DNA of 64,000 bases from Xanthomarina sp. F1114 (GTDB lineage Bacteria; Bacteroidota; Bacteroidia; Flavobacteriales; Flavobacteriaceae). The stretch's first letter is position 1. Each line of letters begins with the position of its first letter. The notes beneath the pieces were generated by a model. The model was given only the letters and a program-made list of their open reading frames with translations, was not told where the DNA came from and did no database searches. The translations under genes and the position numbers were made by a program. The stretch spans positions 124,001 to 188,000 of the forward strand of contig NZ_JAPMLL010000004.1 in NCBI RefSeq assembly GCF_026410255.1, read 5' to 3'. Below are positions 1 through 64,000 of this stretch, piece by piece.

Positions 1-558
1 AATCAGAAGTCCGATTAAAATAATATTTGTCCGAAATGCAAACCTTTCTATTTGTTCGTTTTTGTCCGTTTTGAAAGTTAGTTCTTTTGCGATTTGTGCT
101 TTACTTTGGTCAATATTTTGGTTTTCTATTATTTTTAAATCAAACTGACTTTTGTTTTCTGTGATGACATTCAAGTAATCAATTTCATTATTTGCGGTTT
201 TTGCTACAATCCAAAATTCAGAAGTTCCGTCATTCTCAAACCAAAATTCAGATTTTTTATTCGGTTCTAATTCTGTGTCATAAGTCACAATACTTCCTGT
301 TCCGTTCCAATTATTGCTCCAAAATGCGATGGCATAGATTTTCAATTTTTTGTCGGTAAGATTTTCAATCCGAACATTAACTGGCGTTGAAGCTCCGATT
401 GAGTCGTCAAACAAAGAGTGTAATCCCAAAGCTAAAAACCCAATTAAAACTCCAAAACTCACGAGTATTTTTAATCCACTTTTGTGCTTTGAACTCGCAA
501 AATAATTAATCAATAAGATTATGAATAGAAGTAAGGCTGTAAATAGTAATATCGTCAT
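1..558 (-). CDS. Partial membrane protein of unknown function
   Basis: An open minus-strand frame of 186 codons starts at an ATG (556-558) and runs off the left edge without a stop, so the C-terminus is missing. Two hydrophobic segments lie near residues 3-15 and 27-40. A soluble part of about 130 residues follows, rich in W, N and T (for example WSNNWNG). Another hydrophobic stretch begins at the window edge. The layout suggests a small domain held outside the membrane between two anchors. I recognise no family. It lies downstream of the mutase operon on the same strand, about 90 bases after it, and could be its last gene or a separate unit. Confidence 0.7.
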   Translation of the reverse strand, partial: MTILLFTALLLFIILLINYFASSKHKSGLKILVSFGVLIGFLALGLHSLFDDSIGASTPVNVRIENLTDKKLKIYAIAFWSNNWNGTGSIVTYDTELEPNKKSEFWFENDGTSEFWIVAKTANNEIDYLNVITENKSQFDLKIIENQNIDQSKAQIAKELTFKTDKNEQIERFAFRTNIILIGLLI

Positions 559-650
559 TTTACGAATTGAAGTACAACTAGTTATATGAAACTAAAACTT
601 TTACTATACACGAAATTCCATATGGACATTTTTTCATTTTAGAATTTTTC

Positions 651-2774
651 CTAATCCGTTAATATTTCTAAAATCTGAATTGCAGCATCACTAATTCTAG
701 TTCCTGGTCCAAAAACAGCCATGGCTCCAGCATCGAATAAGTATTGATAATCTTGCTTAGGAATGACACCACCAACAACCACCATTATATCTTCGCGGCC
801 ATACTTTTTAAGCTCGTCGATTACTTGTGGAACTAAAGTTTTGTGTCCAGCAGCTAAAGAAGAAACGCCAAGTACATGAACATCATTTTCTACAGCTTGT
901 TTAGCTGCTTCTTGTGGAGTTTGGAACAGAGGACCAATATCTACATCAAAGCCAACATCTGCATAACCTGTGGCTACTACTTTGGCACCTCTATCGTGTC
1001 CATCTTGCCCCATTTTAGCAATCATTATACGTGGTCTTCTTCCATCTTGTTCCGCAAAAGTATCAGCCATTTGTTTAGCTTTACTAAAAGAACTGTCGTT
1101 TTTTATCTCTTTACTATACACACCTGAAAAGGATTTAATTTGTGCTTTATACCGTCCAAAAACGGCTTCTAAAGCATCGCTTATTTCTCCAAGAGTTGCT
1201 CTTTCTCTTGCAGCTTCTACAGCTAAAGATAAGAGATTTTCTTTTCCTGATTTTGCAGCAGCCGTTAAATTAGTCAAAGTCTTCTCTACTTTTTCAGAGT
1301 TTCGCTCAGCTTTAATCTTATTTAATTGTTTTATCTGTTGGGTTCTAACCGTTTGATTATCTACTTCTAAAGTAGCAATAGGATCTTCTTGTGCAAGTCT
1401 ATATTTATTTACTCCTACAATAATATCTTCTCCAGAATCTATTCTAGCCTGCTTTCTGGCAGCAGCTTCTTCGATACGTAACTTCGGAATCCCGGCTTCA
1501 ATGGCTTTTGTCATACCACCAAGTTCTTCCACTTCTTCTATAAGTTTCCATGCATTTTGAGCAATATCGTTTGTTAGTTTTTCAACATAAAAACTTCCAG
1601 CCCAAGGATCAACAGTTTTGGTGATTTTAGTTTCTTCTTGAAGAAAAATTTGGGTGTTTCTGGCTATTCTAGCAGAAAAATCTGTTGGTAGCGCAATTGC
1701 CTCATCTAGAGCATTGGTGTGTAAAGATTGTGTGCCACCAAAAGCAGCAGCAGCAGCCTCAATACAGGTTCTGGCTACATTGTTAAAAGGGTCTTGTTCT
1801 GTTAAACTCCAACCACTAGTTTGACAATGGGTTCTAAGAGCGAGTGATTTTTTGTTTTTAGGATTGAATTGTTTTACAATTTTAGCCCATAGCATTCTAG
1901 CCGCTCTCATTTTGGCAATCTCCATAAAATGGTTCATTCCAATAGCCCAAAAGAATGACAGTCTAGGGGCAAAGGTGTCGATGTCCATTCCAGCATCTAG
2001 CCCTTTTTTTATGTACTCTAAACCATCGGCTAAGGTATAAGCTAATTCAATATCGCCGGTAGCTCCAGCTTCTTGCATATGATATCCGGAAATACTGATA
2101 CTGTTAAATTTTGGCATGTTTTTGCTGGTAAATTCAAAAATATCTGAAATAATCTTCATGGATGGCGTAGGAGGGTAGATATAGGTGTTACGCACCATAA
2201 ATTCTTTTAAAATATCATTTTGAATGGTTCCAGCCAATTGGTCTGGGCTTACTCCTTGTTCTTCGGCAGCAACAATATAAAAAGCCATAATTGGTAAAAC
2301 AGCGCCATTCATGGTCATGGAAACACTCATTTTGTCCAATGGAATTTGGTCGAAAAGCACTTTCATATCTTCTACAGAATCTATGGCTACTCCGGCTTTT
2401 CCAACATCCCCAAATACACGAGGGTGATCTGAATCGTAACCTCTGTGTGTAGCTAAATCAAAGGCTACGGATAAGCCTTTTTGTCCGGCAGCTAAATTTC
2501 GTCTGTAAAAAGCATTGCTTTCTTCGGCAGTAGAAAATCCGGCATATTGGCGAATAGTCCACGGTCTGCGAACATACATCGTGCTGTAAGGTCCACGAAG
2601 AAATGGCGAGATTCCAGCTACAAAGTTTAAGTGTTCTAAATTACTTAAGTCTTCTTTGGAATAGGTGGATTTGACATCAATATTTTCAGCTGTATTAAAA
2701 ACGGAAGAAGCCAAAGGCTTTTCGTCTTTTAAATCTGATTTTAATGTGATATGTTGAATGTTTTTTCTTGACAT
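651..2774 (-). CDS. mutB: Methylmalonyl-CoA mutase, large (cobalamin-binding) subunit
   Basis: This 707-residue protein interconverts succinyl-CoA and methylmalonyl-CoA with adenosylcobalamin. The N-terminal 530 residues are the substrate-binding TIM barrel ([18 protein letters not shown] near residue 70). The C-terminal 130 residues are the B12 domain, whose DxHxxG motif is D591, H593 and G596; H593 is the expected lower cobalt ligand. Length and domain order match the catalytic chain of two-subunit mutases. The small subunit is encoded upstream on the same strand, with a lipoprotein gene between them. It probably serves propionate, odd-chain or branched amino-acid metabolism. Stop is TAG at 651-653. 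Confidence 0.97.
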
Positions 2775-2834
2775 TTTAATGTGGTTTCAATTCCTTAGCT
2801 TTTTTGTTCGGCATTAATAATAACTTTACTAGAG

Positions 2835-3473
2835 TTATTTTTTTACTGCATTATTAGCATTCGGTTGATTGGTGTTGCTGACTTGTTCTTTTTCCTTAAC
2901 TTTTGTTGGATCTACGTTAAATAGATTGGCGTAAAATAAATCAAAAGCTACAAAAGCAGCCATATACCTGTCTTCGTGCGAGTTTTTTACAAACTTAACA
3001 AGCGGTGGCCCAAATATATCCGAACGCATACTATTAGTGGAAACTAAAGCATGAAAAGTAGCTTTTAAATCGTTGTTTCTAAAATTGTTTCCAATACAGG
3101 TAAGTAGTTTAGAATTGTAATTAATACTGTTGTCTTGGTTCCATAAATCTGTGTCTTTTTTTAATGCTTCAAAAACCTTCATAGTATGCGGAGATACAAT
3201 TTCTTGGAAATTTACTTTTCCAGCTAAAGCGTCTCTGGTGAAAAAAGAATAACCTCTTCTCAGGTTTTTAGTTGAAGGATCGTATTTGTCGGTCATGTCA
3301 TCCTCGAAAGAAACTAAAGCTTCAAAATACAGTTTCGTGTCTAAACCATTGCAAACTAATATATTTTCTTGGTCGGCATACTTATAATCATTAAAAGTTG
3401 ATGTTTCATTTTTACAGTTAAAAAGTGTCAAACTAAATGTTACAATTAATAGTTTTATTAGCGATTTGTTCAT
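2835..3473 (-). CDS. Lipoprotein of unknown function between the mutase genes
   Basis: The 212-residue product starts with a lipoprotein signal: a hydrophobic core followed by LFNC with the lipidated cysteine at residue 20. The mature part has two further cysteines (in LVCNG and LLTCIGNN) that could form a disulphide, and ends in a polar Asn/Lys-rich tail. I recognise no domain. The gene lies about 60 bases after the small-subunit gene and 60 bases before the large-subunit gene, all on one strand, so co-transcription is likely. A surface lipoprotein has no evident role in the mutase reaction; the association may be only positional. Confidence 0.8.
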   Translation of the reverse strand: MNKSLIKLLIVTFSLTLFNCKNETSTFNDYKYADQENILVCNGLDTKLYFEALVSFEDDMTDKYDPSTKNLRRGYSFFTRDALAGKVNFQEIVSPHTMKVFEALKKDTDLWNQDNSINYNSKLLTCIGNNFRNNDLKATFHALVSTNSMRSDIFGPPLVKFVKNSHEDRYMAAFVAFDLFYANLFNVDPTKVKEKEQVSNTNQPNANNAVKK

Positions 3474-3531
3474 GCTGTTGTTTATAATTAATAGGTGTTT
3501 AAAAATCTTTAGTTTTATACGTGTTTTATTT

Positions 3532-4890
3532 TTATTCTGCTTCTAACCTGTTTTGCTCCAAAGTTTCTGCCAATCGTTTTTCTATAATTGGTTCAATAAG
3601 TGTTTTTCTCGGGTTGGTTTTAACAAAAGGATAAAGTTCTAACTCATGTTTCATCTTATCTTCTTGATTAGGATGCTTATTGGTTCCAAGTAACACCTCT
3701 TCGCCCTTATTAAATTGAGTTTGTTCTTTTTCAGCACTTTCTTTAATTTTTCTTTGAATAATGCCTTCTTTTAATTGTTTTAAAAAACCACCATTGGCTT
3801 CAATGTCTTTAAACAATTCCAAGGCTTTTTCTGCCAATTGTTGTGTAAGACTTTCAATATAATATGCACCATCTGCAGGATTGTTTACATTGTCAAAATA
3901 GCTTTCATTCTTTAATATTAAGAGTTGATTTCTGGAAATTCTACTTCCAAATTCGTTGTCTTTATGGTAAATAGCATCGTAAGCTAAATTGTTTATGGTA
4001 TTTGCACCACCAAGAATGGCACTCATACATTCGGTAGTAGTTCTAAGTAAATTTGTGTTGTAATCGTAAAGTGTTTTATTACGTCTTGTAGGAGTTACAA
4101 AAATAAAGCACTCTTCTGGAATCTTGTATTCTGATGCTAATGTTTGCCATAAAATTCTTAAGGCTCTAAGTTTTGCAATTTCAAAGAAATAATTGGTGCC
4201 TACTGAGGTTGTGAAAACAAGCTTAAGAGGTTGGTTAGAATTATTTGTAACAAAATTTAAATATTCATTAGCATGAGCTAAGGTATAAGCTAATTGCTGC
4301 ACCATTGTAGCGCCAGCATTTTGATATAGAGACAAATCAACACTAAATAAGGCTGTTTTATTTACTATGGTTTCAAACTGTTTATGGTCTTCTTGGAGAT
4401 TAGTAAACCAATTTCCACTTCTGGCAAGATTTCCAATAATATCAATAAATATAAAGGTGTTTTCTTTTGAGGTTACTTTCAAAATCTTAGTCACATAGTT
4501 CGAAGACAAAAACTGAAGTTCAAAATAGAGTTTTGTTTTAGTTAAATCGATATTCTTTAAAAGAGATTCAATTTCAATATCTTCAGAAGGGATAATAAAT
4601 TTTAAACTATCCGCGCCCCTTGTCAAAAGTTCTATAGCACGACTGTTAGATTTTTCAATATCGGCAACAAAAATGCTTTCGCAGATTTGCCATTCGGTTG
4701 CTTTCGATGAAGATACGTTAGGTATAGAAGTAAATTCATCTGCGTGATAAAAAGGTTTTACATCAATTCCTTCATTGGTCTTCCAAATAAGTGTGTCGTT
4801 ATAATCGGCTCCTTTTAAATCTGCCTGAATTTTTTGCCTCCATTCTTTGGATGAAACTTCGTTAAAATCATTAAATAATTTTGTACTCAT
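3532..4890 (-). CDS. mutA: Methylmalonyl-CoA mutase, small subunit
   Basis: This 452-residue protein is the non-catalytic partner of the large subunit. It keeps a mutase-type barrel (segments such as ISRNQLLILKNESYFDNVNNP and DGAYYIESLTQQLAEKA match the large chain) but ends before any cobalamin domain, as is usual for flavobacterial small subunits, which are shorter than the actinobacterial ones. Its ATG overlaps the stop of the DivIC-like gene in an ATGA arrangement (4887-4890), which indicates translational coupling. It sits in the operon udk, DivIC-like, mutA, lipoprotein, mutB. Confidence 0.93.
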   Translation of the reverse strand: MSTKLFNDFNEVSSKEWRQKIQADLKGADYNDTLIWKTNEGIDVKPFYHADEFTSIPNVSSSKATEWQICESIFVADIEKSNSRAIELLTRGADSLKFIIPSEDIEIESLLKNIDLTKTKLYFELQFLSSNYVTKILKVTSKENTFIFIDIIGNLARSGNWFTNLQEDHKQFETIVNKTALFSVDLSLYQNAGATMVQQLAYTLAHANEYLNFVTNNSNQPLKLVFTTSVGTNYFFEIAKLRALRILWQTLASEYKIPEECFIFVTPTRRNKTLYDYNTNLLRTTTECMSAILGGANTINNLAYDAIYHKDNEFGSRISRNQLLILKNESYFDNVNNPADGAYYIESLTQQLAEKALELFKDIEANGGFLKQLKEGIIQRKIKESAEKEQTQFNKGEEVLLGTNKHPNQEDKMKHELELYPFVKTNPRKTLIEPIIEKRLAETLEQNRLEAE

Positions 4891-5210
4891 TTTTCTTTAG
4901 TTTTTGGAAGACTGTCTTGATATTCTATAATAAATATCTCTTCATTGTCCTGCTTCATATAATATTTTTCTCGAGCCAATTTTTCAACACCTTCTTCTGT
5001 GCTCAATTCTTTTATGGCTTTTTTGTCTTTAATTATTTCGTTTTTATAAAAATCTTTTTCGGTTTCTAATTCTTCAATTTCCTTATTTAATTCGTTATGA
5101 ATTAACCATGAATTGGCATCGAAAAACAGCATCCAAATGGCAAATATTAATAGTATGAAAACAAAAATATTCTTAAAAGGTTTTATGTATTTACTTGGTT
5201 TTTTTGCCAC
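4887..5210 (-). CDS. DivIC/FtsB-like septum formation initiator
   Basis: The 107-residue protein has a short basic N-terminus, one membrane segment (about residues 14-29) and a charged coiled coil (about residues 36-80) followed by the REKYYMKQDNEE motif typical of FtsB/DivIC proteins. These bitopic proteins bridge the divisome in the periplasm. The start is GTG at 5208-5210; its G is shared with the TAG stop of udk, and its own stop overlaps the mutA start. Translational coupling at both ends places it firmly in the operon. The partner FtsL- and FtsQ-like proteins are not in this window. Confidence 0.88.
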   Translation of the reverse strand: MAKKPSKYIKPFKNIFVFILLIFAIWMLFFDANSWLIHNELNKEIEELETEKDFYKNEIIKDKKAIKELSTEEGVEKLAREKYYMKQDNEEIFIIEYQDSLPKTKEK

Positions 5211-5818
5211 TATATAAGACTTTGATTGATAATTGTTTTTACAATATCTACTGCAACCGTATTGTATTTATTGTTGGGAATTATTATGTCTGCATACTCT
5301 TTCATTGGCTCAATAAACTGTTGATGCATGGGTTTTAAGGTGTTTTTGTATCTGGCAAGAACCTCTTCAATATCTCTACCTCGCTCAGTAATATCACGTT
5401 TTAAACGACGGATTAATCGCTCGTCGCTGTCTGCATGCACAAATATTTTAATGTCGAACATCTCTCTTAATTCTGGATTTGTAAGGATTAAAATACCTTC
5501 AACTATCATAACTTTTCTAGGATGTGTTAAAATAGTATCGCCAGTCCTATTGTGTTTTATGAAGGAATATACAGGTTGATGGATGTCGTTCCCTTTTTTT
5601 AATTCTTTTAAATGTCCCTCCAACAATTCAAAATCAATGGAGCGTGGATGATCGAAATTAATTTTCACTCGTTCATCCAAACTTAAATGCGAGGTGTCTT
5701 TATAATATGAGTCTTGAGAAATTACTCCAACCTCTCCTTCTGGCAATTGATTTAATATTTGATTTACAACGGTTGTTTTACCACAGCCAGTTCCTCCAGC
5801 AATTCCTATAATTAGCAT
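5210..5818 (-). CDS. udk: Uridine kinase
   Basis: The 202-residue protein phosphorylates uridine and cytidine to their monophosphates in pyrimidine salvage. The P-loop is GIAGGTGCGKTT at residues 5-16. The family segment SQDSYYKD follows near residue 37, and FDHPRSIDF near residue 55 belongs to the substrate site. RLIRRLKRDITERGR near residue 135 is the lid region. Length matches the family. It is the first gene of the operon; a TAAATTTG -7 element lies about 25 bases before the ATG on the minus strand. Confidence 0.96.
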   Translation of the reverse strand: MLIIGIAGGTGCGKTTVVNQILNQLPEGEVGVISQDSYYKDTSHLSLDERVKINFDHPRSIDFELLEGHLKELKKGNDIHQPVYSFIKHNRTGDTILTHPRKVMIVEGILILTNPELREMFDIKIFVHADSDERLIRRLKRDITERGRDIEEVLARYKNTLKPMHQQFIEPMKEYADIIIPNNKYNTVAVDIVKTIINQSLI

Positions 5819-5841
5819 GAATACATCTTTTTTTTAAAGCA

Positions 5842-5849
5842 CAAATTTA
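5842..5849 (-). promoter_or_regulatory. -7 promoter element of the udk-mut operon
   Basis: TAAATTTG on the minus strand matches the Bacteroidota TAnnTTTG -7 consensus and would start transcription about 15-20 bases before the udk ATG. No well-spaced TTG -33 element is visible, so this is a half-site call. Confidence 0.5.
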
Positions 5850-5906
5850 GTTATTTACATTCAAAATATAGCGGCTATCTCTGAAACTTACAAAACCAAA
5901 TACTAT

Positions 5907-7013
5907 TTAGTTCATAGGTAAAAGTTTAACAATTCCTAAATTTTCTATTCCTACATAAATATATCCGTCGGGTCCTTGCTCTAAAGAGCGAACTCTTCCT
6001 AGCCCTTCTAGTATCTTTTCTTCATTTACAACCTCTTTATCTTTAAGAACACATCTACTAACATACTGAAACTTTAAAGAACCAACCAATAAATTACCCT
6101 TCCAACCAGGGTACTTATCGCTAGATATAAAAGCCATGCCACTAGGAGCAATGGATGGTACCCAATAGTGAATAGGAGGTTCTAAACCTGGTAACTCTGT
6201 ATAATCTGATATTTTGGTTCCTACATAATTTACTCCAAATGTTACTTTGGGCCAACCGTAATTTTTACCAGATTTTATAATATTAATTTCATCACCTCCT
6301 TTTGGTCCATGTTCATGTGTCCAGACTTCTCCAGTTTCTGGATGAATTTTCATGCCTTGAGGGTTTCTGTTCCCATAGGTGTAAATAGCTTTTTTGGCAT
6401 TAGGCGTATTGTAAAACGGATTGTCTTCAGGAATGCGTCCGTCGTCATAAATTCTATATACTTTTCCGCCATCTTTTGTTAAATCTTGTGGATTTATATC
6501 TTTTTCTCCACGATCTCCAATGGTAAAATACAAGTAACCAGCCTTGTCAAACACCAAACGCGACCCAAAATGATAACTAGCTTCTGTATTTGGAGTGGCT
6601 TTATAAAGTACTTCTTTATTAGTTAATTGATTATTCTCAATTTTTGCTCGCATTATAGCCGTGTTGCATCCTGAACCTTCCCCTTCTGGAGACGCATAAG
6701 AAAAATAAATCCAACCATTATCGGTATAATTAGGATGTAATTTTATGTCCATTAATCCACCTTGACCAAGTAGTTCTATTTCTGGAAGATTCTTTATCTG
6801 TGTCTTTTTTCCATCTTTATAATGAATAAGTTCTCCTTTCTTTTCAGTTATTAGTAAGGAATTGTCTGGTAAAAAAACAAATCCCCAAGGGTTTTGTAAA
6901 TCGGATACTACAACCTCATAAGAGCTTTCGGGAGCTTTCTTGTTTTTTGTTTGAGCGCAAGATAAAATGCTTATAAAACATACAAGGACGGGCGTAAATA
7001 GATGTAACTTCAT
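5907..7013 (-). CDS. PQQ-dependent sugar dehydrogenase, lipoprotein
   Basis: This 368-residue protein belongs to the soluble glucose/aldose dehydrogenase family (YliI/Asd type), a six-bladed beta propeller that oxidises aldoses using PQQ. Family segments are LTEKKGEL, GQGGLMDIKLHPNY, YHFGSRLVFDKAGYLYFTIGDRG, NRNPQGMKIHP and THEHGPKGGDEIN. A lipoprotein signal ends at C19 (ILSC), so the enzyme should be anchored in the envelope facing the periplasm or surface. The gene stands alone, divergent from tRNA-Pro. No PQQ synthesis gene is in the window, so the cofactor may be imported or made elsewhere. Confidence 0.9.
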   Translation of the reverse strand: MKLHLFTPVLVCFISILSCAQTKNKKAPESSYEVVVSDLQNPWGFVFLPDNSLLITEKKGELIHYKDGKKTQIKNLPEIELLGQGGLMDIKLHPNYTDNGWIYFSYASPEGEGSGCNTAIMRAKIENNQLTNKEVLYKATPNTEASYHFGSRLVFDKAGYLYFTIGDRGEKDINPQDLTKDGGKVYRIYDDGRIPEDNPFYNTPNAKKAIYTYGNRNPQGMKIHPETGEVWTHEHGPKGGDEINIIKSGKNYGWPKVTFGVNYVGTKISDYTELPGLEPPIHYWVPSIAPSGMAFISSDKYPGWKGNLLVGSLKFQYVSRCVLKDKEVVNEEKILEGLGRVRSLEQGPDGYIYVGIENLGIVKLLPMN

Positions 7014-7050
7014 TTTTTTGTTGATTTGTCCATAAATTTAAACATAATAC

Positions 7051-7082
7051 TTGTTAGTTAAAAAAGAAAAGCTATATATTTG
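7051..7082 (+). promoter_or_regulatory. Promoter of tRNA-Pro
   Basis: A TTG at 7051-7053 and TATATTTG at 7075-7082 are separated by 21 bases, fitting the Bacteroidota -33/-7 consensus. The tRNA begins 79 bases past the -7 box, leaving a leader of about 70 bases. Confidence 0.75.
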
Positions 7083-7160
7083 CAGCTCGAAATTGATAAC
7101 CGATTTATAAGTTGAGGTTCTTAAATTTTCTAAGAGTAATCACTTATAAATTAAACATCT

Positions 7161-7235
7161 CGGGGTGTAGCGTAGCCCGGTTATCGCGCCGCGTTTGGGA
7201 CGCGGAGGTCGCAGGTTCGAATCCTGCCACCCCGA
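7161..7235 (+). tRNA. tRNA-Pro (anticodon UGG)
   Basis: The cloverleaf folds completely. The acceptor stem pairs 7161-7167 with 7228-7234. The anticodon stem CCGCG/CGCGG (7189-7193 with 7201-7205) encloses the loop TTTGGGA, giving anticodon TGG at 7196-7198. The T arm GCAGG-TTCGAAT-CCTGC is canonical, and A7235 is the discriminator. CCA is not encoded. A U-rich terminator follows directly. Confidence 0.98.
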
Positions 7236-7240
7236 CTAAA

Positions 7241-7276
7241 AAAATCCAATCATGAAAATGATTGGATTTTTTTTAT
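7241..7276 (+). terminator. Bidirectional terminator after tRNA-Pro
   Basis: A 13-bp perfect stem (7241-7253 with 7258-7270) with a GAAA tetraloop is followed by a T run on the plus strand and has a matching A run on the other side. It can end both the tRNA transcript and the minus-strand sigma factor transcript. Confidence 0.92.
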
Positions 7277-7303
7277 TATAAATTTTGTGTTTTAAAAATT
7301 TTA

Positions 7304-7876
7304 TTATCCAAATAGTAAAAATAAAATTCCTTCAATCTTTTCTCCAACTTTTTCCCTTAAAATAGCAAACGCCTTTGTTATGTGCGCTTCAACTGTTTTA
7401 AGTGAAATACTTTTGTATTCTGCAATTTCAATATTAGTTAAACCTTCTTCTTTACTAAGTAAAAAGGTTTCTCTACATTTTGGAGGTAAATTTTGAATTT
7501 CTTTTTTTACTAAAGCAATCATTTGCTCGATAGAACTTGGGTCTTGATCTTCGGTTATAATTGTAAGTTCGTCTATGTATTTCTTTTCTAAAGGGAATAC
7601 GTTTTTTTGTTTTCTATATTGATCTATAAATTCGTTATAAGTCAATTTGTAGAGAAAACTACTTATAGAAAATTCGGTTTTTAACTTCTCTCTTTTATTC
7701 CAGGTTTTAATAAAAATATTCTGTACAATATCTTCTGCCAAATCATGATCGCGGGTTAATCCATATGCATAAACACAAAGTTTGTGGTGGTATGTATCGA
7801 CCAAGAAAGTATAAGCTTTTGGTTTTCCAGATTTTAGAGCTTCAATAAGTTGCGTATTGTCTTTAAAAGGATCCAT
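7304..7876 (-). CDS. ECF sigma-70 factor (FecI-like) of the SusCD locus
   Basis: The 190-residue protein has the two ECF domains. Region 2 holds DHDLAEDIVQNIFIKTWNKRE and the fold around SSFLYKLTYNEFIDQYRKQ; region 4 holds LPPKCRETFLLSKEEGLTNIEIAEYKSISLKTVEAHI, a helix-turn-helix that reads the -35 box. It belongs to the Bacteroidota family that pairs with FecR and a TonB-dependent receptor. The chosen start is the ATG at 7874-7876 (MDPFKDN); an in-frame ATG ten codons upstream would add a hydrophobic LILLVFSYN tail not expected in a sigma factor. It is divergent from fecR. Confidence 0.92.
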   Translation of the reverse strand: MDPFKDNTQLIEALKSGKPKAYTFLVDTYHHKLCVYAYGLTRDHDLAEDIVQNIFIKTWNKREKLKTEFSISSFLYKLTYNEFIDQYRKQKNVFPLEKKYIDELTIITEDQDPSSIEQMIALVKKEIQNLPPKCRETFLLSKEEGLTNIEIAEYKSISLKTVEAHITKAFAILREKVGEKIEGILFLLFG

Positions 7877-7990
7877 GTTATAAGAAAATACCAATAAAAT
7901 CAGCATTTGTTGCGCAAATTATAAAAAAAGTCACAATAAAAATTAGGGTTAACAAAAAATCCGTCGTTATAAGTGTAAATAATGTAGTAA

Positions 7991-9163
7991 ATGATACCCC
8001 AAAAAACAGAAAAATTAATTGTTAAATATCTTACTAATCAGGCAACAGCTTTAGAGTTAGATCAGTTGGAGGAATGGTTAAAAGATCCAAATAACAAACA
8101 GTTATTTAGTACATACGTTAAATTAAATTACGCTGTGGATTACAATACAAAACAGTTTGATTCGAGTGCCGTTAAAAGGAAGTTAGATCAACTTACAAAG
8201 CGTGAAAATAAAGTAATTAGATTGAAAAAATCTCAAGAGTTTTTAAAGTATGCTGCAGCTATAGTTATTGGAGTATTTGCTCTTGGCTATATGTTTAAAG
8301 ACGATATATCTTTTATAAATAAGGAAGCTCAATCTGTTGAGATTTCAGATTATTCTATTGAAACAGGTTCTAATAAAGCTATTCTTACTTTAGAAAATGG
8401 AAAGGAAGTTGCTTTAGAGAAAACAAAAACCTATCAAACGGAGCAAGTTACTAGTAATGGAGAAGCTATAGTTTATCAACCTTCTAAAACATCTAATAAA
8501 GAGATTGCTTATAACTATTTAACAATTCCCAGAGGAGGTCAGTTTTTTATTACACTTTCAGACGGAACAAAAGTGTGGTTAAACTCCGACTCTAAATTAA
8601 AATACCCAATTTCATTTCAAGCTAAAGAGCCTCGTGTTGTCGAATTAGTCTATGGCGAGGCTTTTTTTGAAGTATCTCCCAGCAGCATGCACCAAGGAGC
8701 ATCTTTTATTGTAAATTCCAATAATCAAGAAATCGAAGTTCTAGGTACGGCTTTTAACCTAAAAGCTTATGCCGATGAAACAAATACGTATACTACTTTA
8801 GTTGAAGGTAAAATTGCATTAATTACAGAGGAGACTAAAAATATATTAAAACCTACTCAGCAAGCAATTTTAAACAAAAATCAACCTGATAATATTTTAA
8901 TTAAAACAGTAGATGTATATAACGAAATATCCTGGAAAGATGGTGTGTTTAGTTTTAAAGCAAAACCTTTAAAAGAATTAATGATTGTACTTTCTAGATG
9001 GTACGATGTCGATGTTGTTTTCGAAAATAAAAAATTAGAAAACACCACTTTTAGAGGCGTTTTAAGTAAGGAGCAAACAATAGAAGATATCTTATTAGCA
9101 ATTCAAAATGCTAGTATTATTAACTCTTTTACTATAAAAGATAAAACAATAACAATAAAATAA
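7991..9163 (+). CDS. FecR-family anti-sigma factor
   Basis: The 390-residue protein has a cytoplasmic N-terminal part (about residues 1-80) that should bind the sigma factor and one membrane segment at about 85-102. A periplasmic FecR domain follows (RGGQFFITLSDGTKVWLNSDSKLKYP near 180 and VYGEAFFEVS near 220). The C-terminal DUF4974-type domain (FSFKAKPLKELMIVLSRWYDV) senses the signalling domain of the receptor. It is divergent from the sigma gene and 100 bases before the susC gene, the standard order. By family rule, receptor occupancy passes through FecR to release or activate the sigma factor. Confidence 0.93.
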   Translation: MIPQKTEKLIVKYLTNQATALELDQLEEWLKDPNNKQLFSTYVKLNYAVDYNTKQFDSSAVKRKLDQLTKRENKVIRLKKSQEFLKYAAAIVIGVFALGYMFKDDISFINKEAQSVEISDYSIETGSNKAILTLENGKEVALEKTKTYQTEQVTSNGEAIVYQPSKTSNKEIAYNYLTIPRGGQFFITLSDGTKVWLNSDSKLKYPISFQAKEPRVVELVYGEAFFEVSPSSMHQGASFIVNSNNQEIEVLGTAFNLKAYADETNTYTTLVEGKIALITEETKNILKPTQQAILNKNQPDNILIKTVDVYNEISWKDGVFSFKAKPLKELMIVLSRWYDVDVVFENKKLENTTFRGVLSKEQTIEDILLAIQNASIINSFTIKDKTITIK

Positions 9164-9265
9164 AAAAGGGAACAAAGATTAGACCGTCCAAAGCTTAATA
9201 CTTTATTCCCAGATAGTCATTACTAATCAATTAAATGTTTAACCAATTAAATAATATGCAAATTT

Positions 9266-12200
9266 ATGGAAATTAACTTAAAGACAGTTTTTTTCGGCTT
9301 TAGAAAAAAACTACTCATCCAGATTATGAGATTATTCGTGTTTTTATGCTGCCTTTCGGCTTTTAGTTTTACGCCAAATACTATTGTTTCGCAAAATGCG
9401 AAAGTTACAATTGATATGGATAAAACAGTATCAGTAGATGAAGTTTTCGACATTATTATGACGCAAACTGATTACAGATTTATTTACCAAGAAGGTCTGT
9501 TTAACAACTTGCCAAAAGTAAATCTAAGGAAGGGAAGTATTAGAGCAAATAATTTATTAAAAAGAAGTTTGTCTTCGGGTAACTTTGATTTTGAGTTTAT
9601 ACAAAACAACACCATTGTAATTAAAAACGTACCATTGTCTGAAATGATGATTCCACAAGAACGCGAAGTAACTGGAATGATAAAAGACGAAACTGGGATG
9701 CCAATGGCCGGAGTTACAATTGTAATAGAAGGCACACAAAAAGGTGTGGTTACCAATTTTGATGGTGGTTACTCAATATTTTTGGATGGAAGTGAAGACG
9801 TTTTAGTGTTTTCATCTTTAGGTTATAAAACAGAACGCATAACAGTTGGAGAACAAAAGGTTATTAATTTAACCATGAAAGAAGATTTAAGCCAATTAGA
9901 AGAAATTGTACTTATTGGTTATGGCGAACAAAAACGTGAAGATGTAACTGGAGCAGTATCTTCTGTAAAAACGGAGGAAATTGTACAAGCTGCCACAGGA
10001 GCTATTGGATTCGATAAAGCTTTAGGTGGTTTAGTAAAAGGGGTTCAAGTAAGTCAATCAAGCGGACGTCCTGGAGCACCAGCAAGGCTAAATATTAGAG
10101 GTGTTACTTCGCCACTATCTAATGTTGGTGGTTTAAATCAACCGTTATATGTTATCGATGGTGTACCTTTTAATATAGATGCGCTTGGGGGAGCTAATCC
10201 TTTATTAACTATCAATCCAACAGATATTGAAAGTTTCGATATTCTTAAAGATGCTGCTGCTACTTCTATCTATGGATCTCGTGGTGCAAATGGGGTAATA
10301 CTTATTCAAACAAAAAGAGGAAAACGTAATCAAGACCCAACTATTAATGTGTCTTTTACTTCAAGTTTTGCAAAACCAATAAATACCTTAGATGTATTAA
10401 ATGGGAAACAATATAGCGAGTTTTACGATTTGTTATTACAAAATAGTGTAAACGCTATGAATGCTGGACAAATGGATCCATTTATGGCATTCGACTTAGC
10501 AAATATTGGATATGTAGATATAGACTTTAGTACTTTTGAAGTAACTTATGACGGCTTAAGAGAAGATTATTTCGGAACAGCTAACACTGATTGGAACGAT
10601 GTTGTTTTTAGAGATTTAGCACTTACAAGCCAGGCAAATGTTAGTTATAATGGAGGGAGCGAAAGAACAAATTACTCGCTTAGTTTATCTCTTATAGATC
10701 AAGAAGGTTTAACTGTATATGATGAGATGTCTCAATATACGCTCGGTATATCTTTAGATACAGATGTTAGCAAATACATTAAAGTTGGAGGTTCGGCTAA
10801 CTTGGGTTATACAAAATCACAGTCTGGAGAAGACGATTTATTCGGACAATATACCGTAAACACTGCAATTGCTCAAGCAAGACCAGATTTACCAGTTTAC
10901 GATGAAAATGGGCAACTTTTAGGGCAAGAAGTGTATACTTATGGTTTTCCAACTTACGAGCCAAACCCATTAATGCGTTTGCAAAATAAAACAACCAATC
11001 AAGCTTATAATTTTATAGGGAACGCATATATTGAGGTAGAGCCTATTAAAAAACTTAAAGTTAAAGCAGATGTTAATTCGGCTGTGTTTTATTCAGACTA
11101 CAGCAGCTTTATTCCAAAAATTACGCAAACAGACTTTGTGTTTTTTGAAAACGATTCCTTTTTATCAGAAGAAACAGCGTTAGTATCTAATTTAACTACC
11201 AACTTAACTGCAAGTTATGATTTTACTTTATCTAACAATCATTTTAATGTGATGTTAGGAGCTGCTTGGGATCGAACTAATTTTGATAATAAAAATCAGT
11301 TTTATAGTGGCTTCCCTAACGACGATGTGTTGATTAATGCCACGGCTGCAGAAACGGTAATTGGTTACGGACATACCAAGTTAGAAACTGGGTTAAACTC
11401 ATTATTTTCTCGTGTTACGTACGACTATAAAGGAAGATATAATGCAACTTTTAATTTTAGAACAGATACCTCTTCTAAATTTGGTCCGGATAATAAACGT
11501 GCTTATTTCCCTTCCCTTTCGGCTGGATGGAATATTACAAACGAAAATTTTATGGCAGATTCAAAAACCTTCGATGCTTTAAAGTTTAGAGCAAGTGCTG
11601 GTCGTGTAGGATCTACAAATGTTTCAGATTATGCTTATATCCAATTTATTGGAACAACAGTTGCAGATAACTACTTGGGTAATACAGGACTGGTGCTAGG
11701 AAATAATTTTCCAAACCCAAATGTAGGATGGGAAACAACCGAAGAGTTAAATTTGGGATTAGATTTTGGTTTGTTTAATTCAAGACTTAGAGGAGGTATA
11801 GATGTGTATACCAGAAAAACCAATGGTGCTTTAGTAAAAGCTCCTATCCCATTAGAATTAGGTCCTAGTACTTATTATTCTAATTTAATAGATGTTACCA
11901 ACAAAGGGGTAGAAGTAAGTTTAGGTGGAGATATTATTAAAAATAACAACTTTACTTGGTCTGCAAATATTAATTGGGCTTTAAATAGAAATAAATTAGT
12001 TAGTTTAAATGGTGCTAACATTAATAATTATCAATTAGATTACTTTATTGAAGGACAACCAGTAGGAACCATAAAAGGCTATAAAGTAGTTAAAATATTC
12101 CAATCTCAAGACGAGGTAGATGCGCTTAATGCAGACTCTCCAACAGGTTTATACGACCAATTCTCTACAGGAGCTGGAGACTATATGTACGAAGATATTA

Positions 12201-12757
12201 ATGGAGACGGATTAATTACACAAGAAGATAGAACAATTATTGGAGATATAGAACCAGATTTCTTTGGTGGAATATCAAATACATTTCAATATAAAAACTT
12301 GACTTTAACAGCCTTATTCCAATACTCTGTAGGCGCAGAATCTGTTTGGAATTCTATTCCACAAGGGACATTCAATAACTTGGGTGAAAACAAATACAGC
12401 GAATATGCTTTAAACACTTGGACGCCAGAAAACCCAAATGCACAATATGCAAGAGCATTGTACTTCGATCCATCTGCAAGTAGTAGAGTGTCAGATCGCT
12501 ATTTACACGATGCTTCTTATTTAAGACTAAAAAGTTTGCAGCTTAGCTACAAATTAGATAGTAACTTAATGAATAAAATGGGTGTGGATTTTGCCACTAT
12601 TATGTTAACAGGATCTAACTTGGTTACATGGACTAAATGGCCAGGTGTAGACCCGGAAACTTTTTCTGAAAGAGGAGGAATAATTGATAGCGTTAGTAAC
12701 GAAGATCCTTATCCTTTGGCTAGATCGTTCTCATTAGGTTTACAAGTTCAATTTTAA
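9266..12757 (+). CDS. SusC/RagA-type TonB-dependent receptor with signalling domain
   Basis: The 1163-residue outer-membrane protein has a signal sequence and an STN signalling domain (about residues 50-115, which contacts FecR). A carboxypeptidase-regulatory-like domain follows (about 130-210). Next come a plug with the SusC signature (VIDGVPF, DILKDAAATSIYGSRGANGVILI near 330) and a long beta barrel ending in SFSLGLQVQF, where the terminal Phe suits Bam-dependent insertion. It imports a substrate captured with the SusD partner encoded 11 bases downstream. The STN domain explains the sigma/FecR pair. No glycan-degrading enzyme is encoded nearby, so a sugar substrate is not supported. Confidence 0.96.
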   Translation: MEINLKTVFFGFRKKLLIQIMRLFVFLCCLSAFSFTPNTIVSQNAKVTIDMDKTVSVDEVFDIIMTQTDYRFIYQEGLFNNLPKVNLRKGSIRANNLLKRSLSSGNFDFEFIQNNTIVIKNVPLSEMMIPQEREVTGMIKDETGMPMAGVTIVIEGTQKGVVTNFDGGYSIFLDGSEDVLVFSSLGYKTERITVGEQKVINLTMKEDLSQLEEIVLIGYGEQKREDVTGAVSSVKTEEIVQAATGAIGFDKALGGLVKGVQVSQSSGRPGAPARLNIRGVTSPLSNVGGLNQPLYVIDGVPFNIDALGGANPLLTINPTDIESFDILKDAAATSIYGSRGANGVILIQTKRGKRNQDPTINVSFTSSFAKPINTLDVLNGKQYSEFYDLLLQNSVNAMNAGQMDPFMAFDLANIGYVDIDFSTFEVTYDGLREDYFGTANTDWNDVVFRDLALTSQANVSYNGGSERTNYSLSLSLIDQEGLTVYDEMSQYTLGISLDTDVSKYIKVGGSANLGYTKSQSGEDDLFGQYTVNTAIAQARPDLPVYDENGQLLGQEVYTYGFPTYEPNPLMRLQNKTTNQAYNFIGNAYIEVEPIKKLKVKADVNSAVFYSDYSSFIPKITQTDFVFFENDSFLSEETALVSNLTTNLTASYDFTLSNNHFNVMLGAAWDRTNFDNKNQFYSGFPNDDVLINATAAETVIGYGHTKLETGLNSLFSRVTYDYKGRYNATFNFRTDTSSKFGPDNKRAYFPSLSAGWNITNENFMADSKTFDALKFRASAGRVGSTNVSDYAYIQFIGTTVADNYLGNTGLVLGNNFPNPNVGWETTEELNLGLDFGLFNSRLRGGIDVYTRKTNGALVKAPIPLELGPSTYYSNLIDVTNKGVEVSLGGDIIKNNNFTWSANINWALNRNKLVSLNGANINNYQLDYFIEGQPVGTIKGYKVVKIFQSQDEVDALNADSPTGLYDQFSTGAGDYMYEDINGDGLITQEDRTIIGDIEPDFFGGISNTFQYKNLTLTALFQYSVGAESVWNSIPQGTFNNLGENKYSEYALNTWTPENPNAQYARALYFDPSASSRVSDRYLHDASYLRLKSLQLSYKLDSNLMNKMGVDFATIMLTGSNLVTWTKWPGVDPETFSERGGIIDSVSNEDPYPLARSFSLGLQVQF

Positions 12758-12768
12758 AAAAAAAGAAA

Positions 12769-14184
12769 ATGAAAACATTTAAAAACACATATAGAAATTT
12801 TGTTTATTTATTGCTTTTAGTAGTAGCTACAAGCTGTAGTATAGACGATGTAAAACCTATTTATCAGCTGCCTGCAGATCAGGCTGTCACAGACGAAACA
12901 TCTGCACAACAAGTATTAAATAGCGTATACGATTTAGGGCGACAATTCGACGTAGGAGGCTTCCCTTTATATCTAGCAGCTTATGGAAACGAAGGAAAGA
13001 TTTCTGGTTTCCTTTCTGGAGGAAATGGGTATAACACCAATCAAGTGCCCGTAGAAAATATTTATTTAGCAAATCTTTATAATGGATATTATAAGATTAT
13101 AAATCAAAGTAACTTTTTAATTAGAGAATTAGAAGCAGGAAAAGCTGTAGGTATTTCAGACGAACGTAAAGCAGAAATGATTGCCGAAGCAAAATTCCAT
13201 AGAGCTTTTTCACACTTTACTTTATTGCGTTATTTTGGTCAGTTTTACGATCTAAACTCAAATCTTGGAATTGTAATAAAAACACAATACTCAACAGAAC
13301 TGGTAGCATTACCAAGACATTCTGTACAAGAAGTTTACAACCAGATTATTGAAGATTTAGAATTTGCCGAAGCTAACGGCCCTGTTTTTATCCCTCATTA
13401 CTTTACCGGTAGTTTAGCAGCACGTGCGTTATTAGCTAAAGTATCTCTATACGTTGGAGACTACCCAAGAGCAGCCACCTTAGCCAATGAGGTAATTAAT
13501 AATTCTGAAGGCTATGTTTTAGAAACAGATTACTCTCAAATATTTTTAAAAAGCTTCGATTCTCAGGAAGTTATTTACGCTCCGTATAGTGGCCCAGGAA
13601 ATGAAGGAGGTTCTACCATGGATCAAGTTAACAGAACCACATATAGCTCAAACTTAGAAGCCTTATCAGATGCGCAAGTTGGAGTAGTAGGAGACGGCGA
13701 TTTATTTGGAAATGGTTCTGGATACGACCCGAGATTTAGTTTTGCCTACTCCGAATACACACAAGGAAATAACCAAAATGCTAAATATCCATTTTTAGAT
13801 AACGTGACTTCTCAAGGAAATACCTTGTTTCATTTGCGTTTGGGCGAAATGTATTTAATTCATGCCGAAGCAGAAGCAAGACGTCCAGGTGGAGTTTTAA
13901 TCGATGCTTTAAATAGCTTAAATGCGCTTAGATTACGTGCAGGTGTAACGGCTAAAGCCCTTGACACTTCAACCATTTTAGAAGATATTCGTGAAGAAAA
14001 ACTATTAGAATTGTTTTTCGAAAATGGAGAACCTTGGTTCGATATGGTAAGGTATGCAACACTAGGCGATATTGATATATCTTTAGTAAAACCAACCATA
14101 ATATCAGAAAACCAATATGTATTACCTATACCTTCGCAAGTAAGAACAGGTAATAACAATGTAAGTCAAAATCCAGGTTACTAA
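12769..14184 (+). CDS. SusD/RagB-family surface lipoprotein
   Basis: The 471-residue protein has a lipoprotein signal ending in VATSC with the cysteine at residue 23. A TPR-rich SusD fold follows (EMIAEAKFHRAFSHFTLLRYFG near residue 140, ARALLAKVSLYVGDYPRAA near 222). The C-terminal segment is IREEKLLELFFENGEPWFDMVRYATLGD, with IPSQVRTGNNNVSQNPGY ending the chain, both hallmarks of the family. It is the lid and substrate-binding partner of the SusC barrel. It belongs to the same operon (11-base gap before it, 39 bases to the thioredoxin gene). Confidence 0.96.
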   Translation: MKTFKNTYRNFVYLLLLVVATSCSIDDVKPIYQLPADQAVTDETSAQQVLNSVYDLGRQFDVGGFPLYLAAYGNEGKISGFLSGGNGYNTNQVPVENIYLANLYNGYYKIINQSNFLIRELEAGKAVGISDERKAEMIAEAKFHRAFSHFTLLRYFGQFYDLNSNLGIVIKTQYSTELVALPRHSVQEVYNQIIEDLEFAEANGPVFIPHYFTGSLAARALLAKVSLYVGDYPRAATLANEVINNSEGYVLETDYSQIFLKSFDSQEVIYAPYSGPGNEGGSTMDQVNRTTYSSNLEALSDAQVGVVGDGDLFGNGSGYDPRFSFAYSEYTQGNNQNAKYPFLDNVTSQGNTLFHLRLGEMYLIHAEAEARRPGGVLIDALNSLNALRLRAGVTAKALDTSTILEDIREEKLLELFFENGEPWFDMVRYATLGDIDISLVKPTIISENQYVLPIPSQVRTGNNNVSQNPGY

Positions 14185-14223
14185 TTAAAAACCTGAAAAA
14201 ATAACTTTAAAAAAACACTATTT

Positions 14224-15258
14224 ATGAAACATATTAGTTTAATAACACTATTAGTGCTTGTTCTGGTATCTTGTAAGCAGGAACAACCGCCTAAAGACTA
14301 TTTAATTTTACATGGAAAGGTTACCAATCCAATCGATAGTTTAAAGCTACGTTTGTTTGATCCGGTTGCTAACAACACAATAATGGTTGGAGTGGATAAA
14401 CAAGGTGAGTTTAGAGATACTATTAAATTAGAAAAACCAGCGACATTTACTGCTGTGTACAAAAATGTATTCGATCTGTATTTACAAAATGATATGGATA
14501 TTAAAGTTGAATTTAATTCCGAGGATATAAGCAACAGCTTAAACTTTTCAGGAAAAGGTTTGGCAGAGAATAATTATTTAAAAACGAAATCTAAATCGAC
14601 AAGCAAACTTTTTGGTAAAAACTATAAAGACTACCTTAGTTTAGATCAAGCAAGTTTTGATAAGAAAACAAATTCTTATGTAGATGACTTAAGAAGCGAA
14701 TTAGATTCAAAAGCAGATCAAATAGATTCTACTTTTTTAGTAAATCAGAAAAACGCTTTAGAAAAGTTTAAAACGGATATTGCTAAGCAGCATAAAGAAC
14801 AGTTACAAATTAATGAAACTTTAGGTAAAGGAAACCCATCTCCACAATTTGTAGATTATGTAAACTATAAAGGTGGAACAAACTCTTTATCAGATTATAA
14901 AGGGAGTTATGTTTATATCGATGTTTGGGCCACTTGGTGCGCACCATGTAAATACGAAATTCCATTTCTTAAAGAAGTAGAAAAAAAGTATCACGACAAA
15001 AATATTAAATTCGTAAGCCTTTCAATTGATAGAAAAGCAGACGAGAATAAATGGCGAGATATGATTAAAGAGAAAGATTTAACAGGTATCCAGTTATTAG
15101 CAGATAAAGATTTCGATTCTAAATTTATAAAGGATTATTACATATACGGAATTCCGCGTTTTATCTTATTAGATCCAGAAGGAAACATTGTTAGTTACGA
15201 TGCTCCAAGACCTTCAGAAGACAGATTAATCGAGTTATTTAATAGCTTAAATATCTAA
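14224..15258 (+). CDS. TlpA-like thioredoxin lipoprotein (DUF4369-type N-terminus)
   Basis: The 344-residue protein starts with a lipoprotein signal (C17) and a beta-rich N-terminal domain resembling DUF4369. A helical linker (about 140-200) and a C-terminal thioredoxin fold follow. The redox motif is WCAPC with C239 and C242, and the cis-Pro loop is IYGIPRFILLDPEGNIV. It should act as an envelope thiol-disulphide reductant or isomerase. It is the third gene after susC and susD and is closed by a strong terminator. Its job may be to reduce disulphides in the imported substrate or to service the receptor; both are inference. Confidence 0.92.
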   Translation: MKHISLITLLVLVLVSCKQEQPPKDYLILHGKVTNPIDSLKLRLFDPVANNTIMVGVDKQGEFRDTIKLEKPATFTAVYKNVFDLYLQNDMDIKVEFNSEDISNSLNFSGKGLAENNYLKTKSKSTSKLFGKNYKDYLSLDQASFDKKTNSYVDDLRSELDSKADQIDSTFLVNQKNALEKFKTDIAKQHKEQLQINETLGKGNPSPQFVDYVNYKGGTNSLSDYKGSYVYIDVWATWCAPCKYEIPFLKEVEKKYHDKNIKFVSLSIDRKADENKWRDMIKEKDLTGIQLLADKDFDSKFIKDYYIYGIPRFILLDPEGNIVSYDAPRPSEDRLIELFNSLNI

Positions 15259-15280
15259 TCATTATTGCAATGAAATTCAG

Positions 15281-15314
15281 AAACCAGAGAGGCAAAAATC
15301 TCTCTGGTTTTTTT
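15281..15314 (+). terminator. Terminator closing the SusCD-thioredoxin operon
   Basis: An 11-bp perfect stem (15281-15291 with 15300-15310) with an eight-base loop is followed by a run of Ts. It separates the thioredoxin gene from the M16 peptidase gene, although some read-through is possible. Confidence 0.93.
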
Positions 15315-15407
15315 AAATTATTATTTATCACATTATTATAATTAATAGATTGTAGCAATTCATATTTACACATGATAGTAGCTATGGTTTTAAAAACTCA
15401 TCGTTGT

Positions 15408-18191
15408 ATGACAAATAAAAAAAAGTTTAGTACACTATTAATGCTTGCGTTTTTAGTAGCGCCATTTTTTATGATATCTCAAGAATTAAAAACTAAATTT
15501 GAGAAGGTATCAGAAATGGGAGAAATTGAAGAATATCTGTACCAACCTAATGGGATGGAAATTTTATTACTTCAAGATAATTCTGCACCAGTGGTAACGG
15601 TCCAAATAGTATATCGTGTGGGTTCTAAACACGAAGTTTCTGGAAACACGGGTTCTACACACTTATTAGAACATTTAATGTTTAAAGGAACAGAAAAGTT
15701 TAATAAAACTAAAGGAACTTCCATAGATAGTAAATTAACGTCCATAGGAGCCCAAATGAATGCGACTACTTGGAATGATAGAACAAATTACTATCAAACA
15801 ATTCCAAGCGATAAGATTGAAATAGCTTTAGATATTGAAGCAGATAGAATGCGTAACTCTCTATTGCTTAAAGAAGATAAAGAAGCCGAAATGACGGTTG
15901 TAAGAAATGAGTTTGAAAGAGGTGAAAACAATCCAAACAGTGTTTTAAGAAAAGAAATTTGGGCTGCTGCCTATATGGCTCATACCTATCACCATTCTAC
16001 CATAGGATGGCGTTCGGACATAGAAAATATGTCTATGGAAGCTCTAAGAAACTTCTACGATACATACTACTGGCCAAATAATGCCACTTTAACTATAGTT
16101 GGAGATTTTCAAAAAGACAATCTTTTTCAGTTAATTGACAAGCATTTTGGAGTTATTTCTAAAGCACCACATGTTATGCCTCAACCAATAACTAAAGAAC
16201 CTAAACAATACGGTCCAAGAAAAGTGGTAATTAAAAAAGCAGGACAACAAGGTGTTATTAATGTTACGTACAAAATTCCAGGAAGATTACACGAAGATTT
16301 ACCAGCATTAACCGTTTTAGGTGAAATTATTGGTAGTGGTCCATCTTCTTTACTAACTAAAAACATGGTAGATAAAGGTTTAGCTTATTATGGCTATGCT
16401 AGTCCGTCGCAATTTCAAGAAGTAGGCTTATTTACAATAGGTTTAGGTTTTGAACCAACATCGGACCACGATAGCTTAAATAAAAAAGTTTTAGACATTT
16501 TAGAACAAGTTAAAACTGAAGGTGTAAAGCAAGAGGAAGTAGATAGAATTATCGCCAAAATTAATGCCGAAACTATTTTGTATAGAGATGGTTCTGCTAG
16601 TATTTCTGCCGAGTTAACAGAAGTTATTGCAGCTGGAGATTGGAAGGAGTTCTTTAATGCAAATACAAAATTAGCTCAAGTTACAGCAGAGGATGTTAAG
16701 CGTGTTGCAAATACGTATTTAGTAGAAGACCAAAGTACAACTGGTTACTTTATTCCTGTAATACCAGGAGCTAATAAAGAGACTGCAGAAGAAGCAAATA
16801 AGGTTTTTGAAGCAGACGAATTTGGAAAGTTCTATTACAGACATCCAGAGCATACCAAAACAGACCTTGAAGCACATAAATTAGCTGATAATAGAACTGC
16901 TGAAGTTTTAATTGTAGAGCAAGACAAAGACTTTGAACGTAAAACCATAGCTGGTATAGATGTTATTTCAAAAGAAACTGGAGCTAAAGATTTTATTACT
17001 GTGGCGGCTAGTTTTGCCATTGGAGAATACTTGGCCCAAGAGCATAATGAGATGGTACCATCGCTAACGACACAGTTATTAAGTAAAGGAACTCTTAAAA
17101 ACGATAAGATTCAGTTTTCTCAAAAATTAGAAAAATTAGGTGTTAATATTTCAGTAAGCGCAGATAGTTACAATGTTAATATGTCTTTTAAATGTTTGAA
17201 AAAAGATCTAAATACAGTTGTTGAATTATTAGCAGAAGAGTTGAGATATCCATTATTTGACGAAGATGAGTTTCAACTTATTAAAGATCAAAACATCGGT
17301 CAATTAAAACAAGGTTTGTTAGACCCTTCAACCATGGGTAATATTGCTTTACTGCAAATTATTTACCCTGAAGGACATCCAAATTATGCAACGTCCATTG
17401 AGGCTTTAATTGAAGAAGTACAAAACACAAGTATAGAGGATGTAAAAGCATTTCATAAAAAATACTTCGGGCCAAAAAGTATGCACTTAGTAGCTATTGG
17501 AGATGTTGATGCCAAACCCTTATACAAAGCTATATCTACGTCTTTTAAAGGCTGGAAAGGAGGTGTTGACCAATTGTTAACTTCAAAAGAAATAGCAAAG
17601 GTTAATGCTGAAACTAAAATTATAACCATTCCCGAAAAGCCAAGTGCAGAAATGATTATTGCTCAGTTTACAGGTCTAAATAGATTAGATAAAGATTTTT
17701 TACCTTTTTATATTGGTAACAGTGTTTTTGGTGGCGGATTTTCAGGTCGTTTAATGAGAACGGTAAGAGATGAAGATGGTTTAACTTATTCTATAGGTTC
17801 AGGACATTCTGGACATACCTATAATAAAGGATATTGGATGGTAAAAGCTTCTTTTAATCCAGAGTTATTTCAACAAGGTTTAGATGCCACTATGGTACAA
17901 TTAGAGAAGTGGGTAAACCAAGGTATTACACAAGAAGAGCTAGACGCTAAAAAAACGAATATTACTGGTAGTTTTAAAGTAGGAATGGCAACCACTACAG
18001 GTTTAGCAGGAACTATTTTAAATTTTGTAAAAAGAGGTCAATCTCCAGATTATATGTATCAATATTCCAAGGATATTGAAGCAGTAACTTTAGAACAAGT
18101 AAATGCAGCGATTAAAAAATACATTGATTTAGATAAATTAATTATTGTTAAATCTGGTTCCTTAGACGAAAACGGAAAACCACTTGAATAA
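15408..18191 (+). CDS. M16 (pitrilysin/insulinase) metallopeptidase, exported
   Basis: The product has 927 residues from the chosen ATG at 15408; an ATG 12 codons upstream would precede the clean signal peptide MTNKKKFSTLLMLAFLVAPF. The inverted zinc motif HLLEH gives H85, E88 and H89, and the third ligand should be the Glu in VVRNEFERGE near residue 168. The second half carries the R/Y pair motif of inactive M16 repeats (RLMRTVRDEDGLTYSIGSG), so both halves are in one chain. These enzymes degrade peptides enclosed in their chamber. It follows the SusCD operon and probably processes imported or surface peptides in the periplasm. Confidence 0.94.
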   Translation: MTNKKKFSTLLMLAFLVAPFFMISQELKTKFEKVSEMGEIEEYLYQPNGMEILLLQDNSAPVVTVQIVYRVGSKHEVSGNTGSTHLLEHLMFKGTEKFNKTKGTSIDSKLTSIGAQMNATTWNDRTNYYQTIPSDKIEIALDIEADRMRNSLLLKEDKEAEMTVVRNEFERGENNPNSVLRKEIWAAAYMAHTYHHSTIGWRSDIENMSMEALRNFYDTYYWPNNATLTIVGDFQKDNLFQLIDKHFGVISKAPHVMPQPITKEPKQYGPRKVVIKKAGQQGVINVTYKIPGRLHEDLPALTVLGEIIGSGPSSLLTKNMVDKGLAYYGYASPSQFQEVGLFTIGLGFEPTSDHDSLNKKVLDILEQVKTEGVKQEEVDRIIAKINAETILYRDGSASISAELTEVIAAGDWKEFFNANTKLAQVTAEDVKRVANTYLVEDQSTTGYFIPVIPGANKETAEEANKVFEADEFGKFYYRHPEHTKTDLEAHKLADNRTAEVLIVEQDKDFERKTIAGIDVISKETGAKDFITVAASFAIGEYLAQEHNEMVPSLTTQLLSKGTLKNDKIQFSQKLEKLGVNISVSADSYNVNMSFKCLKKDLNTVVELLAEELRYPLFDEDEFQLIKDQNIGQLKQGLLDPSTMGNIALLQIIYPEGHPNYATSIEALIEEVQNTSIEDVKAFHKKYFGPKSMHLVAIGDVDAKPLYKAISTSFKGWKGGVDQLLTSKEIAKVNAETKIITIPEKPSAEMIIAQFTGLNRLDKDFLPFYIGNSVFGGGFSGRLMRTVRDEDGLTYSIGSGHSGHTYNKGYWMVKASFNPELFQQGLDATMVQLEKWVNQGITQEELDAKKTNITGSFKVGMATTTGLAGTILNFVKRGQSPDYMYQYSKDIEAVTLEQVNAAIKKYIDLDKLIIVKSGSLDENGKPLE

Positions 18192-18238
18192 AAGACTTTA
18201 AAAAAGATGCTTATTTAATTCGTACATTTATATTAATA

Positions 18239-18280
18239 TAATGAGTCACTTTTAACTAATTAGCTAAAAGTGATTCATTA
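18239..18280 (+). repeat. 42-bp near-perfect palindrome before the aminotransferase start
   Basis: Arms 18239-18259 and 18260-18280 are inverted copies of 21 bases with two mismatches and no spacer; the centre is CTAATTAG. The ATG at 18285 follows four bases later. No T run follows, so it is not an ordinary terminator. It could be an operator for a dimeric regulator or an RNA hairpin masking the start codon. Confidence 0.85.
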
Positions 18281-18284
18281 TAAA

Positions 18285-19808
18285 ATGTTTAAAATCATGG
18301 GTAAAGCAATAACTGATACAGTTTCAAAAAATAAAATTTCTGACTTAGAAAACTATTTTAAACCTTTTAGAGAACAGATTATTGGATTAAATCAAACATT
18401 CCAATCTCCTTATGGGAAAATGGATATGCTTTATGCCGATTGGACTGCAAGTGGCCGACTTTACAGACCCATTGAAGAAAAGTTTTTAAATACTATTGGT
18501 CCTTTTGTGGCAAACACACATACGGAAACTTCTACTTCTGGTGCAGCTATGACCAAAGCGTATCATGAAGCTAAACATATTGTTAAAAAGCATGTAAATG
18601 CTAACGATAAGGATGTCTTAATTTCTGTAGGCACTGGTATGACGGGAGCCATCAATAAATTTCAACGTATATTAGGTTTAAAAATACCAGAAGCAGCAAA
18701 ACCTTATACAGATATTCCTGCCGAACTAAAACCAGTAATTTTTATTTCGCATATGGAACATCACTCTAACCAAACGTCCTGGTTGGAAACTATTGCAAAA
18801 GTTGAGGTTATTCCTTGCGATGAAACAGGTTTAATGTGCTTTAAAAGCTTGAATAATTTATTAGACAAGTATAAAGATCGGCCTATAAAAATAGCTGCAA
18901 TCACGGCCTGTTCTAATGTTACTGGAATTAAAACAGAATATCACAAAGTAGCTAAAATTATGCATCAAAACAACGGACTTTGTTTTGTGGATTTTGCTTG
19001 TTCTGCACCTTATGTAGCCATAGATATGCATCCCGAAGATCAAGACGCATATTTAGATGCCATTACTTTTTCTCCACATAAATTTTTAGGAGGACCAGGA
19101 GCTTCAGGAATATTAATCTTCAATAAAAAATTGTATAAAAACCTTGTACCAGATAACCCAGGAGGAGGTACGGTTGCCTACACAAACCCATGGGGAGATC
19201 ATGATTATATTGAGGATATTGAATCTCGTGAAGATGGTGGAACACCAGGTTTCTTACAAACAATAAAAGTAGCTTTGGCTATTAATTTGAAAGAAAGAAT
19301 GGGCGTTGAAAATATTTTGGAAAGAGAACATGAGATTAATAATCGGGTGTTTGAAAAACTAACTAAAATTGAAAATTTACACTTGTTGGCTGGAGAACAT
19401 AAAAATCGTTTGGGCGTTTTTTCATTTTATATAGATCAAGCACATTATAATTTAATTGTTAAGCTTTTAAACGATAGGTTTGGAATTCAAACAAGAGGAG
19501 GATGTTCTTGTGCAGGAACTTATGGTCATTTTTTATTGCATGTAAATAAAAAAACATCAAAAGCTATAGAGGAAAAAATCTTAAAAGGGTTTTTAAATGA
19601 AAGACCAGGTTGGGTACGTATGTCTATTCATCCAACTATGACCAATGCCGAAATAGATTTTATTTGTAATGCCATAAAAGAGGTTTCTATTCATTTTGAA
19701 ACATGGGGAGATGATTATACTTTCGATAAAGTAAAAAATGAATTTACTCATAAAACTCAACCTAATATAGAAGAGCAAATAACAAAGGACTGGTTTTGTA
19801 TTAGTTAG
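18285..19808 (+). CDS. Class V aminotransferase, cysteine desulfurase-like
   Basis: This PLP enzyme of about 507 residues belongs to fold type I, class V (SufS/NifS superfamily). The Schiff-base lysine lies in TFSPHKFLGGPGASG (about residue 266), and the cofactor contacts HTETSTSG, HMEHHSNQ and DFACSAPYVAID are visible. The loop RGGCSCAGTYGH near residue 405 carries two cysteines where desulfurases carry their persulfide cysteine. It is longer than SufS (about 410) because of an extended C-terminus. ATG 18285 was chosen; ATG 18297 (MGKAITDT) is equally possible. No Suf or Isc genes are nearby, so the substrate is unknown. Confidence 0.85.
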   Translation: MFKIMGKAITDTVSKNKISDLENYFKPFREQIIGLNQTFQSPYGKMDMLYADWTASGRLYRPIEEKFLNTIGPFVANTHTETSTSGAAMTKAYHEAKHIVKKHVNANDKDVLISVGTGMTGAINKFQRILGLKIPEAAKPYTDIPAELKPVIFISHMEHHSNQTSWLETIAKVEVIPCDETGLMCFKSLNNLLDKYKDRPIKIAAITACSNVTGIKTEYHKVAKIMHQNNGLCFVDFACSAPYVAIDMHPEDQDAYLDAITFSPHKFLGGPGASGILIFNKKLYKNLVPDNPGGGTVAYTNPWGDHDYIEDIESREDGGTPGFLQTIKVALAINLKERMGVENILEREHEINNRVFEKLTKIENLHLLAGEHKNRLGVFSFYIDQAHYNLIVKLLNDRFGIQTRGGCSCAGTYGHFLLHVNKKTSKAIEEKILKGFLNERPGWVRMSIHPTMTNAEIDFICNAIKEVSIHFETWGDDYTFDKVKNEFTHKTQPNIEEQITKDWFCIS

Positions 19809-20957
19809 TTATTTTCTGTTATTCCAAGCGCATCCGAAAATAATATAATAACCAAAATCATTATTAGACCAGGCTACGTCTATTCCCATACGGATTTTAA
19901 ACTTTCGGGCAATTAGGTATCTAAATCCTGTTCCGTAATTATAAACTAATTCGGCATCATTAAAAGAAACATTTTCCGGAACGGCTTTGGCAAGACCTCC
20001 AAAACCCATTAAACTCCATCTGGTAGAAAAATCAAAACGTTGTTCTGTTTCTATTAGATAGGTAGATTTTCCTTGATATCTCATTTTTGGAACCCCACGT
20101 AAGTTTATAAATGGCTCGGCATAGAAAGGAGCTTTATTGAATTGATTTTCAGAAGCAAAACGAAACCCACTAATCAGTTTGGGTATAAATGGCTTATAAT
20201 ACATAGCCGAAAACTCTAAGTTTCCAAATTCGTAATCACTTCCTGTCCAATTCGCATTAAAATGATAAGTTGCATTTATTAAAAAGCCAGTATCAGGCGT
20301 AAAAATATTATCTCTATTATCAAACTCTAAAACCAACCCCGGGCTACTTAAAGTACTTTCTAACGATTTATTATCTACAAAATCAGGAAGCTTTTCAAAC
20401 TCAAACTCTGGTGTTATTTCGTTTTTCAAGTATAAGTACTCAACACCTACATAAAAACCAGAATTTTTAATCTCTTTTAAAATAGAACCAAAAATGGGCA
20501 GTGATCTAAAGTTAAAAGCAAAATCTTTTTCTCCAATTAAAGGAAGCGTTCTATAAAAATCCATATTTACAGAAGCATAAGACATCATTAACTGGTATTT
20601 TATATTGTATTTAGTTATAGATGCCATTCTAAAAGCACCAACCATCCATGAGTCGTTGGCTGTATAACCACCAAATGCCGAAGTGATATTTGGAGGTGTA
20701 TACCTGCCTTCCATAGGGTGTTTGTTTGGTTTAATAAATATTGGCGAAAATACGCCACCTATATTCCCTAAAGCCGGTTCTGTTACGGGTTGAATTAAAG
20801 GAATAAAGCCTTCCGGATTCATTAAAAAATTACTAAAATCTAATTTATTATCTAAAGAATCTCTAAAAACACGCCTCTTTTCTTTAGTTTGAGATGCTAT
20901 CGGAATAGTAAAAAATAAACCGAGGGTAATTATAATAATCGTTTTTATAACTTTCAT
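19809..20957 (-). CDS. Outer-membrane beta-barrel protein, BamA/TamA-like
   Basis: The product has 382 residues from ATG 20955-20957, which starts a clear signal peptide (MKVIKTIIIITLGLFFTIPIASQ region); an ATG six codons upstream is less likely. The C-terminal two thirds are alternating beta strands with surface-antigen (D15-like) features such as SPGLVLEFDNRDNIFTPDTGFLINATYHFNANW and LIETEQRFDFSTRWSLMGFGGLAKAV. There is no POTRA array, so it is a short barrel rather than BamA itself. It converges on the aminotransferase gene with no intergenic space. Transport or assembly role is unknown. Confidence 0.82.
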   Translation of the reverse strand: MKVIKTIIIITLGLFFTIPIASQTKEKRRVFRDSLDNKLDFSNFLMNPEGFIPLIQPVTEPALGNIGGVFSPIFIKPNKHPMEGRYTPPNITSAFGGYTANDSWMVGAFRMASITKYNIKYQLMMSYASVNMDFYRTLPLIGEKDFAFNFRSLPIFGSILKEIKNSGFYVGVEYLYLKNEITPEFEFEKLPDFVDNKSLESTLSSPGLVLEFDNRDNIFTPDTGFLINATYHFNANWTGSDYEFGNLEFSAMYYKPFIPKLISGFRFASENQFNKAPFYAEPFINLRGVPKMRYQGKSTYLIETEQRFDFSTRWSLMGFGGLAKAVPENVSFNDAELVYNYGTGFRYLIARKFKIRMGIDVAWSNNDFGYYIIFGCAWNNRK

Positions 20958-21092
20958 GTAAATTAAGTATAGCAATTAAAAGTAGATAAAAATACTTCTT
21001 TTCAGATGAATTTAAACTATTATTTGAGTTGATAATAACGTTAATTTTATAATAAGATGGCTGAGTGTTATGGTTTTCCGACTAATAATTGG

Positions 21093-21100
21093 TAATTTTG
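21093..21100 (+). promoter_or_regulatory. -7 element for the SlyD-type isomerase gene
   Basis: TAATTTTG matches TAnnTTTG and lies 24 bases before the ATG. A good -33 TTG is not apparent. Confidence 0.45.
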
Positions 21101-21124
21101 CCCAAATTTTAAAAAGACAATTTT

Positions 21125-21553
21125 ATGAGTCATGTAAAAGAAAATGATACGGTAAAAGTACATTACACAGGAAAACTAAGCAACGGTCAAGTTTTTGATA
21201 GTTCTGAAGGAAGAGATCCATTAGAATTTACACTTGGTCAAGGCATGTTAATTCCAGGTTTTGAAAAAGCTGTATTAGAGATGAAAGTAAACGATAAAAA
21301 AACAGTTGTTATTGCTAAGGATGAAGCTTATGGCGATGTTCAAAAAGAATTATTTCACGAAGTGAAAAAAGAACAATTACCACAAGATATGGCTCCAGAA
21401 GTAGGAATGGGACTAGCGTCTAAAAATCCTGATGGATCTGAAAATCAATTTCGTGTAGCTGCTGTTAATGAAGATCATATTGTAGTTGACGGAAATCACC
21501 CACTTGCAGGTCAAGATTTAACTTTCGAATTAGAATTAGTTGAGATAAAGTAA
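21125..21553 (+). CDS. FKBP-type peptidyl-prolyl isomerase, SlyD-like
   Basis: The 142-residue cytoplasmic protein has the FKBP core (VKVHYTGKLSNGQVFDSSEGRDPLEFTLG and MLIPGFEKAVLEM). The insert-in-flap region, about residues 60-120, is diagnostic of SlyD (YGDVQKELFHEVKKEQLP). The C-terminal strand motif GNHPLAGQDLTFELELVEI is present. It lacks the His/Cys-rich metal-binding tail of E. coli SlyD, so it probably serves folding rather than nickel delivery. Single gene with its own promoter-like box and terminator. Confidence 0.94.
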   Translation: MSHVKENDTVKVHYTGKLSNGQVFDSSEGRDPLEFTLGQGMLIPGFEKAVLEMKVNDKKTVVIAKDEAYGDVQKELFHEVKKEQLPQDMAPEVGMGLASKNPDGSENQFRVAAVNEDHIVVDGNHPLAGQDLTFELELVEIK

Positions 21554-21580
21554 TATCTTAAATATATAAATTGATAGAAA

Positions 21581-21606
21581 GCCTGAGATAATTCTCAGGC
21601 TTTTTT
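21581..21606 (+). terminator. Terminator after the SlyD-like gene
   Basis: GCCTGAGA (21581-21588) pairs with TCTCAGGC (21593-21600) around a TAAT loop and is followed by six Ts. Confidence 0.95.
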
Positions 21607-21813
21607 ATGTTTAGAATGTTAAAATAACTTTAAATAAGCTACTTTTATTAAAAATCTTACATATACTAACATAAATCAATAAGATAAGATGACCTATATG
21701 TCATCGTTTTTTATTAAATTAGAGTAAGGAATATAATACCAGGATTTTTTTGAATGGTGTTAAATTGCTTGTCTTTAATTAATTCAAATTATTTAATTTA
21801 AAAATTTAAAATT

Positions 21814-22143
21814 ATGGGAAAAGAGAGTAGTACATTATTAGGAATTTTGGCAGGTACAGCCATAGGAGCAACATTAGGAATCTTATTTGCACCAGATAAA
21901 GGTTCTAATACAAGACAAAGAATAGCGGATGAAGCTGCATCGGTTAGAGATAGAGTGTCTGATGAAGCTCATCATTTAAGAGATAAAGTAGCTCATTCAG
22001 TATCTAACAAAAAGGAAACCTTAGACGATCAATTGGAAGATATTGTTAGTAATGTGAGTCATAAAACTGAAGATGTGATTACCTCCTTGGAAAAAACTCT
22101 AAAGGATCTTAAAGCCAAAAATAAAAAGTATCAAAAATCTTAA
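21814..22143 (+). CDS. YtxH-domain stress protein, cassette copy 1
   Basis: The 109-residue protein has a glycine-rich hydrophobic N-terminus (LLGILAGTAIGATLGILFAPDKGSNTRQRI pattern, residues 7-36), the YtxH signature. An amphipathic charged helix to the end has DEAASVRDRVSDEAHHLRDK-type repeats. YtxH proteins are associated with general stress in Firmicutes and are common in Bacteroidota. It starts the first YtxH-holin-small protein cassette, five bases before the next gene. A paralogue lies at 40107-40439 with the same neighbours. An inverted repeat GATGAC/GTCATC (21688-21705) lies about 110 bases upstream. Confidence 0.9.
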   Translation: MGKESSTLLGILAGTAIGATLGILFAPDKGSNTRQRIADEAASVRDRVSDEAHHLRDKVAHSVSNKKETLDDQLEDIVSNVSHKTEDVITSLEKTLKDLKAKNKKYQKS

Positions 22144-22148
22144 TTTGA

Positions 22149-22499
22149 ATGAATTTTTTTGAATCCATAAACGATACATCTGGTAAAATGGGAGATGCAG
22201 GAGAGACTTATTTAAAAAAATCTCAAGAGTATTTTAAACTAAAGGTCTTTCAGCAAATTACGGCTTCTATTAGTTTAGTAACTAAAGTGCTTATTATTGG
22301 AGGATTGCTATTTATTGGCTTAATTTTCTCCGCTTTTGCTTTAGCCTTGGCAATAGGACAATGGTTAGGAGACTTAGCTTTAGGCTACTTAATTGTTGCT
22401 TTAATCTTTTTAATTACTACAGTTATAGTTTATTATAAGAGACAGTTTATAAATAAAATAATTATAAAAAGCTTATCATCTAAATTTTTCGACTCGTAA
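22149..22499 (+). CDS. Holin-superfamily (Actinobacteriophage holin III-like) membrane protein, cassette copy 1
   Basis: The 116-residue protein has an amphipathic N-terminus (about 1-45), two membrane segments (about 48-72 and 78-97) and a basic C-terminus. This is the architecture called 'phage holin family' in many genomes, but the protein is chromosomal and no phage genes are near. It follows ytxH by five bases and is surely co-transcribed. Its paralogue is at 40443-40790 (shared core VFQQITASISLVTKVLIIGG / IFQQLTLSVSMVTKLVVISA). A membrane-stress role is inference. Confidence 0.85.
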   Translation: MNFFESINDTSGKMGDAGETYLKKSQEYFKLKVFQQITASISLVTKVLIIGGLLFIGLIFSAFALALAIGQWLGDLALGYLIVALIFLITTVIVYYKRQFINKIIIKSLSSKFFDS

Positions 22500-22687
22500 T
22501 TTATCTAACATCTTTTGCTCTCCTTAAAAAAAGGAAAAACGAAAGGTAGTTATACCAAATTAGAAATTGGAGCACAAGTTAGCACACGAACGACGGTTTT
22601 TTTAGTATTTAAACTAAAACAGTTACCAATGTATGTTGTGCTTATGTTAAGTTGAAATATAATAGATAAAAAACAATAGAAAGAACT

Positions 22688-22888
22688 ATGAAACAGTATC
22701 AATCTTTTGAAGACATAGAAAGAGAATTAAAGCATTTAGACTTAGAGCGGAAAATAGCGTGGGAAGAAATGAAACTTTTAAAAAGTGAATTTCAAGATGA
22801 TTTAAAACCTGCAAATTGGGTGCAATTAGCGCTTAAAATAGCCGGGAAGTATGGCTTGTTTTTAATTTCTAAAAGATTTTTTAAGTAA
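22688..22888 (+). CDS. Small charged protein, cassette copy 1
   Basis: The 66-residue protein is helical and charged (IERELKHLDLERKIAWEEMKLLKSEF, about 9-34) with a short hydrophobic C-terminal patch (GKYGLFLISKRFF). It aligns along its length with the product of 40823-41032, sharing DLxRKhAWEE and a PxNW...GKYG core. I give it no named function. In this copy it is separated from the holin-like gene by 188 bases, against 32 in the second cassette, so it may have its own promoter here. Confidence 0.8.
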   Translation: MKQYQSFEDIERELKHLDLERKIAWEEMKLLKSEFQDDLKPANWVQLALKIAGKYGLFLISKRFFK

Positions 22889-22906
22889 ACCTTATTTTAA
22901 GACAGT

Positions 22907-22936
22907 TCTAAAACTATTGTAATCAATAGCTTTAGA
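22907..22936 (+). repeat. Inverted repeat downstream of cassette 1
   Basis: Thirteen-base arms (22907-22919 and 22924-22936) with one mismatch enclose a four-base loop. No T run follows, so termination is uncertain. Confidence 0.55.
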
Positions 22937-23014
22937 GCTAAGATTAGAATGTTTTGAGTCCGTTTTTAAATGCTTGAATCTATATATTTGAGAATAACAT
23001 TTAAATAAACAATT

Positions 23015-23548
23015 ATGAAAATTCTTAAAACATTTATGGCAGTTTGCCTTCTATTTATATCAATTGGAGTAACTGCTCAAAACGACAAGGACAAACAAGT
23101 TATTTCCGATGCTGAAAAAGCAAAAACAACTTTACTGGAAAAAGATGCCGGATTAGAAAAATTCTTAGATACATCTGCAGGATATGTTATTTTTCCAAAT
23201 GTGGGTAAGGGAGCCTTAATTATTGGTGGAGCAACTGGAAATGGCGTAGTTTATGAAAACGAACAGATTATAGGAATGTCTAAGCTAATGAATTTAAGCT
23301 TGGGATTACAAGCAGGAGGAGAGTCTCATATTGAAATTATCTTCTTTGAAACTCAAAAGGCTTTAGACGAATTTAAAGAAGGGAATTTTGAGTTTTCTGC
23401 CAGACTTTCTGCAGTTGCTGCTGATAAAGGAGTTTCTAAAGATGCTGATTATAACGATAATGTATTAGTTGTTACTATGCCTAAAGTAGGACTAATGGCA
23501 GATACTTCAGTAGGTGGACAAAAATTCACCTTTCATCCATTTAAATAA
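23015..23548 (+). CDS. SYLF (YSC84-like) lipid-binding protein, exported
   Basis: The 177-residue protein has a Sec signal peptide (about 1-22, ending in VTAQ). The YSC84/SYLF domain covers the rest: AGYVIFPNVGKGALIIGGATGNGVVYE near residue 50, and a C-terminal DTSVGGQKFTFHPF. SYLF proteins bind phosphoinositides in eukaryotes; the bacterial ligand is unknown. It is a single gene with its own terminator, lying between the stress cassette and an oxidoreductase gene. Confidence 0.9.
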   Translation: MKILKTFMAVCLLFISIGVTAQNDKDKQVISDAEKAKTTLLEKDAGLEKFLDTSAGYVIFPNVGKGALIIGGATGNGVVYENEQIIGMSKLMNLSLGLQAGGESHIEIIFFETQKALDEFKEGNFEFSARLSAVAADKGVSKDADYNDNVLVVTMPKVGLMADTSVGGQKFTFHPFK

Positions 23549-23565
23549 AAAAACACTTTAACTTT

Positions 23566-23595
23566 AAAAGGTTGGCAGTTTGCCAGCCTTTTTTT
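23566..23595 (+). terminator. Terminator after the SYLF gene
   Basis: GGTTGGCA (23570-23577) pairs with TGCCAGCC (23581-23588), with one G-T pair and a three-base loop, followed by seven Ts. Confidence 0.92.
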
Positions 23596-23691
23596 GTTAC
23601 TAATACAACTTAGGTTTATTAAAAACGAATTGAGTTAAGCTAATCTTGCTTTCAGTTAAGCTCAAAAGTTATAAAATAATAACTTTAAATT

Positions 23692-25041
23692 ATGAAATTA
23701 ATAAAATATGACGTTTTTGTAATAGGAAGTGGAGTAGCAGGACAACTCGTGGCTAAATCTTGTGCAAAAGCAAATTTAAAAGTAGCTATTGCCGATAATA
23801 GAGAATATGGAGGTACTTGCGCCAATAGAGGTTGCGATGCCAAGAAAGTTATATTAGGACCTACAGAGGTTTATCAACAGGCTTTAGATTTAAAAGGAAA
23901 AGGAATTGTTTCTGTTCCTAATTTAGATCCGGAAAAACTTCAAAACTTTAAAAAAACATTTACAGACAAAGTTCCAATGGGAACTGAGAAGGCTCTTAAA
24001 GAGATGAATATAAAATGCTATCATCAATCTCCTGTGTTTACAGATAAAAACACATTATCAGTAGAAGGAAAAACAGTAACAGCAAAAAAAATAGTTATAG
24101 CTACAGGACAAATTCCAAGAAAACTTAAAATTTTAGGAAATGATTTATTGAAAACCAGTGACTATTTTCTTAAGATGAAAGCGTTTCCAGAAGAAATTAT
24201 TTTTATTGGAGCTGGGTATATAGCTTTAGAATTTGCCCATATCGCTGCTAGAAATGGAACTAAAGTTACTATTTTGGACCATGGAAGCACAGCCTTAAAT
24301 GGTTTTGATCCTGATTTAGTTTCTGAACTTATAACCAAATCTGAAAAAATGGGCATTCAATTTATATTTCATGCTCAGGTGACAGAAATTGAGAAATTAC
24401 AGAAAAATTATAAAGTTATTTATCAATTGGATAATAAAGAAAAGTCGCTAAAAGCTCAGCTTGTTTTTAATACGGCAGGAAGGACTCCTGCTATTGATGC
24501 TTTGCATTTAGAAAAAGGAGAAGTAGATTATACAAAAAAAGGGGTTTCGGTAAACAAGTATTTACAGAATACAAGAAACCCAGATGTATATGCTTGTGGA
24601 GATGTATCGGATCATAGTTTACCATTAACACCGCTATCAGGAATGGAGGCAGCTGTTGTAGCAGACAATATTATAAATGGTAATAAAAAGCAAATAGAGA
24701 CTCCTGTGGTGCCTTCAGTAGTGTTTACTCTACCAAACATGGCAGCTGTAGGTTTAAACGAAGACGAAGCAAAGAAAAAATATAAAGATCTTACTGTTAA
24801 TTATCAAACTGTCTCAAATTGGTATAATGCAAAGCGTATAAATACTTCTGTATATTCGTTTAAAATAATAGTTAACAAACGTAATAAGCAAATTATTGGC
24901 GCCCATATTCTAGGACCCTATGCAGCTGAAACCATAAATTTATTTTCTATGGCTATGCATCAGAAAATGACAACGGAAGATCTTAAAAAAGTAATGTTTA
25001 CTTACCCTTCTTGGGGTAGTGATATAAAAAGTATGATATAA
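23692..25041 (+). CDS. FAD-dependent pyridine nucleotide-disulphide oxidoreductase
   Basis: The 449-residue enzyme is in the glutathione reductase/mercuric reductase family. The FAD motif is VIGSGVAGQLVAKSC (residues 10-24). The redox-active pair is in GGTCANRGCDAKK (C43 and C48 approximately, CxxxxC). The NAD(P) motif is FIGAGYIALEFAHIA near residue 171, and YACGDVSD near 302 contacts FAD. The dimer domain follows, but the expected HxxxxE catalytic His is not obvious in the C-terminus (HQKMTTEDLKKVMFTYPSW), so the electron acceptor is unclear. Six bases separate it from the BrkB gene. Confidence 0.9.
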   Translation: MKLIKYDVFVIGSGVAGQLVAKSCAKANLKVAIADNREYGGTCANRGCDAKKVILGPTEVYQQALDLKGKGIVSVPNLDPEKLQNFKKTFTDKVPMGTEKALKEMNIKCYHQSPVFTDKNTLSVEGKTVTAKKIVIATGQIPRKLKILGNDLLKTSDYFLKMKAFPEEIIFIGAGYIALEFAHIAARNGTKVTILDHGSTALNGFDPDLVSELITKSEKMGIQFIFHAQVTEIEKLQKNYKVIYQLDNKEKSLKAQLVFNTAGRTPAIDALHLEKGEVDYTKKGVSVNKYLQNTRNPDVYACGDVSDHSLPLTPLSGMEAAVVADNIINGNKKQIETPVVPSVVFTLPNMAAVGLNEDEAKKKYKDLTVNYQTVSNWYNAKRINTSVYSFKIIVNKRNKQIIGAHILGPYAAETINLFSMAMHQKMTTEDLKKVMFTYPSWGSDIKSMI

Positions 25042-25046
25042 TATAT

Positions 25047-25949
25047 ATGACTCAATCCAATCCAAATAAATTTAAAATCCAAGATTTACCATCGCTTATA
25101 GTCGAAACCTATAAAGCTTGGGATGCTAGTAACCCATTTAGACTAAGTGCCGTTGTAGCTTATTATGCCGTGCTTTCTATGCCTGGATTATTAGTTATTA
25201 TAATTAATTTGGTTGGTTCTGTTTGGGGCGTAGAAATTGTTCAAGGTAGGTTAACAAACGAAATATCTAGCGCATTAGGAAGCGATGCAGCAGAAGCCAT
25301 TCAGACCATGATGATAGAAACCCAAAATGAAAGCAAAAGCACCTTAGCAACTATTTTGGGTATTATAACACTTGTATTTGGTGCTACAGGAGTTTTCTAT
25401 CACTTACAACTCTCACTAAATCAAATTTGGAAAGTAAGCGAAGAAAACACAATGAGTTTTGGAAGAATGCTCCTTAGCAGGGCTAGGAGTTTTGCTTTTA
25501 TTTTAGCCATGGGTTTTTTACTATTAATTAGTTTTTTAATAACTACAGCTATCTCTGTTTTAAACCATTATATACAGGGTCTTTTTCCTGATTTAATAGT
25601 TTATATTGCTTTTGTATTCGATTTCTTGGTGTCTATTGGAATAATTACCGTCTTATTTGCTATGATTTTTAAATTCTTACCAGATGCCAAGATTCGATGG
25701 AAAACCGTTTGGATTGGAGCTTTAATAACTTCAGTTTTGTTTGTGCTTGGTAAGTTTTTACTTGGTCTTTATTTTGGAGAGGCCAATCCGGGATCTACTT
25801 ATGGCGCAGCAGGAACCATAGTGCTAATTCTACTCTGGGTTTCATATTCTTGCTTAATTCTATTTTTTGGAGCCCAATTCACCTGGGTTTATGCGAAACG
25901 TTATGGCTTAGGAATCCAGCCTAGCAAAAATAAAATAGATACTAATTAA
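25047..25949 (+). CDS. YihY/BrkB-family inner-membrane protein
   Basis: The 300-residue protein has about six membrane segments and family motifs FRLSAVVAYYAVLSMPGLLVI (about 37-57), TLVFGATGVFYHLQLSLNQIWKV (about 107-129) and YGAAGTIVLILLWVSYSCLILFFGAQFTW near the end. It was once called RNase BN, which is incorrect for this family. The true function (perhaps envelope transport) is unknown. It is six bases after the FAD oxidoreductase gene and so probably in one transcript. Confidence 0.92.
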   Translation: MTQSNPNKFKIQDLPSLIVETYKAWDASNPFRLSAVVAYYAVLSMPGLLVIIINLVGSVWGVEIVQGRLTNEISSALGSDAAEAIQTMMIETQNESKSTLATILGIITLVFGATGVFYHLQLSLNQIWKVSEENTMSFGRMLLSRARSFAFILAMGFLLLISFLITTAISVLNHYIQGLFPDLIVYIAFVFDFLVSIGIITVLFAMIFKFLPDAKIRWKTVWIGALITSVLFVLGKFLLGLYFGEANPGSTYGAAGTIVLILLWVSYSCLILFFGAQFTWVYAKRYGLGIQPSKNKIDTN

Positions 25950-26005
25950 TTAACAAGCAACAGAGTTTGGAAAAACTGGAGTAACTTAAGCGGATAGAAA
26001 GTGCT

Positions 26006-26464
26006 TTATTTAGAATTGCGTGTTTTGTCAATTTTTAAATCTATATATCCAAAAAGTAAATTTATAATTAAGACAAGAAGTGTAAGTGCTATGAGCTCAA
26101 AAAACATAGAAGTTGCTGCCAGACATCCGGCGCCAGCGCTACACCAAATTGTAGCGGCAGTGGTTAATCCTTTTATACTATCTTTTTTCTGAAGAATTAC
26201 GCCACCACCCAAAAAACCAATTCCAGTAACAACTTGACTTAATACTCGGGTTATATCAGCATAAGCTTCTCCTTGAAATTTTAAAGAAATAAGCACAAAA
26301 ACGGCAGCACCAACAGCCACAAGTGCATTGGTTTTTAGTCCCGCACTTTTCCCTTTGTATTCCCGCTCTAAACCAATTAGGAGACCAGAAACACAAGCCA
26401 AGCCAGTTTTTATGGAAAAACTTAATAATTCTGATATTTCAAAATTAAATATTTCTGCAATCAT
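26006..26464 (-). CDS. MgtC/SapB-family membrane protein, short form
   Basis: The 152-residue protein contains the MgtC membrane domain: SGLLIGLEREYKGKSAGLKTNALVAVGAA (about 27-55), TGIGFLGGGVILQKKD and GLTTAATIWCSAGAGCLAA (about 106-124). MgtC proteins regulate ATP synthase and help growth at low magnesium. It ends after the last membrane helix and lacks the C-terminal ACT-like domain of Salmonella MgtC (about 230 residues), as in many short homologues. It converges with the BrkB gene. Confidence 0.93.
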   Translation of the reverse strand: MIAEIFNFEISELLSFSIKTGLACVSGLLIGLEREYKGKSAGLKTNALVAVGAAVFVLISLKFQGEAYADITRVLSQVVTGIGFLGGGVILQKKDSIKGLTTAATIWCSAGAGCLAATSMFFELIALTLLVLIINLLFGYIDLKIDKTRNSK

Positions 26465-26481
26465 TAGTAATAGATATTAAA

Positions 26482-26523
26482 TTAAAAACTCCCCTAAATA
26501 GAAGATATTAGGGGAGTTTTTAA
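26482..26523. terminator. Bidirectional terminator between csbD-like and mgtC-like genes
   Basis: Sixteen-base perfect arms (26482-26497 and 26508-26523) with flanking A and T runs form a strong hairpin. It lies just downstream of the CsbD gene on the minus strand and just upstream of the mgtC-like ATG. Confidence 0.93.
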
Positions 26524-26550
26524 TTGGAAAATAATTTGTGTTACAGGATT

Positions 26551-26736
26551 TTACCAATTCTTGATTTCCTTTTCTATATCTTCTTTAGTTTTGCCTGTTT
26601 TTTCCTGAAGTTTTCCTAACAATTCGTCAAATTTACCTTCAGCATATGTCAAGTCATCGTTGGTAAGTTTTCCATATTTCTGTTTAAACTCGCCTTTTAC
26701 TTGTTTCCATTTTCCTTCTAACTGATCTTTGTTCAT
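26551..26736 (-). CDS. CsbD-family stress protein
   Basis: The 61-residue protein matches CsbD (MNKDQLEGKWKQVKGEFKQ start, YGKLTNDDL, and a GKTKEDIEKEI end). CsbD is a small, charged, general-stress protein in Bacillus and widespread elsewhere; its molecular role is unknown. Single-gene unit ended by the hairpin at 26482-26523. It fits the stress theme of the surrounding genes. Confidence 0.95.
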   Translation of the reverse strand: MNKDQLEGKWKQVKGEFKQKYGKLTNDDLTYAEGKFDELLGKLQEKTGKTKEDIEKEIKNW

Positions 26737-26926
26737 AATATTTTAGTTTTAGTTCATAAATCTCTACTGCAATTTAAGGAATTTTATGACTACTATTAAC
26801 TCAAAAACAAAAATTGTTATACCAAAAGAAAAGTTGTCAGTATTTGATTGCAGCTAATATTTTTTCTGAATGTGCTAATAAAAACTCAAATGTTTATAGA
26901 AGTTTATACTTTAAAATTGAAATATT

Positions 26927-27166
26927 ATGGGAAATCAGAAAATTAAAAACGAATCGCAGTACAAAGCTTTAAAAGACAAAGGCTATAGCAAAGAAAAGGC
27001 AGCTAGAATTGCAAATACACCAGATTCGGGAGTAAAGGGAGGCAAAGCTAAACCTTACGAAGAGTGGACAAGAAGTGCTTTATATCAGCAAGCAAAATAT
27101 ATTGGAATATCGGGCCGGTCTAAAATGGATAAAACAGAACTAATAAATGCATTGCGCAACAATTAA
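26927..27166 (+). CDS. Small protein with Rho-N/SAP-like C-terminus
   Basis: The 79-residue protein has an N-terminal basic segment (SQYKALKDKGYSKEKAARIAN, about 8-28) resembling short proteins found in stress clusters. A C-terminal helix-loop-helix (ALYQQAKYIGISGRSKMDKTELINAL, about 52-77) resembles the Rho N-terminal/SAP nucleic-acid-binding fold. It may bind DNA or RNA. It is followed 51 bases later by the AI-2E transporter gene. Confidence 0.82.
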   Translation: MGNQKIKNESQYKALKDKGYSKEKAARIANTPDSGVKGGKAKPYEEWTRSALYQQAKYIGISGRSKMDKTELINALRNN

Positions 27167-27217
27167 TTTGTTAACTTTCATTATAAATTAAACTCTAATC
27201 GATCAACTCTATTTTTT

Positions 27218-28240
27218 ATGATCAATTCAAAAATAATTCGTCAAATATTTTTACTTCTATTAATAACATTAATAGCTATATTAATTTTTCGGGAAATTGC
27301 ACCGTACTTCTCAGGAGTTTTAGGAGCTATTACCTTATATGTTTTACTTAAAGAGTTAATGGCAAAAATGGTTAAAAAGGGATGGAATTCGCAATTAGCG
27401 GCTATTGTTTTAATGTTACTTTCATTTGTGTCTATTTTAATTCCTATTGCAGGAGCTGTTTTAATGTTGGGAAATAAAATAGGAAAAGCAGCTCATAATT
27501 CTGAAAAAGTAACAAATGTCATTAAAACTCACTTAGCAGAATGGGAGGGACGTCTAGGGTTTGATTTTAGTTCTCAAATAGATGCATCGGCAATATCTAA
27601 TTGGTTGTCTACGCATTTACAAGGTTTTGCGGGTGGAACTTTTAATACCGTAATTGCTATAGCCATAATGTATTTTTTATTGTTTTATATGCTTACCAAT
27701 CGTAAACAACTTAAAGAGTCTTTAATGGATTATATTCCGCTTGGTAGAAGTAATCTAAAAATATTAGGCGAGGAAACTAAGAAAATGGTTAGAGCTAATG
27801 CTATTGGTATTCCTTTAGTAGCTATTGCACAAGGAATTGTAGCCTTGATAGGTTTTTTAATTTTCGGGATTGAAAGCCCGTTTTTTTGGGCTGTTATTGT
27901 AATTATTGGGTCTATGATTCCTTTTGTTGGAAACTTGTTGGGTACTATTCCTGTGTTTATTTTAACTATGGCTAGTGGCAATGATTTTCAAGCGTGGGGA
28001 ATATTAATTTACGGGATTGTAGTAGTGGGTTCTACGGATAATGTTATTCGCTTATATGTGCTAAAAAAACTAGACAATGTACATCCTTTAATTACACTAA
28101 TTGGTGTTATTGTTGGAATTCCATTGTTTGGATTTATTGGACTAATTTTTGGCCCGTTATTGGTTAGCTTATCTTTTATAATTGTAAAAATTTACAAAGA
28201 AGAATATGCTTCAAAAAAAGAAAATAATTTGGATGGATAA
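27218..28240 (+). CDS. AI-2E family transporter (PerM/YdiK type)
   Basis: The 340-residue inner-membrane protein has about eight membrane segments and family motifs MYFLLFYMLTNRK (about 152-164), AIAQGIVALIGFLIFGIESPFFWAVI and GSMIPFVGNLLGTIPVFI (about 238-255). IPLFGFIGLIFGPLLVSL lies near the end. Family members export AI-2 or act as Na+/H+ antiporters; the substrate cannot be read from sequence. It may be co-transcribed with the small Rho-N-like gene. Confidence 0.92.
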   Translation: MINSKIIRQIFLLLLITLIAILIFREIAPYFSGVLGAITLYVLLKELMAKMVKKGWNSQLAAIVLMLLSFVSILIPIAGAVLMLGNKIGKAAHNSEKVTNVIKTHLAEWEGRLGFDFSSQIDASAISNWLSTHLQGFAGGTFNTVIAIAIMYFLLFYMLTNRKQLKESLMDYIPLGRSNLKILGEETKKMVRANAIGIPLVAIAQGIVALIGFLIFGIESPFFWAVIVIIGSMIPFVGNLLGTIPVFILTMASGNDFQAWGILIYGIVVVGSTDNVIRLYVLKKLDNVHPLITLIGVIVGIPLFGFIGLIFGPLLVSLSFIIVKIYKEEYASKKENNLDG

Positions 28241-28471
28241 TAAGCAAATTCTGTAATTGATTTTTCAGTTTTTAGTTTTACATCGATTTATAAGAACTTA
28301 CTTATTGGTCTTCTTCATAAATTATTTCCTCCTATAAATCTATTAGTTTAAAACCTGATACTTATACTATAAGTTTTTACTTGATTTGAATCAATGTTTT
28401 TCTGCTTTACGGCAACACTTTATCTAATAAATAAATAATTTGCAGTAGATGTCAATTAAAAAAAAGGTAAA

Positions 28472-29083
28472 ATGAACGCAGCAGAACAAATAAGATTAGA
28501 AAATATAGCAGATACCCAACACGAAATATTTGCGCTTCTTAAACAAAGATACAGCCCAAGAACTTTTAAAAAAAAACCTTTAAAAAAGGATCATTTAGAA
28601 CAACTTTTCGAAGCTGTACGCTGGTCTGCAAGTTCTAATAATTTACAACCTTGGCGTTTTATCTACGCTGAAAAAGGAACTGAAGCTTATAATAAAATTT
28701 ATAATTGTTTTAGTGACTTTAATAAATCTTGGACAAAGAATGCACCTGTTTTAATGCTTTCGGCTTATAAAGAAAAAACAAAAGAAGGAAAAGAAAACTT
28801 TCATGCCTTGCACGATCTAGGTTTAAGTCTGGGTCAAATGACAGTTCAAGCGCAATATCTTGGAATAGCTCTACATCATATGGCAGGAGTAGATTGGGAG
28901 AAAGCGCAAAAGGTATTTCAGGTTCCAGAAGGGTTTCACATTTCTACTGCTATAGCATTAGGATATTATGGAGGAGATTTGGAAGATCTTCCTGAAGATT
29001 TACAGGACCAGGAAACAGCAAAACGCAAAAGAATACCTATAAAGGAATTTGCCTTTAGAGAAAATTGGAATCCAGAAGCGTAA
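28472..29083 (+). CDS. Nitroreductase-family FMN protein
   Basis: The 203-residue protein has the family opening RYSPRTFKKKPL (about 26-37), followed by VRWSASSNNLQPWRFIYA (FMN contact SxxNxQPW, about 50-67) and LGLSLGQMTVQAQYLGIALHHMAG. It probably reduces nitro, quinone or enone compounds with NAD(P)H. It lies 20 bases before a Rossmann-type reductase gene and is likely in the same transcript. Confidence 0.92.
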   Translation: MNAAEQIRLENIADTQHEIFALLKQRYSPRTFKKKPLKKDHLEQLFEAVRWSASSNNLQPWRFIYAEKGTEAYNKIYNCFSDFNKSWTKNAPVLMLSAYKEKTKEGKENFHALHDLGLSLGQMTVQAQYLGIALHHMAGVDWEKAQKVFQVPEGFHISTAIALGYYGGDLEDLPEDLQDQETAKRKRIPIKEFAFRENWNPEA

Positions 29084-29103
29084 TAAATTAAAAAAATAAA
29101 ATC

Positions 29104-29745
29104 ATGAAAATTGGAATAATAGGTAGTGGACAAATTGGTGGAAATTTAGGAAAGCATTGGGCAAAAGCAGGACATCAAGTTCTCTTTAGCTCCAGACACC
29201 CTAAAGAACTTATTAATTTGGCTGAAAATGCTGGAAATAATGCCCGAGCAGTTAGTGTTGCTGAAGCCTTTGAGGCCAAGGCAGATGTTTATCTTTTAGC
29301 AGTTCCTTTTAAAGCTATAGATGACTTAGCAGAAATTTATGCAGGGGAATATGAAGATAAAGTTATTATAGATGCCACAAACCCTTATCCAGAAAGAGAC
29401 GGAAACGTGGCTCAAGAAGTTAGAGATGCTAATTATAATTCTACAGAATATACAGCAGTAAAATTTAATACAGCCAAAACCGTAAAAGCATTCAATACTA
29501 TTCCTGCTCAACAATTACAGAATAGAGCATTCGAAAACACCCATAAATTAGCAATACCCTTTGCGGCACAAGATGAATTAAGTAAAACAGTAGGACTAGA
29601 GTTAATAGAGGGTATTGGCTTTGACGCCTGTTATATAGGCGATTTAAGAGAAACAAATATAATGGATCCAGAGCATGAAATCTTCGGCAAATCTTTAGAA
29701 AAAAATGAGCTAGAGAGGTTAATTGCTTCTGCTAGAGCTTATTAA
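29104..29745 (+). CDS. NADP-binding oxidoreductase, F420-dependent reductase-like
   Basis: The 213-residue protein begins with the dinucleotide motif GIIGSGQIGGNLGKHWAKAGH (residues 3-23) and SSRHP near 29, a loop that favours NADP phosphate. The body matches the coenzyme F420-dependent NADP oxidoreductase domain (DATNPYPERDG near 97, AKTVKAFNTIPAQQL near 125). Flavobacteria lack F420, so the partner is probably a flavin or other hydride acceptor. It follows the nitroreductase gene by 20 bases. Confidence 0.88.
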   Translation: MKIGIIGSGQIGGNLGKHWAKAGHQVLFSSRHPKELINLAENAGNNARAVSVAEAFEAKADVYLLAVPFKAIDDLAEIYAGEYEDKVIIDATNPYPERDGNVAQEVRDANYNSTEYTAVKFNTAKTVKAFNTIPAQQLQNRAFENTHKLAIPFAAQDELSKTVGLELIEGIGFDACYIGDLRETNIMDPEHEIFGKSLEKNELERLIASARAY

Positions 29746-29869
29746 TTTGTTAAGACAAAATCTGATATTTTAAAATATTAACTTATTTAATGAAACAAAC
29801 TTCAGGTTTGTTTTATATTTTTAATTACAAAAAAGGCTTTTTAGAATATTTATTTAAATAGGTTAAACA

Positions 29870-31699
29870 ATGAGTTTGGAAATTATTTTAATGTTTTCAG
29901 TATTGCTTCTAACTGTTATATTCTTCGTTTTTGAAGTATTCCCAATAGATAAAATAGCTTTTTTCATTATTGTCTTACTTATTTTATTAGGACTAGTAAC
30001 TCCAGAAGAAGGTATTAGTGGTTTTTCTAATAGCGCAACCATAGCTGTCTTGGCTTTAATGATCTTAGCCATCGCTATGGAAGAAAATGGGGTAATTAAC
30101 TGGTTGACCTCAGGTATGAGTAAAGTAAAATCTTTGCCTATTTATGTAATAGCTCCTATTTTTATGTTTGTAACTGCTGGTATTTCAGCCTTTATTAGCA
30201 CCACAGCTGTCGTTATTGTTTTTATAAAAATAATTAATCAGCTATCAGAAAAATATAATATCTCTCAATCAAAACTCTTATTACCAATTTCTTTTGCCGG
30301 GATTCTTGGAGGATCTTGTACTTTAATGGGTACTTCTACCAATTTAATTGTCAATTCGGTATCAAATAATCTAATCTCTCAAAAATTAGGCTTTTTTGAA
30401 TTCTCTATTTTAGGACTGATTTTTTTAGGAATTTCTATCGTTTACCTTACAATATCTTTGCGTTGGTTACCCTGGGGAAAACAACAGAATTTAGATAGGG
30501 ATTACCAAATTGAAAATTATATAACAACTGTTAGAGTAACTGAAAACTCAAAATTAGTAGGAAAAAAGATTCATGAAAGCTTTTTACATAATAACCCAGA
30601 TGTACTGTTGTTAAAACTTATAAGAAACAATTATACACATAATTCTCCTGGAAAATATATTAGCCTTAAAGCAAACGACGAATTGATTTTAATGTGCGAT
30701 TTAGAAAATTTAGCACGTATAAATAAGTCTGTAAATATGAATATTTATGATATAGAAAATCTAAAAATTCAAGAAGAAAAGAAAATAGAAAAGCTTAATA
30801 ACCCCGAAAAGGAAATAGAGGAAGAAGAACGGGTTTTTGTTGAGCTTCTTATGTTGCCGGGAGCTTCGTTATTAGGAAAAACTTTAGGAAATTTGAGAGG
30901 TTTTATGATGCAAGATACAATCCCTATTGCCATAAAAAAACGAAAAACTCTGATTAATGAAAAAGAAAGAATGGTTCATAGTAGTGAAGACAAACTCGAA
31001 CTGAAGGCTGGCGATAGACTGTTGATAGAAATTTCTAAAGAAAAAATAGATGCTTTAAACACCATGGAAAATATGGTGGTGTTACAAGAATTTGAAAAGG
31101 TAACAAGGGTGTCTAAAGTAAAAAGATATTTTACTTTTTCAGTACTTTTGTTAGTCATAGCGTTGGCAGCCACAGGAGTGTTATCAATTATGGTTAGCGC
31201 ATTAACCGGAATTAGTATTTTGCTGGTTACAAAAAATCTTGATTTAAATACCATCTATAAAAAAGTTAATTGGCAAATTTTTTTCCTTTTAGCCGGGATG
31301 ATTCCTTTGGGAGTAGCCATGCATAATACAGGAGCAGATATGTGGATTTCTGAAAAATTATTAGGATTTTTGGATGGTCAACCAAATTTTATAATAATAG
31401 GGGTTTTGTTTTTTGTAACTATGGTTATGAGTGGCGTAGTAAGCAATAATGCTACAGCAATTATAATGACTCCCATAGCTATTTCAGTAGCTTACGAACT
31501 AGGTTTAGATTATAAACCTTTTATTTTATCGGTTATGTTTGCTGCTAACTTTAGCTTTTTTACACCTGTAGGTTATCAAACAAATACCTTAATTTACGGA
31601 ATAGGAAATTATAAATTCAAACATTTTTTATGGATTGGAGGCTTACTAAGTCTTATATTGTGGATGGTTGCAACCTTTTTATTAACTAAAATGCTATAA
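29870..31699 (+). CDS. SLC13-family permease with two TrkA-C domains
   Basis: The 609-residue transporter has membrane segments at the N-terminus (about 1-200), a central cytoplasmic part with two TrkA-C/RCK-C repeats (about 215-300 and 320-405) and a second membrane half. Motifs are GGSCTLMGTSTNLIVNSVSN (about 146-165, the cation/substrate site) and SGVVSNNATAIIMTPIAISVAYELG near 525. Dicarboxylate, sulfate or citrate are known substrates; sequence alone does not decide. It is followed 14 bases later by an MscS-type gene. Confidence 0.92.
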   Translation: MSLEIILMFSVLLLTVIFFVFEVFPIDKIAFFIIVLLILLGLVTPEEGISGFSNSATIAVLALMILAIAMEENGVINWLTSGMSKVKSLPIYVIAPIFMFVTAGISAFISTTAVVIVFIKIINQLSEKYNISQSKLLLPISFAGILGGSCTLMGTSTNLIVNSVSNNLISQKLGFFEFSILGLIFLGISIVYLTISLRWLPWGKQQNLDRDYQIENYITTVRVTENSKLVGKKIHESFLHNNPDVLLLKLIRNNYTHNSPGKYISLKANDELILMCDLENLARINKSVNMNIYDIENLKIQEEKKIEKLNNPEKEIEEEERVFVELLMLPGASLLGKTLGNLRGFMMQDTIPIAIKKRKTLINEKERMVHSSEDKLELKAGDRLLIEISKEKIDALNTMENMVVLQEFEKVTRVSKVKRYFTFSVLLLVIALAATGVLSIMVSALTGISILLVTKNLDLNTIYKKVNWQIFFLLAGMIPLGVAMHNTGADMWISEKLLGFLDGQPNFIIIGVLFFVTMVMSGVVSNNATAIIMTPIAISVAYELGLDYKPFILSVMFAANFSFFTPVGYQTNTLIYGIGNYKFKHFLWIGGLLSLILWMVATFLLTKML

Positions 31700-31713
31700 A
31701 CACTAAAACTTAT

Positions 31714-32610
31714 ATGAAAGATAAATTTTCCGTAGAGGAGGCCATTGTTAAACTGTGGGATAAAATAGACGGTTGGTTAGAAGCTATTATTTTAAAGTTA
31801 CCAAACTTAGTAATGGCTATTGGAATCATGATCTTGTTTTATTTCTTAGCTCGCATAATTAGAAATGTTTTTAGAAAGTACGTATTAAAAAACATTAGTC
31901 AGAAATCTATTCAAGAAATTATTTCAAGAATTATTTTTTTAACAGTTGTTTTAATAGGCTTTTTTATTGCGCTAAGTGTTTTAAACTTAAATAAGGTTTT
32001 AACAAGTGTTCTTGCGGGAGCAGGAGTTTTAGGTCTGGTAGTTGGGTTAGCGCTTCAAGGTATTTTAACTAATACTTTTGGAGGTTTAATTCTTTCTTTT
32101 ATGCCAAATATTAGAATAAACGATTATATCGAAACCAATAGTATTGAAGGGTTTGTTTCTGAAATTAGTCTTCGTAATATAGTAATACGCCGGTCAGATA
32201 ATAACTATGTTATTGTACCAAATTCTAAATTTATTGATAATGCTTTCACCAATTATTCGCTAAGTAAAAGAAGTAGAATCGATGTCTCCTGTAGAGTTGG
32301 ATACGAAAGTGACATAAAAGAAGTAGAAGATTTGGTAACCCGCATTATTACCGAAAATTTTAAACAAATTGGAGACGAGTATGTTGAGTTTTATTTCACT
32401 GAATTTGACGATAGCTCCATTAAATTCATGACACGATTTTGGATTAATATGGTTAAAAGTAAAGACAGGTATCAAGGAAAACATAAAGCTATTACTCTTA
32501 TTAAAAACCATTTTGACGAAAATAATATTCGTATTCCTTATCCAATTCACAGATTGAATTTTGATAATGACCCATTTAATAATAATGAAAGAACTAATAA
32601 TAACAACTAA
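31714..32610 (+). CDS. MscS-family mechanosensitive channel
   Basis: The 298-residue protein has three membrane segments (about 28-48, 67-88, 93-125). The pore helix contains GAGVLGLVVGLALQGILTNTFGGLILSF, with the Ala/Gly packing typical of MscS TM3. Beta-domain motifs RINDYIETNSIEGFVSEISLRN and VIVPNSKFIDNAFTNYS follow. It protects against hypo-osmotic shock. It shares a transcript with the SLC13 permease (14-base gap), which suggests coupled solute and turgor control. The Asn-rich tail is low complexity. Confidence 0.94.
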   Translation: MKDKFSVEEAIVKLWDKIDGWLEAIILKLPNLVMAIGIMILFYFLARIIRNVFRKYVLKNISQKSIQEIISRIIFLTVVLIGFFIALSVLNLNKVLTSVLAGAGVLGLVVGLALQGILTNTFGGLILSFMPNIRINDYIETNSIEGFVSEISLRNIVIRRSDNNYVIVPNSKFIDNAFTNYSLSKRSRIDVSCRVGYESDIKEVEDLVTRIITENFKQIGDEYVEFYFTEFDDSSIKFMTRFWINMVKSKDRYQGKHKAITLIKNHFDENNIRIPYPIHRLNFDNDPFNNNERTNNNN

Positions 32611-32727
32611 TTAGCTCTTTCAAGTGTTAAATAGGTTTTAATTAAGTCCAAACACATCATTTTTTTGTTTTTATATAAGTTAAATCTTTATTTACAACTT
32701 GGCATATTTCGAATAAATAATATATCT

Positions 32728-32763
32728 TTAAATCCCTTAAAAAAAAACAACGAAGGGATTTAA
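32728..32763 (+). repeat. Hairpin in front of the AraC/response regulator/kinase operon
   Basis: Eleven-base perfect arms (32728-32738 and 32753-32763) with an A-rich 14-base loop end five bases before the ATG at 32769. No T run follows the second arm. It may be an operator or a translation-controlling hairpin. Confidence 0.75.
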
Positions 32764-32768
32764 TATCA

Positions 32769-33314
32769 ATGACGCTTTTTGTAAAATATAATTTCGACTT
32801 GGTATGTAAAACCCTACTAAAAGAGAAACTTGACGCTTTAGATATTTCCTACACTTTAGGGAATGTTGGCGAGATTCATATAGACAAAACTTTATCAGAA
32901 GAAAAATTGAATACGCTTTCTGCTTCTTTAAAGAAGTATGGCATTGATATTTTAACAAATCCAAAAACCACTATGGTGGAACGTATTAAAAATTCTATAG
33001 ACGAGTTTTTAAGAGATAAAGATTTACGTGCCATTAATTTTTCAACCTACTTAGCAGATAAATTACATTACTCTTATCCACATTTATCTACTATTTTTTC
33101 TGAAAATACTTATACATCCATCGAAAACTATATCATTCTTAAAAAAGTAGACTTAGCAAAAGAACTTATGTGTTCTACTAATTTAACTTTAACCGAAATA
33201 GCATTTCAATTAGACTACAGTAGTGTAGCCCATTTGTCCGGACAATTTAAAAAAACGACAGGACTTACCCCAAGTACTTTTCAACGAATTATGAAAAATA
33301 AAACACATAACTAA
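32769..33314 (+). CDS. AraC-family regulator with short N-terminal domain
   Basis: The 181-residue protein has an N-terminal 75-residue alpha/beta segment (VKYNFDLVCKTLLKEKLDAL..., resembling a small ACT/HMA-like fold) and a C-terminal AraC HTH pair. The second recognition helix region is LTLTEIAFQLDYSSVAHLSGQFKKTTGLTPSTFQ (about 139-172). The first HTH (FSTYLADKLHYSYPHLSTIFSE) is recognisable. It heads an operon with a response regulator (10-base gap) and a histidine kinase, so it probably executes or tunes that pathway. A hairpin ends five bases before its ATG. Confidence 0.87.
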   Translation: MTLFVKYNFDLVCKTLLKEKLDALDISYTLGNVGEIHIDKTLSEEKLNTLSASLKKYGIDILTNPKTTMVERIKNSIDEFLRDKDLRAINFSTYLADKLHYSYPHLSTIFSENTYTSIENYIILKKVDLAKELMCSTNLTLTEIAFQLDYSSVAHLSGQFKKTTGLTPSTFQRIMKNKTHN

Positions 33315-33324
33315 CCAAAAATAA

Positions 33325-33771
33325 ATGAGTGATAGATTATTAAATATTGCTTTGGCAGACGACGATGAAGACGACAGAATGTTGTTTAGCGAAGCCATAG
33401 ATGAGATAGAAATAAGGACAAAACTCTCTCTCTTTAATCATGGGCAAGAGCTCATGGATTATCTTAATTTACCAAATGTTGTTTTACCTAGCTTAGTGTT
33501 TTTAGACCTTAATATGCCTATAAAAAATGGACAACAATGTTTGGTGGAAATCAGGAGTAATCCTAAGCTTAAAGACTTATGTGTAGCTATTTATTCCACC
33601 TCGTCTTCAGAGAAAGATATAGAGGAAACTTTTTTAAATGGGGCAAACATTTATGTAAATAAGCCCAATAACTTTAGTAAATTGCGTGAAGTGGTAGAGA
33701 AAGTTCTACAACTTAATTGGCAGTATCATACTTCCAATTTAAATAAAGAGACTTTTCTTTTCCGTATTTAA
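33325..33771 (+). CDS. Single-domain response regulator
   Basis: The 148-residue protein is a CheY-like receiver without an output domain. The acidic cluster is ADDDEDD (11-17) and the phosphoacceptor D61 lies in FLDLNMP. The switch Thr/Ser is in YSTSSS near 90, and conserved K113 is in VNKP. The type resembles receivers partnered with phytochrome-like kinases (Rcp1 class). It lies 14 bases before the kinase gene. Output may be through protein binding or the AraC protein upstream. Confidence 0.94.
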   Translation: MSDRLLNIALADDDEDDRMLFSEAIDEIEIRTKLSLFNHGQELMDYLNLPNVVLPSLVFLDLNMPIKNGQQCLVEIRSNPKLKDLCVAIYSTSSSEKDIEETFLNGANIYVNKPNNFSKLREVVEKVLQLNWQYHTSNLNKETFLFRI

Positions 33772-33785
33772 AGCTATTTGTTACT

Positions 33786-36380
33786 ATGGATTTTAAGCAG
33801 TTATATACGTCTTCAAAAACGTATATTTTTTTATTGTTTGTTGCTTTGGGATTATTTTTATTCTCAACACTAACTACTTATAAGCAGATTATACGTATGC
33901 AGAAATCTGCAGAAACAGTAAAACACACGCTACAAGTTTATAATGGAATTAGTAATTTAACAACACACTTTACTGAAGCGGAATCTGAAGAATTTAGAAA
34001 AAATATTTTAAAAACAGAAGGTTCAAGTAGAGCTTTTGAAATCTATAAATTAGAAGGTCAAACTATAGTAGATAGTTTAAAATTGCTTATTAACGATAAT
34101 CCAGACCAACTAAACCGACTGGAAACCTTAAATACTTTGTTAGACAGATTGTATCAACAACTTAAAGAAGTTGAAGGTCAAGAAAGTCAGGGCTCTATGG
34201 AGTCTTTTTCCTTTCCACAGAATCAAACAATGAAAATAAATGGTACCTTACACCATCTTCGGGAAATTAAAAACGAGATGTTGGTCGAGGAAGAAAGTTT
34301 AATGCAAGAGAGAAAAGCCGACTATGATTCATATAAGTCTTTAGCTCCAAAAACCTTATTGTTCCTCGCATTTTTTGCGCTCTCTGTTTTTGTTATTTCA
34401 TTTATAAGAATTTATAAAAATAAAAGACGATTTAGAGAATCTGAGGCATTTTTAAAAAGTGTCTTATCTACCACAGATAATGTGGTTAATTATTACGAAC
34501 CCATTATAGACGATACAGATAAAATTGTAGACTTTTTAATTGTATTTGCAAACGATTGTAATCGAGATTACTTTGGATTGGAGCCAGATGAAATTATAGG
34601 TAAAACCATTTCTGAAGTCTTTCCTTTTATAATGGACAATGGCGAATTTGAAGAAATGAAATTCTGCTACAATAAAAAAAGCAAAACCATTTCAGAAAGA
34701 CAAGTTGTTATTAAAGGTGAAAAAATGTGGTTTGAGTCCATAGTAACTCCTTTGGCAGATGGTATTTTAGAAACAGCTCGTAATACTTCGGCGCAAGAAA
34801 AGGCTAAAACATTGCAATTATCTTTAAAGAAAAGACTAGAGAAGCAAAATTTAACCTTATTAGACAATCGTGCATTTTTAGCTAATATCTTTAAAAGTAT
34901 TTCTCATGTAGTAATGAATTTTAAAAGTATTAGAGATACAGAAGGAAAGATTGTTGACTTTGAGATTTTATTTGTAAATAATAGAATTAACCCACTTACT
35001 GGAGATGTTCCGGAAGATTTAAAAAACAAAAAAGTATCGCAAGTATATCCGCATATTTTTGAATCTGGAGTTTTTGAATATTTAGTAAATGCAATTGAAA
35101 ATAACGAATCTGAAACTTATGAAATTTCTCATCAGATAAACGATAAATTATATTGGTTTAGATCAACTGCTATAAAATTGGGAGATGGAGTTACCGTAAC
35201 CTCTAGAGAAATTACAGAAGAAAAAGAGAGAGCAGATCAACTTATTAATTTAAACGAGCAGCTTGTTATTAGAAACTCTATTTTAACAGGTGCAGAAGGT
35301 ATTGCTAAAATTGGGAGTTATTTATGGTATATGGATTCCGATATTTCAGAGATATCCGATAACTTTTTTCGCATGTTAGGCTATCAAGTTAATGAATTTG
35401 ATCCATCGTTAAAAAAGTATACAGAATTTATTCATCCGGAAGATATTGAGTTTGTAAAAAATATTACAGAACAGGTTTTACAAGATATGAAGCCTAGAGA
35501 ATATACCTACCGGGTAATTACAAAAAGCGGCTCTATAAAACACTTTAAAACCAATGGGCAGTTTATCAATAAGAATAATAAAACAGTGATGATTGGTGTT
35601 GTTCAAGATGTAACTGAGACCGTTGAGACCGAAGAAAGTTTGCGTAAAAGTAACTTAGACCTTAAACAAAGTAATGCAGAATTGGAATCTTTTAATCGTG
35701 TAGCTAGTCATGATTTACAAGAGCCACTTAGAAAAATTCAGTTATTTGTATCAAGAATAGAAGATAAAGAAAACGAACGGTTTTCAGAAAAAAGCAGAGC
35801 TTATTTCGAAAAAGTAAAGCTGGCTGGAAGCCGAATGCAATCGCTTATACAAAACTTATTGGCTTACTCTCAAATAGATAGTAGTAGAACAGATTTTGAA
35901 AGTGTAAATTTAAATCTTGTTTTAGAAAAGGTGTTAGAAGACTTAGCAACACGTATTGCCGATGCTAACGCTATAATAAAAGTAGATGACCTTCCTGAAA
36001 TAAAAGGTGTACTTTTTCAATTAGAACAATTATTTTCAAATCTTATTTCTAATGCACTTAAGTATAAAAGCAAAACAGAAACGCCCACTATTGAAATTAA
36101 GTTAGAAAAAATCCATGCTTCAAATATTTCTATCGATTTTGTAAAATCTCACCTTTATTATTATAAAATTACGGTTGCCGATAATGGTATTGGTTTCGAT
36201 GATAGACATTCTAATAAGATTTTTGAAGTCTTTCAGCGTTTGCATCAAAAAAACGAGTATTCTGGAACGGGAATTGGTTTAGCGATTTGTAAAAAAATTG
36301 TTGAAAACCATAACGGCTTTATTCATGCTAGTGCAAAACTGGGCAAAGGCTCTCAGTTTTTTATTTATTTACCCGCTTAA
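33786..36380 (+). CDS. Multi-PAS membrane histidine kinase
   Basis: The 864-residue protein has two membrane helices (about 13-31 and 188-208) enclosing a periplasmic helical sensor. About three PAS domains follow (about 220-330, 365-480, 490-610; the last shows LGYQVNEFDPSL and FIHPEDIEFV). The HisKA domain carries the phosphoacceptor H642 in ASHDLQEPLRK, and the HATPase holds NALKYK, DNGIGFDD and GTGIGLAICKKIVENH. The SHDLQEPL type is phytochrome-like. It is the third gene of the AraC/receiver/kinase operon. The ligand is unknown; PAS chromophores were not evident. Confidence 0.94.
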   Translation: MDFKQLYTSSKTYIFLLFVALGLFLFSTLTTYKQIIRMQKSAETVKHTLQVYNGISNLTTHFTEAESEEFRKNILKTEGSSRAFEIYKLEGQTIVDSLKLLINDNPDQLNRLETLNTLLDRLYQQLKEVEGQESQGSMESFSFPQNQTMKINGTLHHLREIKNEMLVEEESLMQERKADYDSYKSLAPKTLLFLAFFALSVFVISFIRIYKNKRRFRESEAFLKSVLSTTDNVVNYYEPIIDDTDKIVDFLIVFANDCNRDYFGLEPDEIIGKTISEVFPFIMDNGEFEEMKFCYNKKSKTISERQVVIKGEKMWFESIVTPLADGILETARNTSAQEKAKTLQLSLKKRLEKQNLTLLDNRAFLANIFKSISHVVMNFKSIRDTEGKIVDFEILFVNNRINPLTGDVPEDLKNKKVSQVYPHIFESGVFEYLVNAIENNESETYEISHQINDKLYWFRSTAIKLGDGVTVTSREITEEKERADQLINLNEQLVIRNSILTGAEGIAKIGSYLWYMDSDISEISDNFFRMLGYQVNEFDPSLKKYTEFIHPEDIEFVKNITEQVLQDMKPREYTYRVITKSGSIKHFKTNGQFINKNNKTVMIGVVQDVTETVETEESLRKSNLDLKQSNAELESFNRVASHDLQEPLRKIQLFVSRIEDKENERFSEKSRAYFEKVKLAGSRMQSLIQNLLAYSQIDSSRTDFESVNLNLVLEKVLEDLATRIADANAIIKVDDLPEIKGVLFQLEQLFSNLISNALKYKSKTETPTIEIKLEKIHASNISIDFVKSHLYYYKITVADNGIGFDDRHSNKIFEVFQRLHQKNEYSGTGIGLAICKKIVENHNGFIHASAKLGKGSQFFIYLPA

Positions 36381-36522
36381 AACAGGTTTTAGACGTTTCT
36401 TTTTCAACAAAAAAACATTTTAGAACTTATCTTAAAAAGTTACTGATTCATTTTATTTTAGACCAAATATCTACGTTTTATATTTTATTTAACAGCTATT
36501 TGCATAAAATCCTATAGTTCTA

Positions 36523-36567
36523 TAACACAAAACGAAAATTGTGTAAGAGAATATGGTCATTGTGTTA
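36523..36567 (+). promoter_or_regulatory. Putative operator: three TTGTGTTA-type sites before an AraC gene
   Basis: TAACACAA (36523-36530) is the exact reverse complement of TTGTGTTA (36560-36567), and a near copy TTGTGTAA (36539-36546) lies between. The cluster is 51-95 bases before the AraC ATG at 36618, a position expected for an autoregulatory site. Confidence 0.5.
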
Positions 36568-36617
36568 CGACCTTTATAATCGAGCTTAACAAGCATCCAT
36601 TTATAAAACAAAACACT

Positions 36618-37646
36618 ATGAAAACCACACATTTAAAATCAAGCAGTATAAAGGCCATGTTAGAACAATTACAAGCTAATTTTGGCGGAAATCTTTTAAA
36701 AGATTTAAAGGAATATACCTTAGAAATAAACAATGAAATTGGAAAAGGAAAGATTAAAGGAATGACCTTAAAAGGTGGTATTTCTTATCTTGAATTTGAT
36801 ATGGTATTTTATCATAATTTAAAATTGTCTATAAATATTAAGGACAAGAATCCTATATACTTTACATATTGTTCTAAAGGAAGCATAACTCATAGTTTTG
36901 GTTTAAATGAAGAGAAACGTACTCTGGAAAGTTACCAGACAGGAATTTTAACTTGTAATAAAAATAACGAACACGTTTTGTATTTTACTAAAGACAAACA
37001 GTTAAAAACCACTTTAATTACTGTACAAACCGCAAATAGAGGTAATATTCCTGGAAACGATGGATTAAAAGACAAACTCAAAGAAACCTTTTATAGTAAG
37101 GATTCTTCAGAAAACTACGTTTATATCGGGTCTCATAATCTACAGATTGCTGAAAAAATAGAGCAATTAAATGCTATTTCGCAAAGAGGAGTAGTTAGAA
37201 GTCTTTTAATTCAAGGTCTAGTTCATGTTATTCTAGCGTTAGAAATACAGCAACACGCAGACGATCTTAAAAATCCACAACAAGATACGGGTTCATTAAC
37301 TAAAAATGAAATTGAAACTATTCAAGAGGTATCAAGATATATTAATAAAGATTTCGATAATCAAATTACTATTAACCAATTATATAGACAATTTGGACTT
37401 TCGCCATCAAAACTTCAAGAAGGTTTTAAATTAATGCACGGACATACAGTTACAGAATATATTAGAGAAGTACGTATTAAAAAGGCCGAAGAATTAATTA
37501 AAAATACAGATATGAATATCTCTGAAGTAGTTTATTCTATTGGTTTAACAAGTAGAAGTTATTTTTCTAAAATTTTTAAAGAAAAGTATAACTGTAGTCC
37601 TAAAGATTACAAATTTGCACAGGGTTCTGTTGCAATTTCTGCCTAA
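36618..37646 (+). CDS. AraC-family transcriptional regulator (PchR-like)
   Basis: The 342-residue protein has a 230-residue beta-rich sensor (GMTLKGGISYLEFDMVFYHNLKLSINI..., about 44-75) of the PchR/YqhC-like kind. A C-terminal AraC HTH pair follows: ITINQLYRQFGLSPSKLQEGFKLMHGHTVTEYIREVRIKKAEELI and MNISEVVYSIGLTSRSYFSKIFKEKYNCSPKDYK. It lies 48 bases before the pyridoxamine-oxidase-like gene and probably controls that gene or itself. Three TTGTGTTA-like sites lie upstream. The sensed ligand is unknown. Confidence 0.9.
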   Translation: MKTTHLKSSSIKAMLEQLQANFGGNLLKDLKEYTLEINNEIGKGKIKGMTLKGGISYLEFDMVFYHNLKLSINIKDKNPIYFTYCSKGSITHSFGLNEEKRTLESYQTGILTCNKNNEHVLYFTKDKQLKTTLITVQTANRGNIPGNDGLKDKLKETFYSKDSSENYVYIGSHNLQIAEKIEQLNAISQRGVVRSLLIQGLVHVILALEIQQHADDLKNPQQDTGSLTKNEIETIQEVSRYINKDFDNQITINQLYRQFGLSPSKLQEGFKLMHGHTVTEYIREVRIKKAEELIKNTDMNISEVVYSIGLTSRSYFSKIFKEKYNCSPKDYKFAQGSVAISA

Positions 37647-37694
37647 TCTTAGACAAAATTATCTTTTAAAGTTTAATCTTAAAAACATATTACA

Positions 37695-38195
37695 ATGAGT
37701 ACTATAAATTATAAAAAACACGAACAAGGATTTCAAAAAATTAGAAACCTAATAGACGAACCTAAAATTGTTATGCTGGCAACAAAATTGCATAAAGCTC
37801 CGTTTTCGGTGTGTCCTATGACATTATTACAAATGGATAACCAAGGAGATTTGTGGTTTTTTACATCAAAAAATAGTGAACATTTTAGAAATATTGCATT
37901 CGATAATCGTGTTCAGATTTTATATTCTAATGAACATAAACAAAATTATATTTCCATTTTTGGGAATGCCACACACATAGTTGACGAGAAGAAAATCGAC
38001 GAGCTATGGAGTCCAATGATAAACAAATGGTTTGATGGGAAAGAAGATCCAGATTTAGCCTTGTTAAATGTTAATATGGAAACAGCTTATTATTGGGATG
38101 CCAATTTAAATAAATTAGTGTCGTTTTTCGAACTTATCGAAGCAGTAGATTCAAATGTTGACAAAAAAGGTTATGTTAACTTACAAAGTTACTAG
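37695..38195 (+). CDS. Pyridoxamine 5'-phosphate oxidase-like (general stress 26 type) protein
   Basis: The 166-residue protein has the split-barrel FMN-binding fold of Bacillus general stress protein 26: IVMLATKLHKAPFSVCPMTLLQMDNQGDLWFFTSKNSEHFRNI (about 25-67), VQILYSNEHKQNYISIFGNA and a W-rich PMINKWFDGKEDPD segment. It is unlikely to be true PdxH, since the substrate residues of that enzyme are absent. It follows the AraC gene by 48 bases and ends at a strong terminator. Confidence 0.9.
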   Translation: MSTINYKKHEQGFQKIRNLIDEPKIVMLATKLHKAPFSVCPMTLLQMDNQGDLWFFTSKNSEHFRNIAFDNRVQILYSNEHKQNYISIFGNATHIVDEKKIDELWSPMINKWFDGKEDPDLALLNVNMETAYYWDANLNKLVSFFELIEAVDSNVDKKGYVNLQSY

Positions 38196-38220
38196 TAACA
38201 TATAAATTTATAACAATTTT

Positions 38221-38246
38221 AAAACCCGACTCTTGTCGGGTTTTTT
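38221..38246 (+). terminator. Terminator after the general stress 26-like gene
   Basis: AAAACCCGAC (38221-38230) pairs with GTCGGGTTTT (38235-38244) around TCTT, followed by Ts. Confidence 0.95.
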
Positions 38247-38391
38247 CTATTTACATCCTAAAGTTTTGTGTAATCTTAGAAATAGACTCTCTATAAATCC
38301 TTTCATTCTGTAACTCGTTGTAAGAGGTGTTATTACATAATGAAGCATAAGTTTTAATAAAAATAATTGACTCTAAATGGCAATAGTTTTT

Positions 38392-38544
38392 CTAAAACCA
38401 TTTAAAATATAAGCCAGAAATTATCACCGCAACAACTAATATAAAAAGTGCTATAATAATAAAAGTGGCTCCAAATTTAGTTTTCTTATCGTCTTGTAAT
38501 AAATAGTCTTCTCTTTCTGAGTTTTCGTCTTTAATAATTGGCAT
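38392..38544 (-). CDS. Small single-pass membrane protein, 50 residues
   Basis: A 50-codon frame starts at ATG 38542-38544 and stops with TAG at 38392-38394. The N-terminal half is charged (KDENSEREDYLLQDDKKTKFG, split by D and E) and the C-terminal half is one hydrophobic helix (about 26-44) ending in YFKWF. It starts 11 bases after the dehydrogenase stop on the same strand, so the two are probably co-transcribed. No family is recognised. Composition and placement support a real gene. Confidence 0.65.
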   Translation of the reverse strand: MPIIKDENSEREDYLLQDDKKTKFGATFIIIALFILVVAVIISGLYFKWF

Positions 38545-38555
38545 AGTTTTTAGTT

Positions 38556-39920
38556 TTATGAGTTAATATATACTGTTTTCTTGTTTACAAATTCATGAAT
38601 TCCTTCTTTAGAAAGCTCTCTTCCATAACCTGAAGCTTTGGTGCCTCCAAAGGGTAATCTCGGATCAGATTTTACAAGTTCGTTTATAAAAAAAGCACCA
38701 TCTTGGATTTTTAAAATTTGTTTTTTTGCTTTCGATTTGTCTCTTGTAAAGACCATTGTCCCTAAACCAAATCTTGAGTTTGTAGCTGTTTTATAAGCCT
38801 CTTCAGCATCTTTTACTTTAATTATAGCTGCAACGGGGCCAAAGGTTTCTTCATCAAAAACCGGCATTCCGGGCTTTACGTCGGTTAGAATAGTTGGAGC
38901 GAAAAATGCTTTTTCAGTTTTATTTCCTATGAGAATATTTGCTCCTTTTTTAACAGAATCATTTACTTGTTTTTGTAAAATTTCAACTAAATCTTCTCTG
39001 GCTAGAACACTTACTTCTGTAAATTCCTTAACAGGGTTTCCAACTTGTAAAGAAACTACTTTAGCTTTAAACTTCTCAAGAAACTCATCGTAAACAGATT
39101 CTTCTACTATAAAACGCTTTGCTGCAATACAGCTTTGCCCGGTATTTTGCATTCTTGCATTTACCATAGTAGCTATATGCTTATCTAAATCGGCATCTTT
39201 CAAAACAATACAAGCATTATTTCCACCTAATTCTAAAACTGCTTTTTTAAGATTATTTCCTGAAATTTTAGAAATATGTTTTCCAGCTTTTTCACTTCCT
39301 GTTAAAGAAACTGCTTTAATTCGTGGATCGGCAATGAGGTTTTCAACCTGCTCATGATTAATAATAAGGGATTGAAAACAACCTTCAGGAAAACCGCTGT
39401 CTAGAAATAAATCTTGAATGGCTAAAGCACAGCCTGTAACATTACTAGCGTGTTTTAATAATGCCGTGTTTCCTGCAGTTAATGTTGGAATTGCAAACCT
39501 AAGCACTTGCCAAAATGGATAATTCCAAGGCATAACGGCTAAAATGCATCCCAACGGATCATAACTTATAAAACTTTCTTTGGCGTCTGTTTCTATAAGT
39601 TCGTCTGCTAAAAATTGATCTGCATTTTTAGCGTAAAAATCACTTAAAAACACACATTTATCAATTTCTGCTAAACTTTGTGAAATAGGTTTTCCCATTT
39701 CTTCTGTCATTAAAGCAGCATAATGTTGTTTGTGTTTAATAAGATTCTTGGATAGGTTTTTTAGCAATTTAGTTCTGTGAGAAATAGCTTCTTCACTCCA
39801 AGTATTAAACACTGTTTCCGACCGCTTTAAATAAGTCTCTATAGTAGATTTAGAAAACTGGTTATAGCTTTTAATCTCTTTTCCCGTATAGGGATTTATT
39901 GTTTTAATTTTAGTTGACAT
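38556..39920 (-). CDS. NAD(P)-dependent succinate-semialdehyde dehydrogenase-like aldehyde dehydrogenase
   Basis: The product has 454 residues from ATG 39918-39920 (MSTKIKTINPYTG); a longer reading adds 32 residues from upstream sequence and was rejected. The motifs are the nucleophile C264 in NTGQSCIAAKR, the general base E230 in VLELGGNN, and PWNYPFWQ near residue 131 for NAD(P). DEETFGPVAAI also matches this class. The family oxidises short-chain semialdehydes; substrate assignment is by family only. It is divergent from the second YtxH gene and in line with a small membrane-protein gene. Confidence 0.9.
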   Translation of the reverse strand: MSTKIKTINPYTGKEIKSYNQFSKSTIETYLKRSETVFNTWSEEAISHRTKLLKNLSKNLIKHKQHYAALMTEEMGKPISQSLAEIDKCVFLSDFYAKNADQFLADELIETDAKESFISYDPLGCILAVMPWNYPFWQVLRFAIPTLTAGNTALLKHASNVTGCALAIQDLFLDSGFPEGCFQSLIINHEQVENLIADPRIKAVSLTGSEKAGKHISKISGNNLKKAVLELGGNNACIVLKDADLDKHIATMVNARMQNTGQSCIAAKRFIVEESVYDEFLEKFKAKVVSLQVGNPVKEFTEVSVLAREDLVEILQKQVNDSVKKGANILIGNKTEKAFFAPTILTDVKPGMPVFDEETFGPVAAIIKVKDAEEAYKTATNSRFGLGTMVFTRDKSKAKKQILKIQDGAFFINELVKSDPRLPFGGTKASGYGRELSKEGIHEFVNKKTVYINS

Positions 39921-40106
39921 AATAAAGTATTTATTTAAATATATGGATTGTTTAGATTGTAGTTTGCCGTATTCCATAAAACAATGAACTCTTTTACCTA
40001 TATGGGTTTCGGTCAAGAATTTAATCTTTAGCGTTAATGAACTCCCTCCATTTGTTGGATATTTGTAATAGTAAAAAAGAAGTTTAACTAAAAAGTATAA
40101 ATTATT

Positions 40107-40439
40107 ATGAATAATAACGGAAGTACAGCATTAGGAGTTTTAGCAGGAGCATCCCTTGGGGCGGTTCTAGGAATTTTATTTGCTCCAGATAAAGGAAGTG
40201 TAACCAGACAAAGAATTGCAGATCAAGCAGAATTGCAAAAAGATAGATTATCATCTTCAGCGTCTGATATTAGAGATAAAATTGCTCATACAGTAAGTTC
40301 TGAAACTCATAATTTAGAAGATAGAATGGAATCTATTGTCTCTGACGCTAGTTATAAAGCCGAGGATGTTATCTCCACTTTAGAAGCTAAATTAAAAGAA
40401 TTAAAAGCAAAGAATAAGAAGTTTCAAAAAGCATCATAA
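40107..40439 (+). CDS. YtxH-domain stress protein, cassette copy 2
   Basis: The 110-residue protein is a clear paralogue of the product of 21814-22143: the same GxxxGAxLGxxLGILFAPDKGSxTRQRIAD N-terminal pattern (about 8-39), an amphipathic middle, and a C-terminus ELKAKNKKFQKA. It heads the second cassette, three bases before the holin-like gene. The upstream 186 bases are shared with the divergent dehydrogenase. Confidence 0.9.
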   Translation: MNNNGSTALGVLAGASLGAVLGILFAPDKGSVTRQRIADQAELQKDRLSSSASDIRDKIAHTVSSETHNLEDRMESIVSDASYKAEDVISTLEAKLKELKAKNKKFQKAS

Positions 40440-40442
40440 AAC

Positions 40443-40790
40443 ATGAACCTATTTAATTCTATAGGAGAAACTACAGACAAAGCTGCAGATATAGGTGAGA
40501 CATATTTTAAATCGTCTCACCAATATCTTAAGCTAAAAATATTTCAACAATTAACTTTGTCCGTTAGTATGGTTACAAAGTTGGTTGTAATAAGTGCTTT
40601 TCTATTTCTTGGAATTATATTTTGCGCTGTTGCTGCAGCTTTAGCTATTGGAGATGCTTTAGAAAACCCTTTATTAGGTTTTTTAATAGTAGGTGTTTTC
40701 TTTATGCTTATTGCTATTTTAATATATGTAGGTAGAGGTGCTATCAATAGAATAGTGATACAAAAAATTGGAGATAAGTTCTTCTCTTAG
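40443..40790 (+). CDS. Holin-superfamily membrane protein, cassette copy 2
   Basis: The 115-residue protein matches the product of 22149-22499 in length and topology: an amphipathic N-terminus (ETYFKSSHQYLKLKIFQQL), two membrane segments (about 45-70, 76-97) and a short C-terminal helix. It is three bases after ytxH copy 2 and 32 bases before the small protein gene. A phage origin is not supported by the context. Confidence 0.85.
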   Translation: MNLFNSIGETTDKAADIGETYFKSSHQYLKLKIFQQLTLSVSMVTKLVVISAFLFLGIIFCAVAAALAIGDALENPLLGFLIVGVFFMLIAILIYVGRGAINRIVIQKIGDKFFS

Positions 40791-40822
40791 AAACTCAATC
40801 TATAAACAATTACTAAAATTAT

Positions 40823-41032
40823 ATGAAACCATCCTATACAAATTTTGATCAGATTGAAAACGATTTAAAACTTCTCGATCTTCAACGTAAAGTTGCATGG
40901 GAAGAATTAAAGGTGGTAAAAACGGAGTTTAAAGAAGAAATCAATCCTTTAAACTGGATAGAAAACTTTTTAAGTCGAACTGGGAAATATGGAGTATTTG
41001 TATTCTTAAGAAAACTTTTATTAAAAAAATAG
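40823..41032 (+). CDS. Small charged protein, cassette copy 2
   Basis: The 69-residue protein aligns with the product of 22688-22888 (FDQIENDLKLLDLQRKVAWEELK at about 8-30, INPLNWIENF and GKYGVFVFL). It has a basic hydrophobic C-terminus that could contact membrane or the YtxH/holin-like pair. Here it lies 32 bases after the holin-like gene, so the three genes form one transcript closed by the hairpin at 41119-41168. Confidence 0.83.
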   Translation: MKPSYTNFDQIENDLKLLDLQRKVAWEELKVVKTEFKEEINPLNWIENFLSRTGKYGVFVFLRKLLLKK

Positions 41033-41118
41033 TTGCTAGCTAATTAGATAGAAGTCAGGGCTGCAACAATATGAATACTACAATTCTCTTAATTGAGAAA
41101 TGGTTTTTAAGAATATTA

Positions 41119-41168
41119 AATAAGATTACCGCTATTAAATTGATTTGGGTTAATCTTATTTTTTTTTG
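41119..41168 (+). terminator. Terminator after cassette copy 2
   Basis: AATAAGATTA (41119-41128) pairs perfectly with TAATCTTATT (41151-41160); a 22-base loop and a long T run follow. The large loop makes it weaker than others in the window. Confidence 0.7.
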
Positions 41169-41294
41169 CACTAAGCAAAACTCTTTTAAAGACTTAATTT
41201 TATAATATAAATATCAAGATTCTTATCGGATATTAAAAGATGACAAGCAACAGACATCTATAAAGAACATGTTTAAAATATTAATATATTTATT

Positions 41295-41744
41295 ATGAAC
41301 TCATACACAAAAGAAGTAGGAAATAAGTTAAACGCCTTACTAGAAAAAAATTACGATGCTGAAAAAGGATTTAAAAAAGCTGCAGAACATACAGATCATA
41401 CAGCTTTAAAAAACTTTTTTAACCGTAAAGCGGCAGAACGATACGACTTTGGACATCAGTTAAAATCTGAAATTAAAAATTACGGTGAAGAACCGGAGAA
41501 TAATGGAAGCGTTACTGGTGCTGCACATAGAACATGGATGGATGTGAAAGCTGTTTTTTCTGCAGATAATGAAGAGTCTATGTTAGAAGAGGCAATTAGA
41601 GGCGAAAAGGCTTCAGTTGAAGAATATAACGAAGTTTTAAACGAAACTAATTTACCTTCGTCTACAAGAAATATTGTAATGAATCAGAAAAACACTATTT
41701 CGCAAGAACTTAACACCATTAAACGTCTGGAGGATCTAAAATAA
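41295..41744 (+). CDS. DUF2383/PA2169-family four-helix bundle protein
   Basis: The 149-residue protein is helical throughout and matches the PA2169 ferritin-like family: LNALLEKNYDAEKGFKKAAEHTDHTALKNFFNRKAAER (about 12-49) and EDAxxxxR-type segments including LEEAIRGEKASVEEYNEVL. The metal ligands of ferritin are only partly present, so iron storage is not implied. It is frequent in stress regions. Single gene with a terminator. Confidence 0.9.
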   Translation: MNSYTKEVGNKLNALLEKNYDAEKGFKKAAEHTDHTALKNFFNRKAAERYDFGHQLKSEIKNYGEEPENNGSVTGAAHRTWMDVKAVFSADNEESMLEEAIRGEKASVEEYNEVLNETNLPSSTRNIVMNQKNTISQELNTIKRLEDLK

Positions 41745-41765
41745 TTCCAGAAGTTTAAACTTAAC

Positions 41766-41801
41766 AAGAAAAGAGACGCTTTTTTAAGTGTCTCTTTTCT
41801 A
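41766..41801 (+). terminator. Terminator after the DUF2383 gene
   Basis: Arms of about 15 bases (AGAAAAGAGACGCTT and AAGTGTCTCTTTTCT, one G-T pair) form a stem with a short T loop between 41767 and 41800. Confidence 0.8.
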
Positions 41802-41973
41802 TTTTATAAAAAGTGGCTTTATTATAATTGAGGTTTATGGTTTAAATTTAAAAGCTTATTTGAGTTAAAGGATATTTCGATAGAGCAACCTACAGCGAAT
41901 ATAAATACCGATATTTATAGTATAGAGATTTGATAGTCAGTTCTCTTACAATTAACCCTTTAAACCAAATATT

Positions 41974-42135
41974 ATGTTACGTTGGACAATCACATTTATT
42001 ATAATTGCTATAATCGCCGGAATTTTAGGTTTTGGTGGTATTGCTGGAGCAGCAGCCGGAATTGCTAAAATATTATTTTTCATATTTATCGTTCTATTTA
42101 TTATTTCGCTATTTATGGGACGTAAAAAAGTATAA
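41974..42135 (+). CDS. DUF1328-like (YtjA) small membrane protein
   Basis: A 53-residue frame runs from ATG 41974 to TAA 42133-42135. The sequence is [20 protein letters not shown], then a Gly/Ala-rich turn ([13 protein letters not shown]) and a second hydrophobic helix ([16 protein letters not shown]) ending in RKK. This matches the DUF1328 layout of two membrane helices and [14 protein letters not shown] core. The function is unknown. It is likely linked to the lipoprotein gene 40 bases downstream. Confidence 0.87.
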
Positions 42136-42175
42136 ACAATAAACTTAAACAATCAATCTTTTAAAACCATTTATT

Positions 42176-42334
42176 ATGAGAAAGTTACTTTATATATTTT
42201 TGTTTTCATTCGCTATTTCCTTGGTGCTTCCAAGTTGTAGAGAGAAAAAAAACGACAGCATTGAAGATGTTGCAGACGATGTAGGAGATGCAGTTGATGA
42301 TGCTGCAGACGATGTTGAAGACGCGTTTGATTAA
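42176..42334 (+). CDS. Small acidic lipoprotein
   Basis: A 52-residue frame runs from ATG 42176 to TAA 42332-42334. A lipoprotein signal ends in LPSC with the cysteine at residue 21. The mature 32 residues are almost all acidic or Ala/Val and repeat with a seven-residue spacing (ADDVGDAVDDAADDVEDAFD), like short acidic amphipathic helices. Similar tiny lipoproteins are not assigned a function. Position after the DUF1328 gene and before a terminator suggests one transcript. Confidence 0.8.
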   Translation: MRKLLYIFLFSFAISLVLPSCREKKNDSIEDVADDVGDAVDDAADDVEDAFD

Positions 42335-42378
42335 CAAAAGTGAAAATCAATAAAATTAGTTAGTTTGGTTAGTAGTGA

Positions 42379-42418
42379 AAAAGCAGATAAGCATTCTTCA
42401 AAGAGCTTATCTGCTTTT
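42379..42418 (+). terminator. Terminator after the small lipoprotein gene
   Basis: Arms 42379-42392 and 42405-42418 (AAAAGCAGATAAGC/GCTTATCTGCTTTT) are perfect with a 12-base loop. Its presence shows that the frame opening at 42375 does not start there. Confidence 0.92.
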
Positions 42419-42440
42419 GTTTAATTTTAAAATTTATATT

Positions 42441-42764
42441 ATGAATCAAGATAGAAACGAATTAGATATAATAGAAAAATATCAGAAAAAAGGATATACA
42501 TGTAATTTTACATGCGAAAATAATTTTTTAGTAGAACTAGAAAGTAAAAACAAGTATCAACCTCAACAAATTACTATTTTAAGAGAACATAGATTTGAAG
42601 GTTTAAGTAACCCTTCGGACATGTCTATTTTATACGTTATAGAAACAGACGATAATTTAAAAGGTTTGGTTACGGCAAGTTATGGAGGAGGAAGCGATAC
42701 AAGCGTGGGAGAGTTTTTTAAAGAAATCCCGAAAGAAAACGATCGTTCTAACGAAAACATTTAA
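42441..42764 (+). CDS. Hypothetical protein
   Basis: A 107-residue product starts at the ATG at 42441 (MNQDRNELDI); a longer in-frame ATG at 42375 lies inside the preceding terminator and was rejected. The sequence is polar with short beta-like stretches (GYTCNFTCENNFLVELESKN and MSILYVIETDDNLKGLVTASYG). No family is recognised. The two cysteines (TCNFTC) are spaced CxxxC. It shares its terminator with the convergent ArsC-like gene. Confidence 0.75.
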   Translation: MNQDRNELDIIEKYQKKGYTCNFTCENNFLVELESKNKYQPQQITILREHRFEGLSNPSDMSILYVIETDDNLKGLVTASYGGGSDTSVGEFFKEIPKENDRSNENI

Positions 42765-42765
42765 T

Positions 42766-42801
42766 AAAAAAACCTTTAAGTTTTTACTTAAGGGTTTTTT
42801 T
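42766..42801. terminator. Shared terminator of convergent genes
   Basis: Arms 42766-42780 and 42787-42801 (one G-T pair) with A and T runs on both sides form a hairpin between the convergent hypothetical and ArsC-like genes. It overlaps the end of the latter. Confidence 0.88.
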
Positions 42802-43185
42802 GTTCTCCTCAGATTCAAGGTGTTTGGTAATTTGAGAAGGCGTTTCAATTAAATGAAACTCCTTCCCATTTACCAATATAGGACAGCGCAAGGTTTTTGG
42901 TTTGTTTTGTAGCACTTTAATCCAATCTTCTTTATCCAAAGATATTCCAGAACCATAGTTGTTTTTAAAGTCAGGATGTTCTTGATTTACAAGTTTTGAA
43001 AGAATGGTATGTAAATTTTCGGAAATTTCTAACCATTGCGTACCAGTAATTTTTGTTTTAGAAATATCCACTGCTAAGACCTTTTTGCTTGAAGCTTGAA
43101 CAAAGCCATAGGCTTGCTTGCCTAAGGGGGTCTCCGAGTTGTAATAAAGTATAATTTTCTTTTTATCTGTTGAAATTGTTCCCAT
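42784..43185 (-). CDS. ArsC/Spx-family thioredoxin-fold protein without the catalytic cysteine
   Basis: The 133-residue protein has the ArsC-like layout: a first beta strand KIILYYNSETPLGKQA (about 10-25), a helix TGTQWLEISENLHTIL, and the RCPILVNGKEFHLIETPSQI segment (about 99-118) that is the conserved R-P loop and C-terminal strand. The first loop normally contains CxxS; here it is SETPLGKQ with no cysteine. So it should not reduce arsenate and may be regulatory or an inactive relative. Confidence 0.8.
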   Translation of the reverse strand: MGTISTDKKKIILYYNSETPLGKQAYGFVQASSKKVLAVDISKTKITGTQWLEISENLHTILSKLVNQEHPDFKNNYGSGISLDKEDWIKVLQNKPKTLRCPILVNGKEFHLIETPSQITKHLESEENKKTLK

Positions 43186-43437
43186 TAGTTTTATTTTATC
43201 TACTAAAATAGTTTACAAAAAGAGACCAAGCTAACTCGAAAACAAATAATCTTAATTCATTTAAAATAATAACATGTATCAATATGGTTTTAAATTGAAT
43301 TTGTATAAAAGCTATAAATTATTGATTTATTGATAAAAACACCCTTCTAATTTGTAACTTAAACCAAAGGATAAAACAAAGCTATCTTACAATAATAACT
43401 TTTAATAAGATTGAGGGATGATTTCTTTTAAAAGCTC

Positions 43438-43445
43438 TATTTTTG
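43438..43445 (+). promoter_or_regulatory. -7 element of trxB
   Basis: TATTTTTG fits TAnnTTTG and lies 24 bases before the trxB ATG. A TTG at 43411-43413 is 24 bases upstream, one longer than the usual 17-23. Confidence 0.5.
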
Positions 43446-43468
43446 CATAAATAAATTACAATTGTATT

Positions 43469-44449
43469 ATGTCTGAAAAAATAGAGAAATTAAAGTGTTT
43501 GATTATAGGATCTGGACCTGCAGGATATACTGCAGCAATCTATGCCGCTAGAGCGAATATGAATCCTGTTTTATACCAAGGAGAGCAACCTGGTGGTCAA
43601 TTAACTACAACTAATGAGGTTGAGAATTTCCCAGGATATCCAGATGGTGTTACCGGCCCAGAAATGATGATAGAGTTACAAAAACAAGCCGAACGTTTTG
43701 ATACAGATGTTCGTAATGGTTGGGTAACGCGTGTAGACTTCTCGGGAGATGTGCATAAAGTATGGGTAAACGAAACTAAAGAAATTCATTGCGATACAGT
43801 AATTATTTCAACGGGAGCTTCAGCTATGTATTTAGGCTTGGATTCTGAACAAAAATATCTAAAACTAGGAGGAGGAGTCTCTGCTTGTGCAGTTTGTGAT
43901 GGTTTCTTTTACAGAAATCAGGAAGTTGTAATTGTTGGAGCAGGAGATTCAGCTTGCGAAGAAGCGCACTACCTTTCTAAACTTTGTAAAAAAGTAACTA
44001 TGTTGGTAAGACGCGACGAGTTTAGAGCTTCTAAAATTATGGCTGCGCGTGTACAAAAAACTGAAAATATTGAGATTCTTTACAATACAGAAACCGATGA
44101 GGTTCTAGGAGATGGACAAGTGGTTACAGGTGTTCGTGTTTTTAATAATATAACCAATAAGAAGTTCGAAATTCCAGCAACTGGGTTTTTTGTGGCAATT
44201 GGACATAAACCAAATACAGACATCTTTAAGGGCTTTTTAGATCTAGATGAAACTGGGTATATTAAAAATGTGCCAGGAACTTCTAAAACTAATGTAGAAG
44301 GTGTTTTTGTTTCTGGAGATGCGGCAGACCATGTTTATAGACAAGCTGTTACTGCAGCTGGAACAGGATGTATGGCAGCTCTTGATGCAGAACGTTACTT
44401 AGCTGCGAAAGATGCTGATTTTGAAGTAGCAACTTCTACATATAACTAA
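43469..44449 (+). CDS. trxB: Thioredoxin reductase
   Basis: The 326-residue flavoenzyme reduces thioredoxin with NADPH. The FAD motif is GSGPAGYTAAIYAARAN (about 14-30), the active-site cysteines are C140 and C143 in SACAVCDGFFYRN, and the NADPH motif is VGAGDSACEEAHYLS near residue 156. The second FAD motif is GVFVSGDAADHVYRQAVTAAGTGCMAA. Length matches the family. It should feed the TlpA- and OxyR-linked thiol systems through thioredoxin. Confidence 0.97.
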   Translation: MSEKIEKLKCLIIGSGPAGYTAAIYAARANMNPVLYQGEQPGGQLTTTNEVENFPGYPDGVTGPEMMIELQKQAERFDTDVRNGWVTRVDFSGDVHKVWVNETKEIHCDTVIISTGASAMYLGLDSEQKYLKLGGGVSACAVCDGFFYRNQEVVIVGAGDSACEEAHYLSKLCKKVTMLVRRDEFRASKIMAARVQKTENIEILYNTETDEVLGDGQVVTGVRVFNNITNKKFEIPATGFFVAIGHKPNTDIFKGFLDLDETGYIKNVPGTSKTNVEGVFVSGDAADHVYRQAVTAAGTGCMAALDAERYLAAKDADFEVATSTYN

Positions 44450-44470
44450 ATAGAATTCTTTTTATAATGG

Positions 44471-44506
44471 AAAATCCGGAAACAAAAGTTTTCGGATTTT
44501 TTTGTT
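44471..44506 (+). terminator. Terminator after trxB
   Basis: Arms 44471-44483 and 44488-44500 (one G-T pair) with an AAAA loop are followed by Ts. Confidence 0.92.
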
Positions 44507-44580
44507 TTATAAAACATAAATAAAAAAATATAATGTTGTTAATTAACAAAAATTAGATTTCAAATGATTAAATTATAATC

Positions 44581-45033
44581 GTGATTAGAAAATATTTAAC
44601 TAAGGATAAACCAAGGCTAATAGAGCTGTTAAGACAAAATACTCCGGAATATTTTGATGTTTCAGAAGAAGGCGATTATATAAACTATTTGGATAATAAA
44701 ATTGAAGACTATTATGTATACGAAGAAAATTCTATAATTCTTGGAGCAGGTGGAATTAATTACTTTCATAAAGAAAAAATAGCTAGAATATCCTGGGACC
44801 TTGTAGCTTCAGATTCCCACGGGAAAGGAATTGGTAAAAAACTAACTCAATTCCGAATTGATCATATAAATAAGAATCGAAAAATAGAAGTAATCGTTGT
44901 TAGAACTACTCAGTTAGCCTATAAATTTTATGAGAAAATGGGATTTGAATTGGAGTTTGTTGAACCCGATTTTTGGGCAAAACACTTTGATCTCTATCAA
45001 ATGAAATTAAAGACTAAACAAATTGGTTATTGA
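44581..45033 (+). CDS. GNAT-family N-acetyltransferase
   Basis: The 150-residue protein starts with GTG at 44581; no ATG nearby is in frame. The acetyl-CoA loop is SHGKGIGKKL (about 79-88, Q/RxxGxG/A type), preceded by the beta4 strand ARISWDLVA and followed by FYEKMGFELEFVEPDFW. The substrate is unknown. It is monocistronic between trxB and the DUF2807 gene. Confidence 0.92.
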   Translation: MIRKYLTKDKPRLIELLRQNTPEYFDVSEEGDYINYLDNKIEDYYVYEENSIILGAGGINYFHKEKIARISWDLVASDSHGKGIGKKLTQFRIDHINKNRKIEVIVVRTTQLAYKFYEKMGFELEFVEPDFWAKHFDLYQMKLKTKQIGY

Positions 45034-45140
45034 TATTAATTTTTTAATAGAAAAGAAAACCTAAGTACTACAGAAGGATAAATTTGGGAACTAGTTTTTT
45101 AATGTATAACTATTACCAGAAAGGGGGGATTAAAACATAA

Positions 45141-45176
45141 AAAACCACCAAACTTTAAAAGTTCAAGGTGGTTTTA
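45141..45176. terminator. Hairpin between convergent GNAT and DUF2807 genes
   Basis: AAAACCACC (45141-45149) pairs with GGTGGTTTT (45167-45175); the 17-base loop holds further short pairing. Both flanks are A/T-rich, so it may serve both directions. Confidence 0.7.
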
Positions 45177-45197
45177 CTTTTAATTGATAATTATCTC

Positions 45198-45926
45198 TTA
45201 GTCGCTTTTTATAGAACCAGAAACGTTATCACTTTTTTCTAATACTTCTGGGCTCCCAACATATCTAATGTCTCCACCACTAGAAGCTGTAGCCGTTAAC
45301 TTTTTAGATGTATTAACAACAATGTCTGCACCACTCGAAGCTTTTACTTGTGCATTTACAGTTATTAAATCTTCAGCTTCAATAGAACTTCCACTTGATG
45401 CTTCGGCAATAAACGTATCTGTTTTACCCATTAGTTCTAAATCGCTTCCACTTGTAGATTCACAAGAAATAGATGTTGCATTAATTGATAATTCCATATC
45501 GCTTCCACTTGTTGTAATTAATTCTATGTCTTGAGCCTGAATAGTATTTGTTGTATATACATCGCTACCACTTGTAGCTATAATAGAACTTAAGTCTTTA
45601 AAGCTTAAAAGTATTTTCTTTGAAGAGGATCTTCCAATATTATCTGTGGTCGAAATAATAAGTTGGTTATTTTCTACAATTGTTGTAATTAGTTCATGCA
45701 GGTTTTCATCTGCTTCTACTGTTAAATTTTCAACATTGCTTTGGGTTAAGTATACATCTAAACCACGACTTACTTTTACCGAATTAAAGGATTTATCTAG
45801 AGGCCGTTCTTTAGAAATTACTTTTCCGTTACCTTTAACTCCCATCCCAAATTTCCCGTCGAAATTGCAGGACATCATTACAATGGCCATAATAATAGAA
45901 GCTAAAACTTTTGTTAATGTGTTCAT
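45198..45926 (-). CDS. DUF2807 (head GIN domain) lipoprotein
   Basis: The 242-residue protein has a lipoprotein signal (C20) followed by the GIN-type adhesin domain. The second half contains about six repeats of 20 residues with an SGSD/SSGS core (ATSGSDVY, TTSGSDMEL, STSGSDLEL, ASSGSSIEA, ASSGADIV, ASSGGDIR), typical of a beta helix. In Bacteroidota these lie near PspC genes. It has its own short unit upstream of which, on the same strand, lie the PspC and PadR genes. Confidence 0.92.
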   Translation of the reverse strand: MNTLTKVLASIIMAIVMMSCNFDGKFGMGVKGNGKVISKERPLDKSFNSVKVSRGLDVYLTQSNVENLTVEADENLHELITTIVENNQLIISTTDNIGRSSSKKILLSFKDLSSIIATSGSDVYTTNTIQAQDIELITTSGSDMELSINATSISCESTSGSDLELMGKTDTFIAEASSGSSIEAEDLITVNAQVKASSGADIVVNTSKKLTATASSGGDIRYVGSPEVLEKSDNVSGSIKSD

Positions 45927-46056
45927 AATTGTTCGTTTTTTGATGTGTTCTCCAAAGTTTTAGCTTAGAGAAATGATTAGTTATTCAAAGATTATTTTTT
46001 AAAGGTTGTTTAGAAACTAAATAGTTCTGAACTGTTATTATTAATAGATGAACTGA

Positions 46057-47829
46057 TTAATTTCCATCTGAGGTTATATTTATGCCATTTTCGTCTATAT
46101 CTACTCTAACGCTTTCGCTTTTGGCTTTGACACCTTTATGATTAATTTCTAGACTGGAATCGTTTGACTTAATATCTATTCCTTCATTATTTATTTTAAC
46201 TTTAGACTTCTTTTTATTAACATCTATGTCTAGATTAAAGCCGTCGGGACAGTCTAGGCAATACATAGAATTATCCATAATTTTCAAGAAGTAGCCTTCC
46301 ATACCTTGTTCCAGAATGTCGTTATAACGACTTGAATTACTATGATAACTGGAAGTGTTTTCATCTGCAACAAGAGTGGTACCTTCTGGGAGGTATAAAA
46401 TAATTTCAATTTCCTGATCGCTAAACTTATTTTTATATTCTGTTGTTAGATAATAATCCAACTTCAATTCCTTATTTCTTAAATTGTAATTGTAATTAAT
46501 ATTTGTAGCACGTTCTTTGGCCTGTTTATAGCTACTGCCCTCAGCACTTTTTTCTATTTGGATATAAGCTAAGCTGTCTTTTGTGGATCTAACGATAAGT
46601 CTCACATTTGAAGAGAAAATTATTTTCTCGTCCTTATCATTATAAACCAACTTAAACTCGGAGCTTCTTCTAGTATGTTTTTCATAAGAATTATTACCAT
46701 ACATTTTAATTTTTAGAGTGTCGTTAGCTGTAATATTAAGCTCTGTCTTTTTTGTAATACTAGCGTCAAAAGCATGTTCACTGGCTTGTTTTATTCCTAT
46801 TACTGATAAACTAATTAGAGCCAATAACCAAATGCCTAATAAAGAGAACTTAGCAATGTTTCCAATAGATTTCAAATTGTTAATTAGAATTTTTAATCCC
46901 AAGTAGAATAAAAAGAAAAACGGAATTCCTATAGCAAAAAACAATAATAAAGACATGAGCCAAAGTGGTGTGTTTGCTGCATTGGCTGCATCTAAAAAAT
47001 CAATTCCAGGAACTTTAATAATGTCTGCAACTCCCACTGTAAAAAAGCCTATAATCAAGCCAATTAATACAGATGCGCCGGTAACTATTAATAATATTCC
47101 AATGAATTTTGCAATAATATTTAAAAAGAACATGACGATGTCTCCAATAGTGTCAAAAAACGACTTAGAACTTGATTTTATTTTATTACTCTGTTTAGAG
47201 ACGTCAATGTTTTTTACTGTATCGGAAACGGTTTGTGTTACATTTTCAAACCCATCTTTAATTTTTTTTTCAATGTTGCTAATGTTTACAGGTTCACCTG
47301 TCATAGTGAGCTTATCTGCAGTAGTTAAGGCTTCAGGAACTAATATCCAAAATAAGATATAAATAAAGATAAAGGTTCCACCAGATCCTAGAGCAAGTAG
47401 AATCCAAAGTAATCTAACCCAAAGAGAATCTATTCCTAAATAGTAACCAAGGCCAGAAGCTACTCCACCAATATACGAGTTGTCAGGATCTCTAAACAAC
47501 TTTTTAGATGCTCCAGAATGACGACTTTGATAATGGGATTTTGGCTCATCTTCAAAGATTTCATCATCTACCAAGTAATCTTCTGGTTGTCCCATTATGG
47601 TAATTACCTCATCAACTTCTTTGTTGCCAATAACATGTTTGTCATGTTTAACGCGTTCGCTAAAAAGTTCAGCAATTCTAGCTTCAATATCTGCAATAAT
47701 TTCAGAACGTCCTTGAGAATCAGTAAATGAACGTTTTATAGCCTCAAGATAGCGTTGTAGTTTTAAGTATGCATCTTCATCTATATGAAAAAATATACCT
47801 GCTAAATTTATGTTGACTGTTTTATTCAT
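46057..47829 (-). CDS. PspC-domain membrane protein
   Basis: The 590-residue protein has an N-terminal soluble part with SDSQGRSEIIADIEARIAELFSER. A PspC domain follows (LFRDPDNSYIGGVASGLGYYLGIDSLWVRLLWILLA, about 112-147, then FIFIYILFWILVPE), then several membrane helices (about 235-345) and a large beta-rich C-terminal domain ending in VDIDENGINITSDGN. The C-terminus resembles DUF2807-like sheets. It follows PadR with a TAATG overlap, so PadR probably controls it. Role: envelope stress by analogy with PspC. Confidence 0.92.
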   Translation of the reverse strand: MNKTVNINLAGIFFHIDEDAYLKLQRYLEAIKRSFTDSQGRSEIIADIEARIAELFSERVKHDKHVIGNKEVDEVITIMGQPEDYLVDDEIFEDEPKSHYQSRHSGASKKLFRDPDNSYIGGVASGLGYYLGIDSLWVRLLWILLALGSGGTFIFIYILFWILVPEALTTADKLTMTGEPVNISNIEKKIKDGFENVTQTVSDTVKNIDVSKQSNKIKSSSKSFFDTIGDIVMFFLNIIAKFIGILLIVTGASVLIGLIIGFFTVGVADIIKVPGIDFLDAANAANTPLWLMSLLLFFAIGIPFFFLFYLGLKILINNLKSIGNIAKFSLLGIWLLALISLSVIGIKQASEHAFDASITKKTELNITANDTLKIKMYGNNSYEKHTRRSSEFKLVYNDKDEKIIFSSNVRLIVRSTKDSLAYIQIEKSAEGSSYKQAKERATNINYNYNLRNKELKLDYYLTTEYKNKFSDQEIEIILYLPEGTTLVADENTSSYHSNSSRYNDILEQGMEGYFLKIMDNSMYCLDCPDGFNLDIDVNKKKSKVKINNEGIDIKSNDSSLEINHKGVKAKSESVRVDIDENGINITSDGN

Positions 47830-48167
47830 TATTTCGTGTTTTTTTGACGGGTTACTATATTAACTGCGTTTTGTAATTCACTCCAAGTAGTGTTTAATTC
47901 TTGAAGGAATAATTTTCCTGTTTCGGTAAGACTATAATATTTTCGAGGTGGACCAGAGGTGGATTCCTCCCATCTATAACTAAGTAGTCCTGCATTTTTG
48001 AGACGTGTTAATAAAGGGTAAATAGTACCTTCTACTACTAGCATTTTTGCATCTTTTAGGGTTCCTAAAATTTCCGCAACATAAGCATCTTCGTCTTTTA
48101 GGACAGATAAAATGCAGTATTCTAATACACCTTTTCGCATTTGCGCTTTTGTGTTCTCTATCTTCAT
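47829..48167 (-). CDS. PadR-family transcriptional regulator
   Basis: The 112-residue protein has the PadR winged helix: MRKGVLEYCILSVLKDEDAYVAEIL (about 10-34), GTIYPLLTRLKNAGLLSYRWEESTSGPPRKYYSLTETG (about 46-84) and a C-terminal dimer helix. It is a repressor in most described members. Its stop overlaps the PspC start (TAATG), a sign of coupled translation and autoregulation of the operon. Confidence 0.95.
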   Translation of the reverse strand: MKIENTKAQMRKGVLEYCILSVLKDEDAYVAEILGTLKDAKMLVVEGTIYPLLTRLKNAGLLSYRWEESTSGPPRKYYSLTETGKLFLQELNTTWSELQNAVNIVTRQKNTK

Positions 48168-48229
48168 ATTCTAAAGCATTTTTAATTTTTTAAACTGTTC
48201 ATTTTTTTGATTGAATTAATTGATGATAT

Positions 48230-48676
48230 TTAATTTAAAAAGTTGATGGTAAAGGGATATTTATAATTTTCTCCATCTTTTGCAGCTAGACTTGCTTTTA
48301 CTATAAAAACCAATTCAAGGATAAACCCAACGACTGCAATAAAACCGAGTCCTCCAGAAATATATAACAGAGGTGAAGGTTTGGTTAAACTAATATGAAT
48401 GCTGTTAAAAGAAACAATTTCCATAAAGTCAAATCCATTAATTAGGTTAAATACAAATAATGGAATTGTTATCATTCCCAGTATAATGGCATACAATAAA
48501 ATACTAATTTGAAAATTTAATGCTTGTTTTCCATGCACATCTATAAAGTCAGATTTATCCTTGTTAGCAATCCAAAGAACGAGCGGTCCTAAAAAATTTC
48601 CTAAAGGGAAAAAGAATCTAGAAAAAGTTGATAAGTGTATTAATGTGGCAATATTTTTGTGGTTTTTGTCCATCAT
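48230..48676 (-). CDS. DUF4870-family membrane protein
   Basis: The product has about 148 residues from ATG 48674-48676 (or the adjacent ATG 48671-48673); an upstream ATG at 48706 lies inside the promoter and is rejected. Family marks are HLSTFSRFFFPLGNFLGPLVLWIANKDKSDFIDVHGKQALNFQIS (about 13-57) and three or four membrane helices. The function is unknown. It lies 62 bases before PadR on the same strand and probably starts that transcript. Confidence 0.9.
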   Translation of the reverse strand: MMDKNHKNIATLIHLSTFSRFFFPLGNFLGPLVLWIANKDKSDFIDVHGKQALNFQISILLYAIILGMITIPLFVFNLINGFDFMEIVSFNSIHISLTKPSPLLYISGGLGFIAVVGFILELVFIVKASLAAKDGENYKYPFTINFLN

Positions 48677-48703
48677 CTTAAAAGTATATAATAGTAGCTT
48701 ATG

Positions 48704-48735
48704 CAAATATATGTCTTAAAAAAGGTATTATGCAA
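48704..48735 (-). promoter_or_regulatory. Promoter of the DUF4870-PadR-PspC genes
   Basis: On the minus strand TTG (48733-48735) and TATATTTG (48704-48711) are separated by 21 bases, a full Bacteroidota promoter. Transcription should start near 48697, which places the DUF4870 start at 48676 or 48673. Confidence 0.75.
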
Positions 48736-48838
48736 TACAAAGTACTAAAAATTAACAAAAAATTAACAAATACCGATTCGTTTATTTTTAATATATTGTC
48801 ATTTGGATAATATGTTTTCAATTAAAGTTTGCAGTAAA

Positions 48839-50026
48839 ATGAAGAGGTTGGTATTTGTGTTGTTTTTAATGTGTTCTATTGGTTTTGCTCAAACATATCC
48901 GAAGGACGAAAACATTATGGAAACTAAATGGGAAGCATACACACCTGCATTGACAGCTCCCGAATATTTGGTGCCCTTTACAAATAGTTTTGGTAATCAG
49001 GTAACTCGAGTAAGCGATGTGGAAGTTATTGGAGGAGATACTCAGCAATTACGTCATCATTACAGTAAAGACTCTCCATGGAATAGTGACGAAACACTTA
49101 TTAAATTAGCGGGCTTTCCTGCTGCTATCTTAGATGGCAATACATATAAATTTATAAAATGGGCTAAAATCCCTAGTTCTGCAACCTGGTCGAATACTAA
49201 TCCTAATCTAATGTATGGAACTAAAGGGAATAGATTGGTTTCATTTAATATTATAATTAATGTTAGTCAAACAATCCACACCTTCAGAGATTTTCAAACA
49301 ATAAGCTACGGTTATAATGAGGGTAATATGTCTTACGATGATAGATATATTGGCTTAATAGGAGAGAATTTTAATAATGTTACCTTAATAGTTTTCGATA
49401 TTTTAAATTCTACTATTGTGGGAACTAAATTTTTAGGCTCAAAAGAAGGGCTAGATTGGTTTTCGGTTAGTCCTTTAGGAAATTATGCAATTGTAAGTTG
49501 GCAACCAGATGGTAATGCTGATAATCAAGGGTTGAAAGTCTATGATCTGGATTTTACAAATAAGAGACATTTAACTGATTATACTACTCATGCCGATCTC
49601 GGGATTGATGTTGATGGAAATGAAGTTTATGTGGCTTTTGGAGATGAAGAAACAAGAGCTAATAATTATTATGTAAAAATGATTCGATTGAGTGATGGCC
49701 TAATAACTCCACTTTTTGAATATACCGAAGCCTATGGAGTTTGGGGAGGGCATATTAGTTGTAGAAATACGAATAGACCGGGCTGGGCCTATATCAGTGA
49801 GGGATGTTGCAAAACTATTGGCGAAAAAGAGATTTTAGCAATAAAATTAGATTCAAGTAATACAATTGAAAGATTTGGGGTTCATCATGCAACCTATCAC
49901 GACAGCTATGAACAAGGTGCCCAAGCTGTACCCAATAGAGATGGAACAAAAATTATGTTTGCTAGTAGTTGGGATTGTTTATTTACTACTAAATACCCGC
50001 CAGCTTTTATTGTAGAGAAAAAATAA
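48839..50026 (+). CDS. Exported protein of unknown function, beta-propeller-like
   Basis: The product has 395 residues from ATG 48839, which starts a clean signal peptide (MKRLVFVLFLMCSIGFAQ); an upstream in-frame ATG adds 12 residues. The mature part is beta-rich with repeated aromatic/Gly/Asp turns (SPWNSDETLIKLAG, MSYDDRYIGLIGENFNN, DWFSVSPLGNYAIVSWQPDGN, GGHISCRNTNRPGWAYIS). The spacing resembles TolB- or WD-like propellers. There is no type IX tail. I recognise no catalytic motif; the substrate may be a carbohydrate or protein. Confidence 0.8.
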   Translation: MKRLVFVLFLMCSIGFAQTYPKDENIMETKWEAYTPALTAPEYLVPFTNSFGNQVTRVSDVEVIGGDTQQLRHHYSKDSPWNSDETLIKLAGFPAAILDGNTYKFIKWAKIPSSATWSNTNPNLMYGTKGNRLVSFNIIINVSQTIHTFRDFQTISYGYNEGNMSYDDRYIGLIGENFNNVTLIVFDILNSTIVGTKFLGSKEGLDWFSVSPLGNYAIVSWQPDGNADNQGLKVYDLDFTNKRHLTDYTTHADLGIDVDGNEVYVAFGDEETRANNYYVKMIRLSDGLITPLFEYTEAYGVWGGHISCRNTNRPGWAYISEGCCKTIGEKEILAIKLDSSNTIERFGVHHATYHDSYEQGAQAVPNRDGTKIMFASSWDCLFTTKYPPAFIVEKK

Positions 50027-50165
50027 AATATATAAACACGATGGTTTTTGTTAAAAGATGCAGTTGCTTAAAGTTAATAGATTCTCATTAAAAAGAAATA
50101 AATAAAACTTAAAAATTAAAAAAGTGAAACTCTTGTTTAAACAGGAGGTGTTTTAATAAAAAAAA

Positions 50166-50621
50166 ATGAAGATAACACCAAATAAACTCAATACATACTT
50201 ACTTTTTAAATTACCATCAGCCTACTTTACTGGCGTGAGAACTCGTTATATCGATAAGGAAAAATGTGTCGTTACTGTAAAGCATAGGTGGGTAAACCAA
50301 AATCCATTTAAGTCCATGTTTTGGGCAGTGCAAGGTATGGCAGCCGAGCTAACTACTGGAGCCTTAGTCATGCAGGAAATTAAAGAGAGTGGAGAGAGAA
50401 TTTCTATGTTGGTAGCTAATAATCAAGCAAGTTTTGTAAAAAAGGCTACTGGAAAAATAACCTTTGTTTGCACAGATGGAGCTCAAGTAAGAGAGGTAAT
50501 TAAAAAGGCTATAGAAACGGGTGAAGGACAAACATTGTGGATGCACGCAAAAGGGACAAATGCTGATGGAATAGAAGTTTCTAACTTTAAATTTGAATGG
50601 ACTCTTAAACTAAAGTCATAG
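50166..50621 (+). CDS. DUF4442/hotdog-fold protein (thioesterase-like)
   Basis: The 151-residue protein resembles YiiD C-terminal/DUF4442 hotdog proteins: FKLPSAYFTGVRTRYIDKEKCVVTVKHRWVNQNPFKSMFWAVQGMAAELTTGALV (about 15-69) and VRKATGKITFVCTDG-like strand. Hotdog proteins usually hydrolyse acyl-CoA, but the catalytic residues are not decisive here. Single gene, 110 bases before the AIM24-like gene. Confidence 0.82.
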   Translation: MKITPNKLNTYLLFKLPSAYFTGVRTRYIDKEKCVVTVKHRWVNQNPFKSMFWAVQGMAAELTTGALVMQEIKESGERISMLVANNQASFVKKATGKITFVCTDGAQVREVIKKAIETGEGQTLWMHAKGTNADGIEVSNFKFEWTLKLKS

Positions 50622-50733
50622 ATTTCAATTGTACGGTTTTAATAACTAGTTGTTAGATTGAATTTTTTTCCAAAAAAGTGTAACTAATTATCAAATTCAC
50701 TAACTGATAAATTAACCAATAAACAACAAAATT

Positions 50734-51534
50734 ATGAAGGCTCATGAAATAGATTACAAGATTTACGGTGAAGAAATGCAGTTTGTAGAAATAGAGCTTG
50801 ACCCACAAGAGGGGGTTGTGGCAGAAGCTGGGAGTTTTATGATGATGGACGATGGCATTAAAATGGAAACTATTTTTGGAGATGGTTCTTCTAAAGATGA
50901 AGGTTTCTTAGGTTCTATACTTGGAGCAGGGAAACGTATTCTAACTGGAGAAAGTTTATTTATCACAGCTTTTTATAATAACCTATCGGGTAAACGTAGA
51001 ATTAGCTTTGCTTCTCCATATCCTGGAAAAATAATTCCAATAGATTTAACAGCTTTTAACGGCAAGTTTATTTGTCAGAAAGATGCTTTTCTTTGCGCAG
51101 CTAAAGGAGTTAGTATTGGTATTGAGTTTAGCAAGAAACTTGGACGAGGCCTGTTTGGTGGCGAAGGTTTTATTATGCAAAATCTAGAAGGCAATGGAAT
51201 GGCTTTTGTACATGCCGGAGGCACTATGGTTAAAAGAGAATTGCGTTCGGGCGAAATTCTTCGTGTAGATACTGGCTGTATTATTGGTTTTACACAAGAT
51301 GTGGATTACGATATTGAGTTTATAGGAGGGATTAGAAATACTATTTTTGGTGGTGAAGGCTTGTTTTTTGCTAAACTTCAAGGCCCAGGAACGGTTTATA
51401 TTCAATCTTTACCATTTAGTAGATTGGCTGGCCGTGTATTGGCTGCTGCTCCAAAAGGAGGTGGGAAAGATAAAGGTGAAGGTAGTATTCTTGGAGGTTT
51501 GGGAGATCTTTTAGATGGAGATAATAGATTTTAA
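50734..51534 (+). CDS. AIM24/TIGR00266-family protein
   Basis: The 266-residue protein fits the AIM24 double-psi-like beta fold: [44 protein letters not shown] (about 3-46), [35 protein letters not shown] and a Gly-rich C-terminus. In Saccharomyces AIM24 is mitochondrial; the bacterial role is unknown. The C-terminus ends in a Gly/Lys/Asp-rich tail. A weak hairpin follows near 51550-51590. Confidence 0.92.
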
Positions 51535-51663
51535 ATCTATAATAGATTGTTAAATTTTCCTTTATTTGGGAAAGCAACCCTTTTTTTTATTAAATTTAGC
51601 ATACTAAACAAAACTATAAAGCGTATTATACAAATCTACTTATAACCAAAAACTATTAAAATT

Positions 51664-51861
51664 ATGTCTAGAGCAATGTTCGAGTACACTAAAACTGTAC
51701 TTGATAAAGTAAGTTTTGACACTACATTGTTTTGCAGAGAAGTACAAAAGGCCCTTCAAAGATTATTGCCCTATGAAATTGAAGAGTTAAAGGTTTTTAT
51801 AGAATCTCTTGTACAGCAAAACCCTGACTTAAATCAATGTCTAATCTATTTAAAAGAGTAA
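51664..51861 (+). CDS. Small conserved-type protein, 65 residues
   Basis: The frame runs from ATG 51664 to TAA and ends at a strong terminator. The protein is helical, with FEYTKTVLDKVSFDTTLFCREVQKALQRLLPYEIEELKVFIESL (about 6-49). I recognise no family, but its length, composition, promoter-distance and terminator suggest a real gene. Confidence 0.75.
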   Translation: MSRAMFEYTKTVLDKVSFDTTLFCREVQKALQRLLPYEIEELKVFIESLVQQNPDLNQCLIYLKE

Positions 51862-51892
51862 AAAAAAGCGACCAAACGGTCGCTTTTTTTTT
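51861..51892. terminator. Bidirectional terminator
   Basis: AAAAAAAGCGACC (51861-51873) pairs with GGTCGCTTTTTTT (51878-51890) around AAAC, with T and A runs both ways. It closes the small gene and the type IX secreted gene. Confidence 0.95.
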
Positions 51893-51931
51893 ACTTATCT
51901 GATTATCTAAAAGGAAAAAGTTTATAAAAAC

Positions 51932-53638
51932 TTAATTCTTTATAATTTTTTTGTTTAGAGTTTTTCCGGTAGCTAAAGTCACTTTTAAGATATATGTACC
52001 ATTAGATAAAGTTGCCACATCTACTTTGCTTTTATCTGTTTCAGAAAGAACCAATTGTCCTAATACTGAATAAATTTCAATAACAGAAACTTGCTCTTTT
52101 GAAGTTATTATTAGCTCAGATTGTGTTGGATTAGGATAAACGCCTACATCATGCAAATCAAAATCGCTTACACCAATGGTGTCGTCCGTATAGGTTATAA
52201 TTAAATACGGTTTTCCATTGGATGTTTGTTCAAGACGAGGACTTCCATAAATACCAATTTGTTCTGTTGCATCTAAAGTATAATTTCCTTCAGGAGCAAA
52301 ACTCAAAGAGAAAATTCCCGAAAATAAACTACTTTCTATATAACTTGGAGCTATGCTTGTTAAATCTAACGAGGCGTCGGTAGAAGTTACTCCTGGATTT
52401 ACAGAAAAAAATGCGTCACTAGGATTTTCACCACACATATTATATAATGTTGGACCTGTTTCTTGATTTGGAATACCACTAACTATTGGTCCTACTCTTA
52501 TATATTGTCCTTCTGGTTGATATAATGAGTTGAGCCCAATATAACAACCAAAAACAACATTATCTACAGTTGAGCCATCTGGAATGGTAGATACATCAAA
52601 GGAAGCCCAAGCTCTAAAAAAGCGTCTAGTTCCGGTTTCCTGCCCGTATGCAAATCTCATCCCTGCATAAATATCGGCAGGTGCTGTTTTGTTTGCTGTT
52701 CCTTCATTGTCAATGCAACCTGTAACATAATCTCCGTTTCCGGTTGGATAAACTGTTACTGTTGGGTCAATAAATACTGGGTAGTTTAACCCAGATACTA
52801 GCCAACTTTTTTCTACCAATGTATATATAGTATTATTACGCACTATATAGTTAGAAAAAACCTCCTTATTGTCGCTATCGTAATGTTTAGGCAAATCATA
52901 TCTAAAAACAAGTTCTCCTTTTAATAGAATATTGATATTAGAAATTCCAGATTGATTTTTCTCAGGTACTAAAGTAGCACCTTCAGGAAGCTCAATGTCT
53001 TCAGCAAAAGCTAGATAATGAACATCTGGAGAAAGGTTTTCTGTAATATCGGCATGTCTTAATACATAATCCATTTTTCTCCCATCATTCAGCTGTGTGT
53101 AAATTAAATCGATTCCTGAGAATACATCGCTAAATTCAACAGTATTGTTTCTAACATTGGCAGTAGAATGCGCCATGTTAAATTCGGAAATAGTATTGAA
53201 ATTTACATCCAGCCAAACCATTCTCTTATTTAAACCTTCTTTAACAGTTCCCTCAGTATAGGTTGTAATAATTCCTTGAGATACATCATTTGGATAATAA
53301 CTGTGGAATCTGTTTTTTGTATTTTCCCAAGGGTGATTTGGAAATTTTTGGGTATTACTAGCAATAATATTATTATCAATAGTTTGCCATTTGTTTTCAG
53401 TATTCGTGTAGTTTAAACTATTTCCAGCGGTTACAATGGCCGTTGAAGTACCATCTTCATTAATAAAATGCTTAGAAAACTGACTCCGTTTTGCTGGAAT
53501 TTCTGTACCTTTTTGCGTATTTATTGCCTCGATAACTGTTTGGGCATTTGTGTTAAAGATAGCACTTATAAAAAATATGAAAACTAATAAAATAGATGGA
53601 GTTACATACTTTAGATTTGGAGTAAAGTTGTTGTTCAT
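51932..53638 (-). CDS. Type IX secreted protein with DNRLRE-like region
   Basis: The 568-residue protein has a signal peptide (about 1-32, ending NTNAQ). A 250-residue N-terminal region with YTNTENKWQTIDNNI and MAHSTANVRNNTVEF follows. A middle region (about 300-480) with FFRAWASFDVSTIPDGSTVDNVVFGCYIG resembles DNRLRE domains of surface proteins. The C-terminal 70 residues are a type IX sorting domain (VYPNPTQSELIITSKEQVSVIEIYSVLGQLVL and NGTYILKVTLATGKTLNKKIIKN). It is delivered outside by PorSS/T9SS and probably anchored on the surface. Function unknown. Confidence 0.87.
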   Translation of the reverse strand: MNNNFTPNLKYVTPSILLVFIFFISAIFNTNAQTVIEAINTQKGTEIPAKRSQFSKHFINEDGTSTAIVTAGNSLNYTNTENKWQTIDNNIIASNTQKFPNHPWENTKNRFHSYYPNDVSQGIITTYTEGTVKEGLNKRMVWLDVNFNTISEFNMAHSTANVRNNTVEFSDVFSGIDLIYTQLNDGRKMDYVLRHADITENLSPDVHYLAFAEDIELPEGATLVPEKNQSGISNINILLKGELVFRYDLPKHYDSDNKEVFSNYIVRNNTIYTLVEKSWLVSGLNYPVFIDPTVTVYPTGNGDYVTGCIDNEGTANKTAPADIYAGMRFAYGQETGTRRFFRAWASFDVSTIPDGSTVDNVVFGCYIGLNSLYQPEGQYIRVGPIVSGIPNQETGPTLYNMCGENPSDAFFSVNPGVTSTDASLDLTSIAPSYIESSLFSGIFSLSFAPEGNYTLDATEQIGIYGSPRLEQTSNGKPYLIITYTDDTIGVSDFDLHDVGVYPNPTQSELIITSKEQVSVIEIYSVLGQLVLSETDKSKVDVATLSNGTYILKVTLATGKTLNKKIIKN

Positions 53639-53789
53639 TTACGGGGTATTTTTAGATTTATTATTTAGGAAGCAAACATAATAAAAAAAGGCATGAGTTT
53701 ATTCTATGAGATTACTATAAAAAAGCGGTTTAATAAAAGTTTGTCCAAATTAAAATTTGATTAAAAAGTAATACTTTTAAAAAGGTTTT

Positions 53790-54731
53790 TTATTTATTTG
53801 GTAACGGACTTATTATTTCTACGTTTTCAAATGCAATGGCACCTCTAATTATACTAGAAATAACAGTTTGAATAGCTTCAATAATCTGCATTTTCAATTC
53901 ACTTTTATGATATAATAAGCTTACCTCTCTAGCTGGTGTTGGTTCGTTAAAGTGATGTAGGTTTGCTTTAGTTTTGTCGTTGAGGTCCAACGTGTGTAGA
54001 TAGGGTAGTAGGGTCATTCCTAAACCTTCATTAGATAGTTTTATTAAGGTTTCAATGCTACCACTTTCTAATTGAAAATTAGTGTCTATCTGATTTTTGA
54101 AGGTTTTACATAAATTAATAACTCCATCTCTAAAACAATGGCCGTCTTCTAGAAGTAGCATATCGTCTATATCTAAATCGGATGTATTTATTTTTTGCTC
54201 AGAATATAATCTATGATGCTCAGGAATGTACCCAACAAAGGGTTCGTAATATAGTACACGTTCTTTTATGCTTTCAATTTCTAACGGAGTTGCCGCAATA
54301 GCAGCGTCTAGATGGCCTTCATTTAATCTGGAAATAATTTCGTCTGTGGTTAACTCTTCAATTTTAAGTTTGATTTTTGGGTATTTCCTTATAAACACCT
54401 TCAAAAACATCGGTAAAAGTGTAGGCATTATCGTAGGAATAATACCTAGTTTAAATTCGCCACCAATAAAACCTTTTTGTTGATCTACAATGTCTTGAAT
54501 TCGGTTAGATTCATTGACTATATTTTTAGCCTGATTTACTATCTTTCTACCTACATCTGTTAATTCAATCGGTTTTTTGCTCCTGTCAAAAATTAAAATA
54601 TCTAATTCTTCTTCTAGTTTCTGAATCTGCATGCTTAATGTGGGTTGGGTTACAAAGCATTTTTCAGCAGCTTTTGTAAAATTCTGATTTTCGGCTACTG
54701 CCAAAACATAGTTTAGTTGAGTAATGGTCAT
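53790..54731 (-). CDS. oxyR: LysR-family peroxide sensor OxyR
   Basis: The product has 313 residues from ATG 54729-54731 (MTITQLNYVLAV). The N-terminal LysR HTH is AAEKCFVTQPTLSMQIQKLEEELDILIFDRSKKP (about 20-53). The effector domain carries the redox pair C199 and C208 (LLEDGHCFRDGVINLC), at the same positions as in E. coli OxyR. Oxidation by H2O2 forms the disulphide and activates target genes. It is divergent from dps, its expected target. Confidence 0.95.
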   Translation of the reverse strand: MTITQLNYVLAVAENQNFTKAAEKCFVTQPTLSMQIQKLEEELDILIFDRSKKPIELTDVGRKIVNQAKNIVNESNRIQDIVDQQKGFIGGEFKLGIIPTIMPTLLPMFLKVFIRKYPKIKLKIEELTTDEIISRLNEGHLDAAIAATPLEIESIKERVLYYEPFVGYIPEHHRLYSEQKINTSDLDIDDMLLLEDGHCFRDGVINLCKTFKNQIDTNFQLESGSIETLIKLSNEGLGMTLLPYLHTLDLNDKTKANLHHFNEPTPAREVSLLYHKSELKMQIIEAIQTVISSIIRGAIAFENVEIISPLPNK

Positions 54732-54803
54732 AAGTATCAATTTAGATTATAAAAATATAAAATCTATCAATTAAATCTATGTATAAAATTGTTAATTATC
54801 TTG

Positions 54804-54811
54804 TAAATTTG
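54804..54811 (+). promoter_or_regulatory. -7 element of dps
   Basis: TAAATTTG lies 27 bases before the dps ATG. No good -33 TTG is present, which is common for activator-dependent promoters. The 106-base oxyR-dps gap has space for OxyR sites, but I did not find a canonical ATAG-N7-CTAT series. Confidence 0.5.
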
Positions 54812-54837
54812 AGTATATAATTAAAAAACAAGATATT

Positions 54838-55317
54838 ATGACTATTAATAGTATTGGATTAGACCAAAATAAAACTAAAGACATTGCTAAAGATGTAAAT
54901 AATCTATTAGCTAATTTTCAAATATATTATCAAAACCTAAGAGGAATCCATTGGAACATAAAGGGGAAACGCTTTTTCGATTTACATGTTAAGTTTGAAG
55001 AATTATATACAGATGCCAATATTAAGGTAGATGAAATTGCTGAACGTATTTTAACTTTAGGGGAAACACCTTTACATACTTTTGAAGATTATACAAAGTT
55101 GGCAAAAGTGCCGGTTGGTAAAAATATTTCTCAAGACGAAAAAGCGGTTCGTCTAATTGTTGATTCTTTAACTGAATTATTGAAAATAGAAAGACAAATT
55201 CTAGATAAAACAGATGAGGCTAATGATGAAGGGACAAACGCCATGATGAGTGACTTTATTTCGGAACAAGAAAAAACCGTTTGGATGATGAAAGCTTGGT
55301 TAGGAGAAACTGTGTAA
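54838..55317 (+). CDS. dps: Dps ferritin-like DNA-binding protein
   Basis: The 159-residue protein is a Dps subunit: LLANFQIYYQNLRGIHWNIKGKRFFDLHVKFEELYTDANIKVDEIAERIL (about 22-70) contains the intersubunit ferroxidase His, Asp and Glu. LGETPLHTFEDY follows. Dps oxidises iron with H2O2 and protects DNA. Its divergent position to oxyR supports peroxide induction. The N-terminus lacks a long Lys tail, so DNA binding may be weak. Confidence 0.96.
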   Translation: MTINSIGLDQNKTKDIAKDVNNLLANFQIYYQNLRGIHWNIKGKRFFDLHVKFEELYTDANIKVDEIAERILTLGETPLHTFEDYTKLAKVPVGKNISQDEKAVRLIVDSLTELLKIERQILDKTDEANDEGTNAMMSDFISEQEKTVWMMKAWLGETV

Positions 55318-55340
55318 TATCCCCAAGATTAATAGCAAGT

Positions 55341-55392
55341 AAAAAGTGACCCTTTTGGATATTTTATTTATCCAAAAGGTCGCTTTTTTTTT
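55341..55392. terminator. Shared terminator between dps and DUF2141 genes
   Basis: A stem of about 20 bp (55341-55361 with about 55369-55388, small mismatches) with a seven-base loop is followed by a T run on the plus strand and an A run before it. Confidence 0.88.
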
Positions 55393-55413
55393 ATGTAAAT
55401 ACATTTAGAAGTT

Positions 55414-55836
55414 TTATAATCTAACATCTAATTCTAAATCTTTATTTTCTAGATTAAATTTGGCATCAGTAAATCTAGGTGGTCCATAAAGCATCGGGTT
55501 ATTAGACATGCCATAAGATTCTAATGGCATTCCATTAATATCAAAATCCATCTTTCCGTTATCATTCTCATCATGAAACACCATAACAGCATAAGTTCCT
55601 GGTGTTATATTTTCAAAAGTTACCTGTACTTTTCCATCCACAATTTTACTTTTTTTATTGTCAGGACCTTTGCCTTTCATAAAAGTGTTTTCAGTATGTA
55701 AGCCAATTAGCATGCTCCCATTGTCATTTACGGCATTATCAATCTTTATAGTAATACTGTGAGTTTCTAAGCTGTCTTGAGCTTGAACAAAGGTTGTAGT
55801 AAGAATTATTGAAAAAAATAGTGCTAAAGTTTTCAT
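55414..55836 (-). CDS. DUF2141-family exported protein
   Basis: The 140-residue protein has a signal peptide (about 1-19, ending FVQAQ). The DUF2141 fold follows: ITIKIDNAVNDNGSMLIGLHTENTFM (about 28-53), ENITPGTYAVMVFHDENDNGKMDFDINGMPLESYGMSNN (about 75-114). It probably binds metal or ligand in the DENDNGKMD loop, calcium-like, but this is inference. Single gene. Confidence 0.9.
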   Translation of the reverse strand: MKTLALFFSIILTTTFVQAQDSLETHSITIKIDNAVNDNGSMLIGLHTENTFMKGKGPDNKKSKIVDGKVQVTFENITPGTYAVMVFHDENDNGKMDFDINGMPLESYGMSNNPMLYGPPRFTDAKFNLENKDLELDVRL

Positions 55837-56072
55837 GTGTTTTGTTTTAGTTGATTAATACTGTCCAAAGTTGCATAAAATGCCAGCTGTAATCTAAGTA
55901 AATATGCTGAACTGTAGTTTAATACCTCTGAATTGTAGCTTAAAAATTAATTCGCTTTCAGATTTCTAACATAAACCTTTTAATTGGTTTACAATTACCT
56001 TTATTTTGCCCTATTAAATACAATCGTGGATTAAACTATTCGTCCAGATAATAATTAAAAAAATAATTATAA

Positions 56073-56684
56073 ATGTTTTATAGCTTAGATATTTTAGGAA
56101 CGGTAGCCTTTGCCATTTCTGGTGTTTTAGTAGCTTTAAGTAAGCGTATGGACCCTTTTGGTATCTTGATTATTGCTTTTGTTACTGCTGTAGGTGGAGG
56201 AACTTTACGCGACGTTCTAATTGGTGACACTCCGGTGAGTTGGATGAAAAACATGACTTATACTTATGTTATTTTAGGTGCAACTATTTTTGCCGTTGTA
56301 CTTAGAAATAAGATTGATTATTTAAGGAAATCTTTATTGTTATTCGATACTATTGGTATTGGTTTATACACTGTGGTAGGTATAGAAAAAGGTGTTTCCG
56401 TTGGGTTAAACCCCATTATTTGTATTTCATTGGGTACTATGTCTGCCTGTTTTGGTGGAGTTATTCGAGATATCTTGTGTAATGAGATCCCTGTTATTTT
56501 TAGAAAAGAAATCTATGCAACTGCTTGTATTGTTGGTGGATTTTCATATTTTTTATTTAAGAAACTTCCTATAGAAGTTGATCTTGCTTTTGTTTTGGCA
56601 GGACTAATAGTTATTATAATAAGACTTTTAGCCGTTCGTTTTAAAATTAGCTTACCAAGTTTATATAAAAACGAATTAGACTAG
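56073..56684 (+). CDS. TRIC-family cation channel (YicG/UPF0126)
   Basis: The 203-residue protein has seven membrane segments in two repeats: DILGTVAFAISGVLVALSKRMDPFGILIIAFVTAVGGGTLRDVLIG (about 5-50) and the matching second copy DTIGIGLYTVVGIEKGVSVG, MSACFGGVIRDILCNEIP (about 90-151). Both GGGTxRD- and GGVIRD-type motifs are present. Trimeric potassium/cation channel by family. Single gene, convergent with the cyclophilin. Confidence 0.94.
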   Translation: MFYSLDILGTVAFAISGVLVALSKRMDPFGILIIAFVTAVGGGTLRDVLIGDTPVSWMKNMTYTYVILGATIFAVVLRNKIDYLRKSLLLFDTIGIGLYTVVGIEKGVSVGLNPIICISLGTMSACFGGVIRDILCNEIPVIFRKEIYATACIVGGFSYFLFKKLPIEVDLAFVLAGLIVIIIRLLAVRFKISLPSLYKNELD

Positions 56685-56714
56685 AAGTTTAAATTAAACT
56701 GCTTCATTAAAAAA

Positions 56715-57431
56715 CTAATCAAGTATTTCTACCTTCTCTATATAGATATTGCTTAGAGGCCAGTCTGCGTCATCTGTTTCTTGTTTTGCAATCTTATCTA
56801 TTACTTCCATGCCACGAATTACTTTCCCAAAAATGGTGTAATCTCCATCTAAATGATGGGCACCACCTTCTTGTTGAACAATAAAAAACTCAAATGGTGA
56901 AGCCAATTTGTAAGGATTTTCAATATCGCTACTTGGCATACTTATAACGCCTCTATCATGCTTAAAACCTCTTTTGGTATCTGTGGGCAAAAGGTACCTT
57001 CCAATATTATTTCGCTTTTTTGAAACCTCAGGATTATCGGAGTTTCCTCCTTGGACAATAAAATTATCTATCACTCTATAAAATTGCGTTCCATCAAAAT
57101 AACCTTTTTTTGTTAAGTAAATAAAATTGGCTCTATGAAATTTGGTCTCATTAAACAGGAGTATATCGATAGTTCCAAAACTAGTTGTTATTCGCACTTT
57201 GTTTTCAGGATTTTCTTTTTCATATTGAAGAAAGAACTCCATGGCATTTTCGTCTGTAAGAGTTATGGTATCTTGAGTTTTAACTTCTACTGTTGCTTTA
57301 TCTTTTAAAATACTGTCTTTTTTTATTTTTTTAGAGGTTTCTTTTAAAGTGGCATTCTTATCTTTATTAGATTGCTTATCTTCACAATTCAATAAAATAA
57401 CACTAAATAGCACGAGAAAAATATATTTCAT
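56715..57431 (-). CDS. Cyclophilin-type peptidyl-prolyl isomerase, lipoprotein
   Basis: The 238-residue protein has a lipoprotein signal (C16 in LLNC), a Lys-rich linker (about 18-70) and a cyclophilin domain: TTSFGTIDILLFNETKFHRANFIYLTKKGYFDGTQFYRVIDNFIVQGGNSD (about 82-132). FFIVQQEGGAHHLDGDYTIFGKVIRGMEVIDKIA follows. It folds proteins in the periplasm or envelope. It is divergent from the Nudix gene. Confidence 0.94.
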   Translation of the reverse strand: MKYIFLVLFSVILLNCEDKQSNKDKNATLKETSKKIKKDSILKDKATVEVKTQDTITLTDENAMEFFLQYEKENPENKVRITTSFGTIDILLFNETKFHRANFIYLTKKGYFDGTQFYRVIDNFIVQGGNSDNPEVSKKRNNIGRYLLPTDTKRGFKHDRGVISMPSSDIENPYKLASPFEFFIVQQEGGAHHLDGDYTIFGKVIRGMEVIDKIAKQETDDADWPLSNIYIEKVEILD

Positions 57432-57503
57432 AAATAAATTTGAATGGTTTTAAAACATCAGGTTTATTAATATTTGCTTAAGGTCTATATATAAATAATA
57501 ACC

Positions 57504-58145
57504 ATGGAATTTGATAAGTTTTGTAAGCTAATTTCAAAAATAGAAAATATCCCACTTCCAGCCGAGCCTTCTCAGTTAAAAATGTCTCCTCCTTTTAGGG
57601 AAGCCTTACAAGAGAAACAAAAACATTTGATTAAAAAGGCTAAGAAGGCTGGGGTTATGGCCTTGTTTTATCCTAATAATATCCAAGAAACTTATTTGGT
57701 TCTAATTTTAAGAAAAACTTATAAAGGGGTACATTCGGCGCAAGTTGGTTTTCCAGGAGGAAAATTAGAACTGTCAGATAGTTCCATAAAAGCAGCTGCT
57801 GTAAGAGAAACTTTTGAAGAAGTTGGTGTACCAACACAAAATATAGAGGTTTTAAGAGAATTGACACAAGTTTACATTCCGCCTAGTAACTATTTTGTAC
57901 AACCCTTTATTGGTATTTCAAAACAGACGCCACATTTTGTAAAACAAGAAGATGAAGTGGAAGACATTTTGGAAATTACTTTAACCGAATTCATTAACGA
58001 CGCTAACGTTGTTACTAAAACAGTTTCAACATCTTATAATATGGATGTTGTGGTTCCTGCATTTCAATTAAATGGTCATGTGGTCTGGGGGGCTACAGCC
58101 ATGATGCTGAGTGAAATAAAAGACTTGTTAAAACAAGTCTTGTAA
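57504..58145 (+). CDS. Nudix hydrolase, CoA pyrophosphatase-like
   Basis: The 213-residue protein has the NudL/NUDT7 type Nudix box GFPGGKLELSDSSIKAAAVRETFEEVGV (about 89-116), with REtFEEVG intact and the UPF0035 lead-in VGFPGG. The N-terminal helix differs from simple Nudix proteins. It hydrolyses CoA or its esters by family; substrate not proven. It starts 73 bases after the divergent cyclophilin and is 48 bases from the acyltransferase gene. Confidence 0.9.
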   Translation: MEFDKFCKLISKIENIPLPAEPSQLKMSPPFREALQEKQKHLIKKAKKAGVMALFYPNNIQETYLVLILRKTYKGVHSAQVGFPGGKLELSDSSIKAAAVRETFEEVGVPTQNIEVLRELTQVYIPPSNYFVQPFIGISKQTPHFVKQEDEVEDILEITLTEFINDANVVTKTVSTSYNMDVVVPAFQLNGHVVWGATAMMLSEIKDLLKQVL

Positions 58146-58159
58146 AAGTTCTGTTTTAT

Positions 58160-58167
58160 TACCTTTG
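58160..58167 (+). promoter_or_regulatory. -7 element for the acyltransferase gene
   Basis: TACCTTTG matches TAnnTTTG and lies 26 bases before the ATG at 58194. A TTG -33 is not clear, so it may be internal to a transcript from the Nudix gene. Confidence 0.4.
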
Positions 58168-58193
58168 TAATTGCTAACAATGAAACTAATTTT

Positions 58194-59009
58194 ATGGGAT
58201 TGTTTAAAAGAAACCCTTTCGGACATATACTTTTTATAAAAAAATGGGTGATTAGAATTATCGGTTCTTTATCCCATAGACGCTTTAGAGGGTTTAATGA
58301 ACTTCAAATTGAAGGCTCTGAAATTATTAAAGGTTTACCTGATAAGAATGTTCTTTTTATATCCAATCATCAAACGTACTTTGCCGATGTGGTTGCCATG
58401 TTCCATGTATTTAATGCTAGTTTAAGCAACCGTGAAGACAATATAAAAAACATTGGGTATTTATGGAACCCCAAACTTAACATCTATTATGTAGCGGCAA
58501 AAGAGACCATGAAATCTGGTTTGCTACCTAAAATATTGGCATATGCCGGATCTATAAGTATTGAGCGTACTTGGAGAGCTAAAGGCGAAGATGTGAATAG
58601 ACAGGTTAAAATGAGTGATATTTCAAATATTAAAATGGCCTTAGAAGATGGTTGGGTAATTACTTTTCCTCAAGGAACCACAACTCCTTTTAAGCCTATT
58701 AGAAAAGGAACGGCCCATATAATAAAACAGTATAAACCTATTGTTGTACCTATTGTAATTGATGGGTTTAGACGCTCTTTTGATAAAAAAGGTTTGCGTG
58801 TTAAAAAGAAAAATATCTTGCAATCTTTTGAAGTTAAAGAACCTTTAGAAATTGATTACGAAAATGAAAGTATTGCGGATATTGTAGAGAAAATAGAGTA
58901 TGCTATAGAACAGCATCCTTCTTTCTTAAAAGTAATTCCTAGAGAAGTATTAGAAGAGAAAGAAGAGCTAAATAAACAGAGAAAATGGCGACTAGAAGAT
59001 GATTATTAA
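58194..59009 (+). CDS. Lysophospholipid (1-acylglycerol-3-phosphate) acyltransferase
   Basis: The 271-residue protein carries the PlsC motifs: NHQTYFAD (HxxxxD, about 61-68), the AGSISIERTWR loop (FxxR-type) and FPQGTTTPFKPIRKGTAH (EGT-like block, here PQGTT). It acylates lysophosphatidic acid or related lipids. Both termini are basic; the family tail of 50 residues extends beyond the catalytic core. Possibly in one transcript with the Nudix gene. Confidence 0.93.
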   Translation: MGLFKRNPFGHILFIKKWVIRIIGSLSHRRFRGFNELQIEGSEIIKGLPDKNVLFISNHQTYFADVVAMFHVFNASLSNREDNIKNIGYLWNPKLNIYYVAAKETMKSGLLPKILAYAGSISIERTWRAKGEDVNRQVKMSDISNIKMALEDGWVITFPQGTTTPFKPIRKGTAHIIKQYKPIVVPIVIDGFRRSFDKKGLRVKKKNILQSFEVKEPLEIDYENESIADIVEKIEYAIEQHPSFLKVIPREVLEEKEELNKQRKWRLEDDY

Positions 59010-59040
59010 TCTTAATAACCATCTTTTTTTAAATTGCTTA

Positions 59041-59685
59041 TTAAACCTCCAACCTTCTTAGTTCTCTGTAGTTCTTGTTTAAGCGTTTTAATAAAATTCC
59101 ATAAATTAGGTAGTAAAAACCTAAAATAAAGGCAATAAATATTGCTAGAGCTACAGCGGTTATTAAAATAATTAGAGCATAGAATTTTAATGCTTCCCCG
59201 TTTGCAGATGCTTTGTCCAAAAGAGAAATCATTTCTTTATCTCTGTTAAACTGGATACCCAACACAATAAAAGTAGATATGGCTAAATATATTAAGTTAA
59301 AGCCAACATACTGTTTTACCGTACGTCTAGTTTTTAGAATGTTTTCCATTAATATTTTAGCATTATCTGTGGCAGAAATTGTTTTGTAATTTTTATAAAA
59401 TCTATAGAAAAAATAAACCAAAATAAGGTAGCCTAAAACTATAAATGGAGTCATTATTTTATCCGCATGATAGGTTTCAAAACGTTTATTGAAATCAGCA
59501 TCTTTTAATGCAAACGATATAAACAACCAAAAAATAAATTCTAAAAGACTGATTATAAAAATCCATTTGACTATGGAAGAAGATTTCTTCAAAATCATGT
59601 TATAAATCTCTTTGTAAGAAAGTTGTGGATATTTAGTATCTTCATCTTTCTTCCAGTCTCTTTTTAATAATTCTAATTCATCCAT
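59041..59685 (-). CDS. Membrane protein coupled to an ECF sigma factor
   Basis: The 214-residue protein has a charged N-terminus (MDELELLKRDWKKDEDTKYPQLSYKEIYNMI, including a Y-rich region) and four membrane helices (about 38-57, 82-102, 122-143, 166-198). This N-terminal charged segment facing the cytoplasm and the position four bases after a sigma gene make it a candidate anti-sigma factor. It is sometimes annotated as beta-carotene monooxygenase, which I see no support for. Confidence 0.8.
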   Translation of the reverse strand: MDELELLKRDWKKDEDTKYPQLSYKEIYNMILKKSSSIVKWIFIISLLEFIFWLFISFALKDADFNKRFETYHADKIMTPFIVLGYLILVYFFYRFYKNYKTISATDNAKILMENILKTRRTVKQYVGFNLIYLAISTFIVLGIQFNRDKEMISLLDKASANGEALKFYALIILITAVALAIFIAFILGFYYLIYGILLKRLNKNYRELRRLEV

Positions 59686-59689
59686 AGGG

Positions 59690-60184
59690 TTACGGATTTA
59701 AAATGGTTCTTAACTTTGTTTTCACTCTATTCATTTTTACCCTTGCATTAACTTCAGTTATACCAAGTGTTTCACTTATTTCTTTATAGTTTTTGTCTTC
59801 CAAATAAAGAAAGACAAGTGCTTTTTCAATATCGTTTAACTGATGTACGGCTTTATATAGAAGCTTTAGTTGTTCTTCTTCTGTATCGTCGTATGGTTCA
59901 GATTTTATTTTGTATTGAAATGCACTAAAATCTTCAGTAGTAATCGAGCGTTTACGTTTTCTGTAAAGTGTAATGGCCGTATTTAGCCCTACGCGATACA
60001 TCCACGTGCTAAACTTCGAGTCTCCTCTAAATTTAGGATAAGCTTTCCAAAGTTGTATGGTAATTTCTTGGAATAAATCGTTGTGGGCTTCTTGGTTATT
60101 TGTATAAATTCTACAAACCTTATGCACAATATTTTGATTCTTCTCTAATTTTTCAACAAAGCTATGTTCTAACTCTTTTTTCAA
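59690..60184 (-). CDS. ECF sigma-70 factor with TTG start
   Basis: The 164-residue protein has region 2 (EAHNDLFQEITIQLWKAYPKFRGDSKFSTWMYRVGLNTAITLYRK, about 33-77) and region 4 (NDIEKALVFLYLEDKNYKEISETLGITEVNARVKMNRVKTKLR). The start is TTG at 60182-60184: an in-frame TAA lies five codons upstream and no nearby ATG is in frame. A TTG start usually lowers translation. It is four bases before the membrane-protein gene, so the pair is coupled. Confidence 0.92.
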   Translation of the reverse strand: MKKELEHSFVEKLEKNQNIVHKVCRIYTNNQEAHNDLFQEITIQLWKAYPKFRGDSKFSTWMYRVGLNTAITLYRKRKRSITTEDFSAFQYKIKSEPYDDTEEEQLKLLYKAVHQLNDIEKALVFLYLEDKNYKEISETLGITEVNARVKMNRVKTKLRTILNP

Positions 60185-60281
60185 ACTGATGGTTTAGTTA
60201 CTCTATAAGTAGTTGTTTGTTTCATTTAGTTACAATTAAGTGAAAGATTATTTAAAAATAGTCATTAAGGCTTGTTTATTG

Positions 60282-60289
60282 TATCTTTG
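60282..60289 (+). promoter_or_regulatory. -7 element of the NDH-2 gene
   Basis: TATCTTTG matches TAnnTTTG and lies 23 bases before the ATG at 60313. The -33 TTG is not well placed. Confidence 0.5.
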
Positions 60290-60312
60290 TTTTAGATTTT
60301 TTCTACAACTTT

Positions 60313-61590
60313 ATGAATATTCCAAAGTCTACAAATCCACGTATTGTTATTATTGGAGGAGGTTTTGCAGGTGTAAGTTTGGTAAAGAAATTTGCTAAAA
60401 AGAAGGTGCAAGTCGTACTTTTAGACAAACGTAATTATCATACGTTTCAACCTTTACTATATCAAGTATCATCTTCAGGTTTAGAACCAGATTCGATTGC
60501 TTATCCGTTAAGGAAGATTATAAAAAAACATGATAATATCTTTTTTCGTTTAGCAAAAGTTTCAAGCATAGATGCTAAAAACAACCAGGTTGTTACGGAT
60601 ATAGGTTCGTTATCTTTTGATTATTTGGTAATTGCAACAGGTACAAAGACTAATTATTTTGGTAATAAAGGAATTGAAAGCCAAAGTATGCCAATGAAAA
60701 CCGTACCGCAAGCCCTAAATATAAGAAGTCTAATTCTTCAGAATTTTGAAAAAGCAACTATTGCTAAATCATTAGAAGAACGAGAAGCTTTTTTAAATTT
60801 TGTTATTGTTGGTGGGGGGCCAACAGGAGTAGAACTGGCAGGAGCTATTGCAGAGTTAAAAAACAATATTCTTCCAAAAGACTATCACGATTTGAATGCT
60901 CGCGATATGCAAATTCATTTGTTAGAAGGCGGACCTAAACTTTTGCCACCCATGAGTGAGCATGCTTCAAAAAAAGCCTTTGAATTTTTGAAAAAATTAG
61001 GGGTTGCTATTCATTGCAATACCTTTGTTAAAGATTATAATGGCTTGGTAGTTTCTACAAATACTGACTTGATTTTAGAATCCGAAACTCTGATTTGGGC
61101 AGCAGGAGTTACCGGAAATCCAATCATGGGATTATCTGAAAATGCATTGGAAAAAAAAGTGAATAGATATCGCGTAAATAAGTACAATCAAGTGGAGGGA
61201 TATACCAATATTTTTGCTCTTGGAGACATTGCCTTAATGGAGACTGAAAACTATCCAAAAGGACATCCTCAAGTTGCTCAACCTGCTATTCAACAAGGTA
61301 AATTATTAGGTATTAATTTGATAAAGTTAATAGAAGGAAAACCCTTAAAAAAGTTTGAATATAAAGACAAAGGTTCTATGGCAACTATTGGAAGAAATAA
61401 AGCTGTAGTAGATTTAAAAGCCTATAAGTTCTCTGGTTTTTTTGCATGGTTTATTTGGATGTTTGTACATCTCATGTCTTTAGTCGGTTTTAGAAATAGA
61501 ATTATAGTTTTGTTCAATTGGACTTATAATTATATTAATTTTGACAAAGCTGCCAGGTTAATTATTAGACCGTTTACAAAGTTAAACTAA
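60313..61590 (+). CDS. ndh: Type II NADH:quinone oxidoreductase (NDH-2-like)
   Basis: The 425-residue flavoenzyme has the FAD motif IVIIGGGFAGVSLVKKFAKKKV (about 11-32), RNYHTFQPLLYQVSSSGLEP (about 41-60) and the NADH motif VIVGGGPTGVELAGAIAEL near 165. IFALGDIA near 300 also contacts FAD. The C-terminal amphipathic and hydrophobic region (FFAWFIWMFVHLMSLVGFRNR) anchors it to the membrane. It oxidises NADH and passes electrons to quinone without pumping protons. Confidence 0.94.
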   Translation: MNIPKSTNPRIVIIGGGFAGVSLVKKFAKKKVQVVLLDKRNYHTFQPLLYQVSSSGLEPDSIAYPLRKIIKKHDNIFFRLAKVSSIDAKNNQVVTDIGSLSFDYLVIATGTKTNYFGNKGIESQSMPMKTVPQALNIRSLILQNFEKATIAKSLEEREAFLNFVIVGGGPTGVELAGAIAELKNNILPKDYHDLNARDMQIHLLEGGPKLLPPMSEHASKKAFEFLKKLGVAIHCNTFVKDYNGLVVSTNTDLILESETLIWAAGVTGNPIMGLSENALEKKVNRYRVNKYNQVEGYTNIFALGDIALMETENYPKGHPQVAQPAIQQGKLLGINLIKLIEGKPLKKFEYKDKGSMATIGRNKAVVDLKAYKFSGFFAWFIWMFVHLMSLVGFRNRIIVLFNWTYNYINFDKAARLIIRPFTKLN

Positions 61591-61655
61591 TAGTTTAAGG
61601 CTTTGTATTTAAAATTTTGATTACAAGAGAGAAAGCCGCTTGTTATAAATATAAT

Positions 61656-62324
61656 CTATCGTTGTTTTAAGAGTCCAAAAACAATAAAAAGCTGTGCGAA
61701 AGCATACGTAAACATAATACTAAAATTTGTAAATGGCAAAGGTTGGTAAAATTTATTTAAAGCAAGAATACTATCGGAAATCATAAATAAAATAGCTCCC
61801 GTAAACACTAAAATATAATTGTTTTTTACAACCTTCCCTTCTCTTAAAAATGCGGTTGTTGCCATACTTAAAATAACTAGCATATATACAATCACTGGAA
61901 TTAACATGTCTCCTAAACCATCTTTTAAAAAGTAGAATAGAATGGCTCCGTAGGCTAACATTAGACCTATAAAAAACAAACCATTTTTAGAAGGGTTTCT
62001 CTGCTTTAGAAAAATTAGAACGTAGAAAATATGAGCTGTTAAAAAAGCGACTAAACCTCCTATAAAATAGTTGGCAGATAGACTTACAAACATGAGTAAA
62101 ATATCTCCTATTAATGAGAAAATTAAAGCTAAAAAAATCATAAGCCTCATTTTCTTATCCAAATGCGAACTTTGTTTTCTAAAATAGAATATTAATGAAA
62201 TTAGTAAAGCAGGTTTAGCTAAATAATTTAAATCAGAAAGACTTTCAAAACTCGAAGTTGCAATTTCTAGTGCAAGAAGAATGACGAATAAAAATGAAAA
62301 TGATTTTTCGCTTTTTGTTAACAT
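61656..62324 (-). CDS. YhhN-family lysoplasmalogenase-like membrane protein
   Basis: The product has 222 residues from ATG 62322-62324; a longer reading starting with TTG at 62354 overlaps the promoter and is rejected. About eight membrane helices cover the chain. Family marks are FSLIGDILLMF, ANYFIGGLVAFLTAHIFYVLIF and GAILFMISDSILALNKF. Human TMEM86B hydrolyses lysoplasmalogens; bacterial substrates are unknown. Single gene. Confidence 0.88.
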   Translation of the reverse strand: MLTKSEKSFSFLFVILLALEIATSSFESLSDLNYLAKPALLISLIFYFRKQSSHLDKKMRLMIFLALIFSLIGDILLMFVSLSANYFIGGLVAFLTAHIFYVLIFLKQRNPSKNGLFFIGLMLAYGAILFYFLKDGLGDMLIPVIVYMLVILSMATTAFLREGKVVKNNYILVFTGAILFMISDSILALNKFYQPLPFTNFSIMFTYAFAQLFIVFGLLKQR

Positions 62325-62341
62325 GGCTATAAGGTTAAAAT

Positions 62342-62375
62342 CAAATATATTCAATTCGTAATAGACTTATTACAA
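62342..62375 (-). promoter_or_regulatory. Promoter of the YhhN-family gene
   Basis: On the minus strand TTG (62373-62375) and TATATTTG (62342-62349) are separated by 23 bases. It places the start of transcription near 62335 and fixes the downstream ATG at 62324. Confidence 0.7.
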
Positions 62376-62508
62376 TTTTGTTGATTTTAGTTCTATTCAT
62401 CAGAATAGAACGGATAATTAATAGAATAATCGTATGGTTTAAAACTGATTAATATCATAGTTATTTGACAGTAAGTGTTTTAACTTTAAGATACTAAATC
62501 TTATTGTC

Positions 62509-63240
62509 ATGGAACCAAAAAAAAATCCAAGTGTGGAAGTTGGTAGAAATAGTAGTCTCTATTTTGCCTTAGGTTTAAATGTCATGTTGCTTTTTACCTA
62601 CTTGGGTATTGAGCATAAAAGCTATGAAACTACAGATATTGCTCTAGAAAATGTTCAAATAGTTGAAGAGTTTGAGGAAGATATTCCAATTACCGATTTG
62701 AACATGCCACCACCACCGCCACCACCGCCAGTTCTTGCAACACCAGAAACAATTACGATTGTTGAGGATACGAAAGATATTGAAGAAACAGTATTGGAAA
62801 GTACGGAAACCAGTCAGGAGGAAAAAATCGAGGAACCTATCATTCAGGTTGAAGATGTTCAGGTAGAAGAAGTGGAAGAAGAAATTTCAGTCCCTTTTTC
62901 TGTGGTTGAAAAAGTCCCTGTTTTTCCTGGTTGTACAGGAACCACAAATGAAGAATTAAAAGATTGCTTTAGTAAAAAAATGAACGAACATATTACTAAA
63001 AATTTTAAATATCCTTCTACAGCCCTAGACCTGGGAATTTTTGGAAGAGTTATAGTTCTGTTTGTTGTTGATAAAGATGGAAATATCACTGGAATAAGAT
63101 CGCGTGGTCCAGATAAAATGCTAGAAGAGGAAGCGGAGCGTATTATTGGATTGTTACCGAAGATGAAACCAGGAATGCAACGAGGGAATCCGGTAACAGT
63201 GCCTTATAGCATTCCAATTAACTTTCAAATTCAGAATTAA
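62509..63240 (+). CDS. TonB-family energy transducer
   Basis: The 243-residue protein has one N-terminal membrane helix (about 17-34), a proline stretch (MPPPPPPPPV, about 66-75) and a Glu/Val-rich linker (about 80-130). A C-terminal TonB domain (about 155-243: ITKNFKYPSTALDLGIFGRVIVLFVVDKDGNITGIRSRG) follows. It transmits energy from ExbB/ExbD to TonB-dependent receptors such as the SusC here. The periplasmic acidic linker is longer than in E. coli. No exbB or exbD in the window. Confidence 0.93.
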   Translation: MEPKKNPSVEVGRNSSLYFALGLNVMLLFTYLGIEHKSYETTDIALENVQIVEEFEEDIPITDLNMPPPPPPPPVLATPETITIVEDTKDIEETVLESTETSQEEKIEEPIIQVEDVQVEEVEEEISVPFSVVEKVPVFPGCTGTTNEELKDCFSKKMNEHITKNFKYPSTALDLGIFGRVIVLFVVDKDGNITGIRSRGPDKMLEEEAERIIGLLPKMKPGMQRGNPVTVPYSIPINFQIQN

Positions 63241-63266
63241 AAATTTTATTAAATCCTGACTTACCT

Positions 63267-63300
63267 AAGCACTTTCATCTAAAAATGAAAGTGTTTTTTT
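63267..63300 (+). terminator. Terminator after the TonB gene
   Basis: CACTTTCAT (63270-63278) pairs with ATGAAAGTG (63285-63293), with a six-base loop and a T run; the stem extends by G-T and A-T pairs. Confidence 0.9.
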
Positions 63301-63504
63301 GTTTAAAATTAATATGAAGTGTAAAAATCAACAAAATACAGTTTGTGTGTTTCTATTTTTAATTACGCATAGTAATCTTCTTTATTAGTAATTAACTCTC
63401 CTAATTACAATTCAGAAATAAAATTTGACAGTTCAGAAAGACTCTTTTTTAAAACAGTGTTGTTTGATAGATATTTGTCTTAACAAAAACAATATGAATG
63501 CCAT

Positions 63505-63572
63505 ATTTAAAATACTTTATCATGAATACAACTACTATTAAAGCATTAAATTAATACTAAAGTATTTTAAAT
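63505..63572 (+). repeat. Perfect 15-bp inverted repeat in the intergenic region
   Basis: ATTTAAAATACTTTA (63505-63519) is the exact reverse complement of 63558-63572. The loop of 38 bases is AT-rich. Such length is unlikely by chance but low complexity raises the background. Confidence 0.7.
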
Positions 63573-63747
63573 AAAGTTGAATAGAAATAATTGTGTTTGT
63601 TATTTTGGTCAGGATTTATAGTCATTTTTAAAGATTAGCAAAAGAGCCTTAGAACTTTTTGCTAACTTTAAAACCCAAAAGGTAGTTTGATCTAATTGGA
63701 AGAGAAGAAAACGCTGACGAAGTTTTTAAAGAATGCATTTAAAAAAC

Positions 63748-64000
63748 ATGAGTAAAAACACTAAAAATATTTTTATAACCTTTGGCATTGGCTGTTTGGT
63801 TTTTATAATTGGTAGTGCACTTTATTCAGGTTTCGAATTTAAATCTGTAAACGAATTTCTTATCAATTTTGTTTTTTATCAATTATACGCGTTTGTTTTA
63901 GGTTACTCTAATATGTACTTTTTTAATTATCTGGAAAAGTATCCTTGGAAAGAAAAAGACAGTGCAAAACGTATTGTAATTGGGATATTGGGTTCTATTG
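63748..64000 (+). CDS. Partial LytS-like sensor histidine kinase, N-terminus
   Basis: The 84 visible codons encode two membrane helices (about 9-27 and 36-56) and the segment FNYLEKYPWKEKDSAKRIVIGILGSI, seen in Bacteroidota LytS/YesM-type sensor kinases that pair with LytTR regulators. The catalytic domains lie beyond the right edge. The ATG at 63748 was chosen; an in-frame ATG at 63733 is also possible. The assignment rests on the N-terminus only. Confidence 0.7.
   Translation, partial: MSKNTKNIFITFGIGCLVFIIGSALYSGFEFKSVNEFLINFVFYQLYAFVLGYSNMYFFNYLEKYPWKEKDSAKRIVIGILGSI

Follow-up and report, generated by a model that had tools for sequence, protein, structure and literature searches.

Two copies of one three-gene set lie in the window, by which we mean the whole stretch of 64,000 nucleotides of Xanthomarina sp. 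F1114 DNA that was analysed. Our preferred reading, held with moderate confidence, is that each triplet forms one operon and encodes a small inner-membrane module that would work like YqjD-YqjE-YqjK of Escherichia coli, by the mechanism set out below. The genes are labelled Y (YtxH, PF12732), H (PF07332, the Holin-X/YqjE family) and S (DUF6327, PF19852). An inner-membrane module is proposed because H is constant, the anchored helix is exchangeable and the third gene is variable, as in the PA3040-PA3042 operon of Pseudomonas aeruginosa. The first-pass annotation had reported two triplets with the same gene types in the same order and orientation, at 21814-22888 and 40107-41032, and the coordinates, frames and strand all proved to be exact (Table 1).

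Table 1. Genes of the two triplets in the window, and the spacer within copy 1
Feature	Product and length	Position in window	Strand	Family match or remark
Copy 1 Y	YtxH, 109 aa	21814-22143	+	PF12732, 73.2 bits
Copy 1 H	YqjE/Holin-X-like membrane protein, 116 aa	22149-22499	+	PF07332, 24.6 bits
H1-S1 spacer	188 bp	22500-22687	none	3-bp gap in copy 1 of the sister species
Copy 1 S	Small DUF6327 protein, 66 aa	22688-22888	+	PF19852, 25.5 bits
Copy 2 Y	YtxH, 110 aa	40107-40439	+	PF12732, 59.7 bits
Copy 2 H	YqjE/Holin-X-like, 115 aa	40443-40790	+	PF07332, 27.7 bits
Copy 2 S	DUF6327-like, 69 aa	40823-41032	+	PF19852, 23.5 bits

The similarity between the copies, which had also been noted at first pass, extends to all three genes and is far above that of shuffled sequences. 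In ungapped local alignments, each compared with 500 shuffles, Y1 and Y2 are identical at 65 of 109 positions (60 %; score 335, best shuffle 54), H1 and H2 at 56 of 114 (49 %; score 301, best shuffle 60), and S1 and S2 at 28 of 60 (47 %; score 177, best shuffle 54). Both Y copies exceed the curated cut-off for PF12732 (37.5 bits). Both H copies are below the curated cut-off for PF07332, Phage_holin_3_6 (28.4 bits), H2 by 0.7 bits. The cut-off for PF19852 is 24.1 bits, with S1 above it and S2 below. Homology of H to PF07332 is likely, even with the window copies under the cut-off, because 23 of the 30 aligned H members, both window copies included, match PF07332 at E ≤0.001 and one relative (L029) reaches 36.8 bits. 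The H alignment leaves out one of 31 loci, L032, where no H frame was obtained. For S, 21 of the 31 aligned members match PF19852 at E ≤0.001. The whole genome contains two matches to PF07332 and two to PF19852 at E ≤0.001, and three YtxH matches, of which two are above the cut-off and one is weak and falls in a 526-codon frame.

The H-S gap is 188 bp in copy 1 against 32 bp in copy 2. As copy 1 of a sister species in the same genus (G035) has a gap of 3 bp, the copy 1 gap is about 185 bp longer here. The spacer was considered as a repeat element and this was rejected, as no other match in the genome was longer than 34 bases. Relative to the sister species, dN/dS for the six window genes is 0.036 to 0.244, with dS (1.06 to 1.66) near saturation, and all six genes are under purifying selection. 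Close to the triplets are genes for a DUF2383/PA2169-type four-helix protein (41295-41744), a DUF1328 protein (41974-42135) and a SYLF-domain protein (23015-23548); the family of the DUF2383-like neighbour was seen by eye at 14 of 77 named loci. Found 5' of copy 2 are a 50-aa protein (38392-38544) and an aldehyde-dehydrogenase-like protein (38556-40016). The surroundings of copy 2 look conserved, because the families of both these upstream neighbours recur (by eye, at 18 and 23, respectively, of 77 named loci).

The sister species also contains both triplet copies, about 17 kb apart. In global alignments, the Y, H and S proteins of copy 1 are 91, 75 and 80 % identical to those of copy 1 in the sister species, and for copy 2 the corresponding values are 84, 73 and 62 %. 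The same alignments give 61, 50 and 47 % between copies 1 and 2 of the window. Since each copy is closer to its counterpart in G035 than to the other copy, the sequences place the duplication before the genus Xanthomarina; support for its precise depth is weak. A midpoint-rooted tree was built from 117 concatenated triplets (115 of them distinct). In it, copy 1 is nearest to copy 1 of the sister species and then to L058, L055 and L059, copy 2 is nearest to copy 2 of the sister species and then to L052, and the common ancestor of both copies covers 20 tips, with support of 0.66. Gene order was kept after the duplication, as had been proposed at first pass, but with copies older than the genus the event is not a recent one.

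Linkage was examined in 80 genomes of the family Flavobacteriaceae, 77 of them of high quality. H was found in 43 genomes (52 rows), Y in 46 (65 rows) and S in 40 (48 rows), and 34 of the 80 had none of the three. Y is directly 5' of H on the same strand for all 52 H, and S is directly 3' of H for 48 of the 52, the remaining four H having no detected S. All 48 S are inside full Y-H-S triplets and none was found apart from H. The linkage of Y, H and S in the family is far above chance. Counted by place, two triplets are present in eight of the 80 genomes, including G060. The second triplet of G060 (L133) has stops inside the H frame and open Y and S frames, and stops were also seen in the H frame of a second copy at G209:C2:553374-553676.

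A Y profile was also used to scan GTDB and retrieved at least 442 related stretches. Among the best 80 named Y loci, 77 have complete triplets, in a scan that favours triplets and close relatives, its profile being built on the Y genes of triplets; L086, L090 and L124 are without H and S. In these 77 triplets, drawn from the best 80 of at least 442, the Y-H gaps are -20 to 40 nt and the H-S gaps -20 to 36 nt, save two of 90 and 161 nt. The commonest protein family among non-triplet neighbours was present at 39 of the 77 loci. Over the 117 triplets (115 distinct), the pairwise distances of the three genes show correlations of 0.73-0.74, to which relatedness alone contributes in part. The linkage lends good support to the suggestion of a joint action of the three products.

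Outside the family the picture differs from gene to gene. H was found in 99 of 158 genomes of the phylum and YtxH, which is far more widespread, in 154, and the S profile found S in 13 of the 158, every one in the same family. Among the matches listed, YtxH adjoins every H row within the order (21 of 21 in the family and 2 of 2 in a second family), and the proportion falls to 10 of 20 for the remainder of the class and to none of 65 beyond the class, where 15 of the 65 come from genomes without YtxH among the matches listed. These adjacency counts use 96 listed rows from genomes with H. The possibility, raised in the first-pass annotation, that the genes would be unlinked in most genomes does not hold for the family, but the Y-H link looks looser outside it.

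Loci were read around H for the best 30 of the 108 H rows, and the 29 other than our own (L152-L180) include four from outside the class (L175, L176, L179 and L180). In all 29, which were observed without a control set, a frame of 67 to 166 codons on the same strand overlaps the end of H or begins no more than 17 nt past it. YtxH is 5' of H at 23 of the 29. At L168 a shorter YtxH-like frame is found there (PF12732, 30.1 bits, below the cut-off), and at L169 and L176 no first gene was seen 5' of H. L175, L179 and L180 belong to a single family outside the class, and their first genes encode proteins of 70-71 aa with a C-terminal Gly zipper. The two of these that were scanned gave E values of 1.1e-3 and 5.8e-5 for DUF883_C, below the cut-off, and comparison of these first genes with E. 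coli YqjD gave an hhalign value of 81.7 over 29 columns. At all four loci from outside the class a small third gene still accompanies H and YtxH does not, and in three of the four the first gene is DUF883/YqjD-like. At L164, L165, L166 and L170, a 50-residue hydrophobic protein is encoded directly 5' of Y, possibly as the fourth member of a second triplet type.

Judged by profile comparisons, the third gene is probably older in the class, with S as one of its branches and not an invention of the family. The S profile matched seven third genes, three from the divergent second type in the same family and four from another family of the class, with a probability of 95.9 (E 5e-9, 67 columns); one of the seven, from L166, was a weak match to S in a single search (3e-4). 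The profile of the seven matched five third genes from two more families at 93.7, but a direct comparison of the S profile with those five gave 38.9. In control comparisons of the S or seven-gene profile with the Y and H profiles, all values were below 1. Third genes from the family with DUF883-like first genes were rejected as relatives of S (2.5 in profile comparison). Those of L163, L167 and L174, from one other family of the class, share an identical GIPPDSETY tail. In the structure model of S2, helices are predicted at 8-39 and 42-68 (mean pLDDT 81.9, pTM 0.43). The third protein had been put down at first pass as one of no described function; a search for DUF6327 by name found nothing in the open-licence literature, although a family name does exist.

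Y has one transmembrane-like stretch near the N-terminus (about residues 8-26), which contains the invariant glycines G14, G18 and G22 at a spacing of four (a Gly zipper). This is followed by a long amphipathic helix of about 80 residues with 11-residue periodicity. The hydrophobic moment, taken over 119 regions, has its peak at 98.5 degrees, equal to 3.655 residues per turn and near 11/3; the peak value is 0.267 against a shuffle maximum of 0.12. The spacing from the AP[DE]KG-type to the LExKLxxLK-type motif is 50 in 4, 61 in 102 and 72 in 8 of 117 sequences (114 of the 117 in total, the other three having 62, 63 and 79), taken from 121 distinct Y that are related and so not independent. The length of Y thus varies by one 11-residue unit less and one unit more. 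We take this as the mark of a putative hendecad helix with its ends kept in register, lying along the surface of the membrane or within a right-handed coiled coil. Y1 matches Apolipoprotein (PF01442) with E 3e-6 and 27.5 bits, far below the cut-off of 90.

From the weak family matches and a structure model, H is predicted to be kin to PF07332 and to fold as a helical hairpin whose N-terminal helix is long. The H2 model has helices at 2-73, 76-96 and 98-113 (mean pLDDT 84.1, pTM 0.52). A Foldseek search with the model returned no PDB matches at E ≤10, and this says little because a helical hairpin is a poor query. A membrane-associated complex had been suggested at first pass. Membrane association agrees with the transmembrane-like stretches of Y and H; S has none.

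An exact TTAAC-N6-TTAAC direct repeat is present upstream of Y in 26 of 95 distinct regions and in none of 373 intergenic controls from the same loci (Fisher P 5e-20, a figure for a motif found in the same 95 regions and inflated by related species). It starts 65-86 nt 5' of Y, and the 26 loci lie between L084 and L148. TTAAC followed 19-23 nt on by TA[ATC]CTTT was found in 21 of the 95 upstream regions and 2 of the 373 controls. The repeat is absent upstream of both window copies and both copies in the sister species. Its 11-bp direct period presumably points to a regulator of the OmpR/PhoB type. When a stricter pattern was searched for in eight genomes, G028, G036, G064 and G067 each had one match at the triplet, in each case the sole TTAACC[CG]GTTRTTAAC form in that genome, and the matches in the other four were away from the triplet. 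No wider regulon is claimed, because TTAACNNNTTRTTAAC had 18 matches in eight genomes against 14 for the reversed pattern. A reading of the repeat as a Pho box was dropped, a literature search having found no paper with a flavobacterial box in its title. TAnnTTTG alone is not enriched upstream (34 of 95 regions against 138 of 373 controls), and for this reason no general promoter claim is made.

We infer a physical complex of the three products, together with its location and timing, as follows. H would oligomerise in the inner membrane and form a platform. The anchor of Y would pack on H, with the Y helix along the cytoplasmic face, and S, as two helices with no transmembrane stretch, would dock peripherally. 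During envelope stress or growth arrest, the set would stabilise the membrane surface and slow growth, and the two paralogous sets might serve two conditions. A stress role is suggested by analogy with the systems considered below.

Three other explanations were weighed. It is unlikely that Y is a ribosome tether like YqjD, its cytoplasmic helix binding idle ribosomes and keeping them on the membrane during stationary phase. The operon logic and the parts, an anchored helix and a YqjE-type protein, are the same, the periodicities of the Y and YqjD helices peak at 99 and 97.5 degrees, both near 11/3, and YqjD is described in the cited passages as a membrane ribosome binder found with stationary-phase ribosomes at the inner membrane, its N-terminal region binding the 30S subunit in 70S and 100S ribosomes (PMC10746276; PMC10502375). 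However, the match between Y and E. coli YqjD covers only a 21-residue Gly-zipper stretch, and the change of length in 11-residue steps would point to a surface or coiled-coil constraint and not to a ribosome-binding motif.

It is quite unlikely that the set is held together by co-regulation only, as three small envelope proteins produced together in one condition and making no mutual contact. Ten of the 65 Y rows in the 80 family genomes are without H, and S has no transmembrane-like stretch, which are points for this explanation. Against it stand the presence of every S beside H, the fixed Y-H-S order, the correlated divergence of the three genes and the occurrence of second copies as triplets.

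Least probable of the three is growth control, with H as a membrane protein that inhibits growth in the manner of a holin or toxin and is restrained or tuned by Y and S. In its favour, PF07332 takes its name from holins, overproduction of YqjE is described in the cited passage as giving slower growth and higher persistence (PMC4738310), and Y is 5' of all H in the family. Against it, outside the class H occurs with no adjoining YtxH among the matches listed, overexpression of the P. aeruginosa gene PA3041 did not inhibit growth as described in the cited passage (PMC11302039), and the Foldseek search gave no viral matches at E ≤0.001 (19 viral matches in all, best E 1.6, for a hairpin that is a weak query). 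Set beside a phage holin proper, H shows conserved chromosomal linkage to YtxH.

Beside the preferred reading, a single-operon inner-membrane module, we put forward a wider and more tentative proposal. Flavobacteria and their relatives may have their own version of a widespread YqjE-hairpin module, with the first part swapped for a helix anchored at the opposite end. That helix would be a rod built in 11-residue units with its ends in register, the third protein would be an old, fast-evolving docking subunit, and in many genera a tandem-repeat operator would be dedicated to the set. Flavobacterium johnsoniae is a tractable laboratory species in which the arrangement could be put to the test, through the 11-residue length rule and the conserved upstream repeat, if the triplet is present in it.

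Searches of the open-licence literature found no description of a Y-H-S triplet, nor of YtxH with DUF883. Y may be likened to hendecad helices of the LEA and apolipoprotein type. It shares with them the 11/3 periodicity and the change of length by whole units, and differs in having a transmembrane-like Gly-zipper anchor; no homology is claimed. Y is in the same Pfam family, PF12732, as YtxH of Bacillus subtilis. However, in the gene list of a SigB-regulon paper the companions named with ytxH are ytxG and ytxJ, and not a PF07332 gene (PMC7824861). A YtxH of Elizabethkingia is described, in the passage cited, as a major whole-cell MALDI peak of 12.1 kDa (PMC11878014). The Y of the triplet at L177, from the same order, computes to 12.46 kDa without Met, and no link with the peak is claimed.

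The closest comparison is with yqjD, yqjE and yqjK of the yqjCDEK operon of E. coli, which have the same order and are separated by 2 nt and then overlap by 11 nt. Both sets comprise three genes in the same order on one strand with tight spacing, the 188 bp between H and S in window copy 1 aside. YqjE matches PF07332, as do relatives of H, the first gene in each case encodes an amphipathic helix with a Gly-zipper anchor, and YqjK, like S, is small and has no transmembrane-like window. A direct comparison of H with the single YqjE sequence gave an hhalign probability of 0.2. In contrast to Y, with its YtxH domain and N-terminal anchor, YqjD is a DUF883 protein with a C-terminal anchor, and YqjK belongs to PF13997, to which S is unrelated by profile (hhalign probability 0.2). 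By analogy, the set would thus work like yqjD-yqjE-yqjK, but it is not a member of that operon type, because its first gene is not DUF883 and its third is not related to YqjK. As described in the cited passages, yqjC and yqjD have RpoS-dependent promoters and are repressed by CsrA, and YqjE and YqjK have no known function (PMC10746276; PMC10502375).

PA3040-PA3042 of P. aeruginosa, likened here by description, is likewise a three-gene operon with a YqjE-like protein, and differs from the window set in that its first gene is DUF883 and its third has no recognised domain. According to the cited passages, envelope stress and stationary phase both induce this operon, which comprises a YqjD-like gene, a YqjE-like gene and a third gene; colony form was altered by overexpression of the whole operon and not of single genes, and growth of PAO1 was unaffected; the first two genes are in nearly all of 113 Pseudomonas genomes and the third is in two (PMC11302039). 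Operons of the YqjD/YqjE type are stress-linked and unexplained, and the triplets add a second phylum with a similar linked set, in which the first protein differs and the third is apparently unrelated. The comparison separates the constant parts, namely the PF07332 hairpin, an anchored amphipathic helix and a small partner, from those that vary.
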